Shown piece after piece: positions 1 through 64,000 of a stretch of 64,000 nt of DNA. Location of the stretch: the NCBI GenBank assembly GCA_001564055.1, contig LKNB01000002.1, forward strand, positions 1-64,000. The letters are read 5' to 3'. Position 1 is the first letter of the stretch. Every line of letters begins with the position of its first letter. A program made the translations under genes and the position numbers. The DNA is from Rhodothermaceae bacterium Tc-Br11_B2g6_7. Its GTDB lineage: Bacteria > Bacteroidota > Rhodothermia > Rhodothermales > Salinibacteraceae. The notes beneath the pieces were generated by a model. It saw only the letters and a list, made by a program, of their open reading frames with translations. It searched no databases and had not been told where the DNA came from.

Positions 1-317
1 CCAAGCTCGAACGCTGGAGTCGTATTCCGGGTTGGCTGCTGGTCACGAGCCGGCGCAGCACGGACGAGGTCCGCGACCAGGAAAATTATGCCGCCACCGC
101 ATGCGCCATCCAAAACCTGCAGCTCTATCTGTGGAGCCACGGCGTAGGGGTGAAGTGGACGACAGGACGCGTTACCCGCCATGCTGAGTTCTGGGAAATC
201 GTAGATGTGGATCCGAATAAGGAGCGCCTTGTGGGGCTGTTATGGTATGGGTATCCGGCTCATCAGCCAAAGAGCCAGCGGCGGTCGGTCTCGGCCGTCC
301 TCCAAAAACGACCCTGA
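1..317 (+). CDS. Nitroreductase family protein, C-terminal part (5' end outside window)
   Basis: Reading from base 3, an open frame of 104 codons runs to a TGA at 315-317. It contains stretches typical of the C-terminal half of FMN-dependent nitroreductases: NYAATACAIQNLQLYLWSHG, then GVKWTTGR, then GLLWYGYP. In this family the Ala/Gln-Asn helix and the following 'G-x-x-W-x-T-G' loop help bind FMN and form the dimer. The family uses NAD(P)H to reduce nitro compounds or quinones, but the substrate here cannot be read. The start codon lies upstream of the window. The frame ends 74 bp before the next small gene, so the two could be co-transcribed. Confidence 0.75.
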   Translation, partial: KLERWSRIPGWLLVTSRRSTDEVRDQENYAATACAIQNLQLYLWSHGVGVKWTTGRVTRHAEFWEIVDVDPNKERLVGLLWYGYPAHQPKSQRRSVSAVLQKRP

Positions 318-391
318 GGAAAACGCAACTTTACATTCATACGTCAGGTATCGCAGCGCATGTCTCCAACCACGGCACTATTCGTTCTGCC

Positions 392-679
392 ATGATCCTT
401 CCTGTGAACGCGTTTATGGGCGACGAATCGAAAACCCGAGGGGCAGCCGGCAGCCTTGCTGCTCACGTAACCCGCGACGTCTTTTATGAGCTAATAGGTA
501 GTTTTGAGGACCCGCCAACGCTCATAGAGGTGAAGAAAACCTGGCCCACACGGTACGTTTACTTTTTACAGCATCCGGCTGGCCTATTTTTTATGTCGGA
601 TGGCGACCGGCAGGATTTTTCGAACGCGCAGGTTATTCCGGTCGAGGACGTGCATTTCCCCATGGATTTTCACTTTTGA
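392..679 (+). CDS. Small protein of unknown function, tandem paralogue A (95 aa)
   Basis: I do not recognise this family. The ATG at 392 was chosen because the protein then starts MILPVN, matching the MMIPIS start of the next gene. An earlier ATG at 242 would overlap the nitroreductase frame. Residues about 28-92 align with the next protein through the same pattern: an A/V-T-x-DVFY block, a Pro-containing spacer, WPT, a Tyr, a LFF block, DF, then a V-I-x-VE block. There is no signal peptide, membrane segment or cysteine. The two proteins look like the products of a tandem duplication and probably form small alpha/beta domains. The function is unknown. Confidence 0.6.
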   Translation: MILPVNAFMGDESKTRGAAGSLAAHVTRDVFYELIGSFEDPPTLIEVKKTWPTRYVYFLQHPAGLFFMSDGDRQDFSNAQVIPVEDVHFPMDFHF

Positions 680-696
680 TTGGCCGATCCACACCC

Positions 697-966
697 ATGA
701 TGATTCCCATTTCTTCCGGCAGCGGTTCGGCGGGCGGCAGTTTACTGGCTGAGGTCACCGTAGACGTGTTTTATGCGATGCTGGAGCGTCAGGAGGCCCC
801 GATCGTTCTTCATCGGGAAGCCGGTTGGCCAACCCAGCACACCTATGTGACGCGGTGGCAGGGAATGCTCTTCTTTTTCAAAAACCGCAGCCCTACAGAT
901 TTCTCCACCCGTGCGGATGTGATCGAGGTAGAAAATATCTACCAATCCTGGAGCCAGGTTGGGTGA
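697..966 (+). CDS. Small protein of unknown function, tandem paralogue B (89 aa)
   Basis: This is the second copy of the small-protein family, beginning 17 bp after the first copy ends. The ATG at 697 (or 700) is preferred over a TTG at 676 that would overlap the upstream stop. Conserved with copy A are GGSL-x-A-E-V-T-x-DVFY, WPT, LFFF, TDFS and DVIEVE. The Gly/Ser-rich N-terminal 18 residues are variable. No localisation signal is seen. The shared length, orientation and spacing suggest one transcript with copy A. No function can be assigned. Confidence 0.6.
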   Translation: MMIPISSGSGSAGGSLLAEVTVDVFYAMLERQEAPIVLHREAGWPTQHTYVTRWQGMLFFFKNRSPTDFSTRADVIEVENIYQSWSQVG

Positions 967-1273
967 GGGGACGTCCTTCTCACAGGTAGCGGCCTATAGC
1001 AAGTGGAGCAGAAGTGCAGGGTACGATGCGCTAAAGGTCACGCATGCCTGCAGCATATGGTCATGGCGGAAAGCTGCGCTGGTACAGATGTTGCGCATGT
1101 TGACAGATAGGCCCGCTTGATAGCATCGGGCGCATGAGTTTCCTGCGAAAGCAGGGGCAGGCCCCGGATCTTTCCCTGCGGGCGTAGTTTTCTGCCGACA
1201 GATTTTCTCACGTAATCCATGGGCGAGCCTGTAGCGCTCGCGCGTCTCCATCACCACTACCGTTGCCTTCCCT
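967..1273. other. 307-bp intergenic region with small hairpins upstream of the sulfate-activation gene
   Basis: No convincing coding frame or RNA gene is seen here. The stretch holds a TTGACA hexamer at 1100-1105 without a clear -10 element. It also holds a 5-bp hairpin with a GAAA tetraloop (1142-1155), immediately followed by a GGGG/CCCC stem (1154-1165). It probably contains the promoter and leader of the downstream ATP sulfurylase/APS kinase gene. No known riboswitch core (for example SAM or cobalamin) was recognised. Confidence 0.4.
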
Positions 1274-3046
1274 ATGGCCAACGCCTCTCTCATTGAACCC
1301 CATGGCGGTACGCTGTGCAACCTGCTCGTCTCCGACGAGCGCGCGGCAAAGCTAAAGAAAGAAGCCGTCACCATCCCGTCTGTTACCCTCACCGAACGGC
1401 AGCTGTGCGACCTGGAGCTGCTCTTAAACGGTGGTTTCTCGCCCCTCACCGGCTTTCTGACCCGGGACGAGTACCGCAGTGTCGTTAACGACATGCGCAT
1501 GCCTGACGGCACCCTCTGGCCCATGCCGATCACGCTGGATGTGGACGGCGATACCGCTGCTAATGTGGAGGTCGGCGGCAAGGTCGCTCTCCGCGATAAG
1601 ACGGGGTTGCTGCTGGCGCTCCTCACGGTAGAGGACGTGTGGAAGCCAAACAAGCACCGCGAGGCCGAGCAGGTCTTTCAGACGCAGGACCGTGCCCACC
1701 CGGCGGTGGACTACCTCTTTACCGAGGCCGGTGACTTTTACGTGGGCGGCGCGCTGGAAGGTATTCAGCTCCCCCGGCATTATGACTTCCGCGACTTCCG
1801 TTTCACGCCGGGCGAACTGCGGGCCCAGTTTGCGGCGCAGGGCTGGGACCGCGTGATTGCGTTCCAGACGCGCAACCCGATGCACCGGGCCCACAAGGAG
1901 CTTACCGATCGTGCGGCAGCCGATATCGAAGGCCACCTGCTGATTCACCCGGTGGTTGGCATGACCAAGCCGGGCGACGTAGACCACTTTACCCGGGTGC
2001 GCTGCTACAAGGAGCTGTTGGAGCACTATCCGGACGGCACAGCCGCCATGAGTCTGCTGCCCTTGGCCATGCGCATGGCCGGGCCGCGCGAAGCCCTCTG
2101 GCACGCCCTCATTCGTAAAAACTATGGCTGCACCCACTTCATTGTGGGTCGCGACCACGCCGGCTGCAGCGACGCTGACGGTGAGGATTTTTACGGCCCT
2201 TATGACTCGCAAGACCTCGTCAAAAAGCATGAGGAAGAGGTTGGCATTCAGCTGGTGCCGTTCCGCCTCATGGTATACGCGCCCGCCATCGACGGCTATA
2301 AGCCGATTGACGAAGTAGAAGAGGACGAGGAAACGCTAAGCATCTCGGGCACCGAGCTGCGCCGTCGCCTCTCCACCGGCGAAGAGATCCCGGATTGGTT
2401 CTCGTATCCAGACGTGGTGCGCACGCTACGGCGCTCCTATCCGGCCCGTGATCAGCAAGGGTTCACGGTCTTCATGACTGGGCTCTCCGGATCCGGTAAG
2501 TCGACGGTGGCGAACGCCCTTAAGAACCGGCTGCAGGAGTACACCGACCGCCCCGTCACCCTGCTGGATGGCGATATTGTGCGGCGCCACCTGAGCAAAG
2601 GGCTGGGCTTCTCGAAAGAGGATCGCTCCACGAACGTGCAGCGCATCGGCTTCGTCGCCAGCGAGATCACGAAGCACGGCGGCGTGGCCATCTGTGCTCC
2701 GATTGCTCCCTACGCCGCCGACCGCAAAGCCAATCGCGACCTCGTGGAAAGTACCACCGGTGGCTACGTGGAGGTCTTTATTGACTGCCCGCTGGAGGTC
2801 TGCGAAGAGCGGGACGTGAAGGGGCTCTACGCCAAAGCCCGCGCCGGCGTGATCAAGAACTTTACGGGGATCGACGATCCTTACGAAGCGCCGGGTAACC
2901 CCGAGGTTGTATGCAAGACGGCCGAGGAAACCATCGAAGAAAGCGTGGACGAGGTGCTGGCCAAGCTCATTGACCTCGGTTACATCCACGTCCCAGAAAC
3001 CCACACGAATGGGCTGGTCACCAATGGCGTGAAGGAGTTGGCGTAA
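1274..3046 (+). CDS. sat/cysC: Bifunctional ATP sulfurylase / APS kinase (Sat-CysC fusion)
   Basis: This 590-residue fusion carries out the first two steps of cytosolic sulfate activation: ATP plus sulfate to APS, then APS plus ATP to PAPS. The N-terminal PUA-like and sulfurylase domains (about 1-390) show QTRN at 198-201, the HRAH motif at 204-207 and GRDHAG at 292-297, which form the ATP/sulfate site. The C-terminal APS kinase (about 395-580) has the P-loop GLSGSGKS at 403-410, a DGD stretch and the FTGIDDPYE substrate-binding region. The length fits the Aquifex-type fusion. No other cysteine or sulfite genes lie beside it, so PAPS use must be encoded elsewhere. A long leader precedes it and a terminator-like hairpin follows. 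Confidence 0.95.
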   Translation: MANASLIEPHGGTLCNLLVSDERAAKLKKEAVTIPSVTLTERQLCDLELLLNGGFSPLTGFLTRDEYRSVVNDMRMPDGTLWPMPITLDVDGDTAANVEVGGKVALRDKTGLLLALLTVEDVWKPNKHREAEQVFQTQDRAHPAVDYLFTEAGDFYVGGALEGIQLPRHYDFRDFRFTPGELRAQFAAQGWDRVIAFQTRNPMHRAHKELTDRAAADIEGHLLIHPVVGMTKPGDVDHFTRVRCYKELLEHYPDGTAAMSLLPLAMRMAGPREALWHALIRKNYGCTHFIVGRDHAGCSDADGEDFYGPYDSQDLVKKHEEEVGIQLVPFRLMVYAPAIDGYKPIDEVEEDEETLSISGTELRRRLSTGEEIPDWFSYPDVVRTLRRSYPARDQQGFTVFMTGLSGSGKSTVANALKNRLQEYTDRPVTLLDGDIVRRHLSKGLGFSKEDRSTNVQRIGFVASEITKHGGVAICAPIAPYAADRKANRDLVESTTGGYVEVFIDCPLEVCEERDVKGLYAKARAGVIKNFTGIDDPYEAPGNPEVVCKTAEETIEESVDEVLAKLIDLGYIHVPETHTNGLVTNGVKELA

Positions 3047-3050
3047 CGTG

Positions 3051-3109
3051 CCCCCAGTGCCAAACGCAGGATCGACCCTCATGTCGGCTCAACCGGCGTG
3101 GGGGTTTCT
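3051..3109 (+). terminator. Possible intrinsic terminator after sat/cysC
   Basis: Five bases after the stop codon, CCCCCA (3051-3056) plus GCC can pair with GGC plus TGGGGG (3095-3104), with a small internal mismatch and a long loop. A T-rich TTTCT run follows. The long loop makes it a weak terminator candidate. The rest of the 3047-3325 gap holds nothing I can assign. Confidence 0.35.
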
Positions 3110-3325
3110 GTGTTATCTTGCCTCGCTCTCGAAAAACGCGGATGCAACGAGGCATGCATCGGGCCGGGGCAGCAGGCGCACCGCTTCAGAGAATGCCTGC
3201 TGCATTTGAAGGGTAGCGGCGTGTTCGATCGGGGTCCCAACGCGCAAACTCCGGTCCGGATGGTTCGTACGACCGGCTACTCCTACAGCTGATACCAATG
3301 TTGTTCTATCCCAACCCTGTTACCT

Positions 3326-4399
3326 ATGGCTTCGCTCGATTCGCAGTTGCTGTTCGATCTTCTGTCCACCCCCAGCGTGACTGGCTTTGAGGCACCGGGG
3401 CAGCGCGTATGGTCTTCCTACGTGGCTAATCATGCGGACCGCGTGGAAAGTGACGCCTATGGCACAGCCTGGGCTACGTTGGACGGGCAGGCGGAGCGTC
3501 CGCGCCTGATGCTGGAAGCTCACGTCGACGAGATCGGCTTTATGGTGCAGCACATTACCGACGAGGGTTTTCTACACATTGTGGCGGTCGGAGGCTCAGA
3601 CAAGGCCATCGCCCGCGCCCGGCGTGTGCATGTATTCGGGGATAACGGACGCGTGACGGGCGTGATTGGGCACACCGCTATACACCTCCGCAATCGACGC
3701 AACGATAAGGTCCCTAAGTGGGAAGACCTTTACATTGACATCGGCGCTTCCAGCGCGGACGAAGTGCGAGAACAGGGTATTCGGGTCGGGCACCACGCGG
3801 TATATGCGGAAGGGCCAGAGGAGCTGCGCGATGGTCATATCGTGGGCCGGGCGATCGACAACCGCCTCGGCGGCTACATCATCGCTCAGGTGATGAAGAA
3901 GCTGGCGCACGCCGGTGGCCGCCCCGCAGCCACGGTGTTCGCTGTGAACTCGGTGCAGGAAGAGATTGGCGGACACGGAGCAAAGATGATTACGCATCGC
4001 CTCCGGCCAGACGTGGCCCTCTGCTTCGATGTGACGCACGCCACCGACACCCCCGGCGTCAGCAAAGCCAAGTATGGCAACGTCAAAATTGACGGCGGGC
4101 CGACGCTCAATCATGGCTCGGCGAATCACCCGGTAGTGGTGCAGCGCCTCATTGCCGTGGCTGAGCAGCACGACCTGCCTATTCAGCACGAGGCTAACTC
4201 GCGGTACACAGGCACGGACACCGACAAAATATTCAACTCGCGGTCGGGCGTGCCCAGCGCCCTGGTCTCGGTGCCCCTTCGCTACATGCACTCGCCCAAC
4301 GAGCGCATCAGCATGCAGGACGTCGCGCATTGCGTCGACTTGCTCACCGCTTTTGTGCACGATCTGCAAGCAGACGAAGACTTTGCCGTAGCGCTGTAG
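3326..4399 (+). CDS. M42-family glutamyl aminopeptidase / cellulase-like metallopeptidase
   Basis: This 357-residue protein belongs to the M42 family of cytosolic tetrahedral (TET) aminopeptidases, which trim peptides from the N-terminus with two metal ions. All expected ligands and catalytic residues are visible: H66 and D68 in EAHVDEIG, D178 in GRAIDNRLGG, catalytic E212 and metal ligand E213 in QEEIGGHG, D235 in FDVTHA and H322 in YMHSPNE. The inserted dimerisation beta domain lies at about 70-165. Some M42 members are annotated as endoglucanases, but the peptidase role is better supported for the family. It stands alone, followed 59 bp later by yjbQ on the same strand. Confidence 0.9.
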   Translation: MASLDSQLLFDLLSTPSVTGFEAPGQRVWSSYVANHADRVESDAYGTAWATLDGQAERPRLMLEAHVDEIGFMVQHITDEGFLHIVAVGGSDKAIARARRVHVFGDNGRVTGVIGHTAIHLRNRRNDKVPKWEDLYIDIGASSADEVREQGIRVGHHAVYAEGPEELRDGHIVGRAIDNRLGGYIIAQVMKKLAHAGGRPAATVFAVNSVQEEIGGHGAKMITHRLRPDVALCFDVTHATDTPGVSKAKYGNVKIDGGPTLNHGSANHPVVVQRLIAVAEQHDLPIQHEANSRYTGTDTDKIFNSRSGVPSALVSVPLRYMHSPNERISMQDVAHCVDLLTAFVHDLQADEDFAVAL

Positions 4400-4458
4400 C
4401 AGCCCTTCGCCTGGGACGACGTCATTCGCCGCCTACTTCATTGCCTTAAGGACGCCCT

Positions 4459-4884
4459 ATGTGGACCCAGCACTCGCTCACGCTCGATCCCCACCCGCGC
4501 GGCTTTCATCTCATCACGGACGCAGTCCGCGACGGCGTGCCTGACCTGGACGCGTTCGCGGTAGGGCTTGCGCACGTGTTCATTCAGCACACCTCCGCTT
4601 CGCTCACCCTCAACGAAAACGCCAGCCCGGATGTCCGTGGTGACTTCGAGCGGCACATGAACCGTATGGTGCCGGAGAATCAGCCCTACTACGAGCACAC
4701 GCTGGAAGGCTCTGACGATATGCCTGCGCACATAAAGGCTTCGCTTATGGGCTCCGGGCTAACCCTCCCGATCCGCGATGGTGATTTTGCCTTCGGTACG
4801 TGGCAGGGGATCTACCTCTGCGAACACCGCGACAACGGCGGGCCGCGCCATCTGGTGGTGACGATCAGCGGGGAGCCGCGCTAA
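4459..4884 (+). CDS. yjbQ: YjbQ / UPF0047 family protein
   Basis: This 141-residue protein has the full YjbQ signature: FIQHTSASL with H44, GSDDMPAHIKASL with H91, and GTWQGIYLCEHRD near the C-terminus. The family forms trimers with a conserved His-rich metal pocket. E. coli YjbQ shows weak thiamine-phosphate synthase activity in vitro, but the physiological substrate is unsettled. It follows the M42 peptidase in the same direction and ends convergently with glgB, leaving only 27 bp between the stops. Confidence 0.9.
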   Translation: MWTQHSLTLDPHPRGFHLITDAVRDGVPDLDAFAVGLAHVFIQHTSASLTLNENASPDVRGDFERHMNRMVPENQPYYEHTLEGSDDMPAHIKASLMGSGLTLPIRDGDFAFGTWQGIYLCEHRDNGGPRHLVVTISGEPR

Positions 4885-4911
4885 CCGCCTGCTACGCGAC
4901 CCCACGACAGG

Positions 4912-6807
4912 CTACGCTGTGTCCTCGTTGGCCTCTTCCTGTGCGGGGGTCAGGATCAGCATGCTAAGCGGGGGGAGCGTCAGGACAGCCGAAAAAGGGC
5001 GTCCATGATACGGGACGGGTGTCGTCTTTACACCGCCGTAATTTCCCATACCGCCACCGCCATACACGCTCGCGTCGCTGTTGAGCACTTCCTCCCAGCG
5101 GCAATCGTAGGGCAGCCCGACGCGGTAATTCTCGCGCGGCACTGGCGTCAGGTTCAGTACAAACACGAGCTCTTCGCGTCCATTGGTGCGCCGGTACGAG
5201 AGTACGGAGTTGGCGGAGTCGTTGAAGTCGATCCACTCAAACCCGTTCGCGCTGTCGTCCCAGAGCGCCGGGTGGGTGCGGTAGAGCGTCAGCAGGTCCT
5301 TCACCCATCGCTGTAGGTGACCGTGCAGGGGCTCCTCCAGCAGGTGCCAGTCTATGGAATGGTTGTGGTTCCATTCGTTGTACTGGCCAAACTCGTTCCC
5401 CATGAAGAGGAGCTTCTTTCCCGGATGACCGGTCATGTGGCCATACAGTAAGCGCAAGTTGGCGGCTTTTTGCCAGTCGTCCCCAGGCATTTTGCCCCAC
5501 ATCGACCCTTTGCCATGCACCACTTCATCATGCGAGAGGGGGAGCAGGTATTGCTCAGAGAAGGCGTACACGAGCGAGAACGTGAGGCTGTCGTGATGAT
5601 ACGTGCGATGCACAGGGTCCTTCGACATATAGAGCAGCGTATCGTGCATCCACCCCATGTTCCACTTGTAGAGGAAGCCGAGGCCGTCATTGTAGGTAGG
5701 CGTTGAGACGCCCGGGTAGGCCGTCGACTCCTCCGCCAGCGTCATGGCCGTAGGGTAGTACGAGAAGACGGTCTCGTTCATCTGCTTGATGAAGTCGATG
5801 GCTTCCAGGTTTTCCCGTCCGCCAAACATGTTGGGCGACCACTGATCCCCGCGGCTGTAGTCGCGGTACAGCATAGAGGCCACCGCGTCCACGCGCAGTC
5901 CGTCAATGTGGTATTCATCCAGCCAGAACAGGGCGTTGCCGACGAGGAAATTCCGTACGCCCGGCTTGTTGTAGTCAAATACGAGCGTGCCCCAGTCGGG
6001 GTGGTAGCGCATCTGCGGGTCGTCGTACTCATAGAGGGTAGAGCCATCAAAATAGACCAGCCCCTGCGGATCCGGTGCGAAGTGGCCCGGCACCCAGTCC
6101 AGGATAACGCCAATGCCGTGTTGATGGAGCGTATCCACGAGGTACTTGAAGTCGGCCGGCGAGCCGTACCGATGCGTAGGCGCATAGAACCCTACCACCT
6201 GATAGCCCCAGGAGCCATAATACGGATGCTCCATCACGGGCATTAACTCCACGTGCGTGAAGCCCATCTCCTTCACGTACTGGGCCAGGGGCTCAGCAAC
6301 GCTGCGATAGTCAAGGGATTCCCCTGGGTCGCCATGCTTCCAGGAGCCCAGATGCACTTCATACACCGATACGGGCTGCTTCAGGGTCTCCGGGCCTTCG
6401 CGAGCGTCCATCCACTCATCGTCAGCCCACTCATAGTCAAGCTCGGTAATGATGGACGAGAGGCCCTCGGTGAAGCTACCGCCCGAGGCTGGGGCTTCCA
6501 TGGCAAACCCGTAGGGGTCCGTTTTGTCGGCGGCATGTCCGCCGCGGGCGACGCGGAATTTGTAGGCATCGCCCGGCTTGGCGCCCCGCACGTACACTTC
6601 CCAGAGCCCGGCTTCTACCCGCTTCATGGGATGCGCCTCGGCGTTCCAGTCGTTAAACGTGCCAATGACCGCCACATCGGTGGCGTTGGGCGCCCAGGTG
6701 CCAAACCAGCACCCCTGCTGATTTGGATGCGCTCCCATCTTGCGGTACGGGCGGACGTGTGTGCCTTGATTCCAATAGTAGAAGTCGTCGTTGTCGAACA
6801 GCGGCAT
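4912..6807 (-). CDS. glgB: 1,4-alpha-glucan branching enzyme
   Basis: This 631-residue GH13 subfamily 9 enzyme makes alpha-1,6 branches in linear alpha-glucan. An N-terminal CBM48 domain occupies about 25-110 (WAPNA, FNDWN). The (beta/alpha)8 barrel carries D307 as nucleophile in [10 protein letters not shown], the E359/E360 pair in LAEEST as general acid region and D427 in SHDEVVHGK as transition-state stabiliser. The C-terminal beta domain ends near 620. It lacks the extra N1 domain of the E. coli enzyme, so it is a short-form GlgB. It is the last gene of the glgE-treS/mak-glgB operon, 18 bp after the fusion gene, as expected for the GlgE pathway where GlgB branches the glucan that GlgE extends. 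Confidence 0.95.
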
Positions 6808-6825
6808 AGGGCGCGGAGGGAGGGT

Positions 6826-9800
6826 TCAGGAGGTAGCGGGAGGAGAAGCGTCCAGCGTGGTCTCTGGAATGGCGCGGAGCACGCGCCGGAGGCCGATGAG
6901 CGGGAGCCACGTCCAGGAGGGACGCTGGTCGTGCTCGTAGCGGACTTCATACAGGGCTTTTTCGAGGAGGAAGGCCCACAGCATGAGCGGTTGCTGCTGC
7001 GGAGAAAACAGAAAGACGGCGTCTCCAGCAGCGTTCTTGTAGCTCGTCAGAAAGGAACGCTCAACCCAGCGGTACAGCAGCCGGCTCCAGGCTGCCAGGT
7101 CTTCGTCCTTGCTGGTGCGTTCAGACCAGGCCGCGTGGATCGCGTAGTCGAACGAACGTAGCATCCCGGCCACATCGCGCATAGCGTAATCTTTCGCCCG
7201 GCGCTCTTGCAACGAACGCGCGGGCTCCCCTTCAAAGTCGAGGATGTAGAGCTCGCCGGTGGCACGGATGGTTTGTCCGAGATGATAGTCGCCATGGATC
7301 CGAATGCGATGGGCAGACATGGAGCTCTCGCGTACACGGTCCAGGCCGGCGGTTACCTGATCCCACGGTATGTCGCCAGCGTCGGCTACGTCGGAGGATT
7401 TCAAGAGGGCACGCGTGCGCTTCACCTCCGCCGCCAGGCGGTCGGCAAGGGCTGGCGCATCATCGGCGTCCGGTGGAGCTGGGGCGAGGTCTGGGCCTTT
7501 ACCGGCAGCCAGCGCACGGTGCATCTCGGCGGTGCGCACGCCCAGCGTATTCGCGAGGGCCAGCATCTCAGGCGCCAGCTCTTCCAGCAGCACGGGAGGC
7601 TCCTCCGCGTCGGCGGGTGCTTCCTGTGGGGTGGGGGCGGCCATGTCCTCGGCCCGGTCCAGGAAGCGCCCAATGGTGGCCCGGGCATAGGTCCAGCCAT
7701 CGGCCTCGACCGGGAGGCCTTCCTGGAGGATCCCGATGTCAATGGTCGTACCGCCGCGCTTGAAGTAGAGGTGCCCGTGGAGCCGTGGAATGAACTCGAA
7801 CTGTTGCGCTGTCAGGTGCTCCAGCAGCTCGGATTCGGGGTTTTGCCCGGCTACCAGGCGACGATACAGCTTGATGTAGTAGCGACGATCGATCAGGGCC
7901 GAGGAGTTCGACTGTTCGCCTCGCAGCGGGTGAGCCTCGGATACGGAGGCACGGCGCACATCGGGTTCGAGGTCCGAGAGGTAAATGCCCTTGAGGGAGC
8001 GGCTATTGGCCTCCCGCTGCCACCACTGAAACAGGATGAGCCAGAACGCACTCCAGCTCGTAGCATCGATCAGCACGTTGGTCCCAGCAGGGCCCTCTAC
8101 CAGGGCCAGCGGGGCGGAAGGGGCGACCTCCTCCAGGCGCTCAGCTTCGTTGCCGGAGACCTGGGTGAGCGGCAAGAGGTAGTGCTCCGTTGCGTCGTCG
8201 GTAAAGCGTACTTCAATGATGGTGAGATACACCCGTGGCTCGCGGCGTATGCGTACGGCATCGGCAATGGAGACGCCGGCGATAGTGCGGCCCTTGCTGC
8301 CATACCACCGCTGCTTCTGCAGGTAGGCGGGCAGCAGGGCTTCAAGTTGCGCCATGCTGCCGTTCTCCGCCAGGGTACGCACGAGCAAGTTCTGGATCCC
8401 CTCGCTCACCTGTAACCGCGGTAGGGTGCGGGCGTCGCGCGGGGCTTCGTGGTCCTGGAAATCGGCCAACTGGTCCGGTTTCTCGTCCAACGCCTCCTGT
8501 GGTTTAAGCACAAACCAGTGCCACGCATGCGGCCCCAACAGCAGGTGATACGGCGTATCGGGCTCGATTTTCGGGAAGGGCGTCTGGCCCAGCAGTTCGA
8601 CGGGCACCAACCCTTCGATGCTCTCCACCGCCGGAAGGAAGGCGGATTGGGTAAAGCGTGCAAGGTTGGCGATCACCAGAATCTTCTCCCCCTCGTAGGC
8701 CCGCACAAACGCAAAGATGGCTTCGTTCTCCACCGGAAGTACTTCGAGGGTCCCGCGCCCGAACACGCGCACATGCTGCCGCCGGAGCGCCAGAATGCGC
8801 CGGGTGAAGGAGAGGAGGGAGTGCGGGTCCTCGCTGGCATCCTCCACATTGACCGTTTCGTACCCATAGCGCCCATCCGTCACGGGCGGCAGGAACAGGC
8901 GGTGTGCAGAGGCACGCGAGAAGCCGCCATGTTTGTCGGGCGACCACTGCATGGGGGTACGGACTCCATTGCGGTCGCCGAGAAACGGGTCGTCGCCCAT
9001 CCCGATTTCGTCGCCATAGTAGAGCACCGGGCTGCCCTGAAGGGAGAGCAGCAGCGCATTCATGAGTTCAATGCGGCGGCGGTCACCGCCAAGGAGGGGC
9101 GCCAGCCGCCGCCGAATTCCTACATTGATGCGAAAGCGGCTGTCTGATGCATATTCGTTATACATGTAGTCCCGCTCCTCGTCCGTCACCATCTCCAGCG
9201 TCAACTCGTCGTGGTTGCGCAGGAAGAGGGCCCACTGGGCATCTGCGGGGATGCCGTCGGTCAGCTCGAGCATCTCCACGAGCGGGCGCCGGTTTTCGCG
9301 CCGGAGCGACATAAACATGCGCGGCATGATGGGGAAGTTGAAGGCCATCTGTACGCCGGTCCCGCGCAGTGTGCCATCGGCATCTGTGACCTCGTCCCCA
9401 AAGTAAGGCAAGGTGTCCTCGGGCCATTGATTCGCTTCTGCCAGCAGCACCTTGCCCGGGCCATACCGCTCGTCCACGGCGGTGCGCAGTTCCTCAATAT
9501 AGGCCAGCGTCTCGGGCAGGTTTTCGCAGCTGGTGCCTTGCCGCTGAAAGAGGTAGGGTACGGCATCCAGGCGCAGCCCGTCCACGCCCATGTCGAACCA
9601 GAAAAACATGACCCGCTTCATCGCCTCGCGCACCTCGGGGTTGTCATAGTTGAGGTCGGGCTGATGGCTAAAGAAGCGGTGCCAGTAGTACTTCTGCGCC
9701 TTTTGGTCCCAGGCCCAGTTCGAGACTTCGGTGTCGGTAAAGATGATGCGGGCATCTGCGTACTTCTCGGTGGTCTCGCTCCAGACGTACCAGTCGTGCT

Positions 9801-10179
9801 TATCGGAGGACGGATCTCGCGCTTCCTGAAACCACGGATGCTGATCAGAGGTGTGGTTCAGTACCAACTCGGTGATAACGCGCATGCCCTGCGCATTGGC
9901 CTCGTCCATAAAGGCACGTACGTCGTGCAAATCGCCGTGGACGGGAAGCACGCGGTAGTAGTCAGCAATGTCGTAGCCGTCGTCGCGCAAGGGGCTTTCC
10001 AGAAACGGGAGCAACCACAACGTATTCACCCCGAGCGACTTCAGATAGGGGAGCTTTTCGCGAAGCCCGGCAAAGTCGCCGTACCCATCGTTGTTGCTAT
10101 CATAAAAGGACCGCACATGGAGCTCGTAAATAACAGCATCCTTGTACCAGAGGGGGTCATGTAGGAAATCAGATGGCAT
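6826..10179 (-). CDS. treS/mak: Trehalose synthase / maltokinase fusion (TreS-Pep2 type)
   Basis: This 1117-residue protein fuses two steps of the GlgE pathway. Residues about 1-555 are a GH13 trehalose synthase that interconverts trehalose and maltose: D205 nucleophile in GLRLDAVPYL, E248 in LLAEANQWP and D324 in FLRNHDELT. Residues about 595-1100 are a maltokinase that makes maltose-1-phosphate with ATP: K770 in YIKLYRR, HGD at 962-964 and the metal-binding DFEGEP at 981-986. An Ala/Pro/Asp-rich insertion at about 845-915 separates lobes of the kinase. The gene sits between glgE (83 bp upstream) and glgB (18 bp downstream), so the maltose-1-phosphate passes directly to GlgE. Fusions of this kind are known in many bacteria. 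Confidence 0.95.
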   Translation of the reverse strand: MPSDFLHDPLWYKDAVIYELHVRSFYDSNNDGYGDFAGLREKLPYLKSLGVNTLWLLPFLESPLRDDGYDIADYYRVLPVHGDLHDVRAFMDEANAQGMRVITELVLNHTSDQHPWFQEARDPSSDKHDWYVWSETTEKYADARIIFTDTEVSNWAWDQKAQKYYWHRFFSHQPDLNYDNPEVREAMKRVMFFWFDMGVDGLRLDAVPYLFQRQGTSCENLPETLAYIEELRTAVDERYGPGKVLLAEANQWPEDTLPYFGDEVTDADGTLRGTGVQMAFNFPIMPRMFMSLRRENRRPLVEMLELTDGIPADAQWALFLRNHDELTLEMVTDEERDYMYNEYASDSRFRINVGIRRRLAPLLGGDRRRIELMNALLLSLQGSPVLYYGDEIGMGDDPFLGDRNGVRTPMQWSPDKHGGFSRASAHRLFLPPVTDGRYGYETVNVEDASEDPHSLLSFTRRILALRRQHVRVFGRGTLEVLPVENEAIFAFVRAYEGEKILVIANLARFTQSAFLPAVESIEGLVPVELLGQTPFPKIEPDTPYHLLLGPHAWHWFVLKPQEALDEKPDQLADFQDHEAPRDARTLPRLQVSEGIQNLLVRTLAENGSMAQLEALLPAYLQKQRWYGSKGRTIAGVSIADAVRIRREPRVYLTIIEVRFTDDATEHYLLPLTQVSGNEAERLEEVAPSAPLALVEGPAGTNVLIDATSWSAFWLILFQWWQREANSRSLKGIYLSDLEPDVRRASVSEAHPLRGEQSNSSALIDRRYYIKLYRRLVAGQNPESELLEHLTAQQFEFIPRLHGHLYFKRGGTTIDIGILQEGLPVEADGWTYARATIGRFLDRAEDMAAPTPQEAPADAEEPPVLLEELAPEMLALANTLGVRTAEMHRALAAGKGPDLAPAPPDADDAPALADRLAAEVKRTRALLKSSDVADAGDIPWDQVTAGLDRVRESSMSAHRIRIHGDYHLGQTIRATGELYILDFEGEPARSLQERRAKDYAMRDVAGMLRSFDYAIHAAWSERTSKDEDLAAWSRLLYRWVERSFLTSYKNAAGDAVFLFSPQQQPLMLWAFLLEKALYEVRYEHDQRPSWTWLPLIGLRRVLRAIPETTLDASPPATS

Positions 10180-10262
10180 AAAACAAAGCTGAGTGCACGG
10201 AAAAGGCGACTGCTAAAGGCTCAGTGGCGTTCTACCCCGACGGCGCTATAACAACGAACGGT

Positions 10263-12284
10263 TTAGTTGAACGGCTCAATCGAGAAGATGTGCGCAGGTA
10301 CGATGTGGGGGTCCAGCCGCACGAAGTTGTGATGGCCTTGCCAGACGTACCGCTCGTCGCTCAGGAGATCGTGCACACCAAACGGCTGCTCCTGAGAAAG
10401 CCCGAGTGCGTCGAGGGGCAGCTCTACCCACCCCTCCTGGGTATTATGGGCGTCCAGGTTTACGACGCAGAGGATGCGGTCGTTGTTGTATTGCTTCGTA
10501 TAGGCCAGCAGTTGGCTGTTGTCCGTCGTGTGCAAACGGATGTTGCGCATGTGTTGCAAGGCCACGTGATCCCGACGGATTTCGTTGACGCGGCGAATCA
10601 TGGGCTGGAGCGAGTGCGGGTCGTCCCAGTTCCAGGCGCGCACCTCGTACTTTTCATTGTTGGCGTACTCTTCGCGGTCGGGGTGCTGGTTATTGTCTAC
10701 GTGCTCGTAAGGGGGGCCGTACAGGCCATAGGCCGAGGAGAGGGTAGCGGCCAGGATGAGTCGCGTAATATGAGCAGGCCGCCCACCGTGCACCAGGTAG
10801 TCGTGCAGGATGTCCGGCGTATTAGGCCAGAAGTTGGGCCGGAAGAATTCACCAACGTTGGTCTGGTAGAGCTCTTGGGCATACGACGATAGCTCGTGCT
10901 TCGAATTGCGCCACGTGAAGTAGGTGTAGGAATTGTTGAAGCCCAGCTTCGCCAGGGCGTACATCATGGCTGGCTTGGTGAACGCTTCAGCGAGGAAGAC
11001 GAGGTCGGGATGTTCAGCCCGAAGGGTCCCGAGGCACCAGGCCCAGAAGGCCAACGGTTTGGTGTGCGGATTGTCGACCCGGAACACCCGTACCCCGCGC
11101 TCGATCCAAAACTCAAACACATGCTTCAGTTCGCGCCACATGGCCGGATAGTCGTCCGACGTGAAGTCGAACGGGTACACATCCTGATACTTTTTGGGCG
11201 GATTCTCTGCATATCGAATGGAGCCATCGGGCCGCTGGTTGAACCAGGACGGATGGGCCTCGACGTAGGGGTGATCAGGCGAGGCCTGAAACGCGATGTC
11301 GAGGGCCACCTGCAGGTCGAGGGCGGTGGCCTTGGCTACGAAGTGCTCGAAGGCCGGCATGCCCCCGAGCGCGGGGTGTACGGCTTTGTGGCCTCCCAGG
11401 GTGCCGTCTTCTAACGGACCGCCAATGGCCCAGGGGCTGCCAGGGTCTCCCGCATTGGCAACGGTGGCGTTGTCTTTCCCTTTGCGGTTTGTTTCCCCAA
11501 TGGGATGGATAGGCGGGAGGTACACAATGTTAAACCCTTGGCGCTTTACAAAGGGGAGCCGTTCGGCCGCATCGTCAAGGGTGCCGTGGGTGCCGTCGTC
11601 GCGAGAGGAGCGGGGGAAGAACTCGTACCAGGCGCCGAACCGCGCGTGGGGAGGGTCTACGTCCAGCGGCAGGTGGTCGCTCTCGCGGGCTCCCTGCTCC
11701 GGATCGTAGGCTTGGGCGAGCCGCGCCACCTCGTCCGTGAGGGCCCGCTGCACCTGCCCGTCTTCGAAAGCCTCGATGTAGCTCTTCAACTGCTCGGCAT
11801 CGGCTCCGGTAGCGTTAGCCTCAGCGGCCTGCAAGAGGGTGGCGCCTACCTGGAGTTCAATCGCGAGCTCGTCCTGTGGCTCTCCCCCTTTCACGCGACG
11901 CTCGAATTCGTCCTGCCACGTCCCGAAAGCATCCGCCCAGGCCCGCACCGTGTAGGTATGCATGCCGAGCACGTCGGGCACGAGGGTGGCGCGGTAGAGC
12001 GTGCCGTGCACGTGCGTCATGGGCACGCGCACGGGCGCCTCGGCATCCGGCGCCTGGTGCAGCACCACAGCCCGGCAGTGATCATGCCCGTCGATTACGA
12101 TGTCTGCTTCCACGTCAAGCGTCTCGCCCAGGGATCGCTTCACCGGCCAGCGCCCGCCATCTACAGAGGGACGAACCGCGGTGATAACCACGCGCGACCA
12201 CGAGGTAGGGGGCGCTGCGTCCGGCTGTTGAACGGGCGATAGACCAGCAGAGGGGGATGAAGGCATAGAAGTGGGGGGTTGCAT
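10263..12284 (-). CDS. glgE: Alpha-1,4-glucan:maltose-1-phosphate maltosyltransferase
   Basis: This 673-residue GH13 subfamily 3 enzyme transfers maltose from alpha-maltose-1-phosphate to the non-reducing end of alpha-1,4-glucan in the cytoplasm. The catalytic nucleophile is D404 in VFRVDNPHTKP and the general acid is E433 in FLAEAFTKP. The spacing matches Streptomyces GlgE (394/423). YLPPIHPIG (255-263) and the GKDN region are also typical. The N-terminal 30 residues are a low-complexity Pro/Ser tail, so a somewhat later start is possible. It is the first gene of the leftward operon and is divergent from glgX across about 240 bp that should hold both promoters. Confidence 0.95.
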   Translation of the reverse strand: MQPPTSMPSSPSAGLSPVQQPDAAPPTSWSRVVITAVRPSVDGGRWPVKRSLGETLDVEADIVIDGHDHCRAVVLHQAPDAEAPVRVPMTHVHGTLYRATLVPDVLGMHTYTVRAWADAFGTWQDEFERRVKGGEPQDELAIELQVGATLLQAAEANATGADAEQLKSYIEAFEDGQVQRALTDEVARLAQAYDPEQGARESDHLPLDVDPPHARFGAWYEFFPRSSRDDGTHGTLDDAAERLPFVKRQGFNIVYLPPIHPIGETNRKGKDNATVANAGDPGSPWAIGGPLEDGTLGGHKAVHPALGGMPAFEHFVAKATALDLQVALDIAFQASPDHPYVEAHPSWFNQRPDGSIRYAENPPKKYQDVYPFDFTSDDYPAMWRELKHVFEFWIERGVRVFRVDNPHTKPLAFWAWCLGTLRAEHPDLVFLAEAFTKPAMMYALAKLGFNNSYTYFTWRNSKHELSSYAQELYQTNVGEFFRPNFWPNTPDILHDYLVHGGRPAHITRLILAATLSSAYGLYGPPYEHVDNNQHPDREEYANNEKYEVRAWNWDDPHSLQPMIRRVNEIRRDHVALQHMRNIRLHTTDNSQLLAYTKQYNNDRILCVVNLDAHNTQEGWVELPLDALGLSQEQPFGVHDLLSDERYVWQGHHNFVRLDPHIVPAHIFSIEPFN

Positions 12285-12476
12285 GCGAAGATGGGAAGGA
12301 ATAGGTTAGGCGTAGCGCTTCGGCGGCAGCCCAGACATAATCATGACGACAAGATTCATAACGTAGGGGATTTTTCCCGGCTTGATTGTTGCCTCATTGT
12401 GAAGAAAGGGCGCGCGTAGGTATGAGGGGCTGTTTGAAGTGATGCGCCTTGCGCCGAAAACAAGGAGCACGGCATG

Positions 12477-12505
12477 TTGTAGGTTTGCGCGCTGTTTTAT
12501 TTTTA
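12477..12505 (+). promoter_or_regulatory. Candidate Bacteroidota-type promoter for glgX
   Basis: A TTG at 12477-12479 is followed after 18 bp by TATTTTTA (12498-12505), close to the Bacteroidota consensus of TTTG at -33 and TAnnTTTG at -7. Transcription would begin near 12510, which rules out a translation start at 12439 and supports the ATG at 12526 or 12556 for glgX. Confidence 0.35.
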
Positions 12506-12525
12506 CGCTTCCCCATCGCTACGCT

Positions 12526-14730
12526 ATGTGTTCATCGCCATCGTCATCACAGACCATGCACTCGCTCCAGAAGTCCGCGCGTCTGTCTGACGCCAAGCCC
12601 CGGGTGCATCCAGGCAGTCCCTCACCGCTGGGTGTGCACCAGGTGGGTGCCGTGACGCATGTGGCGGTGGCAAGCCCGCGTGCAGAGGCCGTTGAACTCG
12701 TGGTTTTTGATGCACCGGGCGATACACATCCAAGCCAAACCTACGAGTTGCGGGAGCGCACGGGCCCTGTATGGCACGGATCGATTCGCGGACTGCCATC
12801 CGACTTGTTATACGGCTTCCGTGTATATGGGCCGTATGCACCAGAGGAGGGCCTGCGGTTCAACCCAAATAAAGTATTGCTTGACCCGTATGCAAGAGCC
12901 ATTGGCCGAGGGGTCCAGTGGGACGACGCGCTGTACGGGTACGATGTGCATTCCGAAAACGGGGATTTGTCGTTCAGTGACATCGATAGTGCCCCGTATG
13001 CCCCGCTGGGCCGCCTGGTGGATACCGCTTTCGACTGGCAGGGGGATGCGCATCCGCGTACACCCTTGACGGAAACCATCATCTACGAGGCCCACGTAAA
13101 GGACCTCACGCAGCGGCATCCGGGGGTGGACCCAGAACTGCGGGGCACATATCTCGGGGTGGCGGCCGATCCAGTCATCGAGCACCTGCTGGACCTCGGC
13201 ATCACCGCGGTCGAGCTCATGCCGGTGCATGCGCGGGTGGACAACCGGTTCTTGGTTGAACGTGGCCTCGTGAACCACTGGGGCTACAACACTTTGTCGT
13301 TCTTCGCTCCGGAGCCAAGCTACCGGGCGGGCGGGCCGGGCGACGAGGTGCGCGAGTTTAAGGAGATGGTTCGGCGCCTACATGCTGCGGGCCTGGAGGT
13401 GTACCTGGACGTCGTCTACAACCACACGGCCGAGGGCAGTGAGCTTGGCCCTACCCTCTCGTTTCGGGGCCTGGATAACCGCGCATACTACACGCCCTCA
13501 AAGGAAAGTGCACGGCACACAGCCAACTACACGGGTACCGGCAACACGGTGCGCGCCAACCACCCGCTCGCGGTGCAACTCATCACCGATAGCCTGCGAT
13601 ACTGGGTAAACGAAATGCACGTAGACGGCTTTCGGTTTGACCTAACCGCCAGCCTCGCCCGTGACCCGCACCAGGTCAACATGTACGGCCCCCTGCTCAC
13701 CGCCATCACGCAGGACCCCGTGCTGCGCGAGACCAAGCTGCTGGCGGAGCCCTGGGACATCGGGCCAAATGGATATCAGGTGGGGGGCTTCCCCTGGCCG
13801 TGGTCCGAGTGGAACGGCAAATACCGCGATACCATTCGCCGGTTCTGGCGCGGGGATGCGGGTGTGAATGGCGAATTTGCGACACGTGTCTCTGGCTCCA
13901 GCGATCTCTACCAGCCCAGCAGGCGCCGCCCACTGGCGTCCGTGAACTTCGTCACGGCCCACGATGGCTTCACCCTGCAGGACCTCGTGAGCTACAACCA
14001 GAAGCACAACCACGCCAACGGCGAGGATAACCGCGACGGCAACAGCAACAACCACAGCTCAAACAGCGGCATCGAGGGGCCTACACAGGACCCAACCGTG
14101 GTGGCCCTGCGCGAGACGCGCAAGCGAAGCCTGATTACCACGCTGATGCTTTCGCAGGGCGTTCCTATGATTCTTTCCGGCGACGAGCTTTCGCATACCA
14201 AGGGAGGGAATAATAATACCTACTGCCAGGACAACGATTTCAACTGGCTCAACTGGAACCTCGGCGAGCGGCGACAGCAGTTTCTGGACTTCGTCAAGGA
14301 GGTGATCCATTTTCGGAAATCCCATCCAACCTTCCGGCGGGCCCACTTTCTCACGGGCAAAGCCGGCATCACAGGGGTGCGGGACGCCTTCTGGTGGCAT
14401 CCGCAGGGACGGGAGATGAACGATAGCGATTGGGAGCGCGCTGACACCCGCGCGTTCGGACTGCTCCTGCACGCGGAAGCCATGGCTGAGGTGGAAACCC
14501 CGGAGGATGCTGCGGACGATACCTTTCTCGTGCTTTTTAACACGAACCAGGAGGCAACAGCGTTTGTGCTGCCGACCACCGTGCGAGGCCAGCGTGCGCA
14601 GTGGTCGGTTGAAATTGCGCCAGACAAGTCGCTCCGGCGTGTACAGTGGTCGCCCGGCACGTCGATCCCCGTGCCGGCCTTCGGGTTGGTGGTACTGTCG
14701 GCACGGCGCGTGTCGCTGCGTAGCCTGTAG
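12526..14730 (+). CDS. glgX: Glycogen debranching enzyme (isoamylase type, GlgX/TreX)
   Basis: This 734-residue GH13 subfamily 11 enzyme hydrolyses alpha-1,6 branches in the cytosol and feeds linear maltodextrin to MalQ or to a TreY/TreZ system. A CBM48 domain is at about 25-130. Catalytic residues are D372 in GFRFDLTASL, E408 in LLAEPWD and D480 in TAHDGFTL. KHNHANGEDNRDG and MLSQGVPMILSGDE are typical of the debranching subfamily. The ATG at 12526 is chosen from the promoter position; 12556 (MHSLQK) is equally possible. The gene is divergent from the glgE operon and convergent with the DAAO-like gene, whose stop is 19 bp away. Confidence 0.93.
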   Translation: MCSSPSSSQTMHSLQKSARLSDAKPRVHPGSPSPLGVHQVGAVTHVAVASPRAEAVELVVFDAPGDTHPSQTYELRERTGPVWHGSIRGLPSDLLYGFRVYGPYAPEEGLRFNPNKVLLDPYARAIGRGVQWDDALYGYDVHSENGDLSFSDIDSAPYAPLGRLVDTAFDWQGDAHPRTPLTETIIYEAHVKDLTQRHPGVDPELRGTYLGVAADPVIEHLLDLGITAVELMPVHARVDNRFLVERGLVNHWGYNTLSFFAPEPSYRAGGPGDEVREFKEMVRRLHAAGLEVYLDVVYNHTAEGSELGPTLSFRGLDNRAYYTPSKESARHTANYTGTGNTVRANHPLAVQLITDSLRYWVNEMHVDGFRFDLTASLARDPHQVNMYGPLLTAITQDPVLRETKLLAEPWDIGPNGYQVGGFPWPWSEWNGKYRDTIRRFWRGDAGVNGEFATRVSGSSDLYQPSRRRPLASVNFVTAHDGFTLQDLVSYNQKHNHANGEDNRDGNSNNHSSNSGIEGPTQDPTVVALRETRKRSLITTLMLSQGVPMILSGDELSHTKGGNNNTYCQDNDFNWLNWNLGERRQQFLDFVKEVIHFRKSHPTFRRAHFLTGKAGITGVRDAFWWHPQGREMNDSDWERADTRAFGLLLHAEAMAEVETPEDAADDTFLVLFNTNQEATAFVLPTTVRGQRAQWSVEIAPDKSLRRVQWSPGTSIPVPAFGLVVLSARRVSLRSL

Positions 14731-14743
14731 CCGCACGCTACGC
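14718..14743. terminator. Inverted repeat at the glgX / oxidase convergent junction
   Basis: GCGTAGC (14718-14724) and GCTACGC (14737-14743) form a perfect 7-bp stem with a 12-base loop that spans the glgX stop codon. Its place between two convergent genes suggests a bidirectional terminator, though no T-tract follows on either strand. Confidence 0.3.
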
Positions 14744-14749
14744 CGGTGG

Positions 14750-15742
14750 TTAGGGCGTTCCCACCACGCGCACCGCTTCTTCAGCCACCGAGGCCGCACA
14801 GCCCCAACACACGGTATAGCCCGCGCCACCGTGCCCATAATTATGGATGATGGCCTGCCCATCGACATGTTCGGTCTCCAGCCGAATCTCGGGCCGCCCG
14901 GGGCGCAGGCCCACCCGGTGCTCCAACCATTCGGCATTGCGCAAGGCGGGGCGTAGCTGGATGCAGCGCTCCACGAACGCCTCAGCATCGGCCGGACGCG
15001 CCGTGGTATCCGCATCCGCAGCATCGGCGGTACCGCCCAGGATGCAATCATCGGTGCGGGGGACGATATACGTCTTGCGCCAGCCCTTATCGAACGACAC
15101 GACCGCACGCTCCATACCCGCCGGCGCCTTTACCCGTAGCACCTGCCCGCGAATGGGCTGCACCGTCGTGTCGCCATTGAGCGAGGCTGCTCCCAGCCCA
15201 CTGCAGTTGACCAGCAGGTCGGCTGCGCCGTAGAGCTCGTCCAGGTGATGGAGGGTTCGCTGCTCCACACGGCCTCCCAGCGTGCGGACCTGCGCCACCA
15301 GGTAGGGCAGGAAGTAGCGCGAATCCATCACGGGCACCGTGAGCTTGTAACCCGCCACCGCCGTGGGGGGCAGGGTAGCCGCAGGCAACTGTTCATACGA
15401 CGGGGCTGCGTTCATCCACCAGGTGTGGACCTCGTCCGCCGGGTAGTACTTGTACAATGTCCTGAAAGCGACACCGGCGTCCGGACTGTGCTCGGCAAGC
15501 GCCCGAGCCACCCGGTATGTGATGCGCGCCCAGGGGAGCACCCGCTCCTTCGGCGCGACGGCAAACGGATGCCAGTACGCGCCGGCTACGTGCGAGGTGG
15601 TTTCGTCGATGGGCTCTCGGGTGAGGATGGTGACATCTAACCCGAGCTCCAAGAGCCGAACGGCGGTGGTAAGACCGATGACGCCCGCTCCAACGACATA
15701 AGCCGTGGGACCGGTGGTGCGCGCAGAGGCGAGAATTTCCAT
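14750..15742 (-). CDS. FAD-dependent D-amino-acid oxidase-like protein
   Basis: This 330-residue flavoprotein has the N-terminal FAD motif GAGVIG (18-23) and the C-terminal signature of the D-amino-acid oxidase / D-aspartate oxidase family: VGLRPGRPEIRLE, with R280 aligning with the substrate-carboxylate arginine of DAAO, then NYGHGGAGYT and WGCA. The expected reaction is oxidative deamination of a D-amino acid to a keto acid, ammonia and H2O2. The ATG at 15742 is chosen because longer frames run into the anti-sigma gene; the N-terminus then begins a few residues before the FAD motif. It lies 22 bp downstream of the anti-sigma gene, so it is probably part of the sigma-factor operon. The substrate is unknown. 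Confidence 0.82.
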   Translation of the reverse strand: MEILASARTTGPTAYVVGAGVIGLTTAVRLLELGLDVTILTREPIDETTSHVAGAYWHPFAVAPKERVLPWARITYRVARALAEHSPDAGVAFRTLYKYYPADEVHTWWMNAAPSYEQLPAATLPPTAVAGYKLTVPVMDSRYFLPYLVAQVRTLGGRVEQRTLHHLDELYGAADLLVNCSGLGAASLNGDTTVQPIRGQVLRVKAPAGMERAVVSFDKGWRKTYIVPRTDDCILGGTADAADADTTARPADAEAFVERCIQLRPALRNAEWLEHRVGLRPGRPEIRLETEHVDGQAIIHNYGHGGAGYTVCWGCAASVAEEAVRVVGTP

Positions 15743-15764
15743 GAGGTAGACGTAAAACAGGACG

Positions 15765-16034
15765 TTAGGTGTCCAACTCCTCACGCAGAAAGGCCAGCGT
15801 ATGTTCGACCAATTCCGGAGGCGCCTCTTCATCCACCCGGTCTTCACGGGCAAGCTCGATGGTCGTCCGGTACTGCTCAAGAAACGTCCGGCACTTGGCG
15901 CACGACGCGACGTGGCGCTCAAAGCGCTTCTGGGTGCGCTCGTCCAGCGTACCATCGATGTATTCGACGAGAAATGTGTTAACGTCCTCGCACGTCAGCA
16001 TAAGCAGCCGGCGCACGCGCGTGAAGATGTTCAT
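15765..16034 (-). CDS. Zinc-finger anti-sigma factor (zf-HC2 type)
   Basis: This small protein of 89 residues has the anti-sigma ZAS motif: C15, then H41-x3-C45-x2-C48 (HVASCAKC). There is no transmembrane segment, so it would be a soluble, redox- or metal-sensitive type that binds the cognate ECF sigma factor in the cytoplasm. Its ATG overlaps the sigma gene stop by 4 bases (16031-16034), the classical translational coupling of sigma/anti-sigma pairs. The oxidase follows 22 bp later. Confidence 0.87.
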   Translation of the reverse strand: MNIFTRVRRLLMLTCEDVNTFLVEYIDGTLDERTQKRFERHVASCAKCRTFLEQYRTTIELAREDRVDEEAPPELVEHTLAFLREELDT

Positions 16035-16612
16035 GACGGGTCACCAAAGTAGTCGTCCAAGAGGGCACGAAGGGCTTGCCGTGCGCGGTGCAGGCGTACG
16101 CGGGCGGCGCCTTCCGTTATGTCGAGGGCCTGGGCGGTCTCTGCCGTATCCAGCTGTTCGATGTCGCGCAAGATGATAATCTCACGGTACGTATCGGACA
16201 GCTGTTCGATGGCGCGATGTACAATCTCGCGACGCTGACTTTTCTCGGCTACGGCATCCGGTCGCCAGGGGCTGTACTCTTCCGTATAGGCCCCCATCTT
16301 GAAGCTGGGCTGCAGGCGCTCCATATCTTCCTCGGCCAGCGTGTCGTACCGCGAGGTTTTTCGCCGCGAGGACCGGGCCAGGTTGATGCCGATGCCGATG
16401 AGCCATGTAGAGAGCTTGGACTCGCCGCGAAAGCGGTCCAGGCTCTTGTAGGCTTGCAGAAACGTCTCCTGTACCAGGCTTTTGGCTTCCTCCTCATCTT
16501 TTACAATGCGGAGAATGACAAAATAGAGGCGAGAGCTTTCCTCGCGGACAAGCTCTTCGAAGGCGCGTTCATCGCCGGCTAATACAGCTTCTTCATTCAC
16601 GATAGTGTGCAT
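16031..16612 (-). CDS. ECF-family RNA polymerase sigma factor
   Basis: This 193-residue sigma-70 family protein has sigma region 2 at about 18-85 (LVQETFLQAYKSLDRFRG, STWLIGIGINLAR) and region 4 helix-turn-helix at about 130-185 (LSDTYREIIILRDIEQLD, then ALDITEGAARVRLHRAR). It directs RNA polymerase to a small regulon when released by the anti-sigma factor encoded just downstream with a 4-base overlap. Its upstream region (16613-16732) holds an 8-bp inverted repeat and a TGTAACAC motif also found before the PH-domain operon, which may be its own promoter. Confidence 0.93.
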   Translation of the reverse strand: MHTIVNEEAVLAGDERAFEELVREESSRLYFVILRIVKDEEEAKSLVQETFLQAYKSLDRFRGESKLSTWLIGIGINLARSSRRKTSRYDTLAEEDMERLQPSFKMGAYTEEYSPWRPDAVAEKSQRREIVHRAIEQLSDTYREIIILRDIEQLDTAETAQALDITEGAARVRLHRARQALRALLDDYFGDPS

Positions 16613-16661
16613 ACGCTGTGGCAGGAATACCGACAGGCTTTCTTCTCGGTGTGCCCGAGGC

Positions 16662-16674
16662 AGCCTGTGTTACA
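16662..16674 (-). promoter_or_regulatory. TGTAACACaGGCT motif upstream of the ECF sigma operon
   Basis: On the minus strand this 13-base element starts TGTAAC, similar to the -35 element of many ECF promoters, and ends 49 bases before the sigma start codon. The same element with one mismatch precedes the PH-domain operon at 22889-22901. No convincing matching -10 element was found. Confidence 0.3.
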
Positions 16675-16676
16675 TG

Positions 16677-16702
16677 ACGCCAACGAGGGGTTGTGTTGGC
16701 GT
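16677..16702. other. 8-bp perfect inverted repeat between treZ and the sigma gene
   Basis: ACGCCAAC (16677-16684) and GTTGGCGT (16695-16702) flank a 10-base spacer. It lies 30 bases past the treZ stop and directly upstream of the ECF-like motif. It could be a treZ terminator without a T-tract, or an operator site for a dimeric regulator. Confidence 0.4.
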
Positions 16703-16732
16703 ACATGGCACAGCGTTACAGCGCCGCGGCTC

Positions 16733-18523
16733 TTACGCGTCATCCCGGTCCCACAGTAGTGCCGCAGCGGTTGGGAAGTACACGTGTTGGTTTTGCACCA
16801 CGGGCGTTTCTCCATCGGGGGCAAACCGCGCCTCCTCGGTATGCCAGGTTACCCCTCCGGTGGGAGGCACGGGCAGGGTTTGATCACCGGAGAAGGCAAC
16901 AATCAGCCGGTCCGTTCCGCGCTCCACGCCGAGGGCGTCCGGTGATAGCACCGTGGCGGTAACGGGCCCCTCCAGCGTTTTCCGCAGGTTAAGGAGCGTC
17001 TGGTATAGCGTTAGCGTTTCGCGATGCGGAGCGGACGCACGTTCCTCCCAGTCCAGGATGCTGCGCCTGAAGGTCTGCTCGTCTTGCGGATCGGGGCCCG
17101 GTCCATCGAAGCCGGCCACGTGCCGCTGCTCCCCCTGGCGCCCTTCCGTCACTTGGCGCCCGAGCTCCTCGTGATGATCCGTGAAGAATTGGAAGGGGGT
17201 GGAAGCGGCCCATTCCTGACCCATGAAGAGGAGCGGGGTATGCGGCAAGAACAGGAGCAGCGCAGTAGCGGCGCGGTACGCCGCCAGCGTTGTTTCGTGA
17301 TGGAGGCGCTCGCCGTGCGGCCGGTTGCCCACCTGGTCGTGATTCTGAATGTAAAACACGCACTGCTGCGCGCGAATGCCGTCGGTAGAGGTGCCGCGGC
17401 GCGCGCCATCGGGGGCTTCCTTGCCGTCGTAGTACCAGCCGCGTTTGATCGTCTCGGCGAGGGCGGTGGCATCCAGGGCAGCGAATGGAGCGAAAATCCC
17501 CCGGTCCGGGCCGGCGGTGTGGGTACGAATGAGGTGGTTGAAGTCCTCAATCCACATGGCGTCGAGCCCATAGCCGCCGTCCGACCGCGGCTGTACCACC
17601 GTGTTCAGATTGCGGTCGTCTTCGGCAATGACCAACCGTTCGGGCCCCTCAACTGACGTAGCGAGCTGGCCAAGCTCCGCCAGAAAATGGGGATCGGAGT
17701 CGTCATAAATCGTCTGGATGGCGTCGAGTCGAAAGCCGTCGATGTGGTATTCTTCCAGCCAGTGCCGGGCATTTTGCAGGAAGAAGTCGCGGACGCCTGC
17801 CGCGTGGGCATCATCGAAGTTGATCGCCGCCCCCCACGGAGTCGTGTGATTATCCGTAAACATGGGCTGGAAGGCTGCCGCATAGGCACCATCGGGCCCG
17901 AGGTGGTTGTAGATGACATCGAGGTATACGGCCAGCCCTTTCTGATGGGCAGCATCGATCAGGCGGCGGAGGTCATCGGGCCGGCCATAGGCCCGTGAAG
18001 GGGCAAACAGCGCGGCATGGTCGTAGCCCCAGTTCCAGCGCCCGGGGAAGTCGGCCACGGGCAGAAGCTCAATCGCGGTGATGCCAAGCGAGACGAGGTG
18101 GTCCAGGCGCTGCCTGACGCCCTCATAGGTGCCCGCCTCGGTGAAGGTCCCGACGTGCAGCTCGTACAGCACCAGGTCCTCGTGGGGGATGCCGGCCCAG
18201 TTCTCGTCCGTCCACGCGAAAGATGTAGGGTCAATCACCTCCGACGGGCCGTGCACCCCATCGGGCTGAAAACGCGAAGCTGGGTCTGGAAACAGGGGCC
18301 CCTCGTTCAGATGGTAGCCGTAGCGCGTGCCAGGTGGGGCATCAGCGAGGAGGGCGGTAAAGTAGCCGTCGTCCAGGCGTTCGAGCGCGTGCGTTGTTGC
18401 CGTCCCGTTAGGGTTTGTCGTCAGGGTTACCTGCTGCGCGCCTGGTGCCCATACCGTGAAGCGGGTGCCTTCATCTTCAGGGATAGCGCCAAGGCGGGGG
18501 CGATTGTACGGAGTGGGGGGCAT
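16733..18523 (-). CDS. treZ: Malto-oligosyltrehalose trehalohydrolase
   Basis: This 596-residue GH13 subfamily 10 enzyme releases free trehalose from maltooligosyl trehalose in the cytosol. It has the N-terminal CBM48-like domain (FTVWAPGAQQVTL), the barrel with nucleophile D267 in GFRLDAIQTIYD, general acid E301 in VIAEDDRNL and the later QNHDQVGN motif. The start at 18523 (MPPTPYNRP) avoids overlap with malQ and leaves a 10-bp gap; a start at 18568 is possible. It is the second gene of a malQ-treZ operon. Its usual partner TreY, which makes maltooligosyl trehalose, is not in the window. Confidence 0.93.
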   Translation of the reverse strand: MPPTPYNRPRLGAIPEDEGTRFTVWAPGAQQVTLTTNPNGTATTHALERLDDGYFTALLADAPPGTRYGYHLNEGPLFPDPASRFQPDGVHGPSEVIDPTSFAWTDENWAGIPHEDLVLYELHVGTFTEAGTYEGVRQRLDHLVSLGITAIELLPVADFPGRWNWGYDHAALFAPSRAYGRPDDLRRLIDAAHQKGLAVYLDVIYNHLGPDGAYAAAFQPMFTDNHTTPWGAAINFDDAHAAGVRDFFLQNARHWLEEYHIDGFRLDAIQTIYDDSDPHFLAELGQLATSVEGPERLVIAEDDRNLNTVVQPRSDGGYGLDAMWIEDFNHLIRTHTAGPDRGIFAPFAALDATALAETIKRGWYYDGKEAPDGARRGTSTDGIRAQQCVFYIQNHDQVGNRPHGERLHHETTLAAYRAATALLLFLPHTPLLFMGQEWAASTPFQFFTDHHEELGRQVTEGRQGEQRHVAGFDGPGPDPQDEQTFRRSILDWEERASAPHRETLTLYQTLLNLRKTLEGPVTATVLSPDALGVERGTDRLIVAFSGDQTLPVPPTGGVTWHTEEARFAPDGETPVVQNQHVYFPTAAALLWDRDDA

Positions 18524-18533
18524 GGGGGCGGAA

Positions 18534-20075
18534 TCAGGTAAAGGGGGCAGTGGAGGTGCCACGGCCAAAGAGCCGCGTCTCTTGATGCAGACGGTCAGCT
18601 ACAGCATCGGTTAGCGCGCCGGGCTTCATGCGCCACGCCCAGTTTTCTCCGGAGTTGCCGGGCGTGTTCATGCGCGCGCTGCTGTCCAACTGCAGCAGGT
18701 CCTGCACCGGAAAGAGGGCCAGGTTAGCGCTGGACCGCATGACGCTTCGGATAAACGGCCAGGTCGTGGGGCTGTCTGCGTCCTCGAGGTCGAGGTAGGC
18801 GGTGGCATACGCCCGGGCGGCGGCTACTTTTTCCGCGTCTTGGGTGCTGTCCTCGGCGTGCCACCAGCCCAGCAGGGTATCGTTGTCGTGGGTTCCGGTG
18901 TAGGCCACCACATTTTTCTGGTAGTTATGAGGGAGGAAGATACTGTCCGTTCCCCCGCCAAAGGCAAACTGGAGGACGACCATACCGGGGAGGTCGAACT
19001 GTGCCATGAGGTCCCTCACGTCGTCGGTGATGATGCCCAGGTCCTCGGCCACGATGGGCAGATCGCCCAGGCGGTTGCGGACCGTCTGGAAAAAATGCGC
19101 GCCGGGTCCTTCCACCCAGCGTCCATTCTCGGCGGTCGGCTCGTGACTGGGAATCTCCCAATAGCCAGCAAACGCGCGGAAGTGATCAAGTCGTATCACA
19201 TCCATGCGTCGGAGCACCGACGCCAGCCGCCGGACCCACCAGTCGTAATCGGTGGCGCGTAGACGCTCCCAGCGGTACAGCGGATTGCCCCAGCGCTGGC
19301 CTGTTTCGCTAAAATAATCAGGGGGTACGCCTGCCACAACGGTGGCGTGTCCCTCCTCATCAAGGTGGAAAAGCTCTTGGTTGCTCCACACGTCGGCGCT
19401 ATCGTGGGCTACGTAGATGGGAAGATCGCCGAAGATCTGGACGTCCTGCGCGTGGCAATAGGCACGTAGCTTACGCCATTGCCGGTCGAACAGAAACTGG
19501 TTGAACTTGTGGTAGCGGAGCTCGTGGCCGTGCGAGGCGCGAAACGTTCGCAGCGCGTCTTCCTCCCGCTGAGCATAGGCTGGCGCCCAATCCGTCCAGG
19601 CAACCTCGTCGTGCGCGTGTTTCAGGGCCGTGTACAGCGCGTAGGATTCGAGCCAGGTCGTCTCTTCAGCGCAGTACTCGGAAAATGGCTCGCGGAGGCG
19701 AGGGGCTTTGCCGTTGTTGAAGGCTTTAAAAGCCCTCCGCAGCAGCTCTTCTTTTACCGCATGCGCCCGCTGAAAATCGACATGCTCGTGGGGCAACTGG
19801 GGGGCCTCCTTCAGGTCAGTTTTTGAAAGCAGCCCATCGTCTACGAGCAGCTCGGGGCTGATGAACGCGGGGTTCCCGGCGAAGGTGGAGGGGCTGGCGT
19901 ACGGTGAGGCACCATAACCAACGGGCCCGATGGGCAGGACCTGCCAGTAGCGCTGTTCGGTACGGGCAAGAAAATCGACGAACGTGCGGGCGGCGGGGCC
20001 TAAATCGCCGATGCCGAAGCGGGAAGGAAGGGAGCTAATGTGGCACAGAACGCCGCTGGACCGTGGAAGCTGCAT
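18534..20075 (-). CDS. malQ: 4-alpha-glucanotransferase (amylomaltase)
   Basis: This 513-residue GH77 enzyme disproportionates maltodextrins by moving glucan chains between acceptors and releasing glucose. It shows SGVLCHISSLPSRFGIGDLG at the N-terminus, the GxxPYASPSTFAGNP substrate loop, nucleophile D297 in IRLDHFRAF, E344 in IVAEDLG and the THDNDT motif. The ATG at 20075 is chosen because the family consensus begins a few residues later. It leads the malQ-treZ operon. The upstream 241 bp (20076-20316) contains an AT-rich TATATT stretch near 20100 on the minus strand that could be part of its promoter, and no gene I can support. Confidence 0.95.
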   Translation of the reverse strand: MQLPRSSGVLCHISSLPSRFGIGDLGPAARTFVDFLARTEQRYWQVLPIGPVGYGASPYASPSTFAGNPAFISPELLVDDGLLSKTDLKEAPQLPHEHVDFQRAHAVKEELLRRAFKAFNNGKAPRLREPFSEYCAEETTWLESYALYTALKHAHDEVAWTDWAPAYAQREEDALRTFRASHGHELRYHKFNQFLFDRQWRKLRAYCHAQDVQIFGDLPIYVAHDSADVWSNQELFHLDEEGHATVVAGVPPDYFSETGQRWGNPLYRWERLRATDYDWWVRRLASVLRRMDVIRLDHFRAFAGYWEIPSHEPTAENGRWVEGPGAHFFQTVRNRLGDLPIVAEDLGIITDDVRDLMAQFDLPGMVVLQFAFGGGTDSIFLPHNYQKNVVAYTGTHDNDTLLGWWHAEDSTQDAEKVAAARAYATAYLDLEDADSPTTWPFIRSVMRSSANLALFPVQDLLQLDSSARMNTPGNSGENWAWRMKPGALTDAVADRLHQETRLFGRGTSTAPFT

Positions 20076-20316
20076 GCGGGGAGGAGACTGTGGGAATATA
20101 AGTGAGTGGCCAAACAGCCTCCAGAAACAGACGGCCTGCCGATGGGGTCCGGAGCTTGCCATCGGGTCCGTGGGCATGTCCCACGGCGCGTCTCGGGTGA
20201 ATGAGCCCCATTCATCTCATGAAGCAGCGAGCGGCCGGCGTTGCTTCAACCATCCGGGGTTGCGGTAGACCGGGATGCTGTCGTTACCCTCGGGCTGATC
20301 GCACCGCCCCCTCATA

Positions 20317-22143
20317 TCATTTTTCGGTTGAAGACAACGATGAGGGCTCGGCCTGCGCCTCCGGTGGCGTGGGCTCCGTTGGCGTGGGCTCCGTTGGCTG
20401 TGTGCCGTTCTCATGGTTTACCGGCGTATCTTCGTCTGAAGCGTTGGTGGCACCAGCAGTAGGGTCTGCTTCCGGCTTTCCTGTGGCGAAGGCCTTCGCG
20501 GCAGCGCCGTCCAGCAAGTCGCTGGGAGCCCCTTCGTCCTTACGTGCCCGGAAGTACCGCTGAAACCGGCTGTGTAGGGTCTGCAGCAGGGCATCGGCCG
20601 CCGCATCAGGCATATCCACGATTTCAGGATAGGCGACCGACCCCGACCCCGCGGTGTCTACCGACAGCGACTTCAGCCCCAGGCGCCGCTGAAAAATGGA
20701 GGCTCGGTTCATGAATACCTGCATCTTGTCGAGCGGCACGGCAAAGATGTAGCGGCGAATCACACCGCGCCGGATGAACAGCATGTTGCCGGTGGTCGCG
20801 TACCCATGGTTGCGGTAGTGCAGGTACGCAAACAGCCCAAGGAAGGGGACCAGCCCGAGCCCCCACCAGGCGGTGCTCCAAAGCTGTGCCAGTGGAATCA
20901 CGATGGCCAGCAGCGCCACGGTGTACCGGACAAAGTGGCGCCGGATGGTGATGGGCGAGACTGAATGGAACGTTTCGGGTAGCGCGAGAGGACGGATGTT
21001 GCGGGCGATGGAAAGGAGCTCGTTACGCTGCGCGAACGGCACCACCACGTGATACCCCTGCTCGTCTACGTCGTAGCCCATCGTTTGGAGCTCCAGCCGA
21101 AACCATCCCCGGAGCTCCATGAAAGGGTTGGAGCGCAGGATGAGGGTCTGCACGCGCTTTAGGGGAATGGTGCCTTCCTGCAGCGTGAGGAGTCCATGCT
21201 TCCGCTGAAGCTTGTCGCCCTCCAGCCATAGCTTGAAGCCGTAATAACGAACAAACGTCGTGAGGATACCGGTGAGCCACGAGAGCACCGCCGCAGTGAA
21301 TACCACCAGGCTTCCGTACAGCCACGGCGATTCCGCGATTACCGTAGCTGCATCCTGGAGCGGCCCCCGAAATAGCAGGTCGGCCAGTTGCTCTGGGTCG
21401 AGCTGCAGGTATTGCGTGGCCGAGAGCAGTAGCACGATGAACAGAAGCGAAAACCGGTACGCGCCCATGAGCACGACGCGGAGTGGGGGCATGGTTAGCA
21501 GCGGCGTAGAGGACTCGTCCCCTTCGTTGGTGGGGGTCGCTTTGCCTTCCCCGGTGTCTGCAGCGTGGAGCGTTCCCGCCTGCAGCCCTTCCGGCGAGAG
21601 GGCCGGAGGTGGCGTGAGCGGGGCCGCAGCGCGTGCCTTGTTGCCTTGCCTGCCGCCCGTCTGCGCCAGGCTCGCCTGCATCTGCTCTGCCCGCTGAAAC
21701 TCGCGCACGATGCGCCGAATGGTATGCGCCTCCTTCAGGGATACATATTCCAGCTGGCCCTCTGAGGAGGTCGAGCCGGCGGTATCGAGCCGGACCTGCG
21801 CCATCCCCATCAGGCGGGGCAGCAGGGATTGCTGGATCTCGATATTTTGAATCCGGTCAACCGGGATGTTGCGCTTGCGCCGCGTGAGGACGCCGCTGTG
21901 GACCACAATCTCGTCATCCTCGATCCAATACCGAAAGCGCAGATAACGGATGATGATGAGCGGCACAGTAATCACCGCGTACATCAGCGCGAAGGTGAGC
22001 GTCAGGCGGGTCTCTCCAGCCGAGCCCCGGATAATGGTGGGGGCCAGCAGGAGCAGCAACGCCGGAAGGCTCCGCAAAAACTGCATCACCAGCGTAAGCG
22101 GATGCAGCGAACGGGGGGCCGAGAAGTCACTGAGCGAAGCCAT
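20317..22143 (-). CDS. Bacterial PH-domain membrane protein (YdbT-like)
   Basis: This 608-residue inner-membrane protein has three bPH2 (YdbS/YdbT-type) domains, each following a pair of hydrophobic segments. The repeats are recognised by RYWIEDDEIVVHSGVLTRR, KLWLEGDKLQRKHGLLTLQ and MLFIRRGVIRRYIF, each followed by 'vP(L)-x-(K/R)-(I/V)-Q' strands. A charged, Pro/Thr/Glu-rich tail (about 565-608) contains PTEPTPTEPTPPE, encoded by a short 15-bp tandem repeat. The start at 22143 fits the first hydrophobic segment. It is 43 bp downstream of a smaller PH-domain gene, the standard ydbS-ydbT arrangement. The biochemical role of this family is not established. Confidence 0.85.
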   Translation of the reverse strand: MASLSDFSAPRSLHPLTLVMQFLRSLPALLLLLAPTIIRGSAGETRLTLTFALMYAVITVPLIIIRYLRFRYWIEDDEIVVHSGVLTRRKRNIPVDRIQNIEIQQSLLPRLMGMAQVRLDTAGSTSSEGQLEYVSLKEAHTIRRIVREFQRAEQMQASLAQTGGRQGNKARAAAPLTPPPALSPEGLQAGTLHAADTGEGKATPTNEGDESSTPLLTMPPLRVVLMGAYRFSLLFIVLLLSATQYLQLDPEQLADLLFRGPLQDAATVIAESPWLYGSLVVFTAAVLSWLTGILTTFVRYYGFKLWLEGDKLQRKHGLLTLQEGTIPLKRVQTLILRSNPFMELRGWFRLELQTMGYDVDEQGYHVVVPFAQRNELLSIARNIRPLALPETFHSVSPITIRRHFVRYTVALLAIVIPLAQLWSTAWWGLGLVPFLGLFAYLHYRNHGYATTGNMLFIRRGVIRRYIFAVPLDKMQVFMNRASIFQRRLGLKSLSVDTAGSGSVAYPEIVDMPDAAADALLQTLHSRFQRYFRARKDEGAPSDLLDGAAAKAFATGKPEADPTAGATNASDEDTPVNHENGTQPTEPTPTEPTPPEAQAEPSSLSSTEK

Positions 22144-22186
22144 GCGCAAGGCCGTAAACGGAGGTCGAGACGCGAGACGTACCGGG

Positions 22187-22828
22187 TTACAGGGCGTCTT
22201 CGGTAATGTAGTTTCGGAGATCGTCCCTGAACTGCTCTGCTTCGGCATAATCCAGTCCCGGTACCACCACATCGGCACTGCGGGTGCCTGCGGTGTGCAC
22301 GATCAGCTTGCCAAGATCAAACTCGCGCTCAAGCACGTCCTGCGACACGTCCAGGTGTTGGATGCGGCGCAGGGGCACCACCGTGCGTACCCGGTTGAGG
22401 ATGCCCCGCTCCAGAAAAAGCTCTTCGTCCATCAGTGTAAACCGCCAGTATTTGTAGCGCAGTAGAGGAATGGCAATGGTGACCAGTGCGCCTAAGACCA
22501 GCACCACAGCGGTGTACGTCCCAACCGGAAAGAAGCGGTCAGCAGACGAGAAAATTTGTGTTATCTCGTATGCGCCAACGCCCAGAGCTACCACCGTCGT
22601 CAGGATGGCGTATTTAATCATCCAGACGCTCTTGGCCGAAGGATGAAGCTTGCGCATGTTATCATACGCCATTGGATCGGCGGGGGGCGCAGCAGCTCCT
22701 GTTGCTGCAGAGGCAGACGGTCCGGATTCGAACGAGGCGGCATCCGCTGTCGGCGCTGAGGATGGATTTGTAGGCGTGTCCAAGGCGTAGAAGGAGTCGG
22801 GCAACAAAGAGTCAGGAGATAAGACCAT
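22187..22828 (-). CDS. Bacterial PH-domain membrane protein (YdbS-like)
   Basis: This protein of 213 residues has a disordered Ala/Ser/Pro-rich N-terminal part (1-52), two transmembrane helices at about 70-118 and one bPH2 domain (YWRFTLMDEELFLERGILNR, then VVPLRRIQHLDVSQDVLEREF). It is the first gene of the two-gene PH-domain operon. A TGTAACACcGGCT element shared with the ECF sigma operon lies 60 bases before the start codon. The role is unknown; paired YdbS/YdbT proteins are thought to act in membrane or envelope stress functions. Confidence 0.83.
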   Translation of the reverse strand: MVLSPDSLLPDSFYALDTPTNPSSAPTADAASFESGPSASAATGAAAPPADPMAYDNMRKLHPSAKSVWMIKYAILTTVVALGVGAYEITQIFSSADRFFPVGTYTAVVLVLGALVTIAIPLLRYKYWRFTLMDEELFLERGILNRVRTVVPLRRIQHLDVSQDVLEREFDLGKLIVHTAGTRSADVVVPGLDYAEAEQFRDDLRNYITEDAL

Positions 22829-22888
22829 TGGAGCGCGTGAGGGTTCGCTGGAGCCGAGGCCTCACGGTGTGTGTCGCATCCGTGCGCA

Positions 22889-22901
22889 AGCCGGTGTTAC
22901 A
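22889..22901 (-). promoter_or_regulatory. TGTAACACcGGCT motif upstream of the PH-domain operon
   Basis: On the minus strand this element matches 12 of 13 positions of the element before the ECF sigma operon (16662-16674). It may be the -35 part of an ECF-dependent promoter that makes the PH-domain pair part of that sigma regulon. Confidence 0.3.
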
Positions 22902-23025
22902 CAAAGCCCGCCGCGCGATCCATCAAAACAAGAACCCTGCCACGGGAATACATGCGTAGCCAAGTCCTAATACTGGCGCTTCGTCAGGGGGCATCGTTGT
23001 CAACCGTATCCGCATCCTTTTTTCA

Positions 23026-23850
23026 ATGACGCATTCGACGCACACCATCAGTATTTTAGGCTGTGGCTGGCTGGGCCATCCGCTGGGCCGGCGGCTTGTG
23101 GAGGCCGGACACCAGGTGAACGGGTCGACGACGACGCCGGAAAAGATCAGCACGCTCCAGGTTGATGGCATCCGCCCTTACCTATTGCGCCTCACGCCGG
23201 AACTGGAGACCGCGGAGGCGGCCTCGTTTTTTGACGCCGATGTCCTCTTCCTCAACATCCCGCCCGACCGCACGGCCAACGATCCGGTAGCCCGCTACCG
23301 TACCCAGGTTCGCGCAGCCACAGAAGCTGCGGTGCAGTATGGCATCTCGTGGATCGTGTTTGTGAGCGCCACATCGGTGTATCCTTCTGCGGGGCAAGAG
23401 GTCGTTGAGGACGACGCGACACCCCATTCCGAACGGGCGCGGGTACTATTAGAGGCTGAGCGTGTGGTGCGGGAAAGTGGGTGCGACTATACGATTCTCC
23501 GCTACGCCGGGCTCATTGGCGGCGAGCGACACCCGGGCCGATTCCTGGCCGGGCGTACCCAGGTGGCTGGAGGCGACGCCCGGCTCAACCTCATCCATCA
23601 GACCGATGCGGTGGGGGTAGCGCAGGCTGTGCTGACACAAGAGGTGCGCAACGATATCTTTAACGTGTGCGCCCCTGAGCATCCACGGCGCGAACCGTTC
23701 TACCAGGCGGCTGCCAAAGCGGTAGGGCAACCTCCGCCCACTTTCGATGCAGCAACGCCGCGGCCAAACAAAGTAGTCAATATTGCACACCTGCAAGAGT
23801 GCGTGAACTACACGTTTGAATTCCCCAATCCCATGCAGGCCGTAACGTAA
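23026..23850 (+). CDS. NAD(P)-binding epimerase-like protein (YeeZ family)
   Basis: This 274-residue protein has an atypical Rossmann motif GCGWLGHPLG near residue 12, DVLFLNIPPDR, a VFVSATSVYP strand and an RYAGLIGGERHPGRFLAG stretch, as in YeeZ-type extended short-chain dehydrogenase relatives. The usual catalytic Tyr-x3-Lys is not evident, so it may bind NAD(P)(H) without classical epimerase chemistry. It is divergent from the PH-domain operon across 197 bp and precedes egtB by 119 bp on the same strand. Confidence 0.8.
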   Translation: MTHSTHTISILGCGWLGHPLGRRLVEAGHQVNGSTTTPEKISTLQVDGIRPYLLRLTPELETAEAASFFDADVLFLNIPPDRTANDPVARYRTQVRAATEAAVQYGISWIVFVSATSVYPSAGQEVVEDDATPHSERARVLLEAERVVRESGCDYTILRYAGLIGGERHPGRFLAGRTQVAGGDARLNLIHQTDAVGVAQAVLTQEVRNDIFNVCAPEHPRREPFYQAAAKAVGQPPPTFDAATPRPNKVVNIAHLQECVNYTFEFPNPMQAVT

Positions 23851-23969
23851 TGTGTTGCGGCTCGTTGGTGGTCGAATGCGACGAACATGTATACGCTTGA
23901 TTCCCTCTGTGTGTACTGCTATTGTCATGTAGTGCATATATCTCAAACTACTGCCTCAACGTGCAATCA

Positions 23970-25283
23970 ATGTCTGAAACAGCTACCCTGCAGGCTTCCC
24001 AAGACGTGCGCTCCACAGATACGGCAGCACCGACACTGCTGGATCGGTACCGCACGGTGCGAGGCTTTACGCGTGAACTGGCGGCCCCCCTGGCCCCAGA
24101 GGATATGGTCGTGCAAACCATGGACAACGTCAGTCCTACCAAGTGGCATCTGGCGCACGTGAGCTGGTTCTTCGAGACGTTTGTGCTTAAGGAGTACGAC
24201 CCCGCGTACACCCCGCTCAATGACGCGTATGCCTACCTGTTTAACTCCTACTACATCCAGGCGGGGGAGCGCCATTGCCGCGACCGCCGAGGGTACATTT
24301 CGCGCCCCACCGTGCAGGAGGTCATGGACTACCGGGCGTATGTCGACGACCACATGGCGAAGTTGCTCGACGGGCTGGAGCCCGAGGCGCGGCCCGAACT
24401 GGCGGGTGTCGTGGAAATCGGCTTACACCATGAGCAGCAGCATCAGGAACTGCTCGTGACGGATATCAAGCACGTATTTTCGGTGAACCCGCTGCGTCCG
24501 GCCTATCGCGACGTCAAAACCGGACCGGACACCCCGATCCCGCCGCTGGACTGGGTGCACTTCGATGAGGGCGTCGTGGAAATCGGGCATGACGGCAACG
24601 GGTTTTGCTACGACAACGAACTCCCGCGCCATCGGCATTATCAGCACGAGTTTCTGCTGGCCAACCGCCTTGTCACCAACGGTGATTACCTGGAGTTTAT
24701 CGAGGATGGCGGCTACGAGCGACCGGAGCTGTGGCTCTCCGCCGGTTGGGCGACCGTTCAAGAGCGAGAATGGAGCGAGCCGTTTTACTGGGAGCCGGAG
24801 GGGGACGATTGGGCGCTTTACACACTTGGTGGCATGCGGCCGGTAGATCCCCAGGAGCCCGTGTGTCACCTCACCTACTTCGAAGCTGACGCGTTTGCCC
24901 AATGGAAAGGGGCGCGGCTTCCGTTTGAGCAGGAGTGGGAGGTAGCGGCACGCACCTATCCGATGCAGGGTAACTTCGTCGACGAAGGCGCTTTTCACCC
25001 GGTCCGAACCGCGGGAATACAGAACGGCGATGGCCCGCTGCTACAGCTGTTTGGTGACGTCTGGGAGTGGACGCGCAGCCAATATCAGCCCTACCCTGGC
25101 TATGAACCGCTGCCAGGAGCTATTGGGGAATACAATGGCAAGTTTATGTGTAATCAGTTCGTCTTGCGTGGTGGGTCGTGTGCAACGTCGCAGTCCCACA
25201 TCCGCTCTACGTACCGCAACTTCTTCCATCCGGATGAAGCCTGGCAGTTCACCGGGCTCCGGCTGGCCAAGGATGTCCGGTAA
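23970..25283 (+). CDS. egtB: Ergothioneine biosynthesis sulfoxide synthase EgtB
   Basis: This 437-residue nonheme iron enzyme joins a thiol substrate to N-alpha-trimethylhistidine with O2, giving the sulfoxide precursor of ergothioneine. The N-terminal DinB-like domain supplies the iron ligands: H60 in KWHLAH and the H-x3-H-x-E motif H154-H158-E160 in HHEQQHQE. The C-terminal FGE-sulfatase (SUMF1) domain ends with GDVWEWTRSQY and VLRGGSCATS-x-SHIRSTYRNFF. The ATG at 23970 is chosen because the frame upstream has no family similarity. It is followed 40 bp later by egtD. No EgtC, EgtA or EgtE homologue is adjacent. Confidence 0.95.
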   Translation: MSETATLQASQDVRSTDTAAPTLLDRYRTVRGFTRELAAPLAPEDMVVQTMDNVSPTKWHLAHVSWFFETFVLKEYDPAYTPLNDAYAYLFNSYYIQAGERHCRDRRGYISRPTVQEVMDYRAYVDDHMAKLLDGLEPEARPELAGVVEIGLHHEQQHQELLVTDIKHVFSVNPLRPAYRDVKTGPDTPIPPLDWVHFDEGVVEIGHDGNGFCYDNELPRHRHYQHEFLLANRLVTNGDYLEFIEDGGYERPELWLSAGWATVQEREWSEPFYWEPEGDDWALYTLGGMRPVDPQEPVCHLTYFEADAFAQWKGARLPFEQEWEVAARTYPMQGNFVDEGAFHPVRTAGIQNGDGPLLQLFGDVWEWTRSQYQPYPGYEPLPGAIGEYNGKFMCNQFVLRGGSCATSQSHIRSTYRNFFHPDEAWQFTGLRLAKDVR

Positions 25284-25323
25284 CAGCGTTTTCCCGCACC
25301 TCTATCACGCACCACGCCCCCCT

Positions 25324-26322
25324 GTGAGTTCGACTGACGTACTACGCGAGGTTCAGCAAATTCCCGTCGAGGGCCGCTCGCCGCTACGGTTTTACGACTA
25401 TGCCCCGAACACCGGCTCCTTTGCGGAAGATGCGCGTGCCGGGCTTTCAGCCAGACCCAAGACCCTTCCGGCTAAATATTTCTATGATGCCCGTGGGTCG
25501 GCGCTATTCGATGACATCTGCCGGGTACCGGCATACTATCCTACCCGGACGGAACTGGAAATCATGCAAGTGCATGCCGGCGACATGGCGCTGGCGATAG
25601 GGGCGGGCGCACTCGTGGTAGAGTACGGCAGTGGGAGCAGCCTCAAGACTACGCGCTTGTTGGATGCCCTGGCCAATCCGGCAGCCTACGTGCCGGTTGA
25701 TATTTCGCGCGAGCATCTGCTCAATGCGGCAACGCGTATTGCGCGGGCCTATCCCTCGCTTCCCGTCCTCCCGATCTGCGCTGACTATACGGCGCCCTTT
25801 AACGTGCCGGACGTCCCGTGCGAACGACGCGTGGCGTATTACCCGGGGTCAACCATCGGCAATTTTGAGCCAGCGTCGGCCCGGGCGTTTCTTCGCGATA
25901 TGCGTACCGTTGTTGGAGAACACGGCGCGGCGCTCATCGGCGTTGACCTTCAAAAAGACCCGGCGGTGCTCCAAGCTGCCTATGATGACGAGGAAGGGGT
26001 CACCGCAGCGTTCAACAAAAACATACTGCATCGCATGGCTCGCGAACTGGACGCCGAGGTCGACCCCGGTGGCTTCTCGCACGAGGCCCGCTACAATGCC
26101 GAGCAGGGGCGGATAGAGATGCATCTGGTCAGCGACCGGGACCAAACCATCCGGGTTGGGGGGAGGGGATTTGCGCTCGCATCGGGCGAGAGTATTCACA
26201 CGGAGAACTCCTATAAGTATACCCTACACGGCTTTGAAGCACTCGCGGCAGCGGCCGGATGGACCGTCGCTGACGTATGGACGGACGAGAAGGCGTATTT
26301 TAGCGTGCAGTACCTTACCTGA
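25324..26322 (+). CDS. egtD: L-histidine N-alpha-methyltransferase EgtD
   Basis: This 332-residue SAM-dependent enzyme trimethylates histidine to hercynine, the first step of ergothioneine synthesis. It has the DUF2260/EgtD features: PKTLPAKYFYDARGSALFDDIC near the N-terminus, the SAM site VVEYGSGSSLKT, VDISREHL, YYPGSTIGNF and IGVDLQKD. A GTG at 25324 gives a length close to the family norm; an ATG at 25272, overlapping the end of egtB, would add 17 residues. It is translationally close to egtB and followed by a clear intrinsic terminator, so egtB-egtD form a closed unit. Confidence 0.95.
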   Translation: MSSTDVLREVQQIPVEGRSPLRFYDYAPNTGSFAEDARAGLSARPKTLPAKYFYDARGSALFDDICRVPAYYPTRTELEIMQVHAGDMALAIGAGALVVEYGSGSSLKTTRLLDALANPAAYVPVDISREHLLNAATRIARAYPSLPVLPICADYTAPFNVPDVPCERRVAYYPGSTIGNFEPASARAFLRDMRTVVGEHGAALIGVDLQKDPAVLQAAYDDEEGVTAAFNKNILHRMARELDAEVDPGGFSHEARYNAEQGRIEMHLVSDRDQTIRVGGRGFALASGESIHTENSYKYTLHGFEALAAAAGWTVADVWTDEKAYFSVQYLT

Positions 26323-26346
26323 TGCTTCAGCGCTCGGTTGCTGGAA

Positions 26347-26384
26347 CAAGGGCCTGATCTTCACGTGCCCTTGAAGCTTTTTCT
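26347..26384 (+). terminator. Intrinsic terminator of the egtB-egtD unit
   Basis: A perfect 7-bp stem CAAGGGC (26347-26353) / GCCCTTG (26367-26373) with a 13-base loop is followed by AAGC and a run of five T residues (26378-26382). It starts 25 bases after the egtD stop. Confidence 0.6.
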
Positions 26385-26440
26385 GGTATGGTTACGCGCC
26401 ATACGCTCAGCTTCTGGTCACAGTCCGGTGTTATCTGTTC

Positions 26441-28201
26441 ATGCCGCCCAATGAGTCCTCACGCGCCCCGTCTGCTACGGACGCCGCTGCATCGCCCCCT
26501 ACCAACGACGTCTCCGAGCAGGTCCCACAGGTTGGAGAGGAAGAGCCCGATGGTTGGTTTGAGAAATTCCTCTCAGCCGTGGAGTGGCTGGGCAACCTGC
26601 TGCCGCACCCGGTAACGCTCTTCGCGATATTTGCGGTGAGTGTCATCTTTATCAGCGGTATTGCCGACTGGTTTGGACTGGCGGTGGAAGACCCCCGTCC
26701 GGAAGGTTCGCCGGGGCGGTCGGCGGAGGGCATCATTGAGGTGGTTAGCCTGCTAAACGGGGAGGGGCTACGCCGTATCATCGAGAACCTGGTGGAGAAT
26801 TTCACCTCGTTTGCACCGCTGGGCACCGTACTGGTGGCCCTGTTGGGTGTTGGTGTCGCACAGCACTCGGGCCTGATTAAAGCGTGCATCCGCGGGATCG
26901 TGCTGGCCGCGGCTTCGGTCCGGCCGCGCGAGCCAAAGTTCGAGCCGTCGATGGGTGTGGTCAACTATGTGCAACAGGTGTTCGTCAAGATTGGCGCCTT
27001 TGTGCTGGAGCCCAAACGCCTCGTTACCATCGCGGTGGTCTTTACGGGTATTGTCTCCAATACGGCCTCGGAGCTGGGCTATGTGGTGCTCGTGCCGCTG
27101 GGCGCCATTGTCTTTCTGTCGATGGGGCGGCATCCGCTGGCCGGGCTGGCGGCTGCGTTTGCCGGGGTCTCCGGGGGCTACAGCGCCAACCTCCTCTTGG
27201 GCACCATCGACCCGTTGCTGGCAGGGCTTACGCAGGAAGCGGCACGTCTCATCGACCCCGGCTACGCCGTGCATGCAGCCGTCAACTACTACTTCATGAT
27301 CGCCAGCACCTTTCTCATCACGGGAATCGGCGTATGGGTTACCCTTAGCATTGTGGAGCCCTGGCTGGGCGAATACGACCCCACGCAGGCATCGGAGGAC
27401 CTGAGCGACGATGCGGAGCTGGATCCGCTCACGGAAAACGAGCGCCGCGGGCTGCGATGGACGGGGCTGGCGGTGCTGGCCATGATTGGCGTGTTGGCCC
27501 TTACCATCGTGCCGGAGTGGGGCGTGCTTCGCAACCCGGAAACCGGCGAAATGCTTGACTCCCCCTTCCTCAATGGCATCGTCGCCATCATCTTCATCGG
27601 ATTCATCATCCCTGGCTTTGTGTACGGCTACGCGACCGGCACGATGACGAGCGACCGGGATGTGGTCGACGGGATGGCGGAGGCGATGAGTACCCTCGGT
27701 CTTTACATCGTCATCGTGTTTTTTGCCGCGCAGTTTGTGGCCTTCTTTGGGTGGACTAACCTCGGGCAAATCCTTGCCGTCACGGGCGCCGAGTTCTTGG
27801 AGAACGTAGGCCTTACCGGGCCGCTCGTGTTCGTCGGCTTTATCTTCGTCTCCGGCTTTGTCAATCTGATGCTGGGGTCCGCCTCCGCTCAGTGGGCCGT
27901 CACCGCGCCGATCTTTGTGCCCATGCTGATGCTCACCGGGTACAGCCCGGAAGTCATTCAGGCGGCGTACCGGATCGGGGACTCGGTGACGAATATCATC
28001 ACGCCCATGATGAGCTACTTTGGGCTGATCCTCGCATTCGCCGAGCGCTACGTCAAAAATCTGGGGATCGGCACCGTCATCTCCATGATGTTGCCGTACA
28101 GCATCCTCTTTCTCTGTGGTTGGATAATCCTCTTTTACGTCTGGGTGTTCTTCCTTGGCCTCCCGGTTGGGCCTGAGGCGCCGACGTTCTACACCCTGTA
28201 G
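26441..28201 (+). CDS. AbgT-family transporter
   Basis: This 586-residue inner-membrane protein has about 11-13 hydrophobic segments and the AbgT family landmarks: a conserved first segment (WLGNLLPHPVTLF), SNTASELGYVVLVPLGA, GRHPLAGLAAAFAGVSGGYSANL, VGFIFVSGFVNLMLGSASAQW and SVTNIITPMMSY. Family members include the p-aminobenzoyl-glutamate importer AbgT and drug exporters such as MtrF and YdaH, driven by an ion gradient. The N-terminal 35 residues are acidic and cytoplasmic. The substrate is unknown. It follows egtD but is separated from it by a terminator. Confidence 0.9.
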   Translation: MPPNESSRAPSATDAAASPPTNDVSEQVPQVGEEEPDGWFEKFLSAVEWLGNLLPHPVTLFAIFAVSVIFISGIADWFGLAVEDPRPEGSPGRSAEGIIEVVSLLNGEGLRRIIENLVENFTSFAPLGTVLVALLGVGVAQHSGLIKACIRGIVLAAASVRPREPKFEPSMGVVNYVQQVFVKIGAFVLEPKRLVTIAVVFTGIVSNTASELGYVVLVPLGAIVFLSMGRHPLAGLAAAFAGVSGGYSANLLLGTIDPLLAGLTQEAARLIDPGYAVHAAVNYYFMIASTFLITGIGVWVTLSIVEPWLGEYDPTQASEDLSDDAELDPLTENERRGLRWTGLAVLAMIGVLALTIVPEWGVLRNPETGEMLDSPFLNGIVAIIFIGFIIPGFVYGYATGTMTSDRDVVDGMAEAMSTLGLYIVIVFFAAQFVAFFGWTNLGQILAVTGAEFLENVGLTGPLVFVGFIFVSGFVNLMLGSASAQWAVTAPIFVPMLMLTGYSPEVIQAAYRIGDSVTNIITPMMSYFGLILAFAERYVKNLGIGTVISMMLPYSILFLCGWIILFYVWVFFLGLPVGPEAPTFYTL

Positions 28202-28343
28202 ATCGTAGCGGCCGTGATCTTTCCAGATTATTCGAACCGGAAAGGTGCACCTGTATCCTCTTCGTCCTACGTTTAGATCGATACTATGTCGAGGCGCCAA
28301 TGCATACGCCGGTGCCATCATCTAAAACAATAGCCCATCTTTT

Positions 28344-28904
28344 ATGACCGCGCACGCTTGGCACCAGGTACCCATTGGAGAGGATGCCCCGGAGAGATTT
28401 ACCGCTGTTATCGAGATCCCGGCAGGTGGGAAGGTGAAGTATGAGTTGGATAAGGAGAGCGGCCTGGTCCGTGTAGACCGGGTGCTGTACTCCTCCGTTG
28501 TGTACCCTGCCAACTATGGGTTCATCCCGCAGACGTATGGCGACGATGAGGACCCGCTGGATGTGCTGGTGCTCATGCAGGAGCCCGTGCAGCCGCTGAG
28601 CCTGCTAAGCGCGCGTCCCATCGGCATGATGAATATGATTGATGATGGCCAGAACGACGAAAAAATCATCTGTGTCCACCTGGATGATCCGGCGTTCAAC
28701 ACCTTCTACTCGATTGGCGAGATCCCCGATCACCGCCTGAATGAGCTCAGCCGCTTTTTTGAAGACTACAAGGCGCTGGAAAATAAAGAGGTGGCCGTGA
28801 AAGATTATGAAGGCCCCGACCGGGCGCGGGCCGTCATCCGCCAGTCCATGGCACGGTATCAGGAGGAGATCGCCCCGCACGTAACGACGGAGATTCGTCG
28901 ATAG
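28344..28904 (+). CDS. ppa: Inorganic pyrophosphatase (family I)
   Basis: This 186-residue cytosolic enzyme hydrolyses pyrophosphate to phosphate and pulls biosynthetic reactions forward. It has the family I signature D68-E-D70-P-L-D73 in [11 protein letters not shown], preceded by [13 protein letters not shown], and ends with the acidic/basic helix [13 protein letters not shown]. The length is close to the bacterial norm. It stands alone, 142 bp after the transporter gene, and converges with the outer-membrane protein gene across 57 bp. Confidence 0.95.
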
Positions 28905-28961
28905 TGGCCGCACGCGCAGAGCCGTCGTTGGTGCACCCAGTCATTAGTGCACTGCCGTGGC

Positions 28962-30197
28962 CTACAGCGTCAGGCGAACGTTGAGAAGGTGCTGCCATCC
29001 CGGCGTTTGGCCCGGGATGCGGCCTTCTTCTTGGCCGAAAAAGGCGTAGTCGATCTTCACGGGCCCCAGGCCGAGGCCAGCGCCAATGGAGGGGTAGCCC
29101 TGTGACAAACCGGTCCGTACCGACAGCAGCCGGAGTAGCTCTACCTGTGCGCCAAGGTGCAGCCCCGCGAGGGTACGCTGCTCGATGACGGGGTCCTGAT
29201 ATCCCACGTAGTCAATCATCACGCCGCTCTCGCCAAAGATGCCCAGTAGACTCGGGACCGTGTAGGCTGCACCGAAGCGGTAGGACGTCCGCGGCTGATA
29301 GCGCTCATTGATGTCCGCCCACTCGTTCTGCACCCGGCTATCGGTGGCGGGATCGGTAGGCTCCGCGCCGGTCAGCACCTCGTCGAGGGTGAACTCATAA
29401 TCTGAGGAGGCGATGTCGTACAGTGCGAGCCCCAGCGACAGCGAGCCGGGCAAGGGAAGGTCGAGCGTGTACTGCATGCCATAGTCGATACTCACGGCGT
29501 CGCCGACGAATACCAACAGCGGTTCATCCTCATCGATGAGGTCCAGGGGACGGTTCTTCACCGTCACATAACGCCGGTTGTACTTGGCCGTGATGCCGAG
29601 GGATAGCCCCTCAAAGCCAAGCACGGTGGCGTCGAGCGCTCCGGAAAAGACGCCCATGGCATCCACGCGTCCCGCCAAATCAACCTCGGGTACGCCGGAG
29701 CCCCCATCGGCAAATCGGTACGTGCCGGAGGAGTGACCGAAGATTCCCGCCCCCAGCGCGAGCGGTCCGGTGCGAAACATAACGGAGGGAAGCAGCACGT
29801 CGCCACCCAGGAAGGCCCGCCGCCGCCCAACCGCAAGGGCGTCATCATACAGTTCCTGCAGTTCGCTATTTGGTATGTTGTCAAACCCACGTTCAATGGC
29901 GGGGTCCAGACGCTCGTTGTAAAAGTCAACCTGGTCGAAAATCGTGGTGCTGAGCGCGCCCTGTACCCCGATGATGGTGACGCGAGGCCGGAGGCCGGTA
30001 GCTTCAATCAGGTGCGCGGGATTGTAGAAGAACACGGTCTCGCGCGTTGGGAACGCTACGGTGGCATCCCCAGCGCCAATAACCTGGGAAGAGCGCACGA
30101 ATGCGCGCGGATTTTGGTAGTAGTTTTGTGCATCAGCCGTCTGAGGCCAGATGAGCACGACGAGTAGAAGAGCGACAGCGTACGGGAGAGGGCGCAT
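28962..30197 (-). CDS. Outer-membrane beta-barrel protein (PorV/TraF-like)
   Basis: This 411-residue protein starts with a clear signal peptide (MRPLPYAVALLLVVLIWPQTADAQ), followed by NPRAFVRSSQVIGAGDATVAF and a series of amphipathic strands, ending in the C-terminal aromatic/Leu strand typical of outer-membrane barrels. The early 'FFYNPA' element resembles FadL/PorV/TraF_2-type proteins of Bacteroidota. The ATG at 30197 was chosen because it starts the signal peptide. It is 28 bp downstream of a lipoprotein gene, suggesting a paired envelope function. Its exact function is unknown. Confidence 0.7.
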   Translation of the reverse strand: MRPLPYAVALLLVVLIWPQTADAQNYYQNPRAFVRSSQVIGAGDATVAFPTRETVFFYNPAHLIEATGLRPRVTIIGVQGALSTTIFDQVDFYNERLDPAIERGFDNIPNSELQELYDDALAVGRRRAFLGGDVLLPSVMFRTGPLALGAGIFGHSSGTYRFADGGSGVPEVDLAGRVDAMGVFSGALDATVLGFEGLSLGITAKYNRRYVTVKNRPLDLIDEDEPLLVFVGDAVSIDYGMQYTLDLPLPGSLSLGLALYDIASSDYEFTLDEVLTGAEPTDPATDSRVQNEWADINERYQPRTSYRFGAAYTVPSLLGIFGESGVMIDYVGYQDPVIEQRTLAGLHLGAQVELLRLLSVRTGLSQGYPSIGAGLGLGPVKIDYAFFGQEEGRIPGQTPGWQHLLNVRLTL

Positions 30198-30225
30198 AGC
30201 AAGAGTGTAGAGCAAGAGGGGAAGT

Positions 30226-31095
30226 TTAGGCGCAATCGAGGTCCACCTGGGCCTCCAGGCGGGAAATGCCTTCGTCCAGCACCTCGAGGATCTCAGCGGA
30301 GGCAGAGCCGCGCGGGTTGTCGAGTAGGTCCAGACGTGCCTGCAAGCTGTCGCGGGCCCGGATGAGGTCGGCCACGAGTTCGCACTTGAGGACACCCTCA
30401 AAGGCGTTTAGCAGTTCGTTGGTCGTGGCACAGGCGCCAATGCTGTTGCTTGGCAGCCGATAGAGGGTCACCCCCGCGCGCTCGGCGGCGTCCTGCAACG
30501 TTACCGTCGTGCGTGCGATACGCACGATAGAGTCCATGAGCAAGAGCCGCGCATGCTGCCGCCGGTTGAGCGAGGCACCGTCTACCTCGCGCAGCAACTC
30601 CTGCACCCGTGCCAGCACCGCGTCCTGTTGAACGATGTGCTGAAACGCCTCCAGCGTGGTGTAATCAAACACCGGAGGGGCGGGAACCTGTTCACGGTCG
30701 AAATTACACCGGCGGCCTGTGTTGCTGAATGTGTAGGTGCCATGCGCCTGCAGCGCACGGGTCGCCGCGTACGTGCCTTGCCCTATCGTCTGGTCTGCTT
30801 CGCGCAAGTAATCGGCCAATTCCTTGATGCGAAGCACGGTGACGTCGCTGGTCTGCAGCTCAACGGCGCTAAGCTCCACGCGCACCTCCGCATTTTCGGG
30901 GTCGTTTTCGTGGGCACGCTCCAGATACGCTTTGGCTTTTTCTGTGTCGCCCCGCTCCAGCGCAGCGCGGGCGTCCTGCATCAGCACTTCCGCACTGTTG
31001 CTGCTGCCTTCTTCGTAAAAGGATTCAAACACATTGCAGCCCCCAAACAGGAGAGCAGCGCACAGGAGGAGCAGGAACGCCGAGCGAAGAGCCAT
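30226..31095 (-). CDS. TPR-containing lipoprotein of unknown function
   Basis: This 289-residue protein has a lipoprotein signal with lipobox LFGGC and lipidated C20. One or two TPR units follow at about 33-75 (DARAALERGDTEKAKAYLERAHENDPENAEV), then a mostly helical domain with four further cysteines. The start at 31095 places the signal peptide at the N-terminus. It is the first gene of a two-gene unit with the beta-barrel protein, so it may act with it at the outer membrane. I do not recognise the helical part. Confidence 0.7.
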   Translation of the reverse strand: MALRSAFLLLLCAALLFGGCNVFESFYEEGSSNSAEVLMQDARAALERGDTEKAKAYLERAHENDPENAEVRVELSAVELQTSDVTVLRIKELADYLREADQTIGQGTYAATRALQAHGTYTFSNTGRRCNFDREQVPAPPVFDYTTLEAFQHIVQQDAVLARVQELLREVDGASLNRRQHARLLLMDSIVRIARTTVTLQDAAERAGVTLYRLPSNSIGACATTNELLNAFEGVLKCELVADLIRARDSLQARLDLLDNPRGSASAEILEVLDEGISRLEAQVDLDCA

Positions 31096-31238
31096 ACCAG
31101 ATACCAGAAGCGTGAGTCGAGGGTGGACCCTGTAGGTATCGGCAGGCGGCACCACGCCTAAAATCGTTTGCTGCAACAGGGCGGGGACAACGAGGCGGTG
31201 GCCGTGGGCCGGGAGCCGGCGACCGCTTCCGATGCCTT

Positions 31239-32093
31239 CTACGCCTCGTGCTCCAGTTGGCGCAGATCGTCAACCAGCCTACGATAGAACGCCAAGTGGT
31301 CGAAGGAAGAATTCGTCAACCGAATGCCTATCTGATGGGTGTGATCGGCGTCCACAAGGCCCTGATACGTGCCCCACCGGGCATTGCGCACCGACACGTA
31401 CCCATCATTGACGCCTTCGCGCTCATACAGCACCTGGTTGAGGGGGCGGAGAAACGGGTTGATCGGCACATCCGTCCCACGCCCCGCGCGGCCGGCATAC
31501 GAGCGATACGACACGGCCGAGTGATTAGGCACCTCCGGGTTGAAGGTCTGCTGCACATAGGACGGCGTAAGCTGGCGTACGGCCTCCGTGACGTCCTGCT
31601 TGGGCCCCGCCATAGCCACTTCTCCCACGCGGTTCACCAGATCAGCCAGCCAGGACTGGACGCGCTGGGGCTGCTCCAAGATGAACTCGGCAACGGCAGT
31701 GCCACGGTGCGGTGTAGCCACCGTAGTGACAGAGGCGATGGTGCGATGCAGGTTAAACGCACGCACGAGGTAGCGGGCATCCAGCCCCCCCATGGAGTGT
31801 GCAATGAGGTGCATACGGTCGGCCTGGGACTCTTCCTGCACGCGTTGCAGCCGTTCACGCCACATCCGGGACCGCTCTTCAATCGTGGCGTAGGGTGACA
31901 CGTTCGGCGCGAAAGCCAGAATGCCGCGCTTGCGCAGATCCATCGCTACATCATGCAGGTGTCCTGGTCGGCTGATCGAGGCAAGCATGCCAAAGCCATG
32001 CATCAGCACCACGGGATACCGCGTCGGGGCAACGGGCGGTTGGGGGAAGGGGTCGATCTGGAAAAACCGCTCAAGCGTAGGCTGGGCAACCAT
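31239..32093 (-). CDS. Alpha/beta-hydrolase, triacylglycerol lipase-like
   Basis: This 284-residue protein has the lipase fold: YPVVLMHGFG as the oxyanion region and the nucleophile elbow AHSMGG with S100, followed by VTTVATPHRGT. It resembles bacterial family I lipases and putative cytosolic esterases, but no signal peptide is seen with the chosen ATG at 32093, and the longer frame does not add a good one. The catalytic Asp and His are probably in VNDGYVS and the C-terminal FDHLAFYR stretch. The likely substrate is a carboxylic ester. It follows a membrane kinase-like gene by 88 bp. Confidence 0.8.
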   Translation of the reverse strand: MVAQPTLERFFQIDPFPQPPVAPTRYPVVLMHGFGMLASISRPGHLHDVAMDLRKRGILAFAPNVSPYATIEERSRMWRERLQRVQEESQADRMHLIAHSMGGLDARYLVRAFNLHRTIASVTTVATPHRGTAVAEFILEQPQRVQSWLADLVNRVGEVAMAGPKQDVTEAVRQLTPSYVQQTFNPEVPNHSAVSYRSYAGRAGRGTDVPINPFLRPLNQVLYEREGVNDGYVSVRNARWGTYQGLVDADHTHQIGIRLTNSSFDHLAFYRRLVDDLRQLEHEA

Positions 32094-32181
32094 AGCGTCG
32101 GGGGAGATGACAGTGAAGTAGGTCAGGGGGTAAGATACGAGCCTCATCTTGCAGATGCAGCCATGATCATGACTACTGTGC

Positions 32182-32856
32182 CTACCCGGTAATATATGGA
32201 AACACCGTGAGGGCTTCTTCAAACCATATGTGCTCGATCACCAGCAGCGTCGCAGCCATCACAAAGGGGACGCGCAGGTTATCGTTAAAGGGCCGGGGAA
32301 CGGCCTCCATTAGCGCGCCCACGCCGACAACGATAGCGCCGGCGGCAACCGAGCGGGTAGGTAGCGCCACCACCAGACACACACCAACCACGATAAACGC
32401 TGCTGAGCCCTCCAGCGTACGGTCGCTTATGTGCCACGGCGTCTGCCCATAGCGCCGGCCCACCAGGGCAGCGGCTGCATCGGCGATCATGAAGATGGTC
32501 AGCGCCAGGGCGCCAATCCGGGCGGGAAACACGACGAGCAGCAGCAAAGCCGACAGCAAGACCCAGGTGGCACCGTTGAGTACGACTCCATGGCCTACGG
32601 GCTGTCGCTCCTCGCCCCGCATAAGCGCACCAAACACGTAGTCGATGAACCGGGCAAAGGAGGCGCTACGGGACCGAATCACATCGCCCATCACGCCAAG
32701 CAGCGCGCCGATCGTGAGCAGGAGCAGCGCCCACCTTGGGGGAAGCGTCACCATGCCCAGGGGAAGGATAAGCGCCAACAGGTGGATGGCCTTCCGGCGT
32801 AGTTCGCTGTGGAGCGACAGGGGCGGGGACGAGGAGGACGGGGTGGGCATGAGCAT
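32182..32856 (-). CDS. Integral-membrane dolichol/phytol kinase-like protein (SEC59/VTE5 type)
   Basis: This 224-residue protein is mostly hydrophobic, with about seven membrane segments, and has the family signature of CTP-dependent lipid kinases: ADAAAALVGRRYG followed by DRTLEGSAAF. Eukaryotic members phosphorylate dolichol, phytol or diacylglycerol; bacterial members probably act on isoprenoid alcohols or related lipids. The N-terminal charged segment is followed directly by RRKAIHLLALILPLG. Starts at 32856 and 32850 are equally possible. It is divergent from the PrsW-like gene. Confidence 0.8.
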   Translation of the reverse strand: MLMPTPSSSSPPLSLHSELRRKAIHLLALILPLGMVTLPPRWALLLLTIGALLGVMGDVIRSRSASFARFIDYVFGALMRGEERQPVGHGVVLNGATWVLLSALLLLVVFPARIGALALTIFMIADAAAALVGRRYGQTPWHISDRTLEGSAAFIVVGVCLVVALPTRSVAAGAIVVGVGALMEAVPRPFNDNLRVPFVMAATLLVIEHIWFEEALTVFPYITG

Positions 32857-32991
32857 GAGCCAATCTGAGGAACGCGACGGAAACCATGGGTGAGGCCGTG
32901 GGATCCGCGTCTTTATGCTGTTATTGCAAGATGCCTTAACTGAAAACAAGCAGCTGATCAAATAAGCCAGCGCTTATCGGTAGAAGGGTGA

Positions 32992-33798
32992 ATGACACAA
33001 CAGGCTTACGCCGGAAGCGCACCCAATCTGCGTAGTTGGGGCATGGCCGTGACGGCTGTGTGGGGTTTCCTGGTACCCACACGCACTTGGATCTCCTCCG
33101 TTACGCACATGACCTTGTCCACCACACTGCTGCTGCTCGCCCTCATGGGCTGTTGGGTCCTTGGTCTTCGCTGCTACGTATCCGGTGGGGCAGTCCAAGC
33201 AGATGACGGAATGCCGCGCGCCGTTGTGATGATCACCGCCGCCGCGTTATTTAGCGGCGCGGTAGCGCTCGTTGGGGCCGTTTTTGTGAACATGGGCATC
33301 GGCGCGATGCTTGCTGCGGGTACAGGAGCCACGGCTATCTTCATCTCCGCAGTGGGTGAGGAAATCCTTAAAGCGATCGCTGCCCTTACCGTGATGGTGT
33401 TGGTTCAGCAACACCGGCCTCAGCAGATGGTGCGGCTTGCCGCATTGGTGGGGCTCGGGTTCGCGTCAGCCGAGGCCATCTTGTATATCTGGCAGTTCGG
33501 GGCCGATGTGCTGTGGGTGCGGATGCTGTGGACGGCGCCCGCGCACATGGCCTACACGGTCATCTGCGTGTGCGGTCTTCTGGCTTGGCAACGCGGGGCA
33601 CGCACGGTCGTCGTTCTGGCAGTGGGCTGGAGTTTTATTGCGCATGCGGGGACGAACCTGTTCATGTTACAGGAGGCTCCGGGGGCGGCCCTGGGGGCGC
33701 TTTGTCTGTTTGCGTTTTCGTTGGTCTGGGCCCATCTCCTCCTGCAGCAGGCTGCGCCCGTGGTTTTTGGTCGAAAAGTGTCGTTTGCCATAGCGTAG
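32992..33798 (+). CDS. PrsW-type glutamic intramembrane protease
   Basis: This 268-residue protein has about eight hydrophobic segments and the conserved active-site motifs of the PrsW/CAAX superfamily: E123-E124-x-x-K127 in GEEILKA, GFASAEAILY with E161, H185 in APAHMAYT and H218-x3-N222 in AHAGTN. PrsW proteins cleave membrane-bound substrates such as anti-sigma factors within the bilayer, but the anti-sigma proteins encoded in this window appear soluble. No partner gene is adjacent. Family membership is clear from the motifs; the substrate is unknown. Confidence 0.78.
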   Translation: MTQQAYAGSAPNLRSWGMAVTAVWGFLVPTRTWISSVTHMTLSTTLLLLALMGCWVLGLRCYVSGGAVQADDGMPRAVVMITAAALFSGAVALVGAVFVNMGIGAMLAAGTGATAIFISAVGEEILKAIAALTVMVLVQQHRPQQMVRLAALVGLGFASAEAILYIWQFGADVLWVRMLWTAPAHMAYTVICVCGLLAWQRGARTVVVLAVGWSFIAHAGTNLFMLQEAPGAALGALCLFAFSLVWAHLLLQQAAPVVFGRKVSFAIA

Positions 33799-33897
33799 CG
33801 GCGCGGGGCGTGTGGAAGCGCGGATCAATGGCGGGGCTGGGTGATTCCGAAGGCGTCCCCCGACGCCCCATTTCCGCTGACCACCGCGTGCCTGCCT

Positions 33898-34980
33898 ATG
33901 TCATCATTTCCACCACTGACCAACGACCTGCTCTTGCGCGCTGCGCGGCAGGAGCCCATTCCGCGTACGCCCGTCTGGATGATGCGCCAGGCAGGACGGT
34001 ATCTTCCCGAGTACCAGGCCGTCCGCAGCACGCATGAATTCTTTGATGTGGTGCGCACCCCAGCACTGGCTGCTGAGGTCACACTGCAACCGGTGGAGCG
34101 CTTTCCGATCGATGCCGCGATCATCTTCTCTGATATTCTGGTGATCCCGCAGGTGCTGGGGCTGGAAGTGCAAATGGTAAAGGGTAAGGGGCCACACTTC
34201 CCCGATCCGCTGGCCGAGCCCGCTGATCTCTCGCGGCTGCGCACCCCGGACCCCGCGACCGATTTGGACTATGTGCTGGAAGCCCTCACCCTGACGCGCC
34301 AACGTCTGAACGGCCGCTGCCCCCTCATTGGGTTTTCTGGGGCCCCCTGGACGCTGATGGCGTACTCCATCGAGGGCGGGGGAAGCAAAAACTTCTCCGC
34401 CTCTAAGCGCTGGCTGTATCGGTACCCGGAAGCCAGTCACGAACTGCTGCAGCGCATAACAGACACCGTAATCGACTATCTGGATCATCAGATTCAGGCG
34501 GGTGCGCAATACGTACAGGTGTTTGATAGTTGGGCAGGCCTGCTGCCGCAACCCCTCTTTGAGACGTTTGCATTGCCGTACCTTGCCCAGATTGCGGAGG
34601 CCCTGACCGAGCGCCATCCCGACGTCCCTCGTGTGGTGTTTGCCAAGGGAGCGCACTATGCGCTCGACGCACTGGCAGACACGGACTACTCGGTGATCAG
34701 CCTTGACTGGACGATGGACCCTGCCGAGGCCCGCGCGACGGTCGGCTCACGGGCGGCCTTGCAGGGCAATCTCGATCCATCGGCCCTGTATGCTACCCCC
34801 GACGACATCCGCGCGCAGGTCCGCCGTATGCTGGACGCCTTCGGACCCACCGGTCATATTGCCAACCTCGGGCACGGCATGCACCCCGACCACCAACCAG
34901 CGCATGCCGGCGCGTTTGTTGACGCGGTGCATGCTATTTCGGAAGAGCTCCGCGCAGCCGATGCCCCGGCGGGCGGATGA
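33898..34980 (+). CDS. hemE: Uroporphyrinogen III decarboxylase
   Basis: This 360-residue cytosolic enzyme decarboxylates the four acetate groups of uroporphyrinogen III to give coproporphyrinogen III. It has the N-terminal signature RTPVWMMRQAGRYLPEY, the IIFSDILVIP strand, GFSGAPWTLMAY and the C-terminal LGHGMHPDH. The ATG at 33898 matches the normal family start. Its stop overlaps the start of the rluA-family gene by 4 bases. It begins the heme cluster with hemF, hemH and hemL. Confidence 0.96.
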   Translation: MSSFPPLTNDLLLRAARQEPIPRTPVWMMRQAGRYLPEYQAVRSTHEFFDVVRTPALAAEVTLQPVERFPIDAAIIFSDILVIPQVLGLEVQMVKGKGPHFPDPLAEPADLSRLRTPDPATDLDYVLEALTLTRQRLNGRCPLIGFSGAPWTLMAYSIEGGGSKNFSASKRWLYRYPEASHELLQRITDTVIDYLDHQIQAGAQYVQVFDSWAGLLPQPLFETFALPYLAQIAEALTERHPDVPRVVFAKGAHYALDALADTDYSVISLDWTMDPAEARATVGSRAALQGNLDPSALYATPDDIRAQVRRMLDAFGPTGHIANLGHGMHPDHQPAHAGAFVDAVHAISEELRAADAPAGG

Positions 34981-35711
34981 GTATTCTCTTGGACCATCCC
35001 CTCTGTCATCCGAACGGGTTAGCGATGAACGTCCCCATCCTGCATGAAGACGCCCAGCTCCTTGTTGTGTGCAAGCCGGGAGGGATGCTTTCCCAGGCGG
35101 ATGAGACAGGCGATCAGGACCTTGTCGCCTGGGCGAAGGCCTATCTGCGTAGCGCGACCCGCCCAGACCCGTATGTGGGGCTGGTGCATCGGCTGGATCG
35201 GCCGGCATCCGGTGTGATGGTGTTAGCAAAGACCCGGGCGACCGCGCGGGAGCTGTCCCGGCAGTTTCGTGAGCGGCTGCCCACCAAACGCTATGCCGCA
35301 CTGGTACGGGGCGAAACGCCACTGCTTGGCACCTGCGAAGACTACATCGCCAAGATAGACCGCACCGTGCGGATCGTAGCTCCGTCGGACCCGCAGGGCA
35401 AACGGGCGGAGCTTCGGTATCAGCGGCTTGCCAGGCAAGACGGACGCTCGCTTCTGGATGTGACCCTGCTCACGGGGCGCCCGCACCAGGTTCGGATTCA
35501 ACTGGCCACGCGTGGGCATCCGCTGGTGGGAGATGTCCGCTACGGTGGCTCCGATGCGTTCGACCGTCGCACCATTGCGCTGCACTGTTATGCCCTGGAA
35601 GTAGAGCACCCTGAAGCGCAACGCCCCATACGTAATCAGGCGCCGCTCCCCGACACCTGGCCGGCATTTGCACACGAGGCCTTAGCCTCACGCTTGCGGG
35701 CATACGAGTAG
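34977..35711 (+). CDS. RluA-family pseudouridine synthase
   Basis: This 244-residue enzyme has the RluA signature GLVHRLDRPASGV with catalytic D74, the KRYAALV strand and GRPHQVRIQLA. It isomerises a uridine in rRNA or tRNA to pseudouridine; the exact site cannot be told. It lacks an S4 domain, so it is a short RluA/RluC-like form. The ATG at 34977 overlaps the hemE stop (ATGA), suggesting translational coupling; a second ATG at 35025 is a credible alternative start. Confidence 0.9.
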   Translation: MSILLDHPLCHPNGLAMNVPILHEDAQLLVVCKPGGMLSQADETGDQDLVAWAKAYLRSATRPDPYVGLVHRLDRPASGVMVLAKTRATARELSRQFRERLPTKRYAALVRGETPLLGTCEDYIAKIDRTVRIVAPSDPQGKRAELRYQRLARQDGRSLLDVTLLTGRPHQVRIQLATRGHPLVGDVRYGGSDAFDRRTIALHCYALEVEHPEAQRPIRNQAPLPDTWPAFAHEALASRLRAYE

Positions 35712-35715
35712 CTGC

Positions 35716-36009
35716 TTAGGCGTCCATGCGATAGGGGCGCACATCCGTAGCGCAGGTGGAGGGACCGGGGAGGACGCACGCGGTATCTGTACGAAAGGGA
35801 TCGACCACAATGGGGATGTTCTGATAGGTTGCAAACTGGCCTGCTCCCCGTTGGAACTGTGCGCCGATGGCTTTGCGGAGATGCATGTAGGCGTCGGGAC
35901 CCACCACAATGTAGGCTGGCTCGGTGTCTGCATCCCGAAGTTGGCGGATGCTGTTGGTCACAAATTCCAGAATCTCATCCCGCGACGGAGCATACTCAAA
36001 AATAGTCAT
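35716..36009 (-). CDS. Small protein resembling an isolated HK97-type capsid A-domain
   Basis: This protein of 97 residues is not firmly recognised. It has an N-terminal helix (SRDEILEFVTNSIRQLRD), then AYIVVGPDAYMHLRKAIGAQF, NIPIVVDPFRTD and TACVLPGP. The order helix, 'I-V-V-G-x-x-A-Y-x-x-L', 'I-P-I-V-V-D' and a late strand is that of the A-domain of HK97 phage capsids and of the short 'A-domain' (family 4) encapsulins. No other phage gene is nearby. It is divergent from hemF by 42 bp, and its stop is 4 bp from the converging rluA-family stop. The similarity is judged by eye and needs a profile search. Confidence 0.6.
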   Translation of the reverse strand: MTIFEYAPSRDEILEFVTNSIRQLRDADTEPAYIVVGPDAYMHLRKAIGAQFQRGAGQFATYQNIPIVVDPFRTDTACVLPGPSTCATDVRPYRMDA

Positions 36010-36051
36010 GACGGTATCGATCAGCCTTATTCACTTTTGTCAAGAGGGCCC

Positions 36052-37032
36052 GTGAACGCACCCCACCAGGCAACAGATTCGCCCTTACCCGCCGGTTACG
36101 AAGGCTCGATGGCGCAGCGCATGCAGCAGGCCGTGGAGGAGGGGCAGCAGCAGATCTGCGAGGGCCTGGAGGCCTTCGAGCCGGAGGCGCGCTTCCGCCC
36201 CGACCGGTGGACACGCGAGGAGGGCGGGGGAGGCCTGACGCGCGTGCTGGAGGAGGGGCAGGTCTTCGAGAAAGGGGGCGTCAATACGTCGGCGGTATGG
36301 GGCACGCTGCCTGCACGTATGGCCGAGGTGTTGAAGGTAGATGCGCTCCCGTTCTTTGCGACGGGCGTCTCGCTCGTCGTCCATCCGCAGTCGCCATACG
36401 TCCCTACAGTGCATGCGAACTTCCGCTACTTTGCGCTCGGCGAGGACCTGAGCACGCCAGAGGACGAATGGTTTGGCGGCGGCGCTGACCTTACACCCGT
36501 CTACCCCACACTGGAGGATGTCCAGCACTTCCATCAGCAGTGGAAGGACGTGTGTGAACGGCACGAAGCGGTTGCCGACTATCCTGACTTTAAAGAGCAG
36601 TGCGACACCTATTTCTATTTGCCGCACCGTGAAGAGTCACGCGGCGTGGGCGGAATCTTCTACGACTATCTGCGTTCTGACCCAGAAGCCTTGCTTGCCT
36701 TCACGAAGGACGCCATTCAGTCTTTCGTACCCGCGTACCGGCCCATCGTCCAGCGGCGCAAAGATCGGACGTACGGACCTCCGGAGGTAGCGTTTCAGCG
36801 CATCCGACGGGGGCGGTACGTGGAGTTCAACCTCGTATACGACCGCGGGACGAAGTTTGGACTGGAGACCAAGGGACGGACGGAGAGCATCCTCATGAGC
36901 CTGCCGTTGCGGGCACGGTGGCCGTACAACCACACCCCGGAGCCCGGCACCCCGGAGGCCCGGGCTGCGTGGTTTTTTACCCCGCGGGACTGGCTTCAGC
37001 TCTCGGCGGCCGATGTGCCCCCCGCAGAGTGA
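36052..37032 (+). CDS. hemF: Oxygen-dependent coproporphyrinogen III oxidase
   Basis: This 326-residue enzyme converts coproporphyrinogen III to protoporphyrinogen IX using O2. It shows the HemF motifs GGVNTSAVWGTLP, TGVSLVVHPQSPYVPTVHAN, WFGGGADLTP and YVEFNLVYDRGTKFGLETKGRTESILMSLP. A GTG at 36052 is favoured because it leaves room for the divergent small gene; an ATG at 36109 would give 307 residues, close to the E. coli length. Its use of oxygen points to an aerobic organism. It is followed by hemH across a gap with an inverted repeat. Confidence 0.95.
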   Translation: MNAPHQATDSPLPAGYEGSMAQRMQQAVEEGQQQICEGLEAFEPEARFRPDRWTREEGGGGLTRVLEEGQVFEKGGVNTSAVWGTLPARMAEVLKVDALPFFATGVSLVVHPQSPYVPTVHANFRYFALGEDLSTPEDEWFGGGADLTPVYPTLEDVQHFHQQWKDVCERHEAVADYPDFKEQCDTYFYLPHREESRGVGGIFYDYLRSDPEALLAFTKDAIQSFVPAYRPIVQRRKDRTYGPPEVAFQRIRRGRYVEFNLVYDRGTKFGLETKGRTESILMSLPLRARWPYNHTPEPGTPEARAAWFFTPRDWLQLSAADVPPAE

Positions 37033-37050
37033 TCGCCCACCCGCTACATC

Positions 37051-37088
37051 GTTTTACCGGCTCTTACGCTGGTAGCCTTAGGTAAAAC
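37051..37088. other. Imperfect long inverted repeat between hemF and hemH
   Basis: GTTTTACC plus GGCT (37051-37062) can pair with AGCC (37074-37077) and GGTAAAAC (37081-37088), interrupted by a 3-base bulge. There is no T-tract after it, so it may be an operator or RNA element controlling hemH rather than a simple terminator. Confidence 0.35.
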
Positions 37089-37176
37089 TTCAACAGTGGA
37101 TAGGAACTGCCGCCCCCGCCAAAGTTCTAATTCCTGTACCTTTATAGATACTGCTTCAACCCAAACCTGCCCTGCT

Positions 37177-38472
37177 ATGACGCCTCTGGAGTTTCTCAAG
37201 GATTACGCGTACGACGAACGGCTGGTGACGGGTGAATATTACTCCGATGACCCAGTCCAAGTAGAAGAAGGGGACACCGTGGGCGTCGTGCTGATGAACC
37301 TCGGGGGGCCGAACACCACCGATGACGTACAGCCGTTTCTCTACAACCTGTTCATGGACCCGGCCATCATCGATATTCCGGTGAAGGGTCGGGCACGGCA
37401 TTGGTTGTGCAAAGCGATTTCGTCGCTGCGTGCGCGCTCCGTGGCGGAGGATTACGAGTTGATTGGCGGCGGATCGCCAATCAATCGGCTTACGGAAGAG
37501 CAGTCGGAAAGCCTTGAGCGGACGCTAAACGCCAACTTTGGCGATGAGGCGGGGGTCACGTTCCGGACGTACATTGCCATGCGGTACTGGCATCCGTTCA
37601 CTGAGGAAGCGGCCGCGCAGATGGAAGCTGACGAGGTGGATAAGGTGGTCCTGCTGCCGCTCTATCCGCAATACTCGAAGACGACCACCGGCTCCTCGCT
37701 CATTTACTGGTGGATGCTCGAGGAAAAGGGCGAGATTCCCTCGTGGCCGGTTTCGTATGTTTTTGAGTATGCGGCCAATCCCAAGTATATTCAGGCCATC
37801 AGCGAGCGCATTGATGAGGGGCTACAGCGCTTTCCGAAGCACATCCGTGACGACGTCCACTTTGTCTTCAGCGCCCACGGCACGCCCCTCAATGAGATGA
37901 TCGACCGCCGCGATCCATACTGCTGCCTCGTGCACTCCACCGTGGAGCGGGTGATGGCGCAGCGCGGTTACGACATGCCGTACCACGTGGCCTTTCAGAG
38001 CAAGGTGGGGCCTGCCGAGTGGCTCACGCCGGGTACGCCCGACAAGCTGGAGGAGCTGGCCCACCAAGGGCACACCGCGACGCTCGTGATCCCGGTGGCG
38101 TTTGTGACAGAGCACGTAGAGACATCGTACGAGCTCGACATCGAAGTGCGCGAGGAGGCTGAGGAGGCGGGCATCGAGCACTACGAGGTTATGCCGGCGC
38201 TTAATTGCCACCCGCTGTTCATTGACGCCCTGGCCGAGGCTACCGTTGCGCAGGTAGAACTACCAGGCCAGAAACCGCCGACAAGTCTTGGTGGGGATGG
38301 GATGGCCACGGATTACCCCTTGCGCCCGCTTTGCGAGATGCCGCGCTACTCGGCAAAACACCGGTACACGCGTTGCCATCAGTGCGAGCTCATCACCGAA
38401 GCGCGTCGCTGGACGACGAATGGGGAGGACGAGGTACCCACGGTATCGGCCAACCCGCCACAAGAGCAATAA
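37177..38472 (+). CDS. hemH: Ferrochelatase with C-terminal cysteine cluster
   Basis: This 431-residue enzyme inserts Fe2+ into a porphyrin at the end of heme synthesis. It has VGVVLMNLGGP at the start of the core, LLPLYPQYSKTTTGSS, catalytic H234 in FSAHGTP and TEHVETSYELDIE. The core ends near residue 360. A C-terminal extension carries C386, C400 and C403 (C-x13-C-x2-C), which could bind a [2Fe-2S] cluster as in some other ferrochelatases. The ATG at 37177 is used because an extension to 37096 has no family similarity. It precedes a methyltransferase-like gene by 25 bp. Confidence 0.95.
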   Translation: MTPLEFLKDYAYDERLVTGEYYSDDPVQVEEGDTVGVVLMNLGGPNTTDDVQPFLYNLFMDPAIIDIPVKGRARHWLCKAISSLRARSVAEDYELIGGGSPINRLTEEQSESLERTLNANFGDEAGVTFRTYIAMRYWHPFTEEAAAQMEADEVDKVVLLPLYPQYSKTTTGSSLIYWWMLEEKGEIPSWPVSYVFEYAANPKYIQAISERIDEGLQRFPKHIRDDVHFVFSAHGTPLNEMIDRRDPYCCLVHSTVERVMAQRGYDMPYHVAFQSKVGPAEWLTPGTPDKLEELAHQGHTATLVIPVAFVTEHVETSYELDIEVREEAEEAGIEHYEVMPALNCHPLFIDALAEATVAQVELPGQKPPTSLGGDGMATDYPLRPLCEMPRYSAKHRYTRCHQCELITEARRWTTNGEDEVPTVSANPPQEQ

Positions 38473-38497
38473 GCCCAAGCGCGCACCAAGGTCAGCC

Positions 38498-39058
38498 ATG
38501 CATTCATCATCCGAAAGACGTGTGGCGTTTTCGCATGAGCTGCTGAAGACCTTTGCTGCGGTGCCTGTGGCATCGGCCCTGCTGGTACGAGAAGACCAAC
38601 CCGCGGGCCATGCCGAAGCCCTCGTGCGATTGGGTTTTGCAGTGGAGGTCCGTGTGCCGGTAGCAGAACAAGCACTGGTCGAGCGCGAGCTTATCGCGCA
38701 CCACCCCGGGCCCCTGTCGTGGAGTGTACACGCCATCGGCGAGCCGCTGGCAGAGGCTGCGTTCGACTGGGTGGTGTGGGCCCTACCTGCCGACCCGTCC
38801 CCAGGCGCCATTGCCGCCGAGCTTGCGCGTATCCGTACTGCCCTCCGTCCGGGAGGATGGTGCTACCTTTTCAGCCCGGAGGGGTCCGTCGCGTCCGAAG
38901 ACCAAGCAGCTTCGACGGCACGGCCGTACGCCCCGCGTCACTTAACGGCATGGGCTGACACCGCGCAACTCGTAGAGGCTGCCACTCCATGGTATGTCGC
39001 TGAAGAGGAGGCGCTGCACGCGATCTACCGCCGAGTCGAATCCGATACGCCTGTGTAA
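38498..39058 (+). CDS. SAM-dependent methyltransferase-like protein
   Basis: This protein of 186 residues has the second half of a class I methyltransferase fold: FDWVVWALPADPSPG followed by LARIRTALRPGGWCYLFSPEG, resembling motifs IV and V of UbiE-type enzymes. The glycine-rich SAM motif I near the N-terminus is not obvious, so cofactor binding is uncertain. It sits between hemH (25 bp) and hemL (153 bp) on the same strand and may be co-transcribed with hemH. No substrate can be proposed. Confidence 0.6.
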   Translation: MHSSSERRVAFSHELLKTFAAVPVASALLVREDQPAGHAEALVRLGFAVEVRVPVAEQALVERELIAHHPGPLSWSVHAIGEPLAEAAFDWVVWALPADPSPGAIAAELARIRTALRPGGWCYLFSPEGSVASEDQAASTARPYAPRHLTAWADTAQLVEAATPWYVAEEEALHAIYRRVESDTPV

Positions 39059-39211
39059 GCTCGGCGTGTAGCAAGGTTGTGATTCCTTTGTGGTTACGGC
39101 TGCCACTGCCGCCCGGCAGCGTCCGATTCAGAAACGCCATGGGGCCCGTGGCATAGGACTATACGCATGATAGCATCACCGACGTGCACTCCGATCTGAG
39201 AGCCATACCCA

Positions 39212-40537
39212 ATGTCCGTAGCTACCGAACCCAAGCCCTCCACCACCACCAGTGCAGCGTTTTTTGAGCAGGCGCAGGAGGTGATTCCCGGCGGCGTGAA
39301 TTCGCCGGTGCGCGCCTTCAAAAGTGTGGGCGGCACGCCCCTGTTCATCGACAAAGCCCACGGGGCGTACATGACTGACGCCGATGGCAACCAGTACGTC
39401 GATTACATCGGCTCGTGGGGGCCCATGCTCTTCGGGCACGGGGATGAGGATGTGGTGTCGGCTGTGCAACGCGCAGCCGAAGACTCCACCTCATTCGGGG
39501 CGCCCACACGTATTGAGATCGATGTGGCGCAGTTGGTGGTGGACATGGTGCCGTCGGTGGAGAAGGTGCGCATGGTGAACTCCGGTACCGAGGCTACCAT
39601 GAGTGCCGCGCGGCTTGCCCGTGGGTTCACTGGGCGCGATAAGATCATCAAGTTTGAGGGCAACTACCACGGGCACGGGGATTTCTTCCTGATCGCGGCC
39701 GGCTCGGGCGCGGCCACGTTTGGCGAGCCGAACTCACCCGGCGTGACGCCGGGCAATGCCAAAGACACGCTGCTTGCGCGCTACAATGACCTGGATCATG
39801 TCGAGTCACTGGTCGAAGCGAATCCAGATGAGGTGGCCTGCATCATCCTGGAGCCGCTGGCCGGAAACATGGGCTGTGTGCTGCCTGAGCCCGGCTTTCT
39901 GGAAGGCCTGCGCGCGATCTGTGACAAACACGACATTGTGCTGATCTTCGATGAGGTAATGACGGGCTTTCGCGTAGCCCGAGGCGGGGTGCAGGAGCGG
40001 TTTGGCGTTACCCCGGACCTGACCACGCTCGGTAAGATCATCGGCGGTGGGCTGCCCGTTGGAGCTTACGGCGGTCGCAAGGAGATCATGGACTTTGTCT
40101 CCCCTACGGGGCCCGTCTACCAAGCGGGCACGCTCTCCGGCAATCCCCTGGCGATGCGAGCAGGCTTCACGGTGCTAAAAAAGATAGCCGAAACCCCTGA
40201 TCTGTACGACCGACTGGAAACGTACGGCGCAGCCCTGGAAGACGGTATGCGGAAAAACATGGAGGACCTCGGCTTGAACTATTACATGACGCGGGTGGGC
40301 TCCATGGGCTGTCTCTTTTTCAACGAAGACCGCGTAGTGGACTTCGACACAGCACAGCAGTGTGATTTGAAGCGGTACGGCCGCTACTTCCACGCGATGC
40401 TGGAGGAAGGCGTCTATCTCGCTCCCTCCCAATACGAGGCCTACTTCTTCTCCCTGCGCCACGGTGAAGACGAGCTGGAGCGTACCCTAAAAGCCAACCG
40501 AAAGGCGCTGGAGCGGGCACACGCGCCAGCGGCATAA
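39212..40537 (+). CDS. hemL: Glutamate-1-semialdehyde 2,1-aminomutase
   Basis: This 441-residue PLP enzyme makes 5-aminolevulinate from glutamate-1-semialdehyde, the last step of the C5 route into heme. Clear motifs are PGGVNSPVRAF, NSGTEATMSAARLARGFTGRDKIIKFEGNYHGH, IIFDEVMTGFRVA in a closely related form and the PLP lysine K275 in TLGKIIGGGLPVGAYGG. It shows the organism uses the C5 rather than the Shemin route. It ends convergently with the DUF5687 permease gene, 53 bp apart. Confidence 0.96.
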   Translation: MSVATEPKPSTTTSAAFFEQAQEVIPGGVNSPVRAFKSVGGTPLFIDKAHGAYMTDADGNQYVDYIGSWGPMLFGHGDEDVVSAVQRAAEDSTSFGAPTRIEIDVAQLVVDMVPSVEKVRMVNSGTEATMSAARLARGFTGRDKIIKFEGNYHGHGDFFLIAAGSGAATFGEPNSPGVTPGNAKDTLLARYNDLDHVESLVEANPDEVACIILEPLAGNMGCVLPEPGFLEGLRAICDKHDIVLIFDEVMTGFRVARGGVQERFGVTPDLTTLGKIIGGGLPVGAYGGRKEIMDFVSPTGPVYQAGTLSGNPLAMRAGFTVLKKIAETPDLYDRLETYGAALEDGMRKNMEDLGLNYYMTRVGSMGCLFFNEDRVVDFDTAQQCDLKRYGRYFHAMLEEGVYLAPSQYEAYFFSLRHGEDELERTLKANRKALERAHAPAA

Positions 40538-40590
40538 CCGGCAGTTGGCACAGGCCTCAACGGATATGAGCCCTTATCTCTGGGTTCGGC

Positions 40591-42072
40591 TCAGTCCTCT
40601 GCTGTCCGAAATCCGGCAGCCATGATGTAGCGGCGCTGCGTGAGTTGCCGCCCGAGGAGGTGAGCCCAGGGCCAAGCCAGCAGCATGTTGAAAAGCCCAA
40701 GAGCGGCGACCAGTGTGATGGCGGTGGCAGGCGTGCTGCCAAAGCCGACAAGCAGCGCGGCAGGCGGCGCCACGGTAGGGAGGAGCCACAGCCAGTGCCA
40801 GAGGGAGAAACCCTGGTAGTTAAAAAAGTGCCCTTCACTGGTGCTCACCCGCTTCTGGTTACGCACGGCCAGCGTTAGCATGAGCACACTTGTGACCCCC
40901 ACATTGTAAAACAGAAAGGCCACATGTAGCGTCAGCAGTCGTGGTGCCAGCCACCAGAAGAAGGGCAGGCAGATCAAGAACATGGCCAGGCAGGACAGCT
41001 GCAACACCATCAGCTTGGCGAGGACCAACTGCTGCGGGGACAGATCGCGGCTGAGTAGCCCATCAAAGTGCCGGCTTTCCCAGGCGAACATCAGCTGGCC
41101 ATAATTAAGTGCGAATGCACCGGAGGCAAAAAGCCCCAGAAACGCATCCATGAGCGGGCCGCGGATCACGTTGTAGTCGGAAAGCAGCAGCCCTGTGTAG
41201 AGCACAGCAAGGACTACGGAGACATAGGCGTACTGCTTGGGCCGTTTGGTGCGGAGCATCATCTTCAGCTCCAGCACCACGAGGTTATGCACCAGTCCTG
41301 ATCGAAACCGTACGAGGCGGCTCCAGAGCGAGGGACGTCGCTGCACGTGTCGTGAGGATCGTAGCGCGGAGTGAAGGCCCTGTGTCGTAAGGAGCGCCAG
41401 GCTCCCAATCAGCACCCCCAGTATGCCGAGCAGCAGCCCATTGCCAGCAGCCAGGCTGTTGAACAGTTGCGCCGATGCCACGCTCGTCCACCCAGCCCCA
41501 ATCCACTGGTCGATGATTTGTGTCACGGCCAGAAGGATCAGCAGGGCCCCGGCCACCCGCAGCCTGCGGTCGAGCAAGAGGCGAAACGCCAGCGTTCCGA
41601 GATGACTGAGCGCCAGGCACGCCAGCACGCCCAATCCCCATACGACGGCTCCTCCGATCGGCACTACCGGACGCACGTGCTGCAGCCAGAAGGGCACAAG
41701 GAAAAGCAGGGGGAGGATATTATGGAGGCTGACAAGCGAACTCCACTGAAAGTAGGCGACCAGCGACGTGCGGGGCAGCGGAAGGTGCAGATACGGCGTC
41801 ATTCGCAGCCGCGGTGGACGCTGAAAAAAGAAGCGCGCGCCCAGCAACCCTACGAGCAGCCCGAGAAGGTAGTCGTTTAACAGCGCCAGCGCCGTGGTGT
41901 CGATCGACAGGAACTCCAAAAACCGGTCGGCAAAGTAGCCAGCCCCGACCAGCGTGGCGGCAATGTACAGCAAGAGCGGAACCACGGCAAAGCCAAGCCA
42001 CCAACGAGGACGTACCACATGGCGGTAAAAGCTCTGCCAGTGATGGCGCAGCAGAAGGGCGTACGTGTGCAC
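40591..42072 (-). CDS. DUF5687-type ABC transporter permease-like membrane protein
   Basis: This 493-residue protein has about twelve hydrophobic segments in two halves with a basic central loop (SSRHVQRRPSLWSRLVRFRSG), followed by LELKMMLRTKRPKQ, the pattern of DUF5687 proteins of Bacteroidota. These are usually encoded beside an ABC ATPase, but none is adjacent here. A GTG at 42072 gives the usual short cytoplasmic start (MHTYALLLRHHW); a TTG at 42180 would add 36 residues. The gene is preceded by the DJ-1/PfpI gene on the same strand. Confidence 0.75.
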   Translation of the reverse strand: MHTYALLLRHHWQSFYRHVVRPRWWLGFAVVPLLLYIAATLVGAGYFADRFLEFLSIDTTALALLNDYLLGLLVGLLGARFFFQRPPRLRMTPYLHLPLPRTSLVAYFQWSSLVSLHNILPLLFLVPFWLQHVRPVVPIGGAVVWGLGVLACLALSHLGTLAFRLLLDRRLRVAGALLILLAVTQIIDQWIGAGWTSVASAQLFNSLAAGNGLLLGILGVLIGSLALLTTQGLHSALRSSRHVQRRPSLWSRLVRFRSGLVHNLVVLELKMMLRTKRPKQYAYVSVVLAVLYTGLLLSDYNVIRGPLMDAFLGLFASGAFALNYGQLMFAWESRHFDGLLSRDLSPQQLVLAKLMVLQLSCLAMFLICLPFFWWLAPRLLTLHVAFLFYNVGVTSVLMLTLAVRNQKRVSTSEGHFFNYQGFSLWHWLWLLPTVAPPAALLVGFGSTPATAITLVAALGLFNMLLAWPWAHLLGRQLTQRRYIMAAGFRTAED

Positions 42073-42201
42073 AGGCAGCGCGGAGGAATCAGCATGGGGT
42101 GGGGTGTCGCGGGGTGCAAAAATGACGCCATTCCAGGCGCCTGTGCCTACGCCGTACAAACGCGGAGGGGACCGGCCCAACCACGATGTAGCGGGTGATA
42201 T

Positions 42202-42828
42202 TTACCGGCTCTGTGGCACCCGCTGCCACGTATGTTCGAGATAGGCGGCCGTGGCTTCGGCTGCAGGTCTACCGTACCTTTGCGCCACCAGATGCAGCGC
42301 CAGGTCCATGCCGGCCGTTACCCCGCCCGCCGTTAGCACAGCCCCGTTGTCCGTATAGCGGTGGTCTGGGTGAACGACGGCCGTGGGGGCGCGCTCGGCT
42401 ATTTCCGCGAGTGCCGTTCGATGTGTCGTGACGTCGCACCCATCAAGCAGGCCCAGGGCCGCCAATATGCGGGCGCCTGTGCAAACCGACAGCACCTGGG
42501 AGGTCCGCTGTACGATCATCCGGACGCTCTGCAGCTGCCGGGCGTCGTCTACCAGCACGCGTGAACCGTTGCCGCCCGGCAGCACAAGCAGGTCCAGCTG
42601 TGCTACGTCGTCTACCGTGCGATCTGGGAGCAGCTGCACCCCAACGGTCGTGCGTATCGACGCCGGGGTTTGGGCGATCAGCGATACCCTGAACCCGGCG
42701 GTTGTGGTGGCTGGGGCTACAGAGCCAAACACCTCCGCCGGGCCGGTGGCGTCCAGCAGATCGACCTCGGGAAAAATCAGGATCCCAACGCTAACCGGAG
42801 TGGTGGGGTATGAGGACGCTGAGGCCAT
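42202..42828 (-). CDS. DJ-1/PfpI family protein
   Basis: This 208-residue protein has the DJ-1/PfpI glutamine-amidotransferase-like fold. The nucleophile elbow is C116 in LSVCTGARIL, and E21 in FPEVD sits where the conserved acid contacts the cysteine. LVLPGGNGSR and GGVTAGMDLALHLV match the isonitrile-hydratase/transcription-regulator branch. Possible roles are hydrolase, glyoxalase or isonitrile hydratase. It starts 4 bp after the stop of the upstream RNase R gene on the same strand, so the two are likely co-transcribed. Confidence 0.85.
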   Translation of the reverse strand: MASASSYPTTPVSVGILIFPEVDLLDATGPAEVFGSVAPATTTAGFRVSLIAQTPASIRTTVGVQLLPDRTVDDVAQLDLLVLPGGNGSRVLVDDARQLQSVRMIVQRTSQVLSVCTGARILAALGLLDGCDVTTHRTALAEIAERAPTAVVHPDHRYTDNGAVLTAGGVTAGMDLALHLVAQRYGRPAAEATAAYLEHTWQRVPQSR

Positions 42829-42832
42829 GGAA

Positions 42833-44944
42833 TCAGGCCAGCATCAAGTCCACCTGGCGTTTCTCGATATTCGCACTCGTAACCGTCACCCGCACATCGG
42901 TCCCTGGCTTGAACGCACGTCCCGAATTCTTCCCGACGAGGCTGTAGTTCTCTTCATCGTACTCGTAGTAGTCGTCGTCCAGATCGCTAACGTGCACAAG
43001 GCCTTCGACGAGCAGATCGGTAAGCTCTACGAAGATGCCGAAGTTGGTCGCGCCGGAGACTACCCCGTCAAACGTCTCGCCCAGATGCGCGCGAACGTAC
43101 TCTACCTTCTTCAGCTTGACGGACTCGCGTTCGGCTTCCACCGCAACGCGCTCCCGCGCCGAGCAGTGCTCACACTTCGACTCAAGAGCATCCGCATTGG
43201 CCGGTTTGTCGCTCTCGGCGTAATGCTTCAGCAGGCGATGCACCATCAAATCCGGATACCGGCGGATGGGGCTGGTGAAGTGGCTGTAGAAAGGAAAGCC
43301 CAAGCCGTAGTGCCCGATGTTGTCGGTGGAGTAGATGGCCTTCGACATGGCGCGGAGGGCTGCCGTCTCAATGACGCTGGCTTCCGGAGCGCCGCGTACC
43401 GTTTCCAGCATACGGTTCAGTTCCGTCGAACGAACGTTGCCCTCCGAAAGCTCCATGTCGTACCCGAAGGCCCGGACGTAGGAGCTTAACTGCTGGATGC
43501 GTTCCTGATCGGGCTTCGCATGAATCCGATACACAAACGGTTTGGGGTTCTTGCGGTCGGCAATATGCCGCGCCACCGTTTGGTTCGCCAGCAACATGAA
43601 CTCTTCCACGAGCCGGTTGGCGGGCATGCGCTCCTTCTTGACGATATTCTCCGGGTGGCCTTCATCATCCAGGATGACCTTTACCTCGGGCAAGTCGAAG
43701 TCAACCGAGCCCGTACGCATGCGCTTTTTGGTAAGCGTCTTGGCCAGGCGGTTGGCCTGTACGATGCGCGCGGCGGCGTCGTGCTCGGGATAGCCGCCAT
43801 CGATGAAGTTCTGTGCGTCATCGTAGGTGAAGCGGTGATCTGAGTGGATGACGGTCTCTGCGATCTTGTAGTCCACGACGTCGCCCTGCGGGGTTACCTG
43901 CATGATGCAGGAGTAGGCCAGTTTATCTTCGTTGGGGCGAAGCGAGCATACCTTGTTCGAGAGTTTTTCGGGCAGCATGGGAATCGTGCGGTCCACGAGA
44001 TACACACTGTTACCACGCTCAAAGCCTTCGTCGTCCAGCTTAGTGTTAGGTTCTACGTAGTAGCTCACATCGGCAATGTGCACGCCAATTTCGTAGGTGC
44101 CATCCTCTTGCTGCTCGATGTGGATCGCGTCATCGAAATCTTTGGCGTCTTCCGGGTCAATGGTGAAGACGAACGTGTCACGTAGATCCAGGCGGCGCTC
44201 GATCTCACGCGCCGGAATTTCATCGGGAATCGCCGCGGCCTCGTCCTCGACACCGTCGGGAAAGTCGGCTCGGACGTCAAGGCTGAGCGCGACGGACAGC
44301 ACCTGTACGCCAGGGTCTTCGGCATCGCCTATAACCTGCAGCACCCGCCCTTCCGGAGATGCTTTTCGGCTTTCAAACTTGTCAATGGAGGCCATGACCT
44401 TCTTGCCATCCGTGGCGCCATTGAACGCCTTCCCCGGAATAAACACATCCTGCGTAATGCGCTGATTGTCTGGCTTTACAAACGCATAGTCCCCTTTGCT
44501 CAGAAAGGTACCCACGACTTGCGTCCGGTTCCGCTCTACCACTTCGTCGACACGGGCTTCCCGGCGTTTATCGCCACGGGCGGGGGCGCCCATGGTTACG
44601 CGTACGAGGTCGCCATCCAGAGCGGTGCCCATGTTGGCCTCACGCACAAAGAGGTCCTCCTCAAAACCTTCCACATCGACAAAGCCAAAGCCTTTGGCAT
44701 TTACATGTAAGAGGCCCTCCGTGGTAGACTTGGTGGACTGGAGCGTGAACCTACCCTTGGTCTTGCCAATCACGTTTTTGTTTTCCATCTCGGCCAGTAC
44801 CGACTGGAACTGCTGGTACGCCTTCCGGTCCTCAATGCCGAGCTCGTTGGCGATCTGCTTGGGGCGAAGGGCTTCGCCATTCTTGTTCTTGAGGAGCTCG
44901 ATGATGTCGCGCCGCATCTGTTTGCGGCTGGGGAAATAACTCAA
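42833..44944 (-). CDS. rnr: Ribonuclease R (3'-5' exoribonuclease)
   Basis: This 703-residue RNase II superfamily enzyme degrades structured RNA. Domains in order are a winged helix (about 10-50), two cold-shock domains (about 70-220), the RNB catalytic domain with DPEDAKDFDD at 263-272 as Mg2+ ligands, the CEHCSARERVAVEAERE helix and a C-terminal S1 domain (VSGATNFGIFVELTDLLVEGLVHVSDL). The frame begins with TTG at 44944; an ATG at 44917 is an alternative and would remove nine residues. The length matches Bacteroidota RNase R. The upstream gap to tamB holds a hairpin. Confidence 0.95.
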   Translation of the reverse strand: MSYFPSRKQMRRDIIELLKNKNGEALRPKQIANELGIEDRKAYQQFQSVLAEMENKNVIGKTKGRFTLQSTKSTTEGLLHVNAKGFGFVDVEGFEEDLFVREANMGTALDGDLVRVTMGAPARGDKRREARVDEVVERNRTQVVGTFLSKGDYAFVKPDNQRITQDVFIPGKAFNGATDGKKVMASIDKFESRKASPEGRVLQVIGDAEDPGVQVLSVALSLDVRADFPDGVEDEAAAIPDEIPAREIERRLDLRDTFVFTIDPEDAKDFDDAIHIEQQEDGTYEIGVHIADVSYYVEPNTKLDDEGFERGNSVYLVDRTIPMLPEKLSNKVCSLRPNEDKLAYSCIMQVTPQGDVVDYKIAETVIHSDHRFTYDDAQNFIDGGYPEHDAAARIVQANRLAKTLTKKRMRTGSVDFDLPEVKVILDDEGHPENIVKKERMPANRLVEEFMLLANQTVARHIADRKNPKPFVYRIHAKPDQERIQQLSSYVRAFGYDMELSEGNVRSTELNRMLETVRGAPEASVIETAALRAMSKAIYSTDNIGHYGLGFPFYSHFTSPIRRYPDLMVHRLLKHYAESDKPANADALESKCEHCSARERVAVEAERESVKLKKVEYVRAHLGETFDGVVSGATNFGIFVELTDLLVEGLVHVSDLDDDYYEYDEENYSLVGKNSGRAFKPGTDVRVTVTSANIEKRQVDLMLA

Positions 44945-44975
44945 CGTCGTGTGATGTCAACTGTAGATAAAAGGC

Positions 44976-44994
44976 TGATGGCCGGTAGCCATCA
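44976..44994 (-). terminator. Hairpin between tamB and rnr, possible terminator
   Basis: On the minus strand TGATGGC / GCCATCA form a perfect 7-bp stem with a 5-base loop, followed by GCCTTTTATC. It lies 137 bases after the tamB stop and 31 bases before the RNase R start, so it could end the tamB transcript or be a leader structure of rnr. Confidence 0.4.
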
Positions 44995-45131
44995 AAGGGG
45001 AACTGCACCAAGGGTTGCCGCCAGGCGACAGCTGCGGTGCGGGTTTGTAAATATGATTCATGGCTTTCACGAAGCGGTGGACTAAAAGGTCACCATTAGC
45101 CAAACGTTAACACCGCAACAGCTCAAGCGGC

Positions 45132-48100
45132 TCAGTTGGACGATACGGGCGGAGGCAGGTCGGCCTCGTCGGGTGGAGGCGCAGGCTCCTCTGTGCTTTC
45201 GTGATCGGTGCGGAACAGCGACGTGAAGGATGTGAACTGGCGCTGATAGGAGAGCCCGGCACCGGTGGTGTTGATAAATTGGTTGGCATCCAGCAGGTCG
45301 CCCTCGCGCCTGTAGAAGACCTCTACCGAAACAGCACGTGAGAGCCGGACCTCCACCACAAACTCCCCCTCCAGCCCTTGCTGGCTGAGGTCGCCACTGG
45401 CGTCGTCGCGCAGCTCACGTCCACCGGAGTAAACCCCCTGCCCACGAATGAGCAGCCGGTCGTCGAGCAAGCGAAGCGCGAGCCCGTAGGTGACGTCCAA
45501 GTCCTGGACGTTCTCATCGCCCTGCACGCCCAGCGTGACGTCCACGTTTGGCAGCACCTCGTTAATGTATCGGTTGAGCTGGCTGCCCACGAGTTGCGAG
45601 AGGCTGTTGAACGCCGAGCCGGTCAGGAAGGCGCCGTCGCCGGTTTCGGTGGTGAGCAAGAACGAATTGGTGATGAGCACGCTGGTCGCCAGTTCCGTAG
45701 AGAGGCCGGGCTGGTTCAGGAGGGCCTGGAGCTGCTCGGTGGCCAGCCCACTCCGGTCGCGGGCATCAAGCTGCAGGCTGAGGTCAATCTGCGGACTGGA
45801 GACGCGGCCGGTAATGTCCAGCAACACGGAGAGGGGGATGGGTGGGCCATCGGATTGGCCCGCCGGGAGCCCGGCACGGGAGGCCCGGGTACGAAAAGCC
45901 GCCTGGATATCGAGGCTGGCGTCAATGGGGTCGCCATCCCAGGTGATGGTGCCCTCGTTGATGTTGAAGCGGCGAACAAACACCTCGCCGGCGGTAAACA
46001 GGTAGTCCCCGGAGGTCACGGCAAACGTACCGAAGGTGAGCCACTCGCCTTCCTGGCGCTGCAACTGAATACGACCACCTCCTACCGCACGCACAACCTC
46101 GCCCAGTAGCGGGTCGATGACGAGGTTAACGGTGGAGCCTTCAGGGGCATTAAAGTTAAGGTCGAGGTCAAGGCCATCCAGAAAGGAGCGCTCCGTCTCG
46201 GGGCGGTCGGCAAAAATGTTGGCGCGGCGTGCCAGCTGCATCCGATCGGCTTGCTCATCGGCTTCATCGGCGTAGACGATAAAGCCTGAATCGACCGCAT
46301 CTTCAGCGTCGACAATGGGGATAAACACTTCGCTCCGGGGACTGGTCTCAGCGTCCGGTGCGGAAAGTACCGCCTCAAAGACGGGCCCGGTGAGGCTCGC
46401 CTCGCCTGAGGCCCAGATCTCACCGTAAAAGGGCAGCGCGCGGTCGTCCCGCACATTCATGATGCGGAGCTCATCCAGCCGCGCGTCCAGGTTGAAGGAG
46501 AAAAACTCGTACGCGTTGAAGTTCACGATACCAGAGACCTGGCCTTCTCCGGCGGTGGGGTCGCGGACGGTCACCTCCTCAAGCACAATACCCTCCCGGG
46601 TCACCGCTACGGGCCCGCTGACATCATACGCCAGATTAAACCGCGGGATGGATAGCCCCCCGTCGCTCAGGGTAAGGTTTGCGTCGAACGTGGGGTCAGT
46701 GAACGGACCCGTGACGGTCCCGCGCCCGCTGAATGTGCCCTTCACATCGGAGACCACATCGGGAAACAGAAAATCGAAAAAGAAGGCGCTAAGGGCATCA
46801 ACCTCCAGCGACAGGTCCAGGTCACTGGGCGTGGGCGGGGTGTCCTCATCGCCGGGGGTAGGTAACTCGAATGTGCCCGCGACGCGAATATCGTTGCGCT
46901 CGATGCGTGCTTGGGTGGAGGTCCCGTAGATCATCGCTGGCGCCTCTCCATCGGCATACGGCGTCAGGGCCGCCTCCACGGCTACCCCGGTACCGCGCGT
47001 CTGGTACCCGCTTCGAAGCTGGAGCCGGCCGAGGAGGCGGTCGTCATAGCTCACCGCGTCCACCTCCACCTGCCCGGTAACCTCCGGGGCTTGCCGATTG
47101 GTGAGAGCCAGGGTACCACTGGCCAGCCCCCCAATCGGGCGTCCACCGGCAAAGATATCTGCAATCGGTTGCAAGCCGACCGTATTAAACGCTACGTGCA
47201 GCGTGTCGTCTGGGAGGTTCGACCATGCCCCCTCCACGGCGATCCGCTGTTGCTCGTCTGTCACGGGATGTCGGCTTTCCAAGGCAATCTCGGGGACCAC
47301 CAGCGCATCGCTGTACCAGTCAGCCGTGGCGCCTGCCGAGCCTGTTTCCCAGACGTAGGGCCCAGTGGCCCATCGGAGGGTCTCCAGCGTCAACCGCTGA
47401 CGGTCCGGGAGCGACTCCAGGCGGAGGTCCACCTGCAATGGGTCCTCCTGCCGCAACCGCTCCGACTGATGGCTGAGCGTGGCAATGTGCCCGTCGGTGT
47501 GGAGGTCGGTGTGTGACCGGCCCACCACCTGCCCGCCTACGTGCATGGAGTCTGCGGTGAGCTGTGCAGACGCCGTGGGCGCGAACGGCTCGCCGGGCTG
47601 CTCCGAGGTGTTCAGTTGAAACGCCAGACGGGGCATATGCAGGAGCACCGAGGCCTCGTCGAAGCGCTGCGCTTGCAGCATACCGTCCAGCGCGAGTGTG
47701 TCAGCAGCAGCGCTAAGCGTAATTGCTCCATTCAGATGGTCCAGGCGTGGCAACGCAACAGGCACCAGCGCCCGGATGATATCGGGTCGGTCCAGGTCCA
47801 GTGTGGCGTCCAGCGCTATGGACGGCAGGGCAGGGGCGTCGCGAGTGTTTGGTAATCGGTCGGCGGTCAGCGTAGCGCGTAGCTCAGAATCGGAGACCTC
47901 CTGTCCCGCCCGTGTTTTTGCGCTTTCAGTGGCGATCCGCTCGCGTACGGCTGTGATCCATCGCGTGGCAGTGGTCTGTATTGCGCTCCACGAGTCGTCG
48001 GTGTCCACCTGTAACTGGCCAAGGTCACCGGTAAGAGAAAACTGCGGCTGGCCAGAGCCCGGGGGAGATAGCGTGAATTCCGTATCAAAGGACGGGATTT

Positions 48101-49895
48101 CGGCCAGGCGTGTGTCATAGGCGAGGAGGGAGGGCGCGAATGCCACGGTAGCGGTCGCACCAAGCGCATCCTCCGAGCGCCCGGTACCTTCTACCGTCGC
48201 CGTGAGATTCAGGCGGGAGCGGACGTCCTCTCGCGAGAGCAGGTGACCGAGGTCAAAGTCTTGCAGTGACGCTTCTGCCGTGTATGCCGGTGTGCTATCG
48301 CTCCAGGAAAGCCGGCCCTGCACCTGGAGGCGGTGTCCGTTTGCTGGTGAAAGGTCCCGCCGGATATCGGCGATTCGGCCAGGAAACTGGGCCAGGTCAA
48401 CCGATACATACGCTACTTCATCGGATACGTCAAGGGAGGCAGCTGTGGCATCCAGGTGCACGTCGCCGATTGAGGAGGTGCCAAGTTGTAGGGCAGCGGA
48501 GCTTTGCAGGGATGCCCACGTACGGCCTTCCGCCTCGGCCTCCAGCCGCCCTGTCAGCGCGCCTTCCAGCCGAGGCTGGACCGTCCACGCCGCAGGATTG
48601 ACGTTTTCGAATCCGACGTCCGCCGATCCCACGTATGCCTGCTTCGGCGTGCGGGAGAAGGCAACATCTCCCGCCATCTGCCCGGCACCGGTCTGGAGCT
48701 CAAGCTGATGCCTGGAGGTAAGGCGCCACGGCTGGTCCGTGGCCCATTCGAGGGTGCCAACCGTTTCGAGTCGCCCCTCAACGGGACCCACCGTCCGTAA
48801 ACGGGATACGTCACCCGCTGGATATAGCGCGGCCACATCGTCTGCGTCGACGTACAGATCGGTAAGGGCGACGTCGGCATCCACCATGGTGGGCCAGCCG
48901 AACACGGTGCCGCTGAGCGTTGCCCGAGAAGCGCCACGGGCCACCGTCAGGGAGTCGATCAGCAACTCCTCCAGCGGTCCACGAAGGGTACCCTGGAGTT
49001 GTGCCTCATCGCGTAGGGGCAAGGCCGGAAAGAGCCGCTGTAGTTCGGTGAACTGTAGCCGGGAGGGCTCCACGTCAACGCGTACGTTGGCAGACGGCAG
49101 CGCCTCCCGAGAGCGACCGCCATCAAGCGAGGCGCTTGCCTGTAGCGCGGTACCGCCAAGCTCCATGTGCAACGCATTGAGCGCAACAAGGGCGTCTTCA
49201 AAAACGATTTGGCCCGAGAGCTTGCGGAGCGGCAAGTCGTGCGTCGGCAGGTGGGCGCTCAGGGCGCGCACATCCAGCAACCCAACCCCGTCGGCCCACT
49301 CCACCGTCGTCTCCAGATCCAGCGCCTCTACCCGATCGTTCCGCCAGTTGAACACCAGCGCGGGATCATTCTGCGCCGGCTGTGCGGTGGTACTGGTCGT
49401 TTCGAGGGTCCCATTATATATCTGGACCAGGGAAGAGGTAAAGGCCCAGGGACGGCTCGTCTCCGTGTCGATCTCCGCAGAGGCCGGATTGCGCTGCGTG
49501 AGTGCAGCCGCGATATTCCAGGTACCGGCGCTGTCCTCCACAACCGATAGGGTAGGCTGATGGAGGTGCAGCGCGCGCACCGCTATCTCCCGCCCCCAGA
49601 GGGCACGCCACGACGGTCGGGCCACCACCGAATCCACCGTAACGACCACCCGGCCGGCCGGGTCGCGGAGCTCGACGTCCGTGGCAAACAGATCTTGCGC
49701 GAGGTTGCCCGTCAGCTTTCCGATCCGGAGCTCCCCGGCAAATTGCTGGTCGAACTGTCGCTCAATTTCTACTTGCAGCGCGTCGCGGCCTACTTGTGTG
49801 CGCGTCAGACCAAAGTACAGAAGTGCGCCCAGCAGGAGCGTCCATAACGCCCCCTTGATGAGCCAGGCAGGAATCTTGAGCAGGTAGCGGAGCAT
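45132..49895 (-). CDS. tamB: TamB/DUF490 family translocation and assembly protein
   Basis: This 1587-residue envelope protein starts with one membrane anchor (about 7-27, LIKGALWTLLLGALLYFGL). It continues as a very long repetitive beta-rich region typical of AsmA/TamB bridge proteins, and ends with the DUF490 domain (about 1200-1560) with DITGRVSSPQIDLSLQLDA, QLVGSQLNRYINEVLPN and LGVQGDEN-type strands. TamB-like proteins span the periplasm and are implicated in lipid transport and outer-membrane protein assembly. No TamA/BamA gene is adjacent. An intrinsic terminator for the upstream aroB lies just before its start. Confidence 0.9.
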   Translation of the reverse strand: MLRYLLKIPAWLIKGALWTLLLGALLYFGLTRTQVGRDALQVEIERQFDQQFAGELRIGKLTGNLAQDLFATDVELRDPAGRVVVTVDSVVARPSWRALWGREIAVRALHLHQPTLSVVEDSAGTWNIAAALTQRNPASAEIDTETSRPWAFTSSLVQIYNGTLETTSTTAQPAQNDPALVFNWRNDRVEALDLETTVEWADGVGLLDVRALSAHLPTHDLPLRKLSGQIVFEDALVALNALHMELGGTALQASASLDGGRSREALPSANVRVDVEPSRLQFTELQRLFPALPLRDEAQLQGTLRGPLEELLIDSLTVARGASRATLSGTVFGWPTMVDADVALTDLYVDADDVAALYPAGDVSRLRTVGPVEGRLETVGTLEWATDQPWRLTSRHQLELQTGAGQMAGDVAFSRTPKQAYVGSADVGFENVNPAAWTVQPRLEGALTGRLEAEAEGRTWASLQSSAALQLGTSSIGDVHLDATAASLDVSDEVAYVSVDLAQFPGRIADIRRDLSPANGHRLQVQGRLSWSDSTPAYTAEASLQDFDLGHLLSREDVRSRLNLTATVEGTGRSEDALGATATVAFAPSLLAYDTRLAEIPSFDTEFTLSPPGSGQPQFSLTGDLGQLQVDTDDSWSAIQTTATRWITAVRERIATESAKTRAGQEVSDSELRATLTADRLPNTRDAPALPSIALDATLDLDRPDIIRALVPVALPRLDHLNGAITLSAAADTLALDGMLQAQRFDEASVLLHMPRLAFQLNTSEQPGEPFAPTASAQLTADSMHVGGQVVGRSHTDLHTDGHIATLSHQSERLRQEDPLQVDLRLESLPDRQRLTLETLRWATGPYVWETGSAGATADWYSDALVVPEIALESRHPVTDEQQRIAVEGAWSNLPDDTLHVAFNTVGLQPIADIFAGGRPIGGLASGTLALTNRQAPEVTGQVEVDAVSYDDRLLGRLQLRSGYQTRGTGVAVEAALTPYADGEAPAMIYGTSTQARIERNDIRVAGTFELPTPGDEDTPPTPSDLDLSLEVDALSAFFFDFLFPDVVSDVKGTFSGRGTVTGPFTDPTFDANLTLSDGGLSIPRFNLAYDVSGPVAVTREGIVLEEVTVRDPTAGEGQVSGIVNFNAYEFFSFNLDARLDELRIMNVRDDRALPFYGEIWASGEASLTGPVFEAVLSAPDAETSPRSEVFIPIVDAEDAVDSGFIVYADEADEQADRMQLARRANIFADRPETERSFLDGLDLDLNFNAPEGSTVNLVIDPLLGEVVRAVGGGRIQLQRQEGEWLTFGTFAVTSGDYLFTAGEVFVRRFNINEGTITWDGDPIDASLDIQAAFRTRASRAGLPAGQSDGPPIPLSVLLDITGRVSSPQIDLSLQLDARDRSGLATEQLQALLNQPGLSTELATSVLITNSFLLTTETGDGAFLTGSAFNSLSQLVGSQLNRYINEVLPNVDVTLGVQGDENVQDLDVTYGLALRLLDDRLLIRGQGVYSGGRELRDDASGDLSQQGLEGEFVVEVRLSRAVSVEVFYRREGDLLDANQFINTTGAGLSYQRQFTSFTSLFRTDHESTEEPAPPPDEADLPPPVSSN

Positions 49896-49912
49896 GGAGG
49901 CGGACGTTCAGC

Positions 49913-49942
49913 AAAAAGGCCGCCCACAGACGAGTGGGGCGG
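49913..49942 (-). terminator. Intrinsic terminator after aroB
   Basis: On the minus strand a GC-rich stem (about 8-9 bp with one bulge; arms 49934-49942 and 49918-49927, loop 49928-49933) is followed directly by five T residues (complement of 49913-49917). It lies about 85 bases past the aroB stop and 18 bases before the tamB start codon. Confidence 0.6.
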
Positions 49943-50027
49943 ACGTATCAAAGCAATCGCTTAACACGGAACGGCTCCTTTAACCTTGTGTGCCGTAAAA
50001 CGCGTCACCTACGGCTGTTTCGGCCAA

Positions 50028-51158
50028 TTATTCGTTCGATGCGGCCGTGGTGGTGAGGCGAAGGGGACTCTCGGCGAGGGTGTCGGCCCAGGCGTCGTAG
50101 ATTACTTGCGCGGGGACGTCCGTCGTGATGTACGGGTCGCCAATGGCGCGCAGCAGCACGTACCGCACCGTTCCGTTCTTCACCTTCTTGTCGTGCTGCA
50201 TAGACGCCATCAGATCGCCGCGCGCGACCGACTGAACCGAGGCATCGACCGGGAATCCCTGCACTATTTCCAGCGCCCGCACAAGCGACGGATGGGGGGT
50301 CAGCCGGTGCGACACGCGCAGCGCCACGCGCATCCCGAGGAAGACGGCCTCGCCGTGGGTCAGGACGCCATAGCCGCAGACGGATTCGAGCGCGTGCCCG
50401 AAGGTGTGCCCGAAGTTGAGCAGCGCGCGCTGCCCCTGCTCGTGCACATCATCGGCCACAAGGCCGGCCTTTATTGCCGCTGCGCGTTGCACCACCGACG
50501 ATACGCGCTGCGGCTCTCGGCTGAGCACGTCGGCATGGTAGGTTTCCAATTCGTCAAAGAAATCGGGGGCTGCGATGAGGGCATGTTTTACCACCTCCGC
50601 GAGACCGCTCTGCCATTCGCGGAGCGGTAGCGAATTAAGCGTGGTAGGGTCGGCGTTTACGAAGACGGGCTGATAGAACGCACCGATAAGATTTTTTCCG
50701 ACGGCATGATTGATTCCGGTTTTGCCGCCAATGCTGCTGTCGACTTGTGCGATGAGGGAGGTCGGTAAGTGTACCAGCGGAAGGCCGCGCAAGAGGGTGG
50801 CAGCGGCAAAGCCTGCCAGATCCCCGACCACACCGCCGCCGAGCGCCAACACGGGCGTCGCCCGGTCGATACCGGCGGTGAGCGTCGTATCGTAGATACG
50901 CTGCAAGGGAACGGGCGCCTTCGTCTGCTCCCCGGGTGGTAGAACAATAGGCACCACCGTGCGCCCTGCTTTCTCAAGCTGATGGGTCAGCGGGCGCAGG
51001 TAGTGCGCAGCGACATGCTCATCCGTGACGACTATCACCTGCGGGCTATCGAGCGCATGCGCATCCAGCAGGGCCGGCACGGTCGCCAGCCGCTCGGCAT
51101 ATAGCCCGTAGGGATGATGGGGCAGCGCAAGGGTATGAAAGGGTGCGGGGGAAGACAT
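50028..51158 (-). CDS. aroB: 3-dehydroquinate synthase
   Basis: This 376-residue NAD+- and metal-dependent enzyme makes 3-dehydroquinate from DAHP in the shikimate pathway. Motifs are VIVVTDEHVAAHY, the nucleotide loop GGGVVGDLAGFAA, HLPTSLIAQVDSSIGGKTGIN and NFGHTFGHALE with the metal-binding histidine. The ATG at 51158 is preferred over a GTG three codons upstream. It stands apart from other aro genes. A terminator-like hairpin with T-tract follows at 49913-49942. The upstream gene is divergent, with 141 bp between the starts. Confidence 0.96.
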   Translation of the reverse strand: MSSPAPFHTLALPHHPYGLYAERLATVPALLDAHALDSPQVIVVTDEHVAAHYLRPLTHQLEKAGRTVVPIVLPPGEQTKAPVPLQRIYDTTLTAGIDRATPVLALGGGVVGDLAGFAAATLLRGLPLVHLPTSLIAQVDSSIGGKTGINHAVGKNLIGAFYQPVFVNADPTTLNSLPLREWQSGLAEVVKHALIAAPDFFDELETYHADVLSREPQRVSSVVQRAAAIKAGLVADDVHEQGQRALLNFGHTFGHALESVCGYGVLTHGEAVFLGMRVALRVSHRLTPHPSLVRALEIVQGFPVDASVQSVARGDLMASMQHDKKVKNGTVRYVLLRAIGDPYITTDVPAQVIYDAWADTLAESPLRLTTTAASNE

Positions 51159-51299
51159 GCCGTACACGAAGCATTGAAAAGACAGTACGAATCGTACCTT
51201 AACCTGGGAGATACGGTCCCGCGACGCAGGCGCCAGCGGTGAACATCCAGCGAGAGCCGTCGTCCAACATTTCGTTTCTGTGTGTTATCAGCACCGCCC

Positions 51300-51872
51300 A
51301 TGTACTCAGTCCTCGACTTTGCCCATCACCTCACGGCCCGCGCACTGTCCGCAGGAGCCGTGGCGATCGATGCCACTGTCGGTAACGGGCACGATACCCT
51401 GCACCTGGCAAGCGCCGTGGGCCCGGGCGGCCACGTGCATGGGTTTGATCGGCAGGCCATCGCCATCCAACGAACGCGGCAGCGCCTGGCTACGGCGGGG
51501 GTCGCAGAGCGGGTGGACCTTCATGAGGCTTCCCACGCCACGATGGCCGCCACGCTTCCCAAGACGTTGCGCGGCGAGGTGAGCGCGGTTATGTTCAACC
51601 TCGGCTACCTCCCGGGAGCCGACCACGCGATTACCACCACTCCAGAAACCACCATCGACGCCCTGGAACAGGCGCTGGCCTTTCTGCAGCCAGGTGGCGT
51701 TATTACGGTTGTACTCTACACCGGGCATCCTGGCGGATCAGCCGAGGCACGTGCAGTCATGAAGTGGGCGGCCGGGCTGGATCAGGCGGCCGTGCAGGTG
51801 CTTTCCTATCGCTTTATCAACCAGGTCAACGCCCCGCCCGAGCTACTCGCGATACATCACCATGCGGCCTAA
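51300..51872 (+). CDS. MnmM/YtqB-like class I methyltransferase
   Basis: This 190-residue SAM-dependent enzyme has DATVGNGHDTLHLA as motif I, GFDRQAIAI as motif II, MFNLGYLPGADH and VLYTGHPGG, the signature of the rRNA_methylase/YtqB family. Bacillus YtqB (MnmM) methylates the nm5s2U34 wobble base of tRNA to mnm5s2U, so a tRNA wobble role is likely here. The ATG at 51300 fits the family start; a GTG at 51282 is possible. It is the first gene of a rightward operon and is followed 8 bp later by the NRDE gene. Confidence 0.85.
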   Translation: MYSVLDFAHHLTARALSAGAVAIDATVGNGHDTLHLASAVGPGGHVHGFDRQAIAIQRTRQRLATAGVAERVDLHEASHATMAATLPKTLRGEVSAVMFNLGYLPGADHAITTTPETTIDALEQALAFLQPGGVITVVLYTGHPGGSAEARAVMKWAAGLDQAAVQVLSYRFINQVNAPPELLAIHHHAA

Positions 51873-51880
51873 CTCCTTTC

Positions 51881-52639
51881 ATGTGCCTTCTTGTGTGGGC
51901 GTACGACATGCATCCGCGGTACCGTCTGGTGCTGGCTGGCAACCGCGATGAGTTTTTCGCACGGCCTACGGCGGCTGCAGCGCGGTGGCCGGAGCAGGCC
52001 GGCATGGTGGCCGGGCGTGACCTTCGGGCGGGGGGGACGTGGATGGGGGCGGGCAAGGGGCAGCGCTTCTGTGTAATCACCAACGTGCGAGATCCCGAAG
52101 CGCAGAAAACAACCGCACCCTCACGCGGGGGGCTCGTCACGGGCTATCTTCTTGGCGATAACTCCGCTATGGCGTATCGTAAGGCGGTGGCGCGCACACA
52201 ATCACAGTACAACGGCTACAATCTCCTGATTGGAGATGCCAGCTCCGTGCACTACACAAGCACAGCCGCTGCTGCGCACGCTATTGCACCCGGACTGTAC
52301 GGTTTGTCGAACGCTGTCCTGGATACACCCTGGCCAAAAGTAACGCGAGCTAAGGAGCGGCTACGTACCATCCTGTCCGGAGACGATGCGCTTGTGCCGG
52401 CCCTCTTTGACCTGCTCCAGGACGATACCCCAGCGCCCGATGATGCGCTGCCCGAAACCGGGGTCTCCCATGACTGGGAACGCGTCCTTTCACCAATTTT
52501 TATTTCCTCTCCGCGGTATGGCACGCGGGCCTCGACGGTCCTGCTACTGAATCGTACCGGGGGCGGGACGCTCGTAGAGCAAACCTACACCCCTGACGGA
52601 GCTGTTAGCAGGCGCCAGCGCTTCCCGTTACCGCCCTGA
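51881..52639 (+). CDS. NRDE/TANGO2 family protein
   Basis: This 252-residue protein begins MCLLVWAY and then HPRYRLVLAGNRDEFFARPT, the NRDE motif that names the family. Other family blocks are AGGTWMGAGKGQRF and GLYGLSNAVLDTPWPKV. Cys2 would become an N-terminal nucleophile after Met removal, as in Ntn-type hydrolases. Eukaryotic TANGO2 has been linked to Golgi organisation and heme or acyl-CoA handling; the bacterial function is unknown. It lies in the same operon as the methyltransferase and the hydrolase-OsmC gene. Confidence 0.88.
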   Translation: MCLLVWAYDMHPRYRLVLAGNRDEFFARPTAAAARWPEQAGMVAGRDLRAGGTWMGAGKGQRFCVITNVRDPEAQKTTAPSRGGLVTGYLLGDNSAMAYRKAVARTQSQYNGYNLLIGDASSVHYTSTAAAAHAIAPGLYGLSNAVLDTPWPKVTRAKERLRTILSGDDALVPALFDLLQDDTPAPDDALPETGVSHDWERVLSPIFISSPRYGTRASTVLLLNRTGGGTLVEQTYTPDGAVSRRQRFPLPP

Positions 52640-52664
52640 TTCTCCACTAACCCTGATCCAATAG

Positions 52665-53912
52665 ATGACTACTCGCGAGAACGTCTCCTTTGCCAACGAA
52701 AGCGGCCAGCGCCTAAGCGCTGAACTGGAGCTGCCAGACGGCCGGCACCCCTCCACATTTGCCATCTTTGCGCACTGCTTTACCTGCACGAAAAATCTGC
52801 GCGCTGTGCGCCTCATCAGCCAGGCGCTGGCGGCGGAGGGCGTGGGAGTGCTCCGCTTCGACTTTACGGGGCTGGGGGAGAGTGAGGGGGACTTCGAGGA
52901 CACCAACTTCTCCAAAAATATCAGCGATTTGTTGGCTGCGGCACACTTTCTTGAGGAGAATCATACCGCCCCAATGCTCTTCATCGGCCATTCGCTGGGC
53001 GGCGCCGCGGTCATTCGGGCAGCCACCCACCTGCCGTCCATCGAGGCGGTGGCTACGATTGGTGCGCCGTACGCCCCCGATCATGTATTGCATATTTTCG
53101 AAAACGACCTGGAAACGATCGAGGAAAAGGGCCAGGCAGAAGTCAACATCGGCGGGCGGCCGTTTACTGTGAAAAAGCAGTTCATCGACGATTTGCGCGA
53201 AAAATCGAGTGCTGAGGTGCTGGGCTCGCTGGGACGGGCGCTGCTCATCTTTCATTCTCCGATCGATAAAATTGTCGGCATCGACAACGCAGCGAAGATC
53301 TTTCAGGCGGCTAAGCATCCAAAAAGCTTTATGTCACTGGACACAGCCGATCACCTGCTGTCCGATCGCGATGATGCTCGGTACGTAGGGCGGGTGATTG
53401 GCGCCTGGGCAGCGAAGTACGTCGACGTTGAGGATGAAGCAAAGGATACGGCCCCGGATGTCAACGACCAAGACACGGCAGGAAGCTACGACGACAATAC
53501 GCTGGAGGCGACCCTGCGGAACGGATTCCAGACCGATATGCAGACGCGCGGCTTTACCCTCCGTGCCGATGAGCCGTCCTCCGTGGGAGGGACAGAGACG
53601 GGTCCGACCCCGTACGATTACCTGCTGGGTGCGCTCGGGTCCTGCACTGCAATGACCCTGCGCATGTACGCCGATCGAAAGGAGTGGCCGTTGGACGGCG
53701 TATCTGTTGAACTCTCCCACGATAAAATCCATGCCCGCGACTGTGCGTCGTGCGATACGGAGGAGGGCAAGGTGGACCACATCGCCCGCGTGTTGACCCT
53801 GACGGGCGACCTTACCGAGGAACAGCGTCAGCGCTTGGTGCAAATCGCCAATCGATGTCCGGTCCATCAGACGCTCCACAGCGAAATCGTGGTAGACACG
53901 GAGGAAGCCTGA
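52665..53912 (+). CDS. Alpha/beta-hydrolase and OsmC fusion protein
   Basis: This 415-residue protein joins two enzymes. Residues about 1-255 are an alpha/beta hydrolase with the elbow GHSLGG (S110), a likely acid D201 in HSPIDKIV and H230 in TADHLL. Residues about 275-412 are an OsmC/Ohr peroxidase domain with the two redox cysteines C327 ([13 protein letters not shown]) and C398 (NRCPVHQTL). OsmC domains reduce organic hydroperoxides. An acidic linker (255-275) joins the halves. Such fusions are known in many bacteria, but the hydrolase substrate is not. The stop TGA overlaps the ATG of the next gene. Confidence 0.92.
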
Positions 53913-54904
53913 TGGAGCGGATGCAAGCCGTACAGGTTCGGGCCCCGGGCGGTCCAGAGCAACTTACCATCGGTGCCGTTGAGCGACCCACACCAGGGCC
54001 CAGAGAGGTACTGGTTCGTGTTCGGGCCACGGCACTCAACCGCGCCGATACCTATCAGCGGCGTGGCCACTACGATCCGCCGCCAGGCGCCTCGCCTATC
54101 CTGGGTCTGGAGATGGCCGGCGAAGTCGTCGGGGCGGGTCCTGGAGTCTCGCGATGGCACGCCGGCGCTGCCGTCTTCGGGCTCCTGGCAGGCGGCGGCT
54201 ACGCAGAATACGTTGCGGTTGATGAGGAGCTGCTGCTGCCAAAGCCGGCGGAGCTTTCCTTTGTAGAAGCTGCGGCTATTCCAGAAGTTTTTCTCACCGC
54301 GTACCAGGCGTTGTTCTGGCTTGGGGAGCTGTCTGCGGGTGACCACGCCCTCATTCATGCAGGTGGCAGCGGGGTTGGCACCGCAGCGCTACAACTCACG
54401 CGCGCTGCAGGTGCGACATCACACATAACGGCCTCTGCAGGGAAGCACGCGGCGTGTCGCACGCTGGGCGCGGTGACCACCATTGACTATGAACGGGAGG
54501 ACTTCGCCGATCGGCTACTTGATGCTACTGCTGGCCATGGCGCCGATGTGATTCTTGACTTCATCGGGGCCGGGTATGCCCAACAGAACGTCCGGGCGCT
54601 GGCACACGATGGGCGCTGGGTGGTGCTCGCCCTCATGGGCGGGGCCACCGTAGAGGCCTTTCCGTTGGGGCAGCTCTTTCGAAAGCGGGGGACGCTGCGC
54701 ACGTCCACCCTCCGAAACCGTCCGCTGGCCTACAAGCAGGAGCTTGTGGCCGCCTTCGCCGCCGATTATTTGCCGCTATTGCAAAACAAAACCCTGCAGC
54801 CTGTGATTGATTCGGTGCACCCATGGACGGAAGTCCAAGAGGCGCATGAGCGCATGGAGGCCAATCAGAATATAGGCAAGATTGTACTCCGCGTGGGGCC
54901 GTGA
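53912..54904 (+). CDS. NAD(P)H:quinone oxidoreductase (zeta-crystallin/PIG3 type)
   Basis: This 330-residue medium-chain dehydrogenase lacks the catalytic zinc ligands, as usual for the quinone-oxidoreductase branch. It shows VRATALNRADTYQRRGHYDPPPGASPILGLEMAGEV, the nucleotide-binding HAGGSGVGTAALQL and VILDFIGAGYAQQN. It is expected to reduce quinones or related electrophiles with NADPH. Its ATG overlaps the stop of the OsmC fusion (TGATG), so the two are translationally coupled and probably act in a shared detoxification task. Confidence 0.9.
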   Translation: MERMQAVQVRAPGGPEQLTIGAVERPTPGPREVLVRVRATALNRADTYQRRGHYDPPPGASPILGLEMAGEVVGAGPGVSRWHAGAAVFGLLAGGGYAEYVAVDEELLLPKPAELSFVEAAAIPEVFLTAYQALFWLGELSAGDHALIHAGGSGVGTAALQLTRAAGATSHITASAGKHAACRTLGAVTTIDYEREDFADRLLDATAGHGADVILDFIGAGYAQQNVRALAHDGRWVVLALMGGATVEAFPLGQLFRKRGTLRTSTLRNRPLAYKQELVAAFAADYLPLLQNKTLQPVIDSVHPWTEVQEAHERMEANQNIGKIVLRVGP

Positions 54905-54948
54905 CTGGACCCCGTCATTTCGTACCTCCTTTCATCTGTGACACTTCT

Positions 54949-55560
54949 ATGCCTACGTTCTTCGATGATCGTCGCCCGCACGAGGGCCTCACCTACGATG
55001 CCTACAAAGACGCGTGGCAGGAAAAGCTGCGCCGGTCGATGGCCGAGCTTTCAAGCGACGAGCGACGCTATCAGCATTATGCCCGGTACAACTGGGAACG
55101 GGCCGAAGCGGTAGAGGAGCAATATACAGCGAGTGAGGAACTCAAAGAGATAATGGCCGCCATCGACACCCCGCACCTGTGGATGGTGCTTACGGACGAC
55201 TGGTGCGGCGACTCGGCCTTTAGCCTGCCCGTGATTGCACGGGCAGCATCCCTGTCCGATCACGTCACCCTGCGTATTTTGCGCCGTGATGATAACCTGG
55301 ACATCATGGATCAATACCTTACCAACGGCTCTCGCAGCATTCCAAAGCTGGTGGCGTTTACTGAGGACGGGGAGGAGATCTTTGATTGGGGTCCCCGCCC
55401 GGCGGCAGCTGCTGCCCTCCGTGAAAACCTTATCGCAGAGGGGGCAGAAGGCAGGGACGTGGTGGAGCCGCTCATCGCATGGTACGAAGAGGGCGGATAT
55501 CAGGACGTGGAGGAGGAGCTGCTTACGCTGTTGAAAGCCTCAGTGCCAGCGGGGCAATAA
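54949..55560 (+). CDS. Thioredoxin-like protein with single-cysteine WCGDS motif
   Basis: This 203-residue protein has a helical N-terminal part and a thioredoxin fold with LTDDWCGDSAF at about 81-91. C86 is present, but the second cysteine of the CxxC motif is Ser89. It ends with GSRSIPKLVAF, the cis-Pro region of the fold. Members of this thioredoxin_9-like family in Bacteroidota usually have WCGDA/WCPDS motifs. A monothiol or peroxidase-support role is plausible. It follows the quinone oxidoreductase by 44 bp in the same operon. Confidence 0.85.
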   Translation: MPTFFDDRRPHEGLTYDAYKDAWQEKLRRSMAELSSDERRYQHYARYNWERAEAVEEQYTASEELKEIMAAIDTPHLWMVLTDDWCGDSAFSLPVIARAASLSDHVTLRILRRDDNLDIMDQYLTNGSRSIPKLVAFTEDGEEIFDWGPRPAAAAALRENLIAEGAEGRDVVEPLIAWYEEGGYQDVEEELLTLLKASVPAGQ

Positions 55561-55727
55561 CGCGGAAGCACCGCACGCGTGTGCTATCGAGCGTCGAAGG
55601 TGACGGTAGCGCGGCCCCGGTCGCCCGCCGAACGTAACGGTTCGGATGAATTCGCCGCCGCAGCTTCCGCTTGCGCCTCCGGGCTCGTACCGTGTGGTTC
55701 ACGACCTTATTATTCAGCGGGGGCCTT

Positions 55728-56384
55728 ATGCGTCAGATTGCAGTATGCCTATGGGCGGGTTTCCTTCTGGCAATGGCCGGCGCACTCGCGCCGCGGGTGC
55801 ATGCCACCCCTGTTTCTCTCACGGATGCGGATACCACCATGCAGCCTCAAACAACGAATATCACGGCCCTGTCTGAACAGCGCTTGGCCTCGGAGCGCCG
55901 GCATCTGATCCGTGTGCTGGCGTGGGGGGGATCCAACGTCATCGGTGGCAGCGCGCTGTGGGCCACCGGGCGGGACGATGCCGTCCGAGGGTTCGGCCAG
56001 CAATCGGCGCTATGGGGGGCGGTCAATATGGGCATCGCAGCGGTTGGACTGCTTGGCGGCGACGCGGAACCGGATGCCGGTTTCGGGGAGGCCGTGCGCG
56101 CCGAGCGGCGGTACCATGACATCTTGCTGGCCAACCTGGGGCTGAACGTGGGCTACATGGGCGTGGGGACGGCCATGGTGGTGGCGGCCGGGGAGGGTGT
56201 AGACCGCGGGGACGCCTGGCGCGGGCATGGCACTGCGCTCATTCTGCAGGGGCTGGGCCTTTTTGTGTTAGACGCGGTCAGCTGGGTCGCCTCCCGATCC
56301 CGGCTCGGAGAACTCGTCACTATGCCGGGGGATACGTCGGCCGGCGCCATCCCAGGAGGGCTGGGCGTCACGGTCCGCTTTTGA
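55728..56384 (+). CDS. Putative envelope protein, DUF6992-like
   Basis: This 218-residue protein starts with a signal peptide (MRQIAVCLWAGFLLAMAGAL, cleavage near VHA-TPV). A hydrophobic core follows with several glycine-rich membrane segments (LAWGGSNVIGGSALWATG, SALWGAVNMGIAAVGLLGG, YMGVGTAMVVAAG, GHGTALILQGLGLFVLDA). It matches what I know of small DUF6992-type membrane proteins of Rhodothermota and Bacteroidota, function unknown. Its last 117 bases overlap the 3' end of the convergent fxsA gene on the other strand. Confidence 0.6.
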   Translation: MRQIAVCLWAGFLLAMAGALAPRVHATPVSLTDADTTMQPQTTNITALSEQRLASERRHLIRVLAWGGSNVIGGSALWATGRDDAVRGFGQQSALWGAVNMGIAAVGLLGGDAEPDAGFGEAVRAERRYHDILLANLGLNVGYMGVGTAMVVAAGEGVDRGDAWRGHGTALILQGLGLFVLDAVSWVASRSRLGELVTMPGDTSAGAIPGGLGVTVRF

Positions 56385-56963
56385 ATTAGCGTCTGGGGCG
56401 TCGCCGTCTGATGCGTTGGTATCTGATGGTTCGTTAGATGCGCTGTCATCCGCTTGCTCCTCAACCTCTACGTCGGCTTCCGGAAAGCCATTTGCCGGGC
56501 GTCGCCCTTCGAAGGGTGGGGCGTCATACGGCGGCGCATCGTAGGGAGAGGCACCGGGCGCTTCTCCGAATCCACCCATGTAAAAGCCCATCTGGCCTTG
56601 CTCGGCCTTCTGCTGAAACCGTTTGAGGGCATAACGGCGGATAAGACGGCGCGACACCGGAATTAAGCCCATAAAGCCCACCACGTCGGTGAGCACGCCC
56701 GGTGTCACGAGAAGGGCACCGGCAATCAGGATGATGACGCCATCGACCAGTTCGTTGCCGGGCAAGCCCCCACCCGCCATCTTTCGGTTCAGGCGGTTCC
56801 ATGCGGAAACGCCCTGTTGCTTCGCCAACAGTCCACCGACGAGGCCGGTCACGACGATAATCGCTACCGTCTCCCAGAAGCCGATGATGGTGCTCACATA
56901 CATGAGCAGGGCAAGCTCGATGGCCGGTAGGATAAGAAACAGCGCCAGAATACGGGCAAGCAT
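56268..56963 (-). CDS. fxsA: FxsA-like cytoplasmic-membrane protein
   Basis: This 231-residue protein has the FxsA core at 1-130: four hydrophobic segments with LPAIELALLMYVSTIIGFWET, GLVGGLLAKQQG and LIAGALLVTPGVLTDVVGF. E. coli FxsA overproduction alleviates F-exclusion of phage T7; its normal role is unclear. A long acidic, disordered C-terminal tail (about 140-231) distinguishes it from E. coli FxsA, and the gene end overlaps the convergent gene by 117 bases. The ATG at 56963 lies 4 codons inside a longer frame. It is divergent from the renalase-like gene. Confidence 0.85.
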   Translation of the reverse strand: MLARILALFLILPAIELALLMYVSTIIGFWETVAIIVVTGLVGGLLAKQQGVSAWNRLNRKMAGGGLPGNELVDGVIILIAGALLVTPGVLTDVVGFMGLIPVSRRLIRRYALKRFQQKAEQGQMGFYMGGFGEAPGASPYDAPPYDAPPFEGRRPANGFPEADVEVEEQADDSASNEPSDTNASDGDAPDANSKADRDAQPSWDGAGRRIPRHSDEFSEPGSGGDPADRV

Positions 56964-57069
56964 GAGAACGCACACTATCTCGAACAGTAAAGGACGCGGC
57001 TAACGATTGCGTGGGCAAAAGGCTCCTGCAGTCGGTGTTCAGTTTCTTCGATGTACCTACAGCGTAGTT

Positions 57070-58134
57070 ATGGCAACACCACGGATTGGAGTCATAGGGG
57101 CGGGCATCGCCGGATGTGCCGCTGCATTTGCCTTGCGCGACCGCGCAGTCCACGTTACACTGATAGACAAGGCGCGTGGGGTGTCGGGGCGCGCCACCAC
57201 GCGTCGCCGTGACGGGGTTCACTACGACCACGGCGCCAACTTCTTCAAGCTAAAGAAGGCACATCACCGAGCGTTGGTCCGCGAGGCGTTGCCTACAGAC
57301 GGGCTCGAGGTTATCCAACGGCCATTGTGCACGTTCACCGCCTCGGGAGACCTTACGCCCATCCGCCAAACCGAAGCCAACCAGCCCTGGACGTATCGCG
57401 ACGGCATCCACATGTTGGGAAAGCATCTGGCCACGGCCTCAGGCGCTGAGGTCCACTTACAGACGCGCATTGCCCGCATCCATCACGCTGATGGGGAATG
57501 GACCGCCACCGCTACGGATGGCTCATCCTTCGGGCCCTTCGACCAGCTCTTGCTCACCCCGCCAGCGCCGCAGACCGCCGACCTGCTCGACGATAGCGAT
57601 CTACCGGCATCCCTCGAGGATGCGCTCGTCGAAGCCCTTCGTGTGGCTTCCTATCAGTCGCAGCACACCCTGGTTCTTGGATACGAAAAGCGCTGGACGC
57701 GGGCCCAGCCGTTCTATGGGTTTGTCAACACAGATGGAGCCCATCCGATTGCGTGGCTTAGCTTTGAGGAAGATAAACCGGGGCATGTACCCCCGGGTCG
57801 CCGGGTCCTCATATGCCAGATGCAGCCTTCCTGGACCGAAGAGCGGTTCGATGCACCGCACGAGGAGTTGGCGCCGGTAGTGGCTGCACATGCTGCTGAC
57901 GTGCTGGAGGCGCCGGCGGCGGCCCAACCAGCCTGGGTAGACCATCAGCGCTGGCGCTATTCGCAGCCGACCAGCGGGGCCGCAACGGCCGTGCTTGCAC
58001 AGGCCGCACCGCATGGGCTATTTTTTGCGGGTGACTTCATGGTGGGTCAGGCTCGCGTACCTCACGCGCTGCAAAGTGGGCTGGACGCTGCCGCAGAGAT
58101 GTTGCAGTATGGGGCGTTGGCAGAGCAGCGCTGA
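57070..58134 (+). CDS. Renalase-like FAD-dependent oxidoreductase
   Basis: This 354-residue flavoprotein has the FAD motif GVIGAGIAGCAAAF, then LIDKARGVSGRATTRR and YDHGANFF, and ends with GLFFAGDFMVGQARVPHALQSG, as in the COG3380 renalase-like amine oxidase group. Human and bacterial renalases oxidise unusual dihydro-NAD(P) isomers; other members are uncharacterised. The ATG at 57070 places the FAD motif at residues about 6-20. It is divergent from fxsA and converges with the next flavoprotein gene, 44 bp apart. Confidence 0.85.
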   Translation: MATPRIGVIGAGIAGCAAAFALRDRAVHVTLIDKARGVSGRATTRRRDGVHYDHGANFFKLKKAHHRALVREALPTDGLEVIQRPLCTFTASGDLTPIRQTEANQPWTYRDGIHMLGKHLATASGAEVHLQTRIARIHHADGEWTATATDGSSFGPFDQLLLTPPAPQTADLLDDSDLPASLEDALVEALRVASYQSQHTLVLGYEKRWTRAQPFYGFVNTDGAHPIAWLSFEEDKPGHVPPGRRVLICQMQPSWTEERFDAPHEELAPVVAAHAADVLEAPAAAQPAWVDHQRWRYSQPTSGAATAVLAQAAPHGLFFAGDFMVGQARVPHALQSGLDAAAEMLQYGALAEQR

Positions 58135-58137
58135 CCC

Positions 58138-58157
58138 GAGCGCACCGTACAGCGCTC
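58138..58157. other. Inverted repeat at a convergent junction
   Basis: GAGCGC (58138-58143) and GCGCTC (58152-58157) form a 6-bp stem with an 8-base loop between two convergent genes. It may help stop transcription, but no T-tract is present. Confidence 0.22.
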
Positions 58158-58178
58158 AATGGTAGCGTGTACGCCCGC

Positions 58179-59435
58179 TTACAGCGTCGTATAGGCGTCC
58201 TTCACCACCGAAAACGGCGGTTTAGGCAGCGGGGCACGGGCATCCCATAGATCGTGCCTGCTCGGGGCATGCACCGGCCCCTGATAAGACTGAATCCACG
58301 AGCGGTCGATGTAGTGCTTGAGCCGCAACATCGGCGTAGCGGCCAGCCACAGCGGTCCAGCGATCCAAAGCCCGTGGGGAGTGCCTGTCGACAGAATCAG
58401 CGGGGCGATGGTGTATGGCTTGAACTTCCTTAAGGCTGAGTCCGTGCGGCTGTGCAGGGCCTGCGCAATGTTGTCCCGGAGCACGGGGCCTTGCTTCACG
58501 GCATGAACGCCAATCCGCGCCAGATCGGCGTAACCGTCCACTTTGGCGCAGTCGCCAGCAGCGAACAGCGACGGGTGTCCGTCTACTTGCAGGTGCTCGT
58601 CCACGTGCACAAAGCCGTCGTTCGTGCACGGGAGACCGCTGTCGCGCAACAGGGCGGGTGCCGCAGCGCCCGTCGCCCAGACGACGTCGTCCACAACAAG
58701 GTCGGGGGCATCACTCGAGAGAACGGCCCGCACGGCTCCGTTTTCTGGGGTGAGGGCGTCCACCTCCGCCTCCAGGTGCAGCCGCACGCCACGCTGCAGC
58801 AGCAGGCGCTTCACGTAGCGACTGGCGCCTACGGGAAACCGCGGTAGCACCCGATCGGCCTGATCAACGATGGTCAACTTCAGTTGAGAAGCCTTTCCTG
58901 CCCGGTGCAGACGCGCCGAAAGGTTCAGGCTTAGCTCTACGCCGGCGGCCCCCGCTCCTACGATCAGCAGGTGGCGCCTGACGTGCGGGTCGTGGAGTAC
59001 CGCACGCAGCGAAGCGTCCAGCGCCTTGAGTCCGTGTAAGGGTTTCGTTGGAATGGCTGCTGCTGGACGGCCTGGGGGCGTGGCTCCGACGTCCAGCGCC
59101 GCAACATCGTAGGCATGCCACTGCGCGTCAGCACGAACGCGTTTGCCTGCTGCATCCAGCGCGGTAGCGGGAGCGTCCACAAAGCGAACCCCGGCAGCTG
59201 TGCACAGCGCCTGCAGGTCGATGCGGACGTCAGGCTCCCGGTACACCCCGCCGAGGTACTCCGGCACCATGCCAGAGTAGTAGAGGAAGCGCCCGGGGTT
59301 GATCAAGGTAACCTCATGGCCTGCGTCCGTCCAGTGATGGGCTGCCTGCAGGGTGGGTAACATGGCATGACCGCCGCCCACCAACACGGCGCGCTTAGGC
59401 GGCGTGCTGGTCGTTGATCTGTCTGATGTCTTCAT
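58179..59435 (-). CDS. Pyridine-nucleotide-disulfide oxidoreductase (SelD-associated type)
   Basis: This 418-residue FAD/NAD(P) protein has the FAD motif VLVGGGHAMLPTL near the N-terminus and the second nucleotide motif LIVGAGAAGVELSLNL at about 159-174, plus LFAAGDCAKVDG near the C-terminus. The sequence LYYSGMVPEYLGGVYREPDVRIDL matches the family found alone or fused to the N-terminus of selenophosphate synthetase (TIGR03169 group), with NDH-2-like relatives. The electron acceptor and substrate are unknown. Its ATG overlaps the stop of the MoxR gene by 4 bases, so it is the last gene of that operon. Confidence 0.82.
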   Translation of the reverse strand: MKTSDRSTTSTPPKRAVLVGGGHAMLPTLQAAHHWTDAGHEVTLINPGRFLYYSGMVPEYLGGVYREPDVRIDLQALCTAAGVRFVDAPATALDAAGKRVRADAQWHAYDVAALDVGATPPGRPAAAIPTKPLHGLKALDASLRAVLHDPHVRRHLLIVGAGAAGVELSLNLSARLHRAGKASQLKLTIVDQADRVLPRFPVGASRYVKRLLLQRGVRLHLEAEVDALTPENGAVRAVLSSDAPDLVVDDVVWATGAAAPALLRDSGLPCTNDGFVHVDEHLQVDGHPSLFAAGDCAKVDGYADLARIGVHAVKQGPVLRDNIAQALHSRTDSALRKFKPYTIAPLILSTGTPHGLWIAGPLWLAATPMLRLKHYIDRSWIQSYQGPVHAPSRHDLWDARAPLPKPPFSVVKDAYTTL

Positions 59436-60454
59436 GAGGTGGTCGCCGTGTCTTCCACCAGGCGGTCGATGAGTTCCAGTCCTGTAACGCCATCGGCTTC
59501 GGCATTAAAGTTCGACACGATACGGTGCCGCAGCACAGGGATCGCCACCTTACGCACGTCACTGATGAGGGGCGTCAGCCGGCCATCCATGGCGGCCAAT
59601 GCTTTGGCGCCCAGGATGAGGTACTGCGACGCCCGGGGGCCGGCGCCATAGCTGAGGTACGACGTGACATACGCGGGGGCATCATCGCTCTGCGGACGCG
59701 TGCTGCTCACCAGGCGTACGGCGTACTGGATAACGTTGTCCGCCACGGGTAGCTGGCGCACAAACTGCTGGTAGGTCTGCAGTTCTTCGCCCGTCATCAC
59801 AGCGGAAACCGGCTCTGGGCGCGCGCCAGTGGTTGAGCGTACCACCTCCACCTCTTGGTCAAAAGCGGGATAATCCAGCCAGAGGTTGAGCATAAAGCGA
59901 TCGAGCTGCGCCTCGGGCAGAGGATACGTTCCTTCTTGCTCAATCGGGTTTTGCGTGGCGAGCACAAAGAAGGGGGCGGGCAGGGGCAGGGTTTGGCCGG
60001 CAGCGGTGACGTGGCGCTCCTGCATGGCTTCCAGCAAAGCGGCCTGCGTTTTCGGCGGCGTCCGGTTGATCTCGTCGGCCAGGATGATGTTTGCAAACAC
60101 AGGCCCTTCCACAAACCGAAACGAGCGGCGTCCGGTGGTGCGGTCCTCGTCAATAATCTCCGTCCCGGTGATGTCGCTCGGCATCAGATCAGGGGTGAAC
60201 TGGATGCGGCTGAACGAGAGGTCCAACGCATCGGCGAGCGTGCGAATCAGGAGCGTTTTCGCCAGTCCCGGGACCCCGATAAGCAGCACGTGCCCACGGG
60301 CCAGCAGGCTGACGGTCACGTTGCGGACGATCGTTTCTTGGCCGATGATGACCTTTCCGACCTCTTCGCGGAGTTGCTGAACGGAGGTTTGCAGCGCATC
60401 CAGCGTTTGGGGGTCGGCGTCCGGCGTCGTGTCGACGGATGTGGGTTCGGCCAT
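59432..60454 (-). CDS. MoxR-family AAA+ ATPase
   Basis: This 340-residue ATPase has Walker A GVPGLAKT (60-67), Walker B ILADEIN (D127-E128), the MoxR insert RTPPKTQAALLEAMQER and the sensor 1 region VLATQNPIEQEG. MoxR proteins act as chaperone-like remodelling ATPases, usually with a von Willebrand-domain (DUF58/BatA) partner, but none is nearby. Here the neighbours are two periplasmic foldases upstream and an oxidoreductase overlapping by 4 bases downstream. Confidence 0.95.
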   Translation of the reverse strand: MAEPTSVDTTPDADPQTLDALQTSVQQLREEVGKVIIGQETIVRNVTVSLLARGHVLLIGVPGLAKTLLIRTLADALDLSFSRIQFTPDLMPSDITGTEIIDEDRTTGRRSFRFVEGPVFANIILADEINRTPPKTQAALLEAMQERHVTAAGQTLPLPAPFFVLATQNPIEQEGTYPLPEAQLDRFMLNLWLDYPAFDQEVEVVRSTTGARPEPVSAVMTGEELQTYQQFVRQLPVADNVIQYAVRLVSSTRPQSDDAPAYVTSYLSYGAGPRASQYLILGAKALAAMDGRLTPLISDVRKVAIPVLRHRIVSNFNAEADGVTGLELIDRLVEDTATTS

Positions 60455-60528
60455 GAATACAGGCAGGTGGTCAGGGGCTGGAAAGGACGACGCGCGATAC
60501 GACGAGGAGAGCGCGCAGCGCGGCCGTG

Positions 60529-62049
60529 TTACGGGCTGGGCGGCGGTGGGGGGGCTTGCTGCTGCGGCGGAGGCGGAGGCTGGCGTCCCTGGCCGGGCGG
60601 TGTGGCATCCAAATCCCCAGGTTCAACGTCGGGCTCCATCAGGTCGTCCGGCAAGGCATCCTCGAGCCGTGCCGCTTTGCCGCGCAGCTCCACGTGCATG
60701 TCGTCGCGCAAGCCTTCGATCCAGCGTTGCATACGCTCGGCGCGCTTGTCCTGCAGGGCAAACTCCCGAATGCGTTCATAGTCGGTCTCCAGGCTTACCC
60801 GGTGTGCCGGGGTGAACTGCTGTAGCCGCACGATGTGGGCTGCGCGCGCGCCATCGAGGAGCTGTACCTCGCGCGGCTCGCTAATCTCCCCCGGTTCGAG
60901 ATTCCGGATGGTGCGTTGCCAGGACCGGTCCAGGCGGTCCAAAAAGAGGTCCCGCTCGCCCGACTGCGGATCCAGCACGCGCCCCCCGAACTCGGCCGAC
61001 CGCTCTTCTTCTGAATGGCGGCGGGCCATACGGTCAAATGGTTGGTTGTGCGTGACGATAGAGTCGCGGATGGTGGCGAGCGATTCCAGGGCGGGCTCAA
61101 TATCAGCCGACCGTTCATCTACCTGGATCAGGATATGGTTGAAGTCCACCTGATCGCCACGCCGCGAATTCACGCGCATGATGTGATAGCCAAACTGCGT
61201 CCGAAAAGGCTCCGAAATCTCGCCCTCCGGTAGGCGAGCGGCGACGGCACCAAACTCTGGGACGAGATCGCCAATTTCATAATCAGGGTATCGGCCGCCC
61301 TGTTGCACCGAGCCCTGGTCGTCCGAAAATTGCTGGGCCATCTCTTCAAAATTGGCTCCTCCAACGACGATGGAGTCACGGATCGACGAAACGATTTCGC
61401 GGGCTTCCTCTCGTGCGGCTTCGCTTACGGCCGGGTACTTCACGATGTGAGCAACGCGAACGATGTCGGGAAGCTCGGGCAGTTCTTCTTCGGGAAACTG
61501 GCTAAACCAGGCTTCCACTTCGGAAGGCGTGATGCGCACCGATTGCATACGTCGCTGCTGCATCCGCTGTGCGAGCAGCTGGTTGCGAAAATCGTCGCGC
61601 AGGTCCTCTCGAATTTGGAGCAGGGACTGGCCGTACATCTGCTCCAGTTGCTCTTCTCCTCCCATTTGCTGCACCATCTGGTTGATCTGGCGATCCATGG
61701 CCTGCTCCACTTGCTGCTCGGTCACCTGGATGGTGGTGTCCTGTCGGGCCTGCGCGGCAAGCACCTGCTGGTTCACGACCTGGTTGAGGGCCTGCAGCCA
61801 CATGCGGTCGTTGGGCTGCATATTTTGCTGCTGGGCCATATTCTGCACCAGGCCGTCGACCTCAGAGCGGAGCACGATGTCATCGTCAACGACGGCAACA
61901 ATCTCGTCGATAACCTCATCGTCAGCGGATTGTCCGAACGCGGTGGGCGCGAGCGGGCTCCAACCATACGAGACGAGAAGAACGAAGAGCAGCACACCGC
62001 AGAGGCGATGGCGCGGCTGAAGGGCATACGGATCCATGCGACGGTACAT
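60529..62049 (-). CDS. SurA/PpiC-type periplasmic peptidyl-prolyl isomerase
   Basis: This 506-residue protein has a signal peptide (cleavage near AFG-Q), a SurA N-terminal chaperone domain with DEIVAVVDDDIVLRSEVD, a Gln-rich helical stretch and two parvulin domains at about 195-290 (RVAHIVKYP, GGRYPDYEIGDLVPEFG, GYHIMRVNSRRG) and 295-400 (FNHILIQVD, GGRVLDPQSGE). It should help fold or escort outer-membrane proteins. The C-terminus is a proline/glutamine tail (QPPPPPQQQAPPPPPSP). An ATG at 62037 is an equally likely start. It is in line with the second foldase gene and moxR. Confidence 0.9.
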   Translation of the reverse strand: MYRRMDPYALQPRHRLCGVLLFVLLVSYGWSPLAPTAFGQSADDEVIDEIVAVVDDDIVLRSEVDGLVQNMAQQQNMQPNDRMWLQALNQVVNQQVLAAQARQDTTIQVTEQQVEQAMDRQINQMVQQMGGEEQLEQMYGQSLLQIREDLRDDFRNQLLAQRMQQRRMQSVRITPSEVEAWFSQFPEEELPELPDIVRVAHIVKYPAVSEAAREEAREIVSSIRDSIVVGGANFEEMAQQFSDDQGSVQQGGRYPDYEIGDLVPEFGAVAARLPEGEISEPFRTQFGYHIMRVNSRRGDQVDFNHILIQVDERSADIEPALESLATIRDSIVTHNQPFDRMARRHSEEERSAEFGGRVLDPQSGERDLFLDRLDRSWQRTIRNLEPGEISEPREVQLLDGARAAHIVRLQQFTPAHRVSLETDYERIREFALQDKRAERMQRWIEGLRDDMHVELRGKAARLEDALPDDLMEPDVEPGDLDATPPGQGRQPPPPPQQQAPPPPPSP

Positions 62050-62132
62050 ACGGTCAGTGGGAAAAACTACAACACCATGGAGGTCGAGGCAGACTGCTCG
62101 ACCTTCTTGAAAAGGAAAACCAGCAAGCGCGT

Positions 62133-63008
62133 CTACGGTTGGGCCGACGGATCTATCCTGTCGGGCACGTCAAGCAAGTCGCGAGACGCTGCATCAACGT
62201 GCAGCCGTTGAACCTGACGCGCGAATGACTGTTTCCGTTTTTGAATGGTCAAGCGGTCTCGGATCACATCCTCAACCCACGTCAATTCGGGCACTGTTCC
62301 TGGTTCAGCCCGGTCCTCAAGCCGTAGGAGCGCAATCGAATCGCCGGCGGCTACCCGGGCTACGTCGCCCGGGCTCATCCGTTGTAGTTGACTACGAAGC
62401 GCCTCGTCTGTAGGGAAGACGTGGCGCTCGGGATGATAGTGGGTCGAAAGTTCAAGGGCAGCGGCTGGATCCGTCGCAAGCTCCCGTACCAGTCGTTCCC
62501 ACCGGGGGAGAGAGAGCGCTTCCCCCTCCAAAGCGGCTTGCAGGCTGTCGGCTGCCACCGGGCTCCGGGTTTGTGCAAACCGGATGTAAACGTACGGCTC
62601 GCGTAGCCGTAATTGCTCCTGATGACGGTCGTAGTATTGTTGCACTTCCTCGTCTGTAGGCTCGATATCATCCGCGTCGTGGAGATCCGACACCAGCGCG
62701 TTAATCAGAATCGTGCGTTCGCTTTCACGGAGTTGCTCCTGCACGGCTGGAGTGTTGTGTAGGCCTCGTCGCTGCGCCTCGTGATAGAGGAGTTCGTTGC
62801 GCACCCACTGGCTAATGACCTGTTCGGCCATGCCGGCAGAGTCTTGCTGCGCCCCGACGTTCCGCATCATCTGCTGCACGTCGGCATGTGAGAGGGTGGT
62901 GTCGTGTACGCGGGCAACGTAGTCATCAGACTCATCGGCGGGTCCGCAGCCGGTCAGCCATAGGCCAAGCGCGAGAATGCAGACCGCAACGCCAGCGGGT
63001 AGACGCAT
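62133..63008 (-). CDS. SurA-like lipoprotein foldase, possibly lacking an active isomerase domain
   Basis: This 291-residue lipoprotein has lipobox LTGC with lipidated C21, then a SurA N-like helical domain (DYVARVHDTTLSHADVQQMM and WVRNELLYHEAQRRGL). The C-terminal half resembles a degenerate parvulin domain: the strand-loop order is kept, but the usual GG-x-L and 'G-Y-H-x-(I/V)' signatures are missing. It may work as a chaperone without isomerase activity. The ATG at 63008 sits at the signal peptide. It precedes the longer foldase gene by 83 bp and is divergent from the ECF sigma gene. Confidence 0.78.
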   Translation of the reverse strand: MRLPAGVAVCILALGLWLTGCGPADESDDYVARVHDTTLSHADVQQMMRNVGAQQDSAGMAEQVISQWVRNELLYHEAQRRGLHNTPAVQEQLRESERTILINALVSDLHDADDIEPTDEEVQQYYDRHQEQLRLREPYVYIRFAQTRSPVAADSLQAALEGEALSLPRWERLVRELATDPAAALELSTHYHPERHVFPTDEALRSQLQRMSPGDVARVAAGDSIALLRLEDRAEPGTVPELTWVEDVIRDRLTIQKRKQSFARQVQRLHVDAASRDLLDVPDRIDPSAQP

Positions 63009-63233
63009 GTTTGTAGATGCATATCTATCAGGGAGGCACCGAAAGCACAAAGCGACAGCCTGTACGTGCGCCATTGCTATGTGGTTGCCCGGTGACGGTA
63101 GCCGTCTTGCAAGGGGAAAGCAACTTTTAGGGGCTGCACGTGTCCTCCCATCACGCCCCTCAGGCCGAAAATAAATCGTAGTCAAGACAAAAACCCGCGC
63201 AGACCTGTCTCGCTGTGCTTTCTTTCCCCCGCT

Positions 63234-63812
63234 ATGACCACCGACGATCGCGCACTTATTGAGGCCATGCGGGACGGCGACGAGCTGGCATTTGTGTCGC
63301 TGTATAACCGCTACAAAGACCAGGTCTACGGCTTTTGTCTGAAGATGCTGCTTGACAAAGAGCGCGCCGCAGATGTGATGCAAGACACGTTTTTGCGCGT
63401 GTATGAAAACCGCGAGCGGCTGCTAAATGTGGGGTCCTTTCGGTCGTGGCTCTTCACCATTGCGCGCAATCAATGCCTGAACGTTATCCGGCGTGAAAAA
63501 CGGCAGGTGAGCCTGGAGCCAGCAATGCGCGAGGATGCGAGCATGAAGGCTTCGCAAAAGCCGAGTGCACCCTTGGAGAAAAGCGAGCAAGTGGAGCTGG
63601 TGAATCACTGCCTGGCGCAACTAAAACCCGATTATCGCGAAGTCATCATTCTCCGCGAGTACCAGAACCTGTCGTACAAAGAGATTGCAGCCGTTACCCG
63701 GAGCACGCTGAGCGCTGTAAAATCGCGTCTGTTTAAGGCCCGGCGAAAACTGGCGACGTTTATTAAGCCTGCAGTCGAGCAGCGGCGTGCACGGGCCGAG
63801 GGCAAGACGTAA
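63234..63812 (+). CDS. ECF-family RNA polymerase sigma factor (second)
   Basis: This 192-residue sigma factor has region 2 at about 20-90 (VMQDTFLRVYENRERLLNVGSFRSWLFTIARNQCLN) and region 4 at about 120-175 (LKPDYREVIILREYQNLSYKEIAAV, SAVKSRLFKARRKL). It is about as long as the first sigma factor but clearly distinct, with a longer linker rich in Lys/Ser. Divergent transcription from the SurA-like lipoprotein gene (225 bp apart) suggests an envelope-stress role. The anti-sigma partner starts 44 bp downstream. Confidence 0.93.
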   Translation: MTTDDRALIEAMRDGDELAFVSLYNRYKDQVYGFCLKMLLDKERAADVMQDTFLRVYENRERLLNVGSFRSWLFTIARNQCLNVIRREKRQVSLEPAMREDASMKASQKPSAPLEKSEQVELVNHCLAQLKPDYREVIILREYQNLSYKEIAAVTRSTLSAVKSRLFKARRKLATFIKPAVEQRRARAEGKT

Positions 63813-63856
63813 ACAGGAGAACAACCGCGACACACGATTAACCACGGACAACCGCC

Positions 63857-64000
63857 ATGCACGGGGATCGGAAAGAGCAGCAGCCGAGACACACGCCCTG
63901 CCCGGATGAGGCCCGAGTGGATGCCTATCTGGATGGGGAACTCCCTCTGAGCGAACATGCGGACTTGTTCACGCATCTCTCCGCCTGTGCCGCGTGTCGC
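63857..64000 (+). CDS. Putative zinc-finger anti-sigma factor, N-terminal part (cut by window end)
   Basis: From an ATG at 63857 the frame stays open for 48 codons to the window end. It has C15 followed by AYLDGELPLSEHADLF and H40-x3-C44-x2-C47, the same zinc anti-sigma arrangement as the protein at 15765-16034. It follows the second ECF sigma gene by 44 bp and should be its regulator. Whether it continues into a transmembrane domain cannot be seen. Confidence 0.78.
   Translation, partial: MHGDRKEQQPRHTPCPDEARVDAYLDGELPLSEHADLFTHLSACAACR

Follow-up and report, generated by a model that had tools for sequence, protein, structure and literature searches.

A Family 4C encapsulin-like A-domain protein in Rhodothermales and its variable linkage to hemF

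In the HK97 fold, the A-domain forms the centres of the capsomers, and the P-domain, the E-loop and the N-arm hold the shells together. An encapsulin in the strict sense is defined by self-assembly into a closed icosahedral shell and by a dedicated cargo enzyme. Family 4 was defined as the A-domain encapsulins by Andreas & Giessen 2021 (PMC8346489), who found bacterial members of Family 4C only in Rubricoccus and Rhodothermus, without a clear enzyme partner, observed that heme biosynthesis genes were enriched near them, proposed small pentameric facets, and described the carriers as all being thermophilic anaerobes from vents (PMC8346489). The sole partner reported for the family as a whole is GAPDH, through a complex with an A-domain protein in a P. 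furiosus proteomics study cited in the same paper (PMC8346489).

The protein encoded at 35716-36009 of the window (the whole stretch of 64,000 nucleotides that was analysed) is a further member of this already described Family 4C. The initial annotation took a bacterial member beside heme genes to be new, but such members had been published in 2021, with their heme genes noted (PMC8346489). The protein resembles them in matching the family model over its full length, in being bacterial, in lacking an obvious operon, and in having heme genes nearby. In contrast to the two genera of 2021, carriers here span 10 family-level groups and include a genome with an O2-dependent hemF. The published description of thermophilic anaerobes does not fit this genome, whose sister is a MAG named GSL.Bin2, in which GSL presumably stands for Great Salt Lake.

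An A-domain-only member of Family 4C

The NCBIfam model NF041192 ("family 4C encapsulin nanocompartment shell protein"), whose curated cut-off of 90 bits is the criterion for Family 4C membership, matched the protein at 132.5 bits (E=4e-39) over positions 1-95 of 97, that is, over the full model. The length of 97 aa fits the ~100 aa of the family, and both the AlphaFold2 (AF2) model and Foldseek indicate an A-domain and nothing else. The gene is, further, an orphan without a clearly associated enzyme operon, since hemF is divergent, rluA is convergent, and the neighbours vary. The AF2 model (mean pLDDT 94, pTM 0.86) has the element order E-H-E-H-E-E-H-E, and its first-ranked PDB match in Foldseek was 2PK8 (Pyrococcus PF0899), with a probability of 1.00 and a TM-score of only 0.58, followed in ranks 2-6 by the phage D3 capsid, a Haliangium encapsulin and HK97. 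No single Foldseek E-value was strong (best 0.03), as is to be expected of a domain this short (97 residues), but the top-ranked structures are consistent with the sequence evidence: a profile of the 42 orthologues described below found 2PK8 as the sole significant PDB chain (E=2.6e-4). The family score, the model and the comparison with HK97 folds thus bear out the initial reading of a lone, family 4 encapsulin-like HK97 A-domain.

Relative to Families 4A and 4B, represented by PF08967 and 2PK8, the window protein shares the fold and the profile match but scores only 14.3 bits with PF08967 (ENCP4), below the gathering cut-off of 31.4, and lacks an upstream enzyme partner gene. Among the orthologues, 24 of 42 matched PF08967 at E<=0.1 (best 4.6e-6), and three weakly matched family 1 encapsulins. 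HK97-type phage capsids and family 1 encapsulins have the A-domain topology in common with it; unlike them, it has no P-domain, E-loop or N-arm, and with these domains missing a classical lattice is unlikely.

The gene is real and strongly conserved. The 42 orthologues are collinear and alike in start and length, and dN/dS was 0.02-0.17 over the 11 orthologue pairs for which it was computable (of 12 compared, one had saturated synonymous change), including 0.044 for the window gene against its nearest relative, a 91%-identical sister genome. Hence, it is not a chance ORF and is under purifying selection. A scan for sigma-70 promoters and terminators found nothing.

Table 1. Coordinates of the A-domain gene, its neighbours in the window, and related loci
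Feature	Position	Strand	Evidence
Family 4C encapsulin-like A-domain protein, 97 aa (ATG-started ORF, 36009->35716)	35716..36009	-	NF041192, AF2, Foldseek, 42 orthologues
hemE, uroporphyrinogen decarboxylase	33841..34980	+	PF01208 E=3e-141
RluA-type pseudouridine synthase, convergent neighbour	34977..35711	+	PF00849 E=2e-30
hemF, coproporphyrinogen III oxidase, divergent neighbour	36052..37032	+	PF01218 (Coprogen_oxidas) E=2e-122
hemH, ferrochelatase	37096..38472	+	PF00762 E=1e-104
hemL-like aminotransferase class III	39212..40537	+	PF00202 E=1e-75
Lone A-domain protein, prophage	L086:3962-4267; same gene in L094, G047 contig 170	+	hhalign, ENCP4
4C-DUF427 close/overlapping pairs, groups f9 and f12	L050, L054, L061, L066, L068, L069, L072, L073, L074	same strand	

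Distribution and linkage to hemF

Within the order Rhodothermales, 42 of 114 genomes, in 10 family-level groups, carry one clear orthologue each. This count leaves out a 43rd match, in genome G075, which has an inner stop, was missed by the profile and is regarded as a chance match; G014 and G021 gave weak profile matches that overlap long unrelated ORFs (in G021, that of a kinase/TPR-like protein), and these were likewise set aside as chance. Clear matches occurred nowhere outside the order among 297 genomes sampled from the phylum and 146 from the class, and tblastn gave no match in phage and plasmid records. The gene tree tracks the family labels, with 11 changes where the minimum possible is 10, which points to vertical inheritance with losses.

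In the window, hemF lies upstream in the opposite direction, and the neighbours are hemE, an RluA-type pseudouridine synthase gene, hemF, hemH and hemL (Table 1), in agreement with the divergent arrangement and the absence of phage genes described initially. The start codon of hemF is uncertain (GTG at 36052 or a later ATG; the Pfam match begins near 36118). Two further genes of the neighbourhood differ from, or recur in, related loci. The gene between hemH and hemL (38459-39058) has no Pfam match in the window copy, which may have lost its cofactor motif; in relatives (L083, L088), the intervening gene encodes a SAM methyltransferase. A DUF5687 membrane protein gene lies at 40591-42180 (-), and in relatives its homologue adjoins the gene of an ABC transporter ATPase close to the 4C gene.

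The initial annotation named conservation of the hemF linkage as a check, and the carriers do not support a functional meaning of this link. In 15 of 42, namely three genomes from the window's genus and carriers in groups f5, f7, f8 and f11, the divergently oriented neighbour is hemF; in three, the f9 genomes, hemF lies elsewhere in the genome, and the remaining 24 (f4, f6, f12 and f13) lack it. Nor does the 4C gene co-occur with hemF, since hemF is present in 18/42 carriers and also in 28/72 non-carriers. G067, a genome of the same family that lacks the 4C gene, keeps the order rluA-hemF-hemH-hemL (locus L079), with ~90 bases separating rluA and hemF. Neighbours are also swapped: loci without hemF often have hemH in that position, and some of those in f6 and f13 have the 4C gene immediately after the gene for an ABC transporter ATPase. 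A convergent RluA-type gene adjoins the 4C gene in most loci outside f9/f12; apart from hemF, the carrier loci were searched for a constant neighbour and none was found. Taken together, the hemF absences, the non-carrier order and the swapped neighbours indicate that the heme linkage is a map position and not a requirement. Thus, hemF is excluded as a general cargo, and the adjacency to heme genes is inherited chromosomal order in some lineages, not a shared pathway.

These patterns bear on two explanations that give heme synthesis a larger role. It is very unlikely that the protein acts, without a shell, as a heme-synthesis partner or regulator of HemF/HemH. As this would predict, most loci outside f9/f12 have hemF or hemH as the divergently oriented neighbour, but the missing co-occurrence, the order kept in relatives such as G067, and the loci after the ABC transporter gene speak against it, as do f9, in which the 4C gene stands apart from heme genes, and f12, which is without hemF. 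A closed shell, that is, a true nanocompartment enclosing an enzyme that might be HemF or a different heme enzyme, is quite unlikely. The name encapsulin, the pentameric facets proposed in 2021 (PMC8346489) and the enrichment of heme genes nearby all favour such a shell; against it stand the lack of shell-holding domains in so short a protein, the carriers without hemF, and the fact that an adjacent hemF is divergent and not in an operon with the 4C gene.

Lone A-domain proteins in phages

In one genome of the order, G047, the 42-member profile also found a second, divergent protein (E=2.4e-6), which is encoded in a prophage; the assembly is a metagenome-style draft. It aligns with the 4C proteins at an hhalign probability of 96.9 (E=1.7e-10), matches Pfam ENCP4 (E=5e-4), and, in the reverse search, had a 4C gene as its top hit in many genomes. 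Its gene is flanked by those of a P22-type portal (E=5e-27) and a terminase large subunit (phrog_2, E=4e-8). It adjoins the gene of an Abi_C-domain protein (phrog_23253), which, with a phrog_9159 protein encoded nearby on the same prophage contig (L086:3005-3766 and L094:7280-8446), possibly belongs to a defence or accessory gene cluster. Elsewhere, Foldseek against viral models (BFVD) matched the fold to small lone proteins of Bacillus phages. In Bacillus phage SP-15, the protein SP15_204 (L090:1435-1749, 104 aa) reached a profile E=7e-5, within that record alone, and an hhalign probability of only 56%, and may be regarded as a lead, not proof, for a further lone A-domain homologue. When viral contigs were searched, neither the profile nor the prophage protein yielded a confirmed relative.

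That phages carry lone A-domain proteins offers an origin for Family 4 alternative to truncation of a host capsid gene. Specifically, the family may have been captured from phages that already encoded lone A-domain accessory genes, instead of eroding from a host-resident capsid gene, and the host copy might still act on capsid assembly, as a decoy or sensor; we consider this scenario speculative and unlikely. A related explanation, in which the host has domesticated a phage accessory protein whose A-domain mimics the capsid and disturbs phage capsid assembly or is sensed during it, is improbable: the reciprocal match in the prophage, with its place between terminase and portal genes and beside an Abi_C protein, and, more weakly, SP-15 would suit it, but the chromosomal gene differs from typical defence genes in being single-copy, syntenic and strongly held by purifying selection, and it is set among housekeeping genes.

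Conserved residues and candidate partners

Across the alignment of the 42 orthologues, G37, D70, P71, R73 and P81 are invariant and Y41, R54 and C78 nearly so, mainly in or near the loops that follow the strands at 31-36 and 65-69 of the AF2 model, a placement that would be fitting for an interface or a binding site. Of these, the polar residues D70 and R73, with C78, Y41 and R54, might alternatively belong to a ligand-binding or active site. That the protein is a small enzyme or ligand binder reusing only the A-domain fold is nevertheless rather unlikely, given that the 97-aa protein matched no family with a catalytic annotation in Pfam or NCBIfam and that a conserved interface explains the invariant residues equally well.

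The Family 4C protein, as a vertically inherited A-domain, is most likely a small non-catalytic structural partner, an explanation to which we give about even weight. The data show its fold, homology, conservation, inheritance and independence from hemF; we infer that it would self-associate in a ring-like manner, by analogy to the capsomer centre, and that it would bind and stabilise an enzyme of wide occurrence, in the way reported for its archaeal 4B relative and GAPDH. Against such a structural partner stand the neighbours that differ between lineages, the weak single Foldseek E-values with the low TM-score to 2PK8, and the conserved polar residues that might mark a ligand or catalytic site.

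One candidate for a partner in some lineages emerges from the gene order itself. Specifically, in 11 of the 12 genomes of f9 and f12, a DUF427 gene (PF04248) lies downstream on the same strand, close to or overlapping the 4C gene (Table 1), an exception to the orphan arrangement of the family. DUF427 is not a universal partner, because it is absent from all seven f11 genomes, and could be at most an f9/f12 partner.

Overall, our results widen Family 4C from two genera to a gene, apparently vertically inherited, across much of Rhodothermales, and remove the tie to heme synthesis at which the published work had hinted. The DUF427 gene provides a testable partner lead in two family-level groups, and the phage-encoded lone A-domain homologue bears on how A-domain encapsulins arose.
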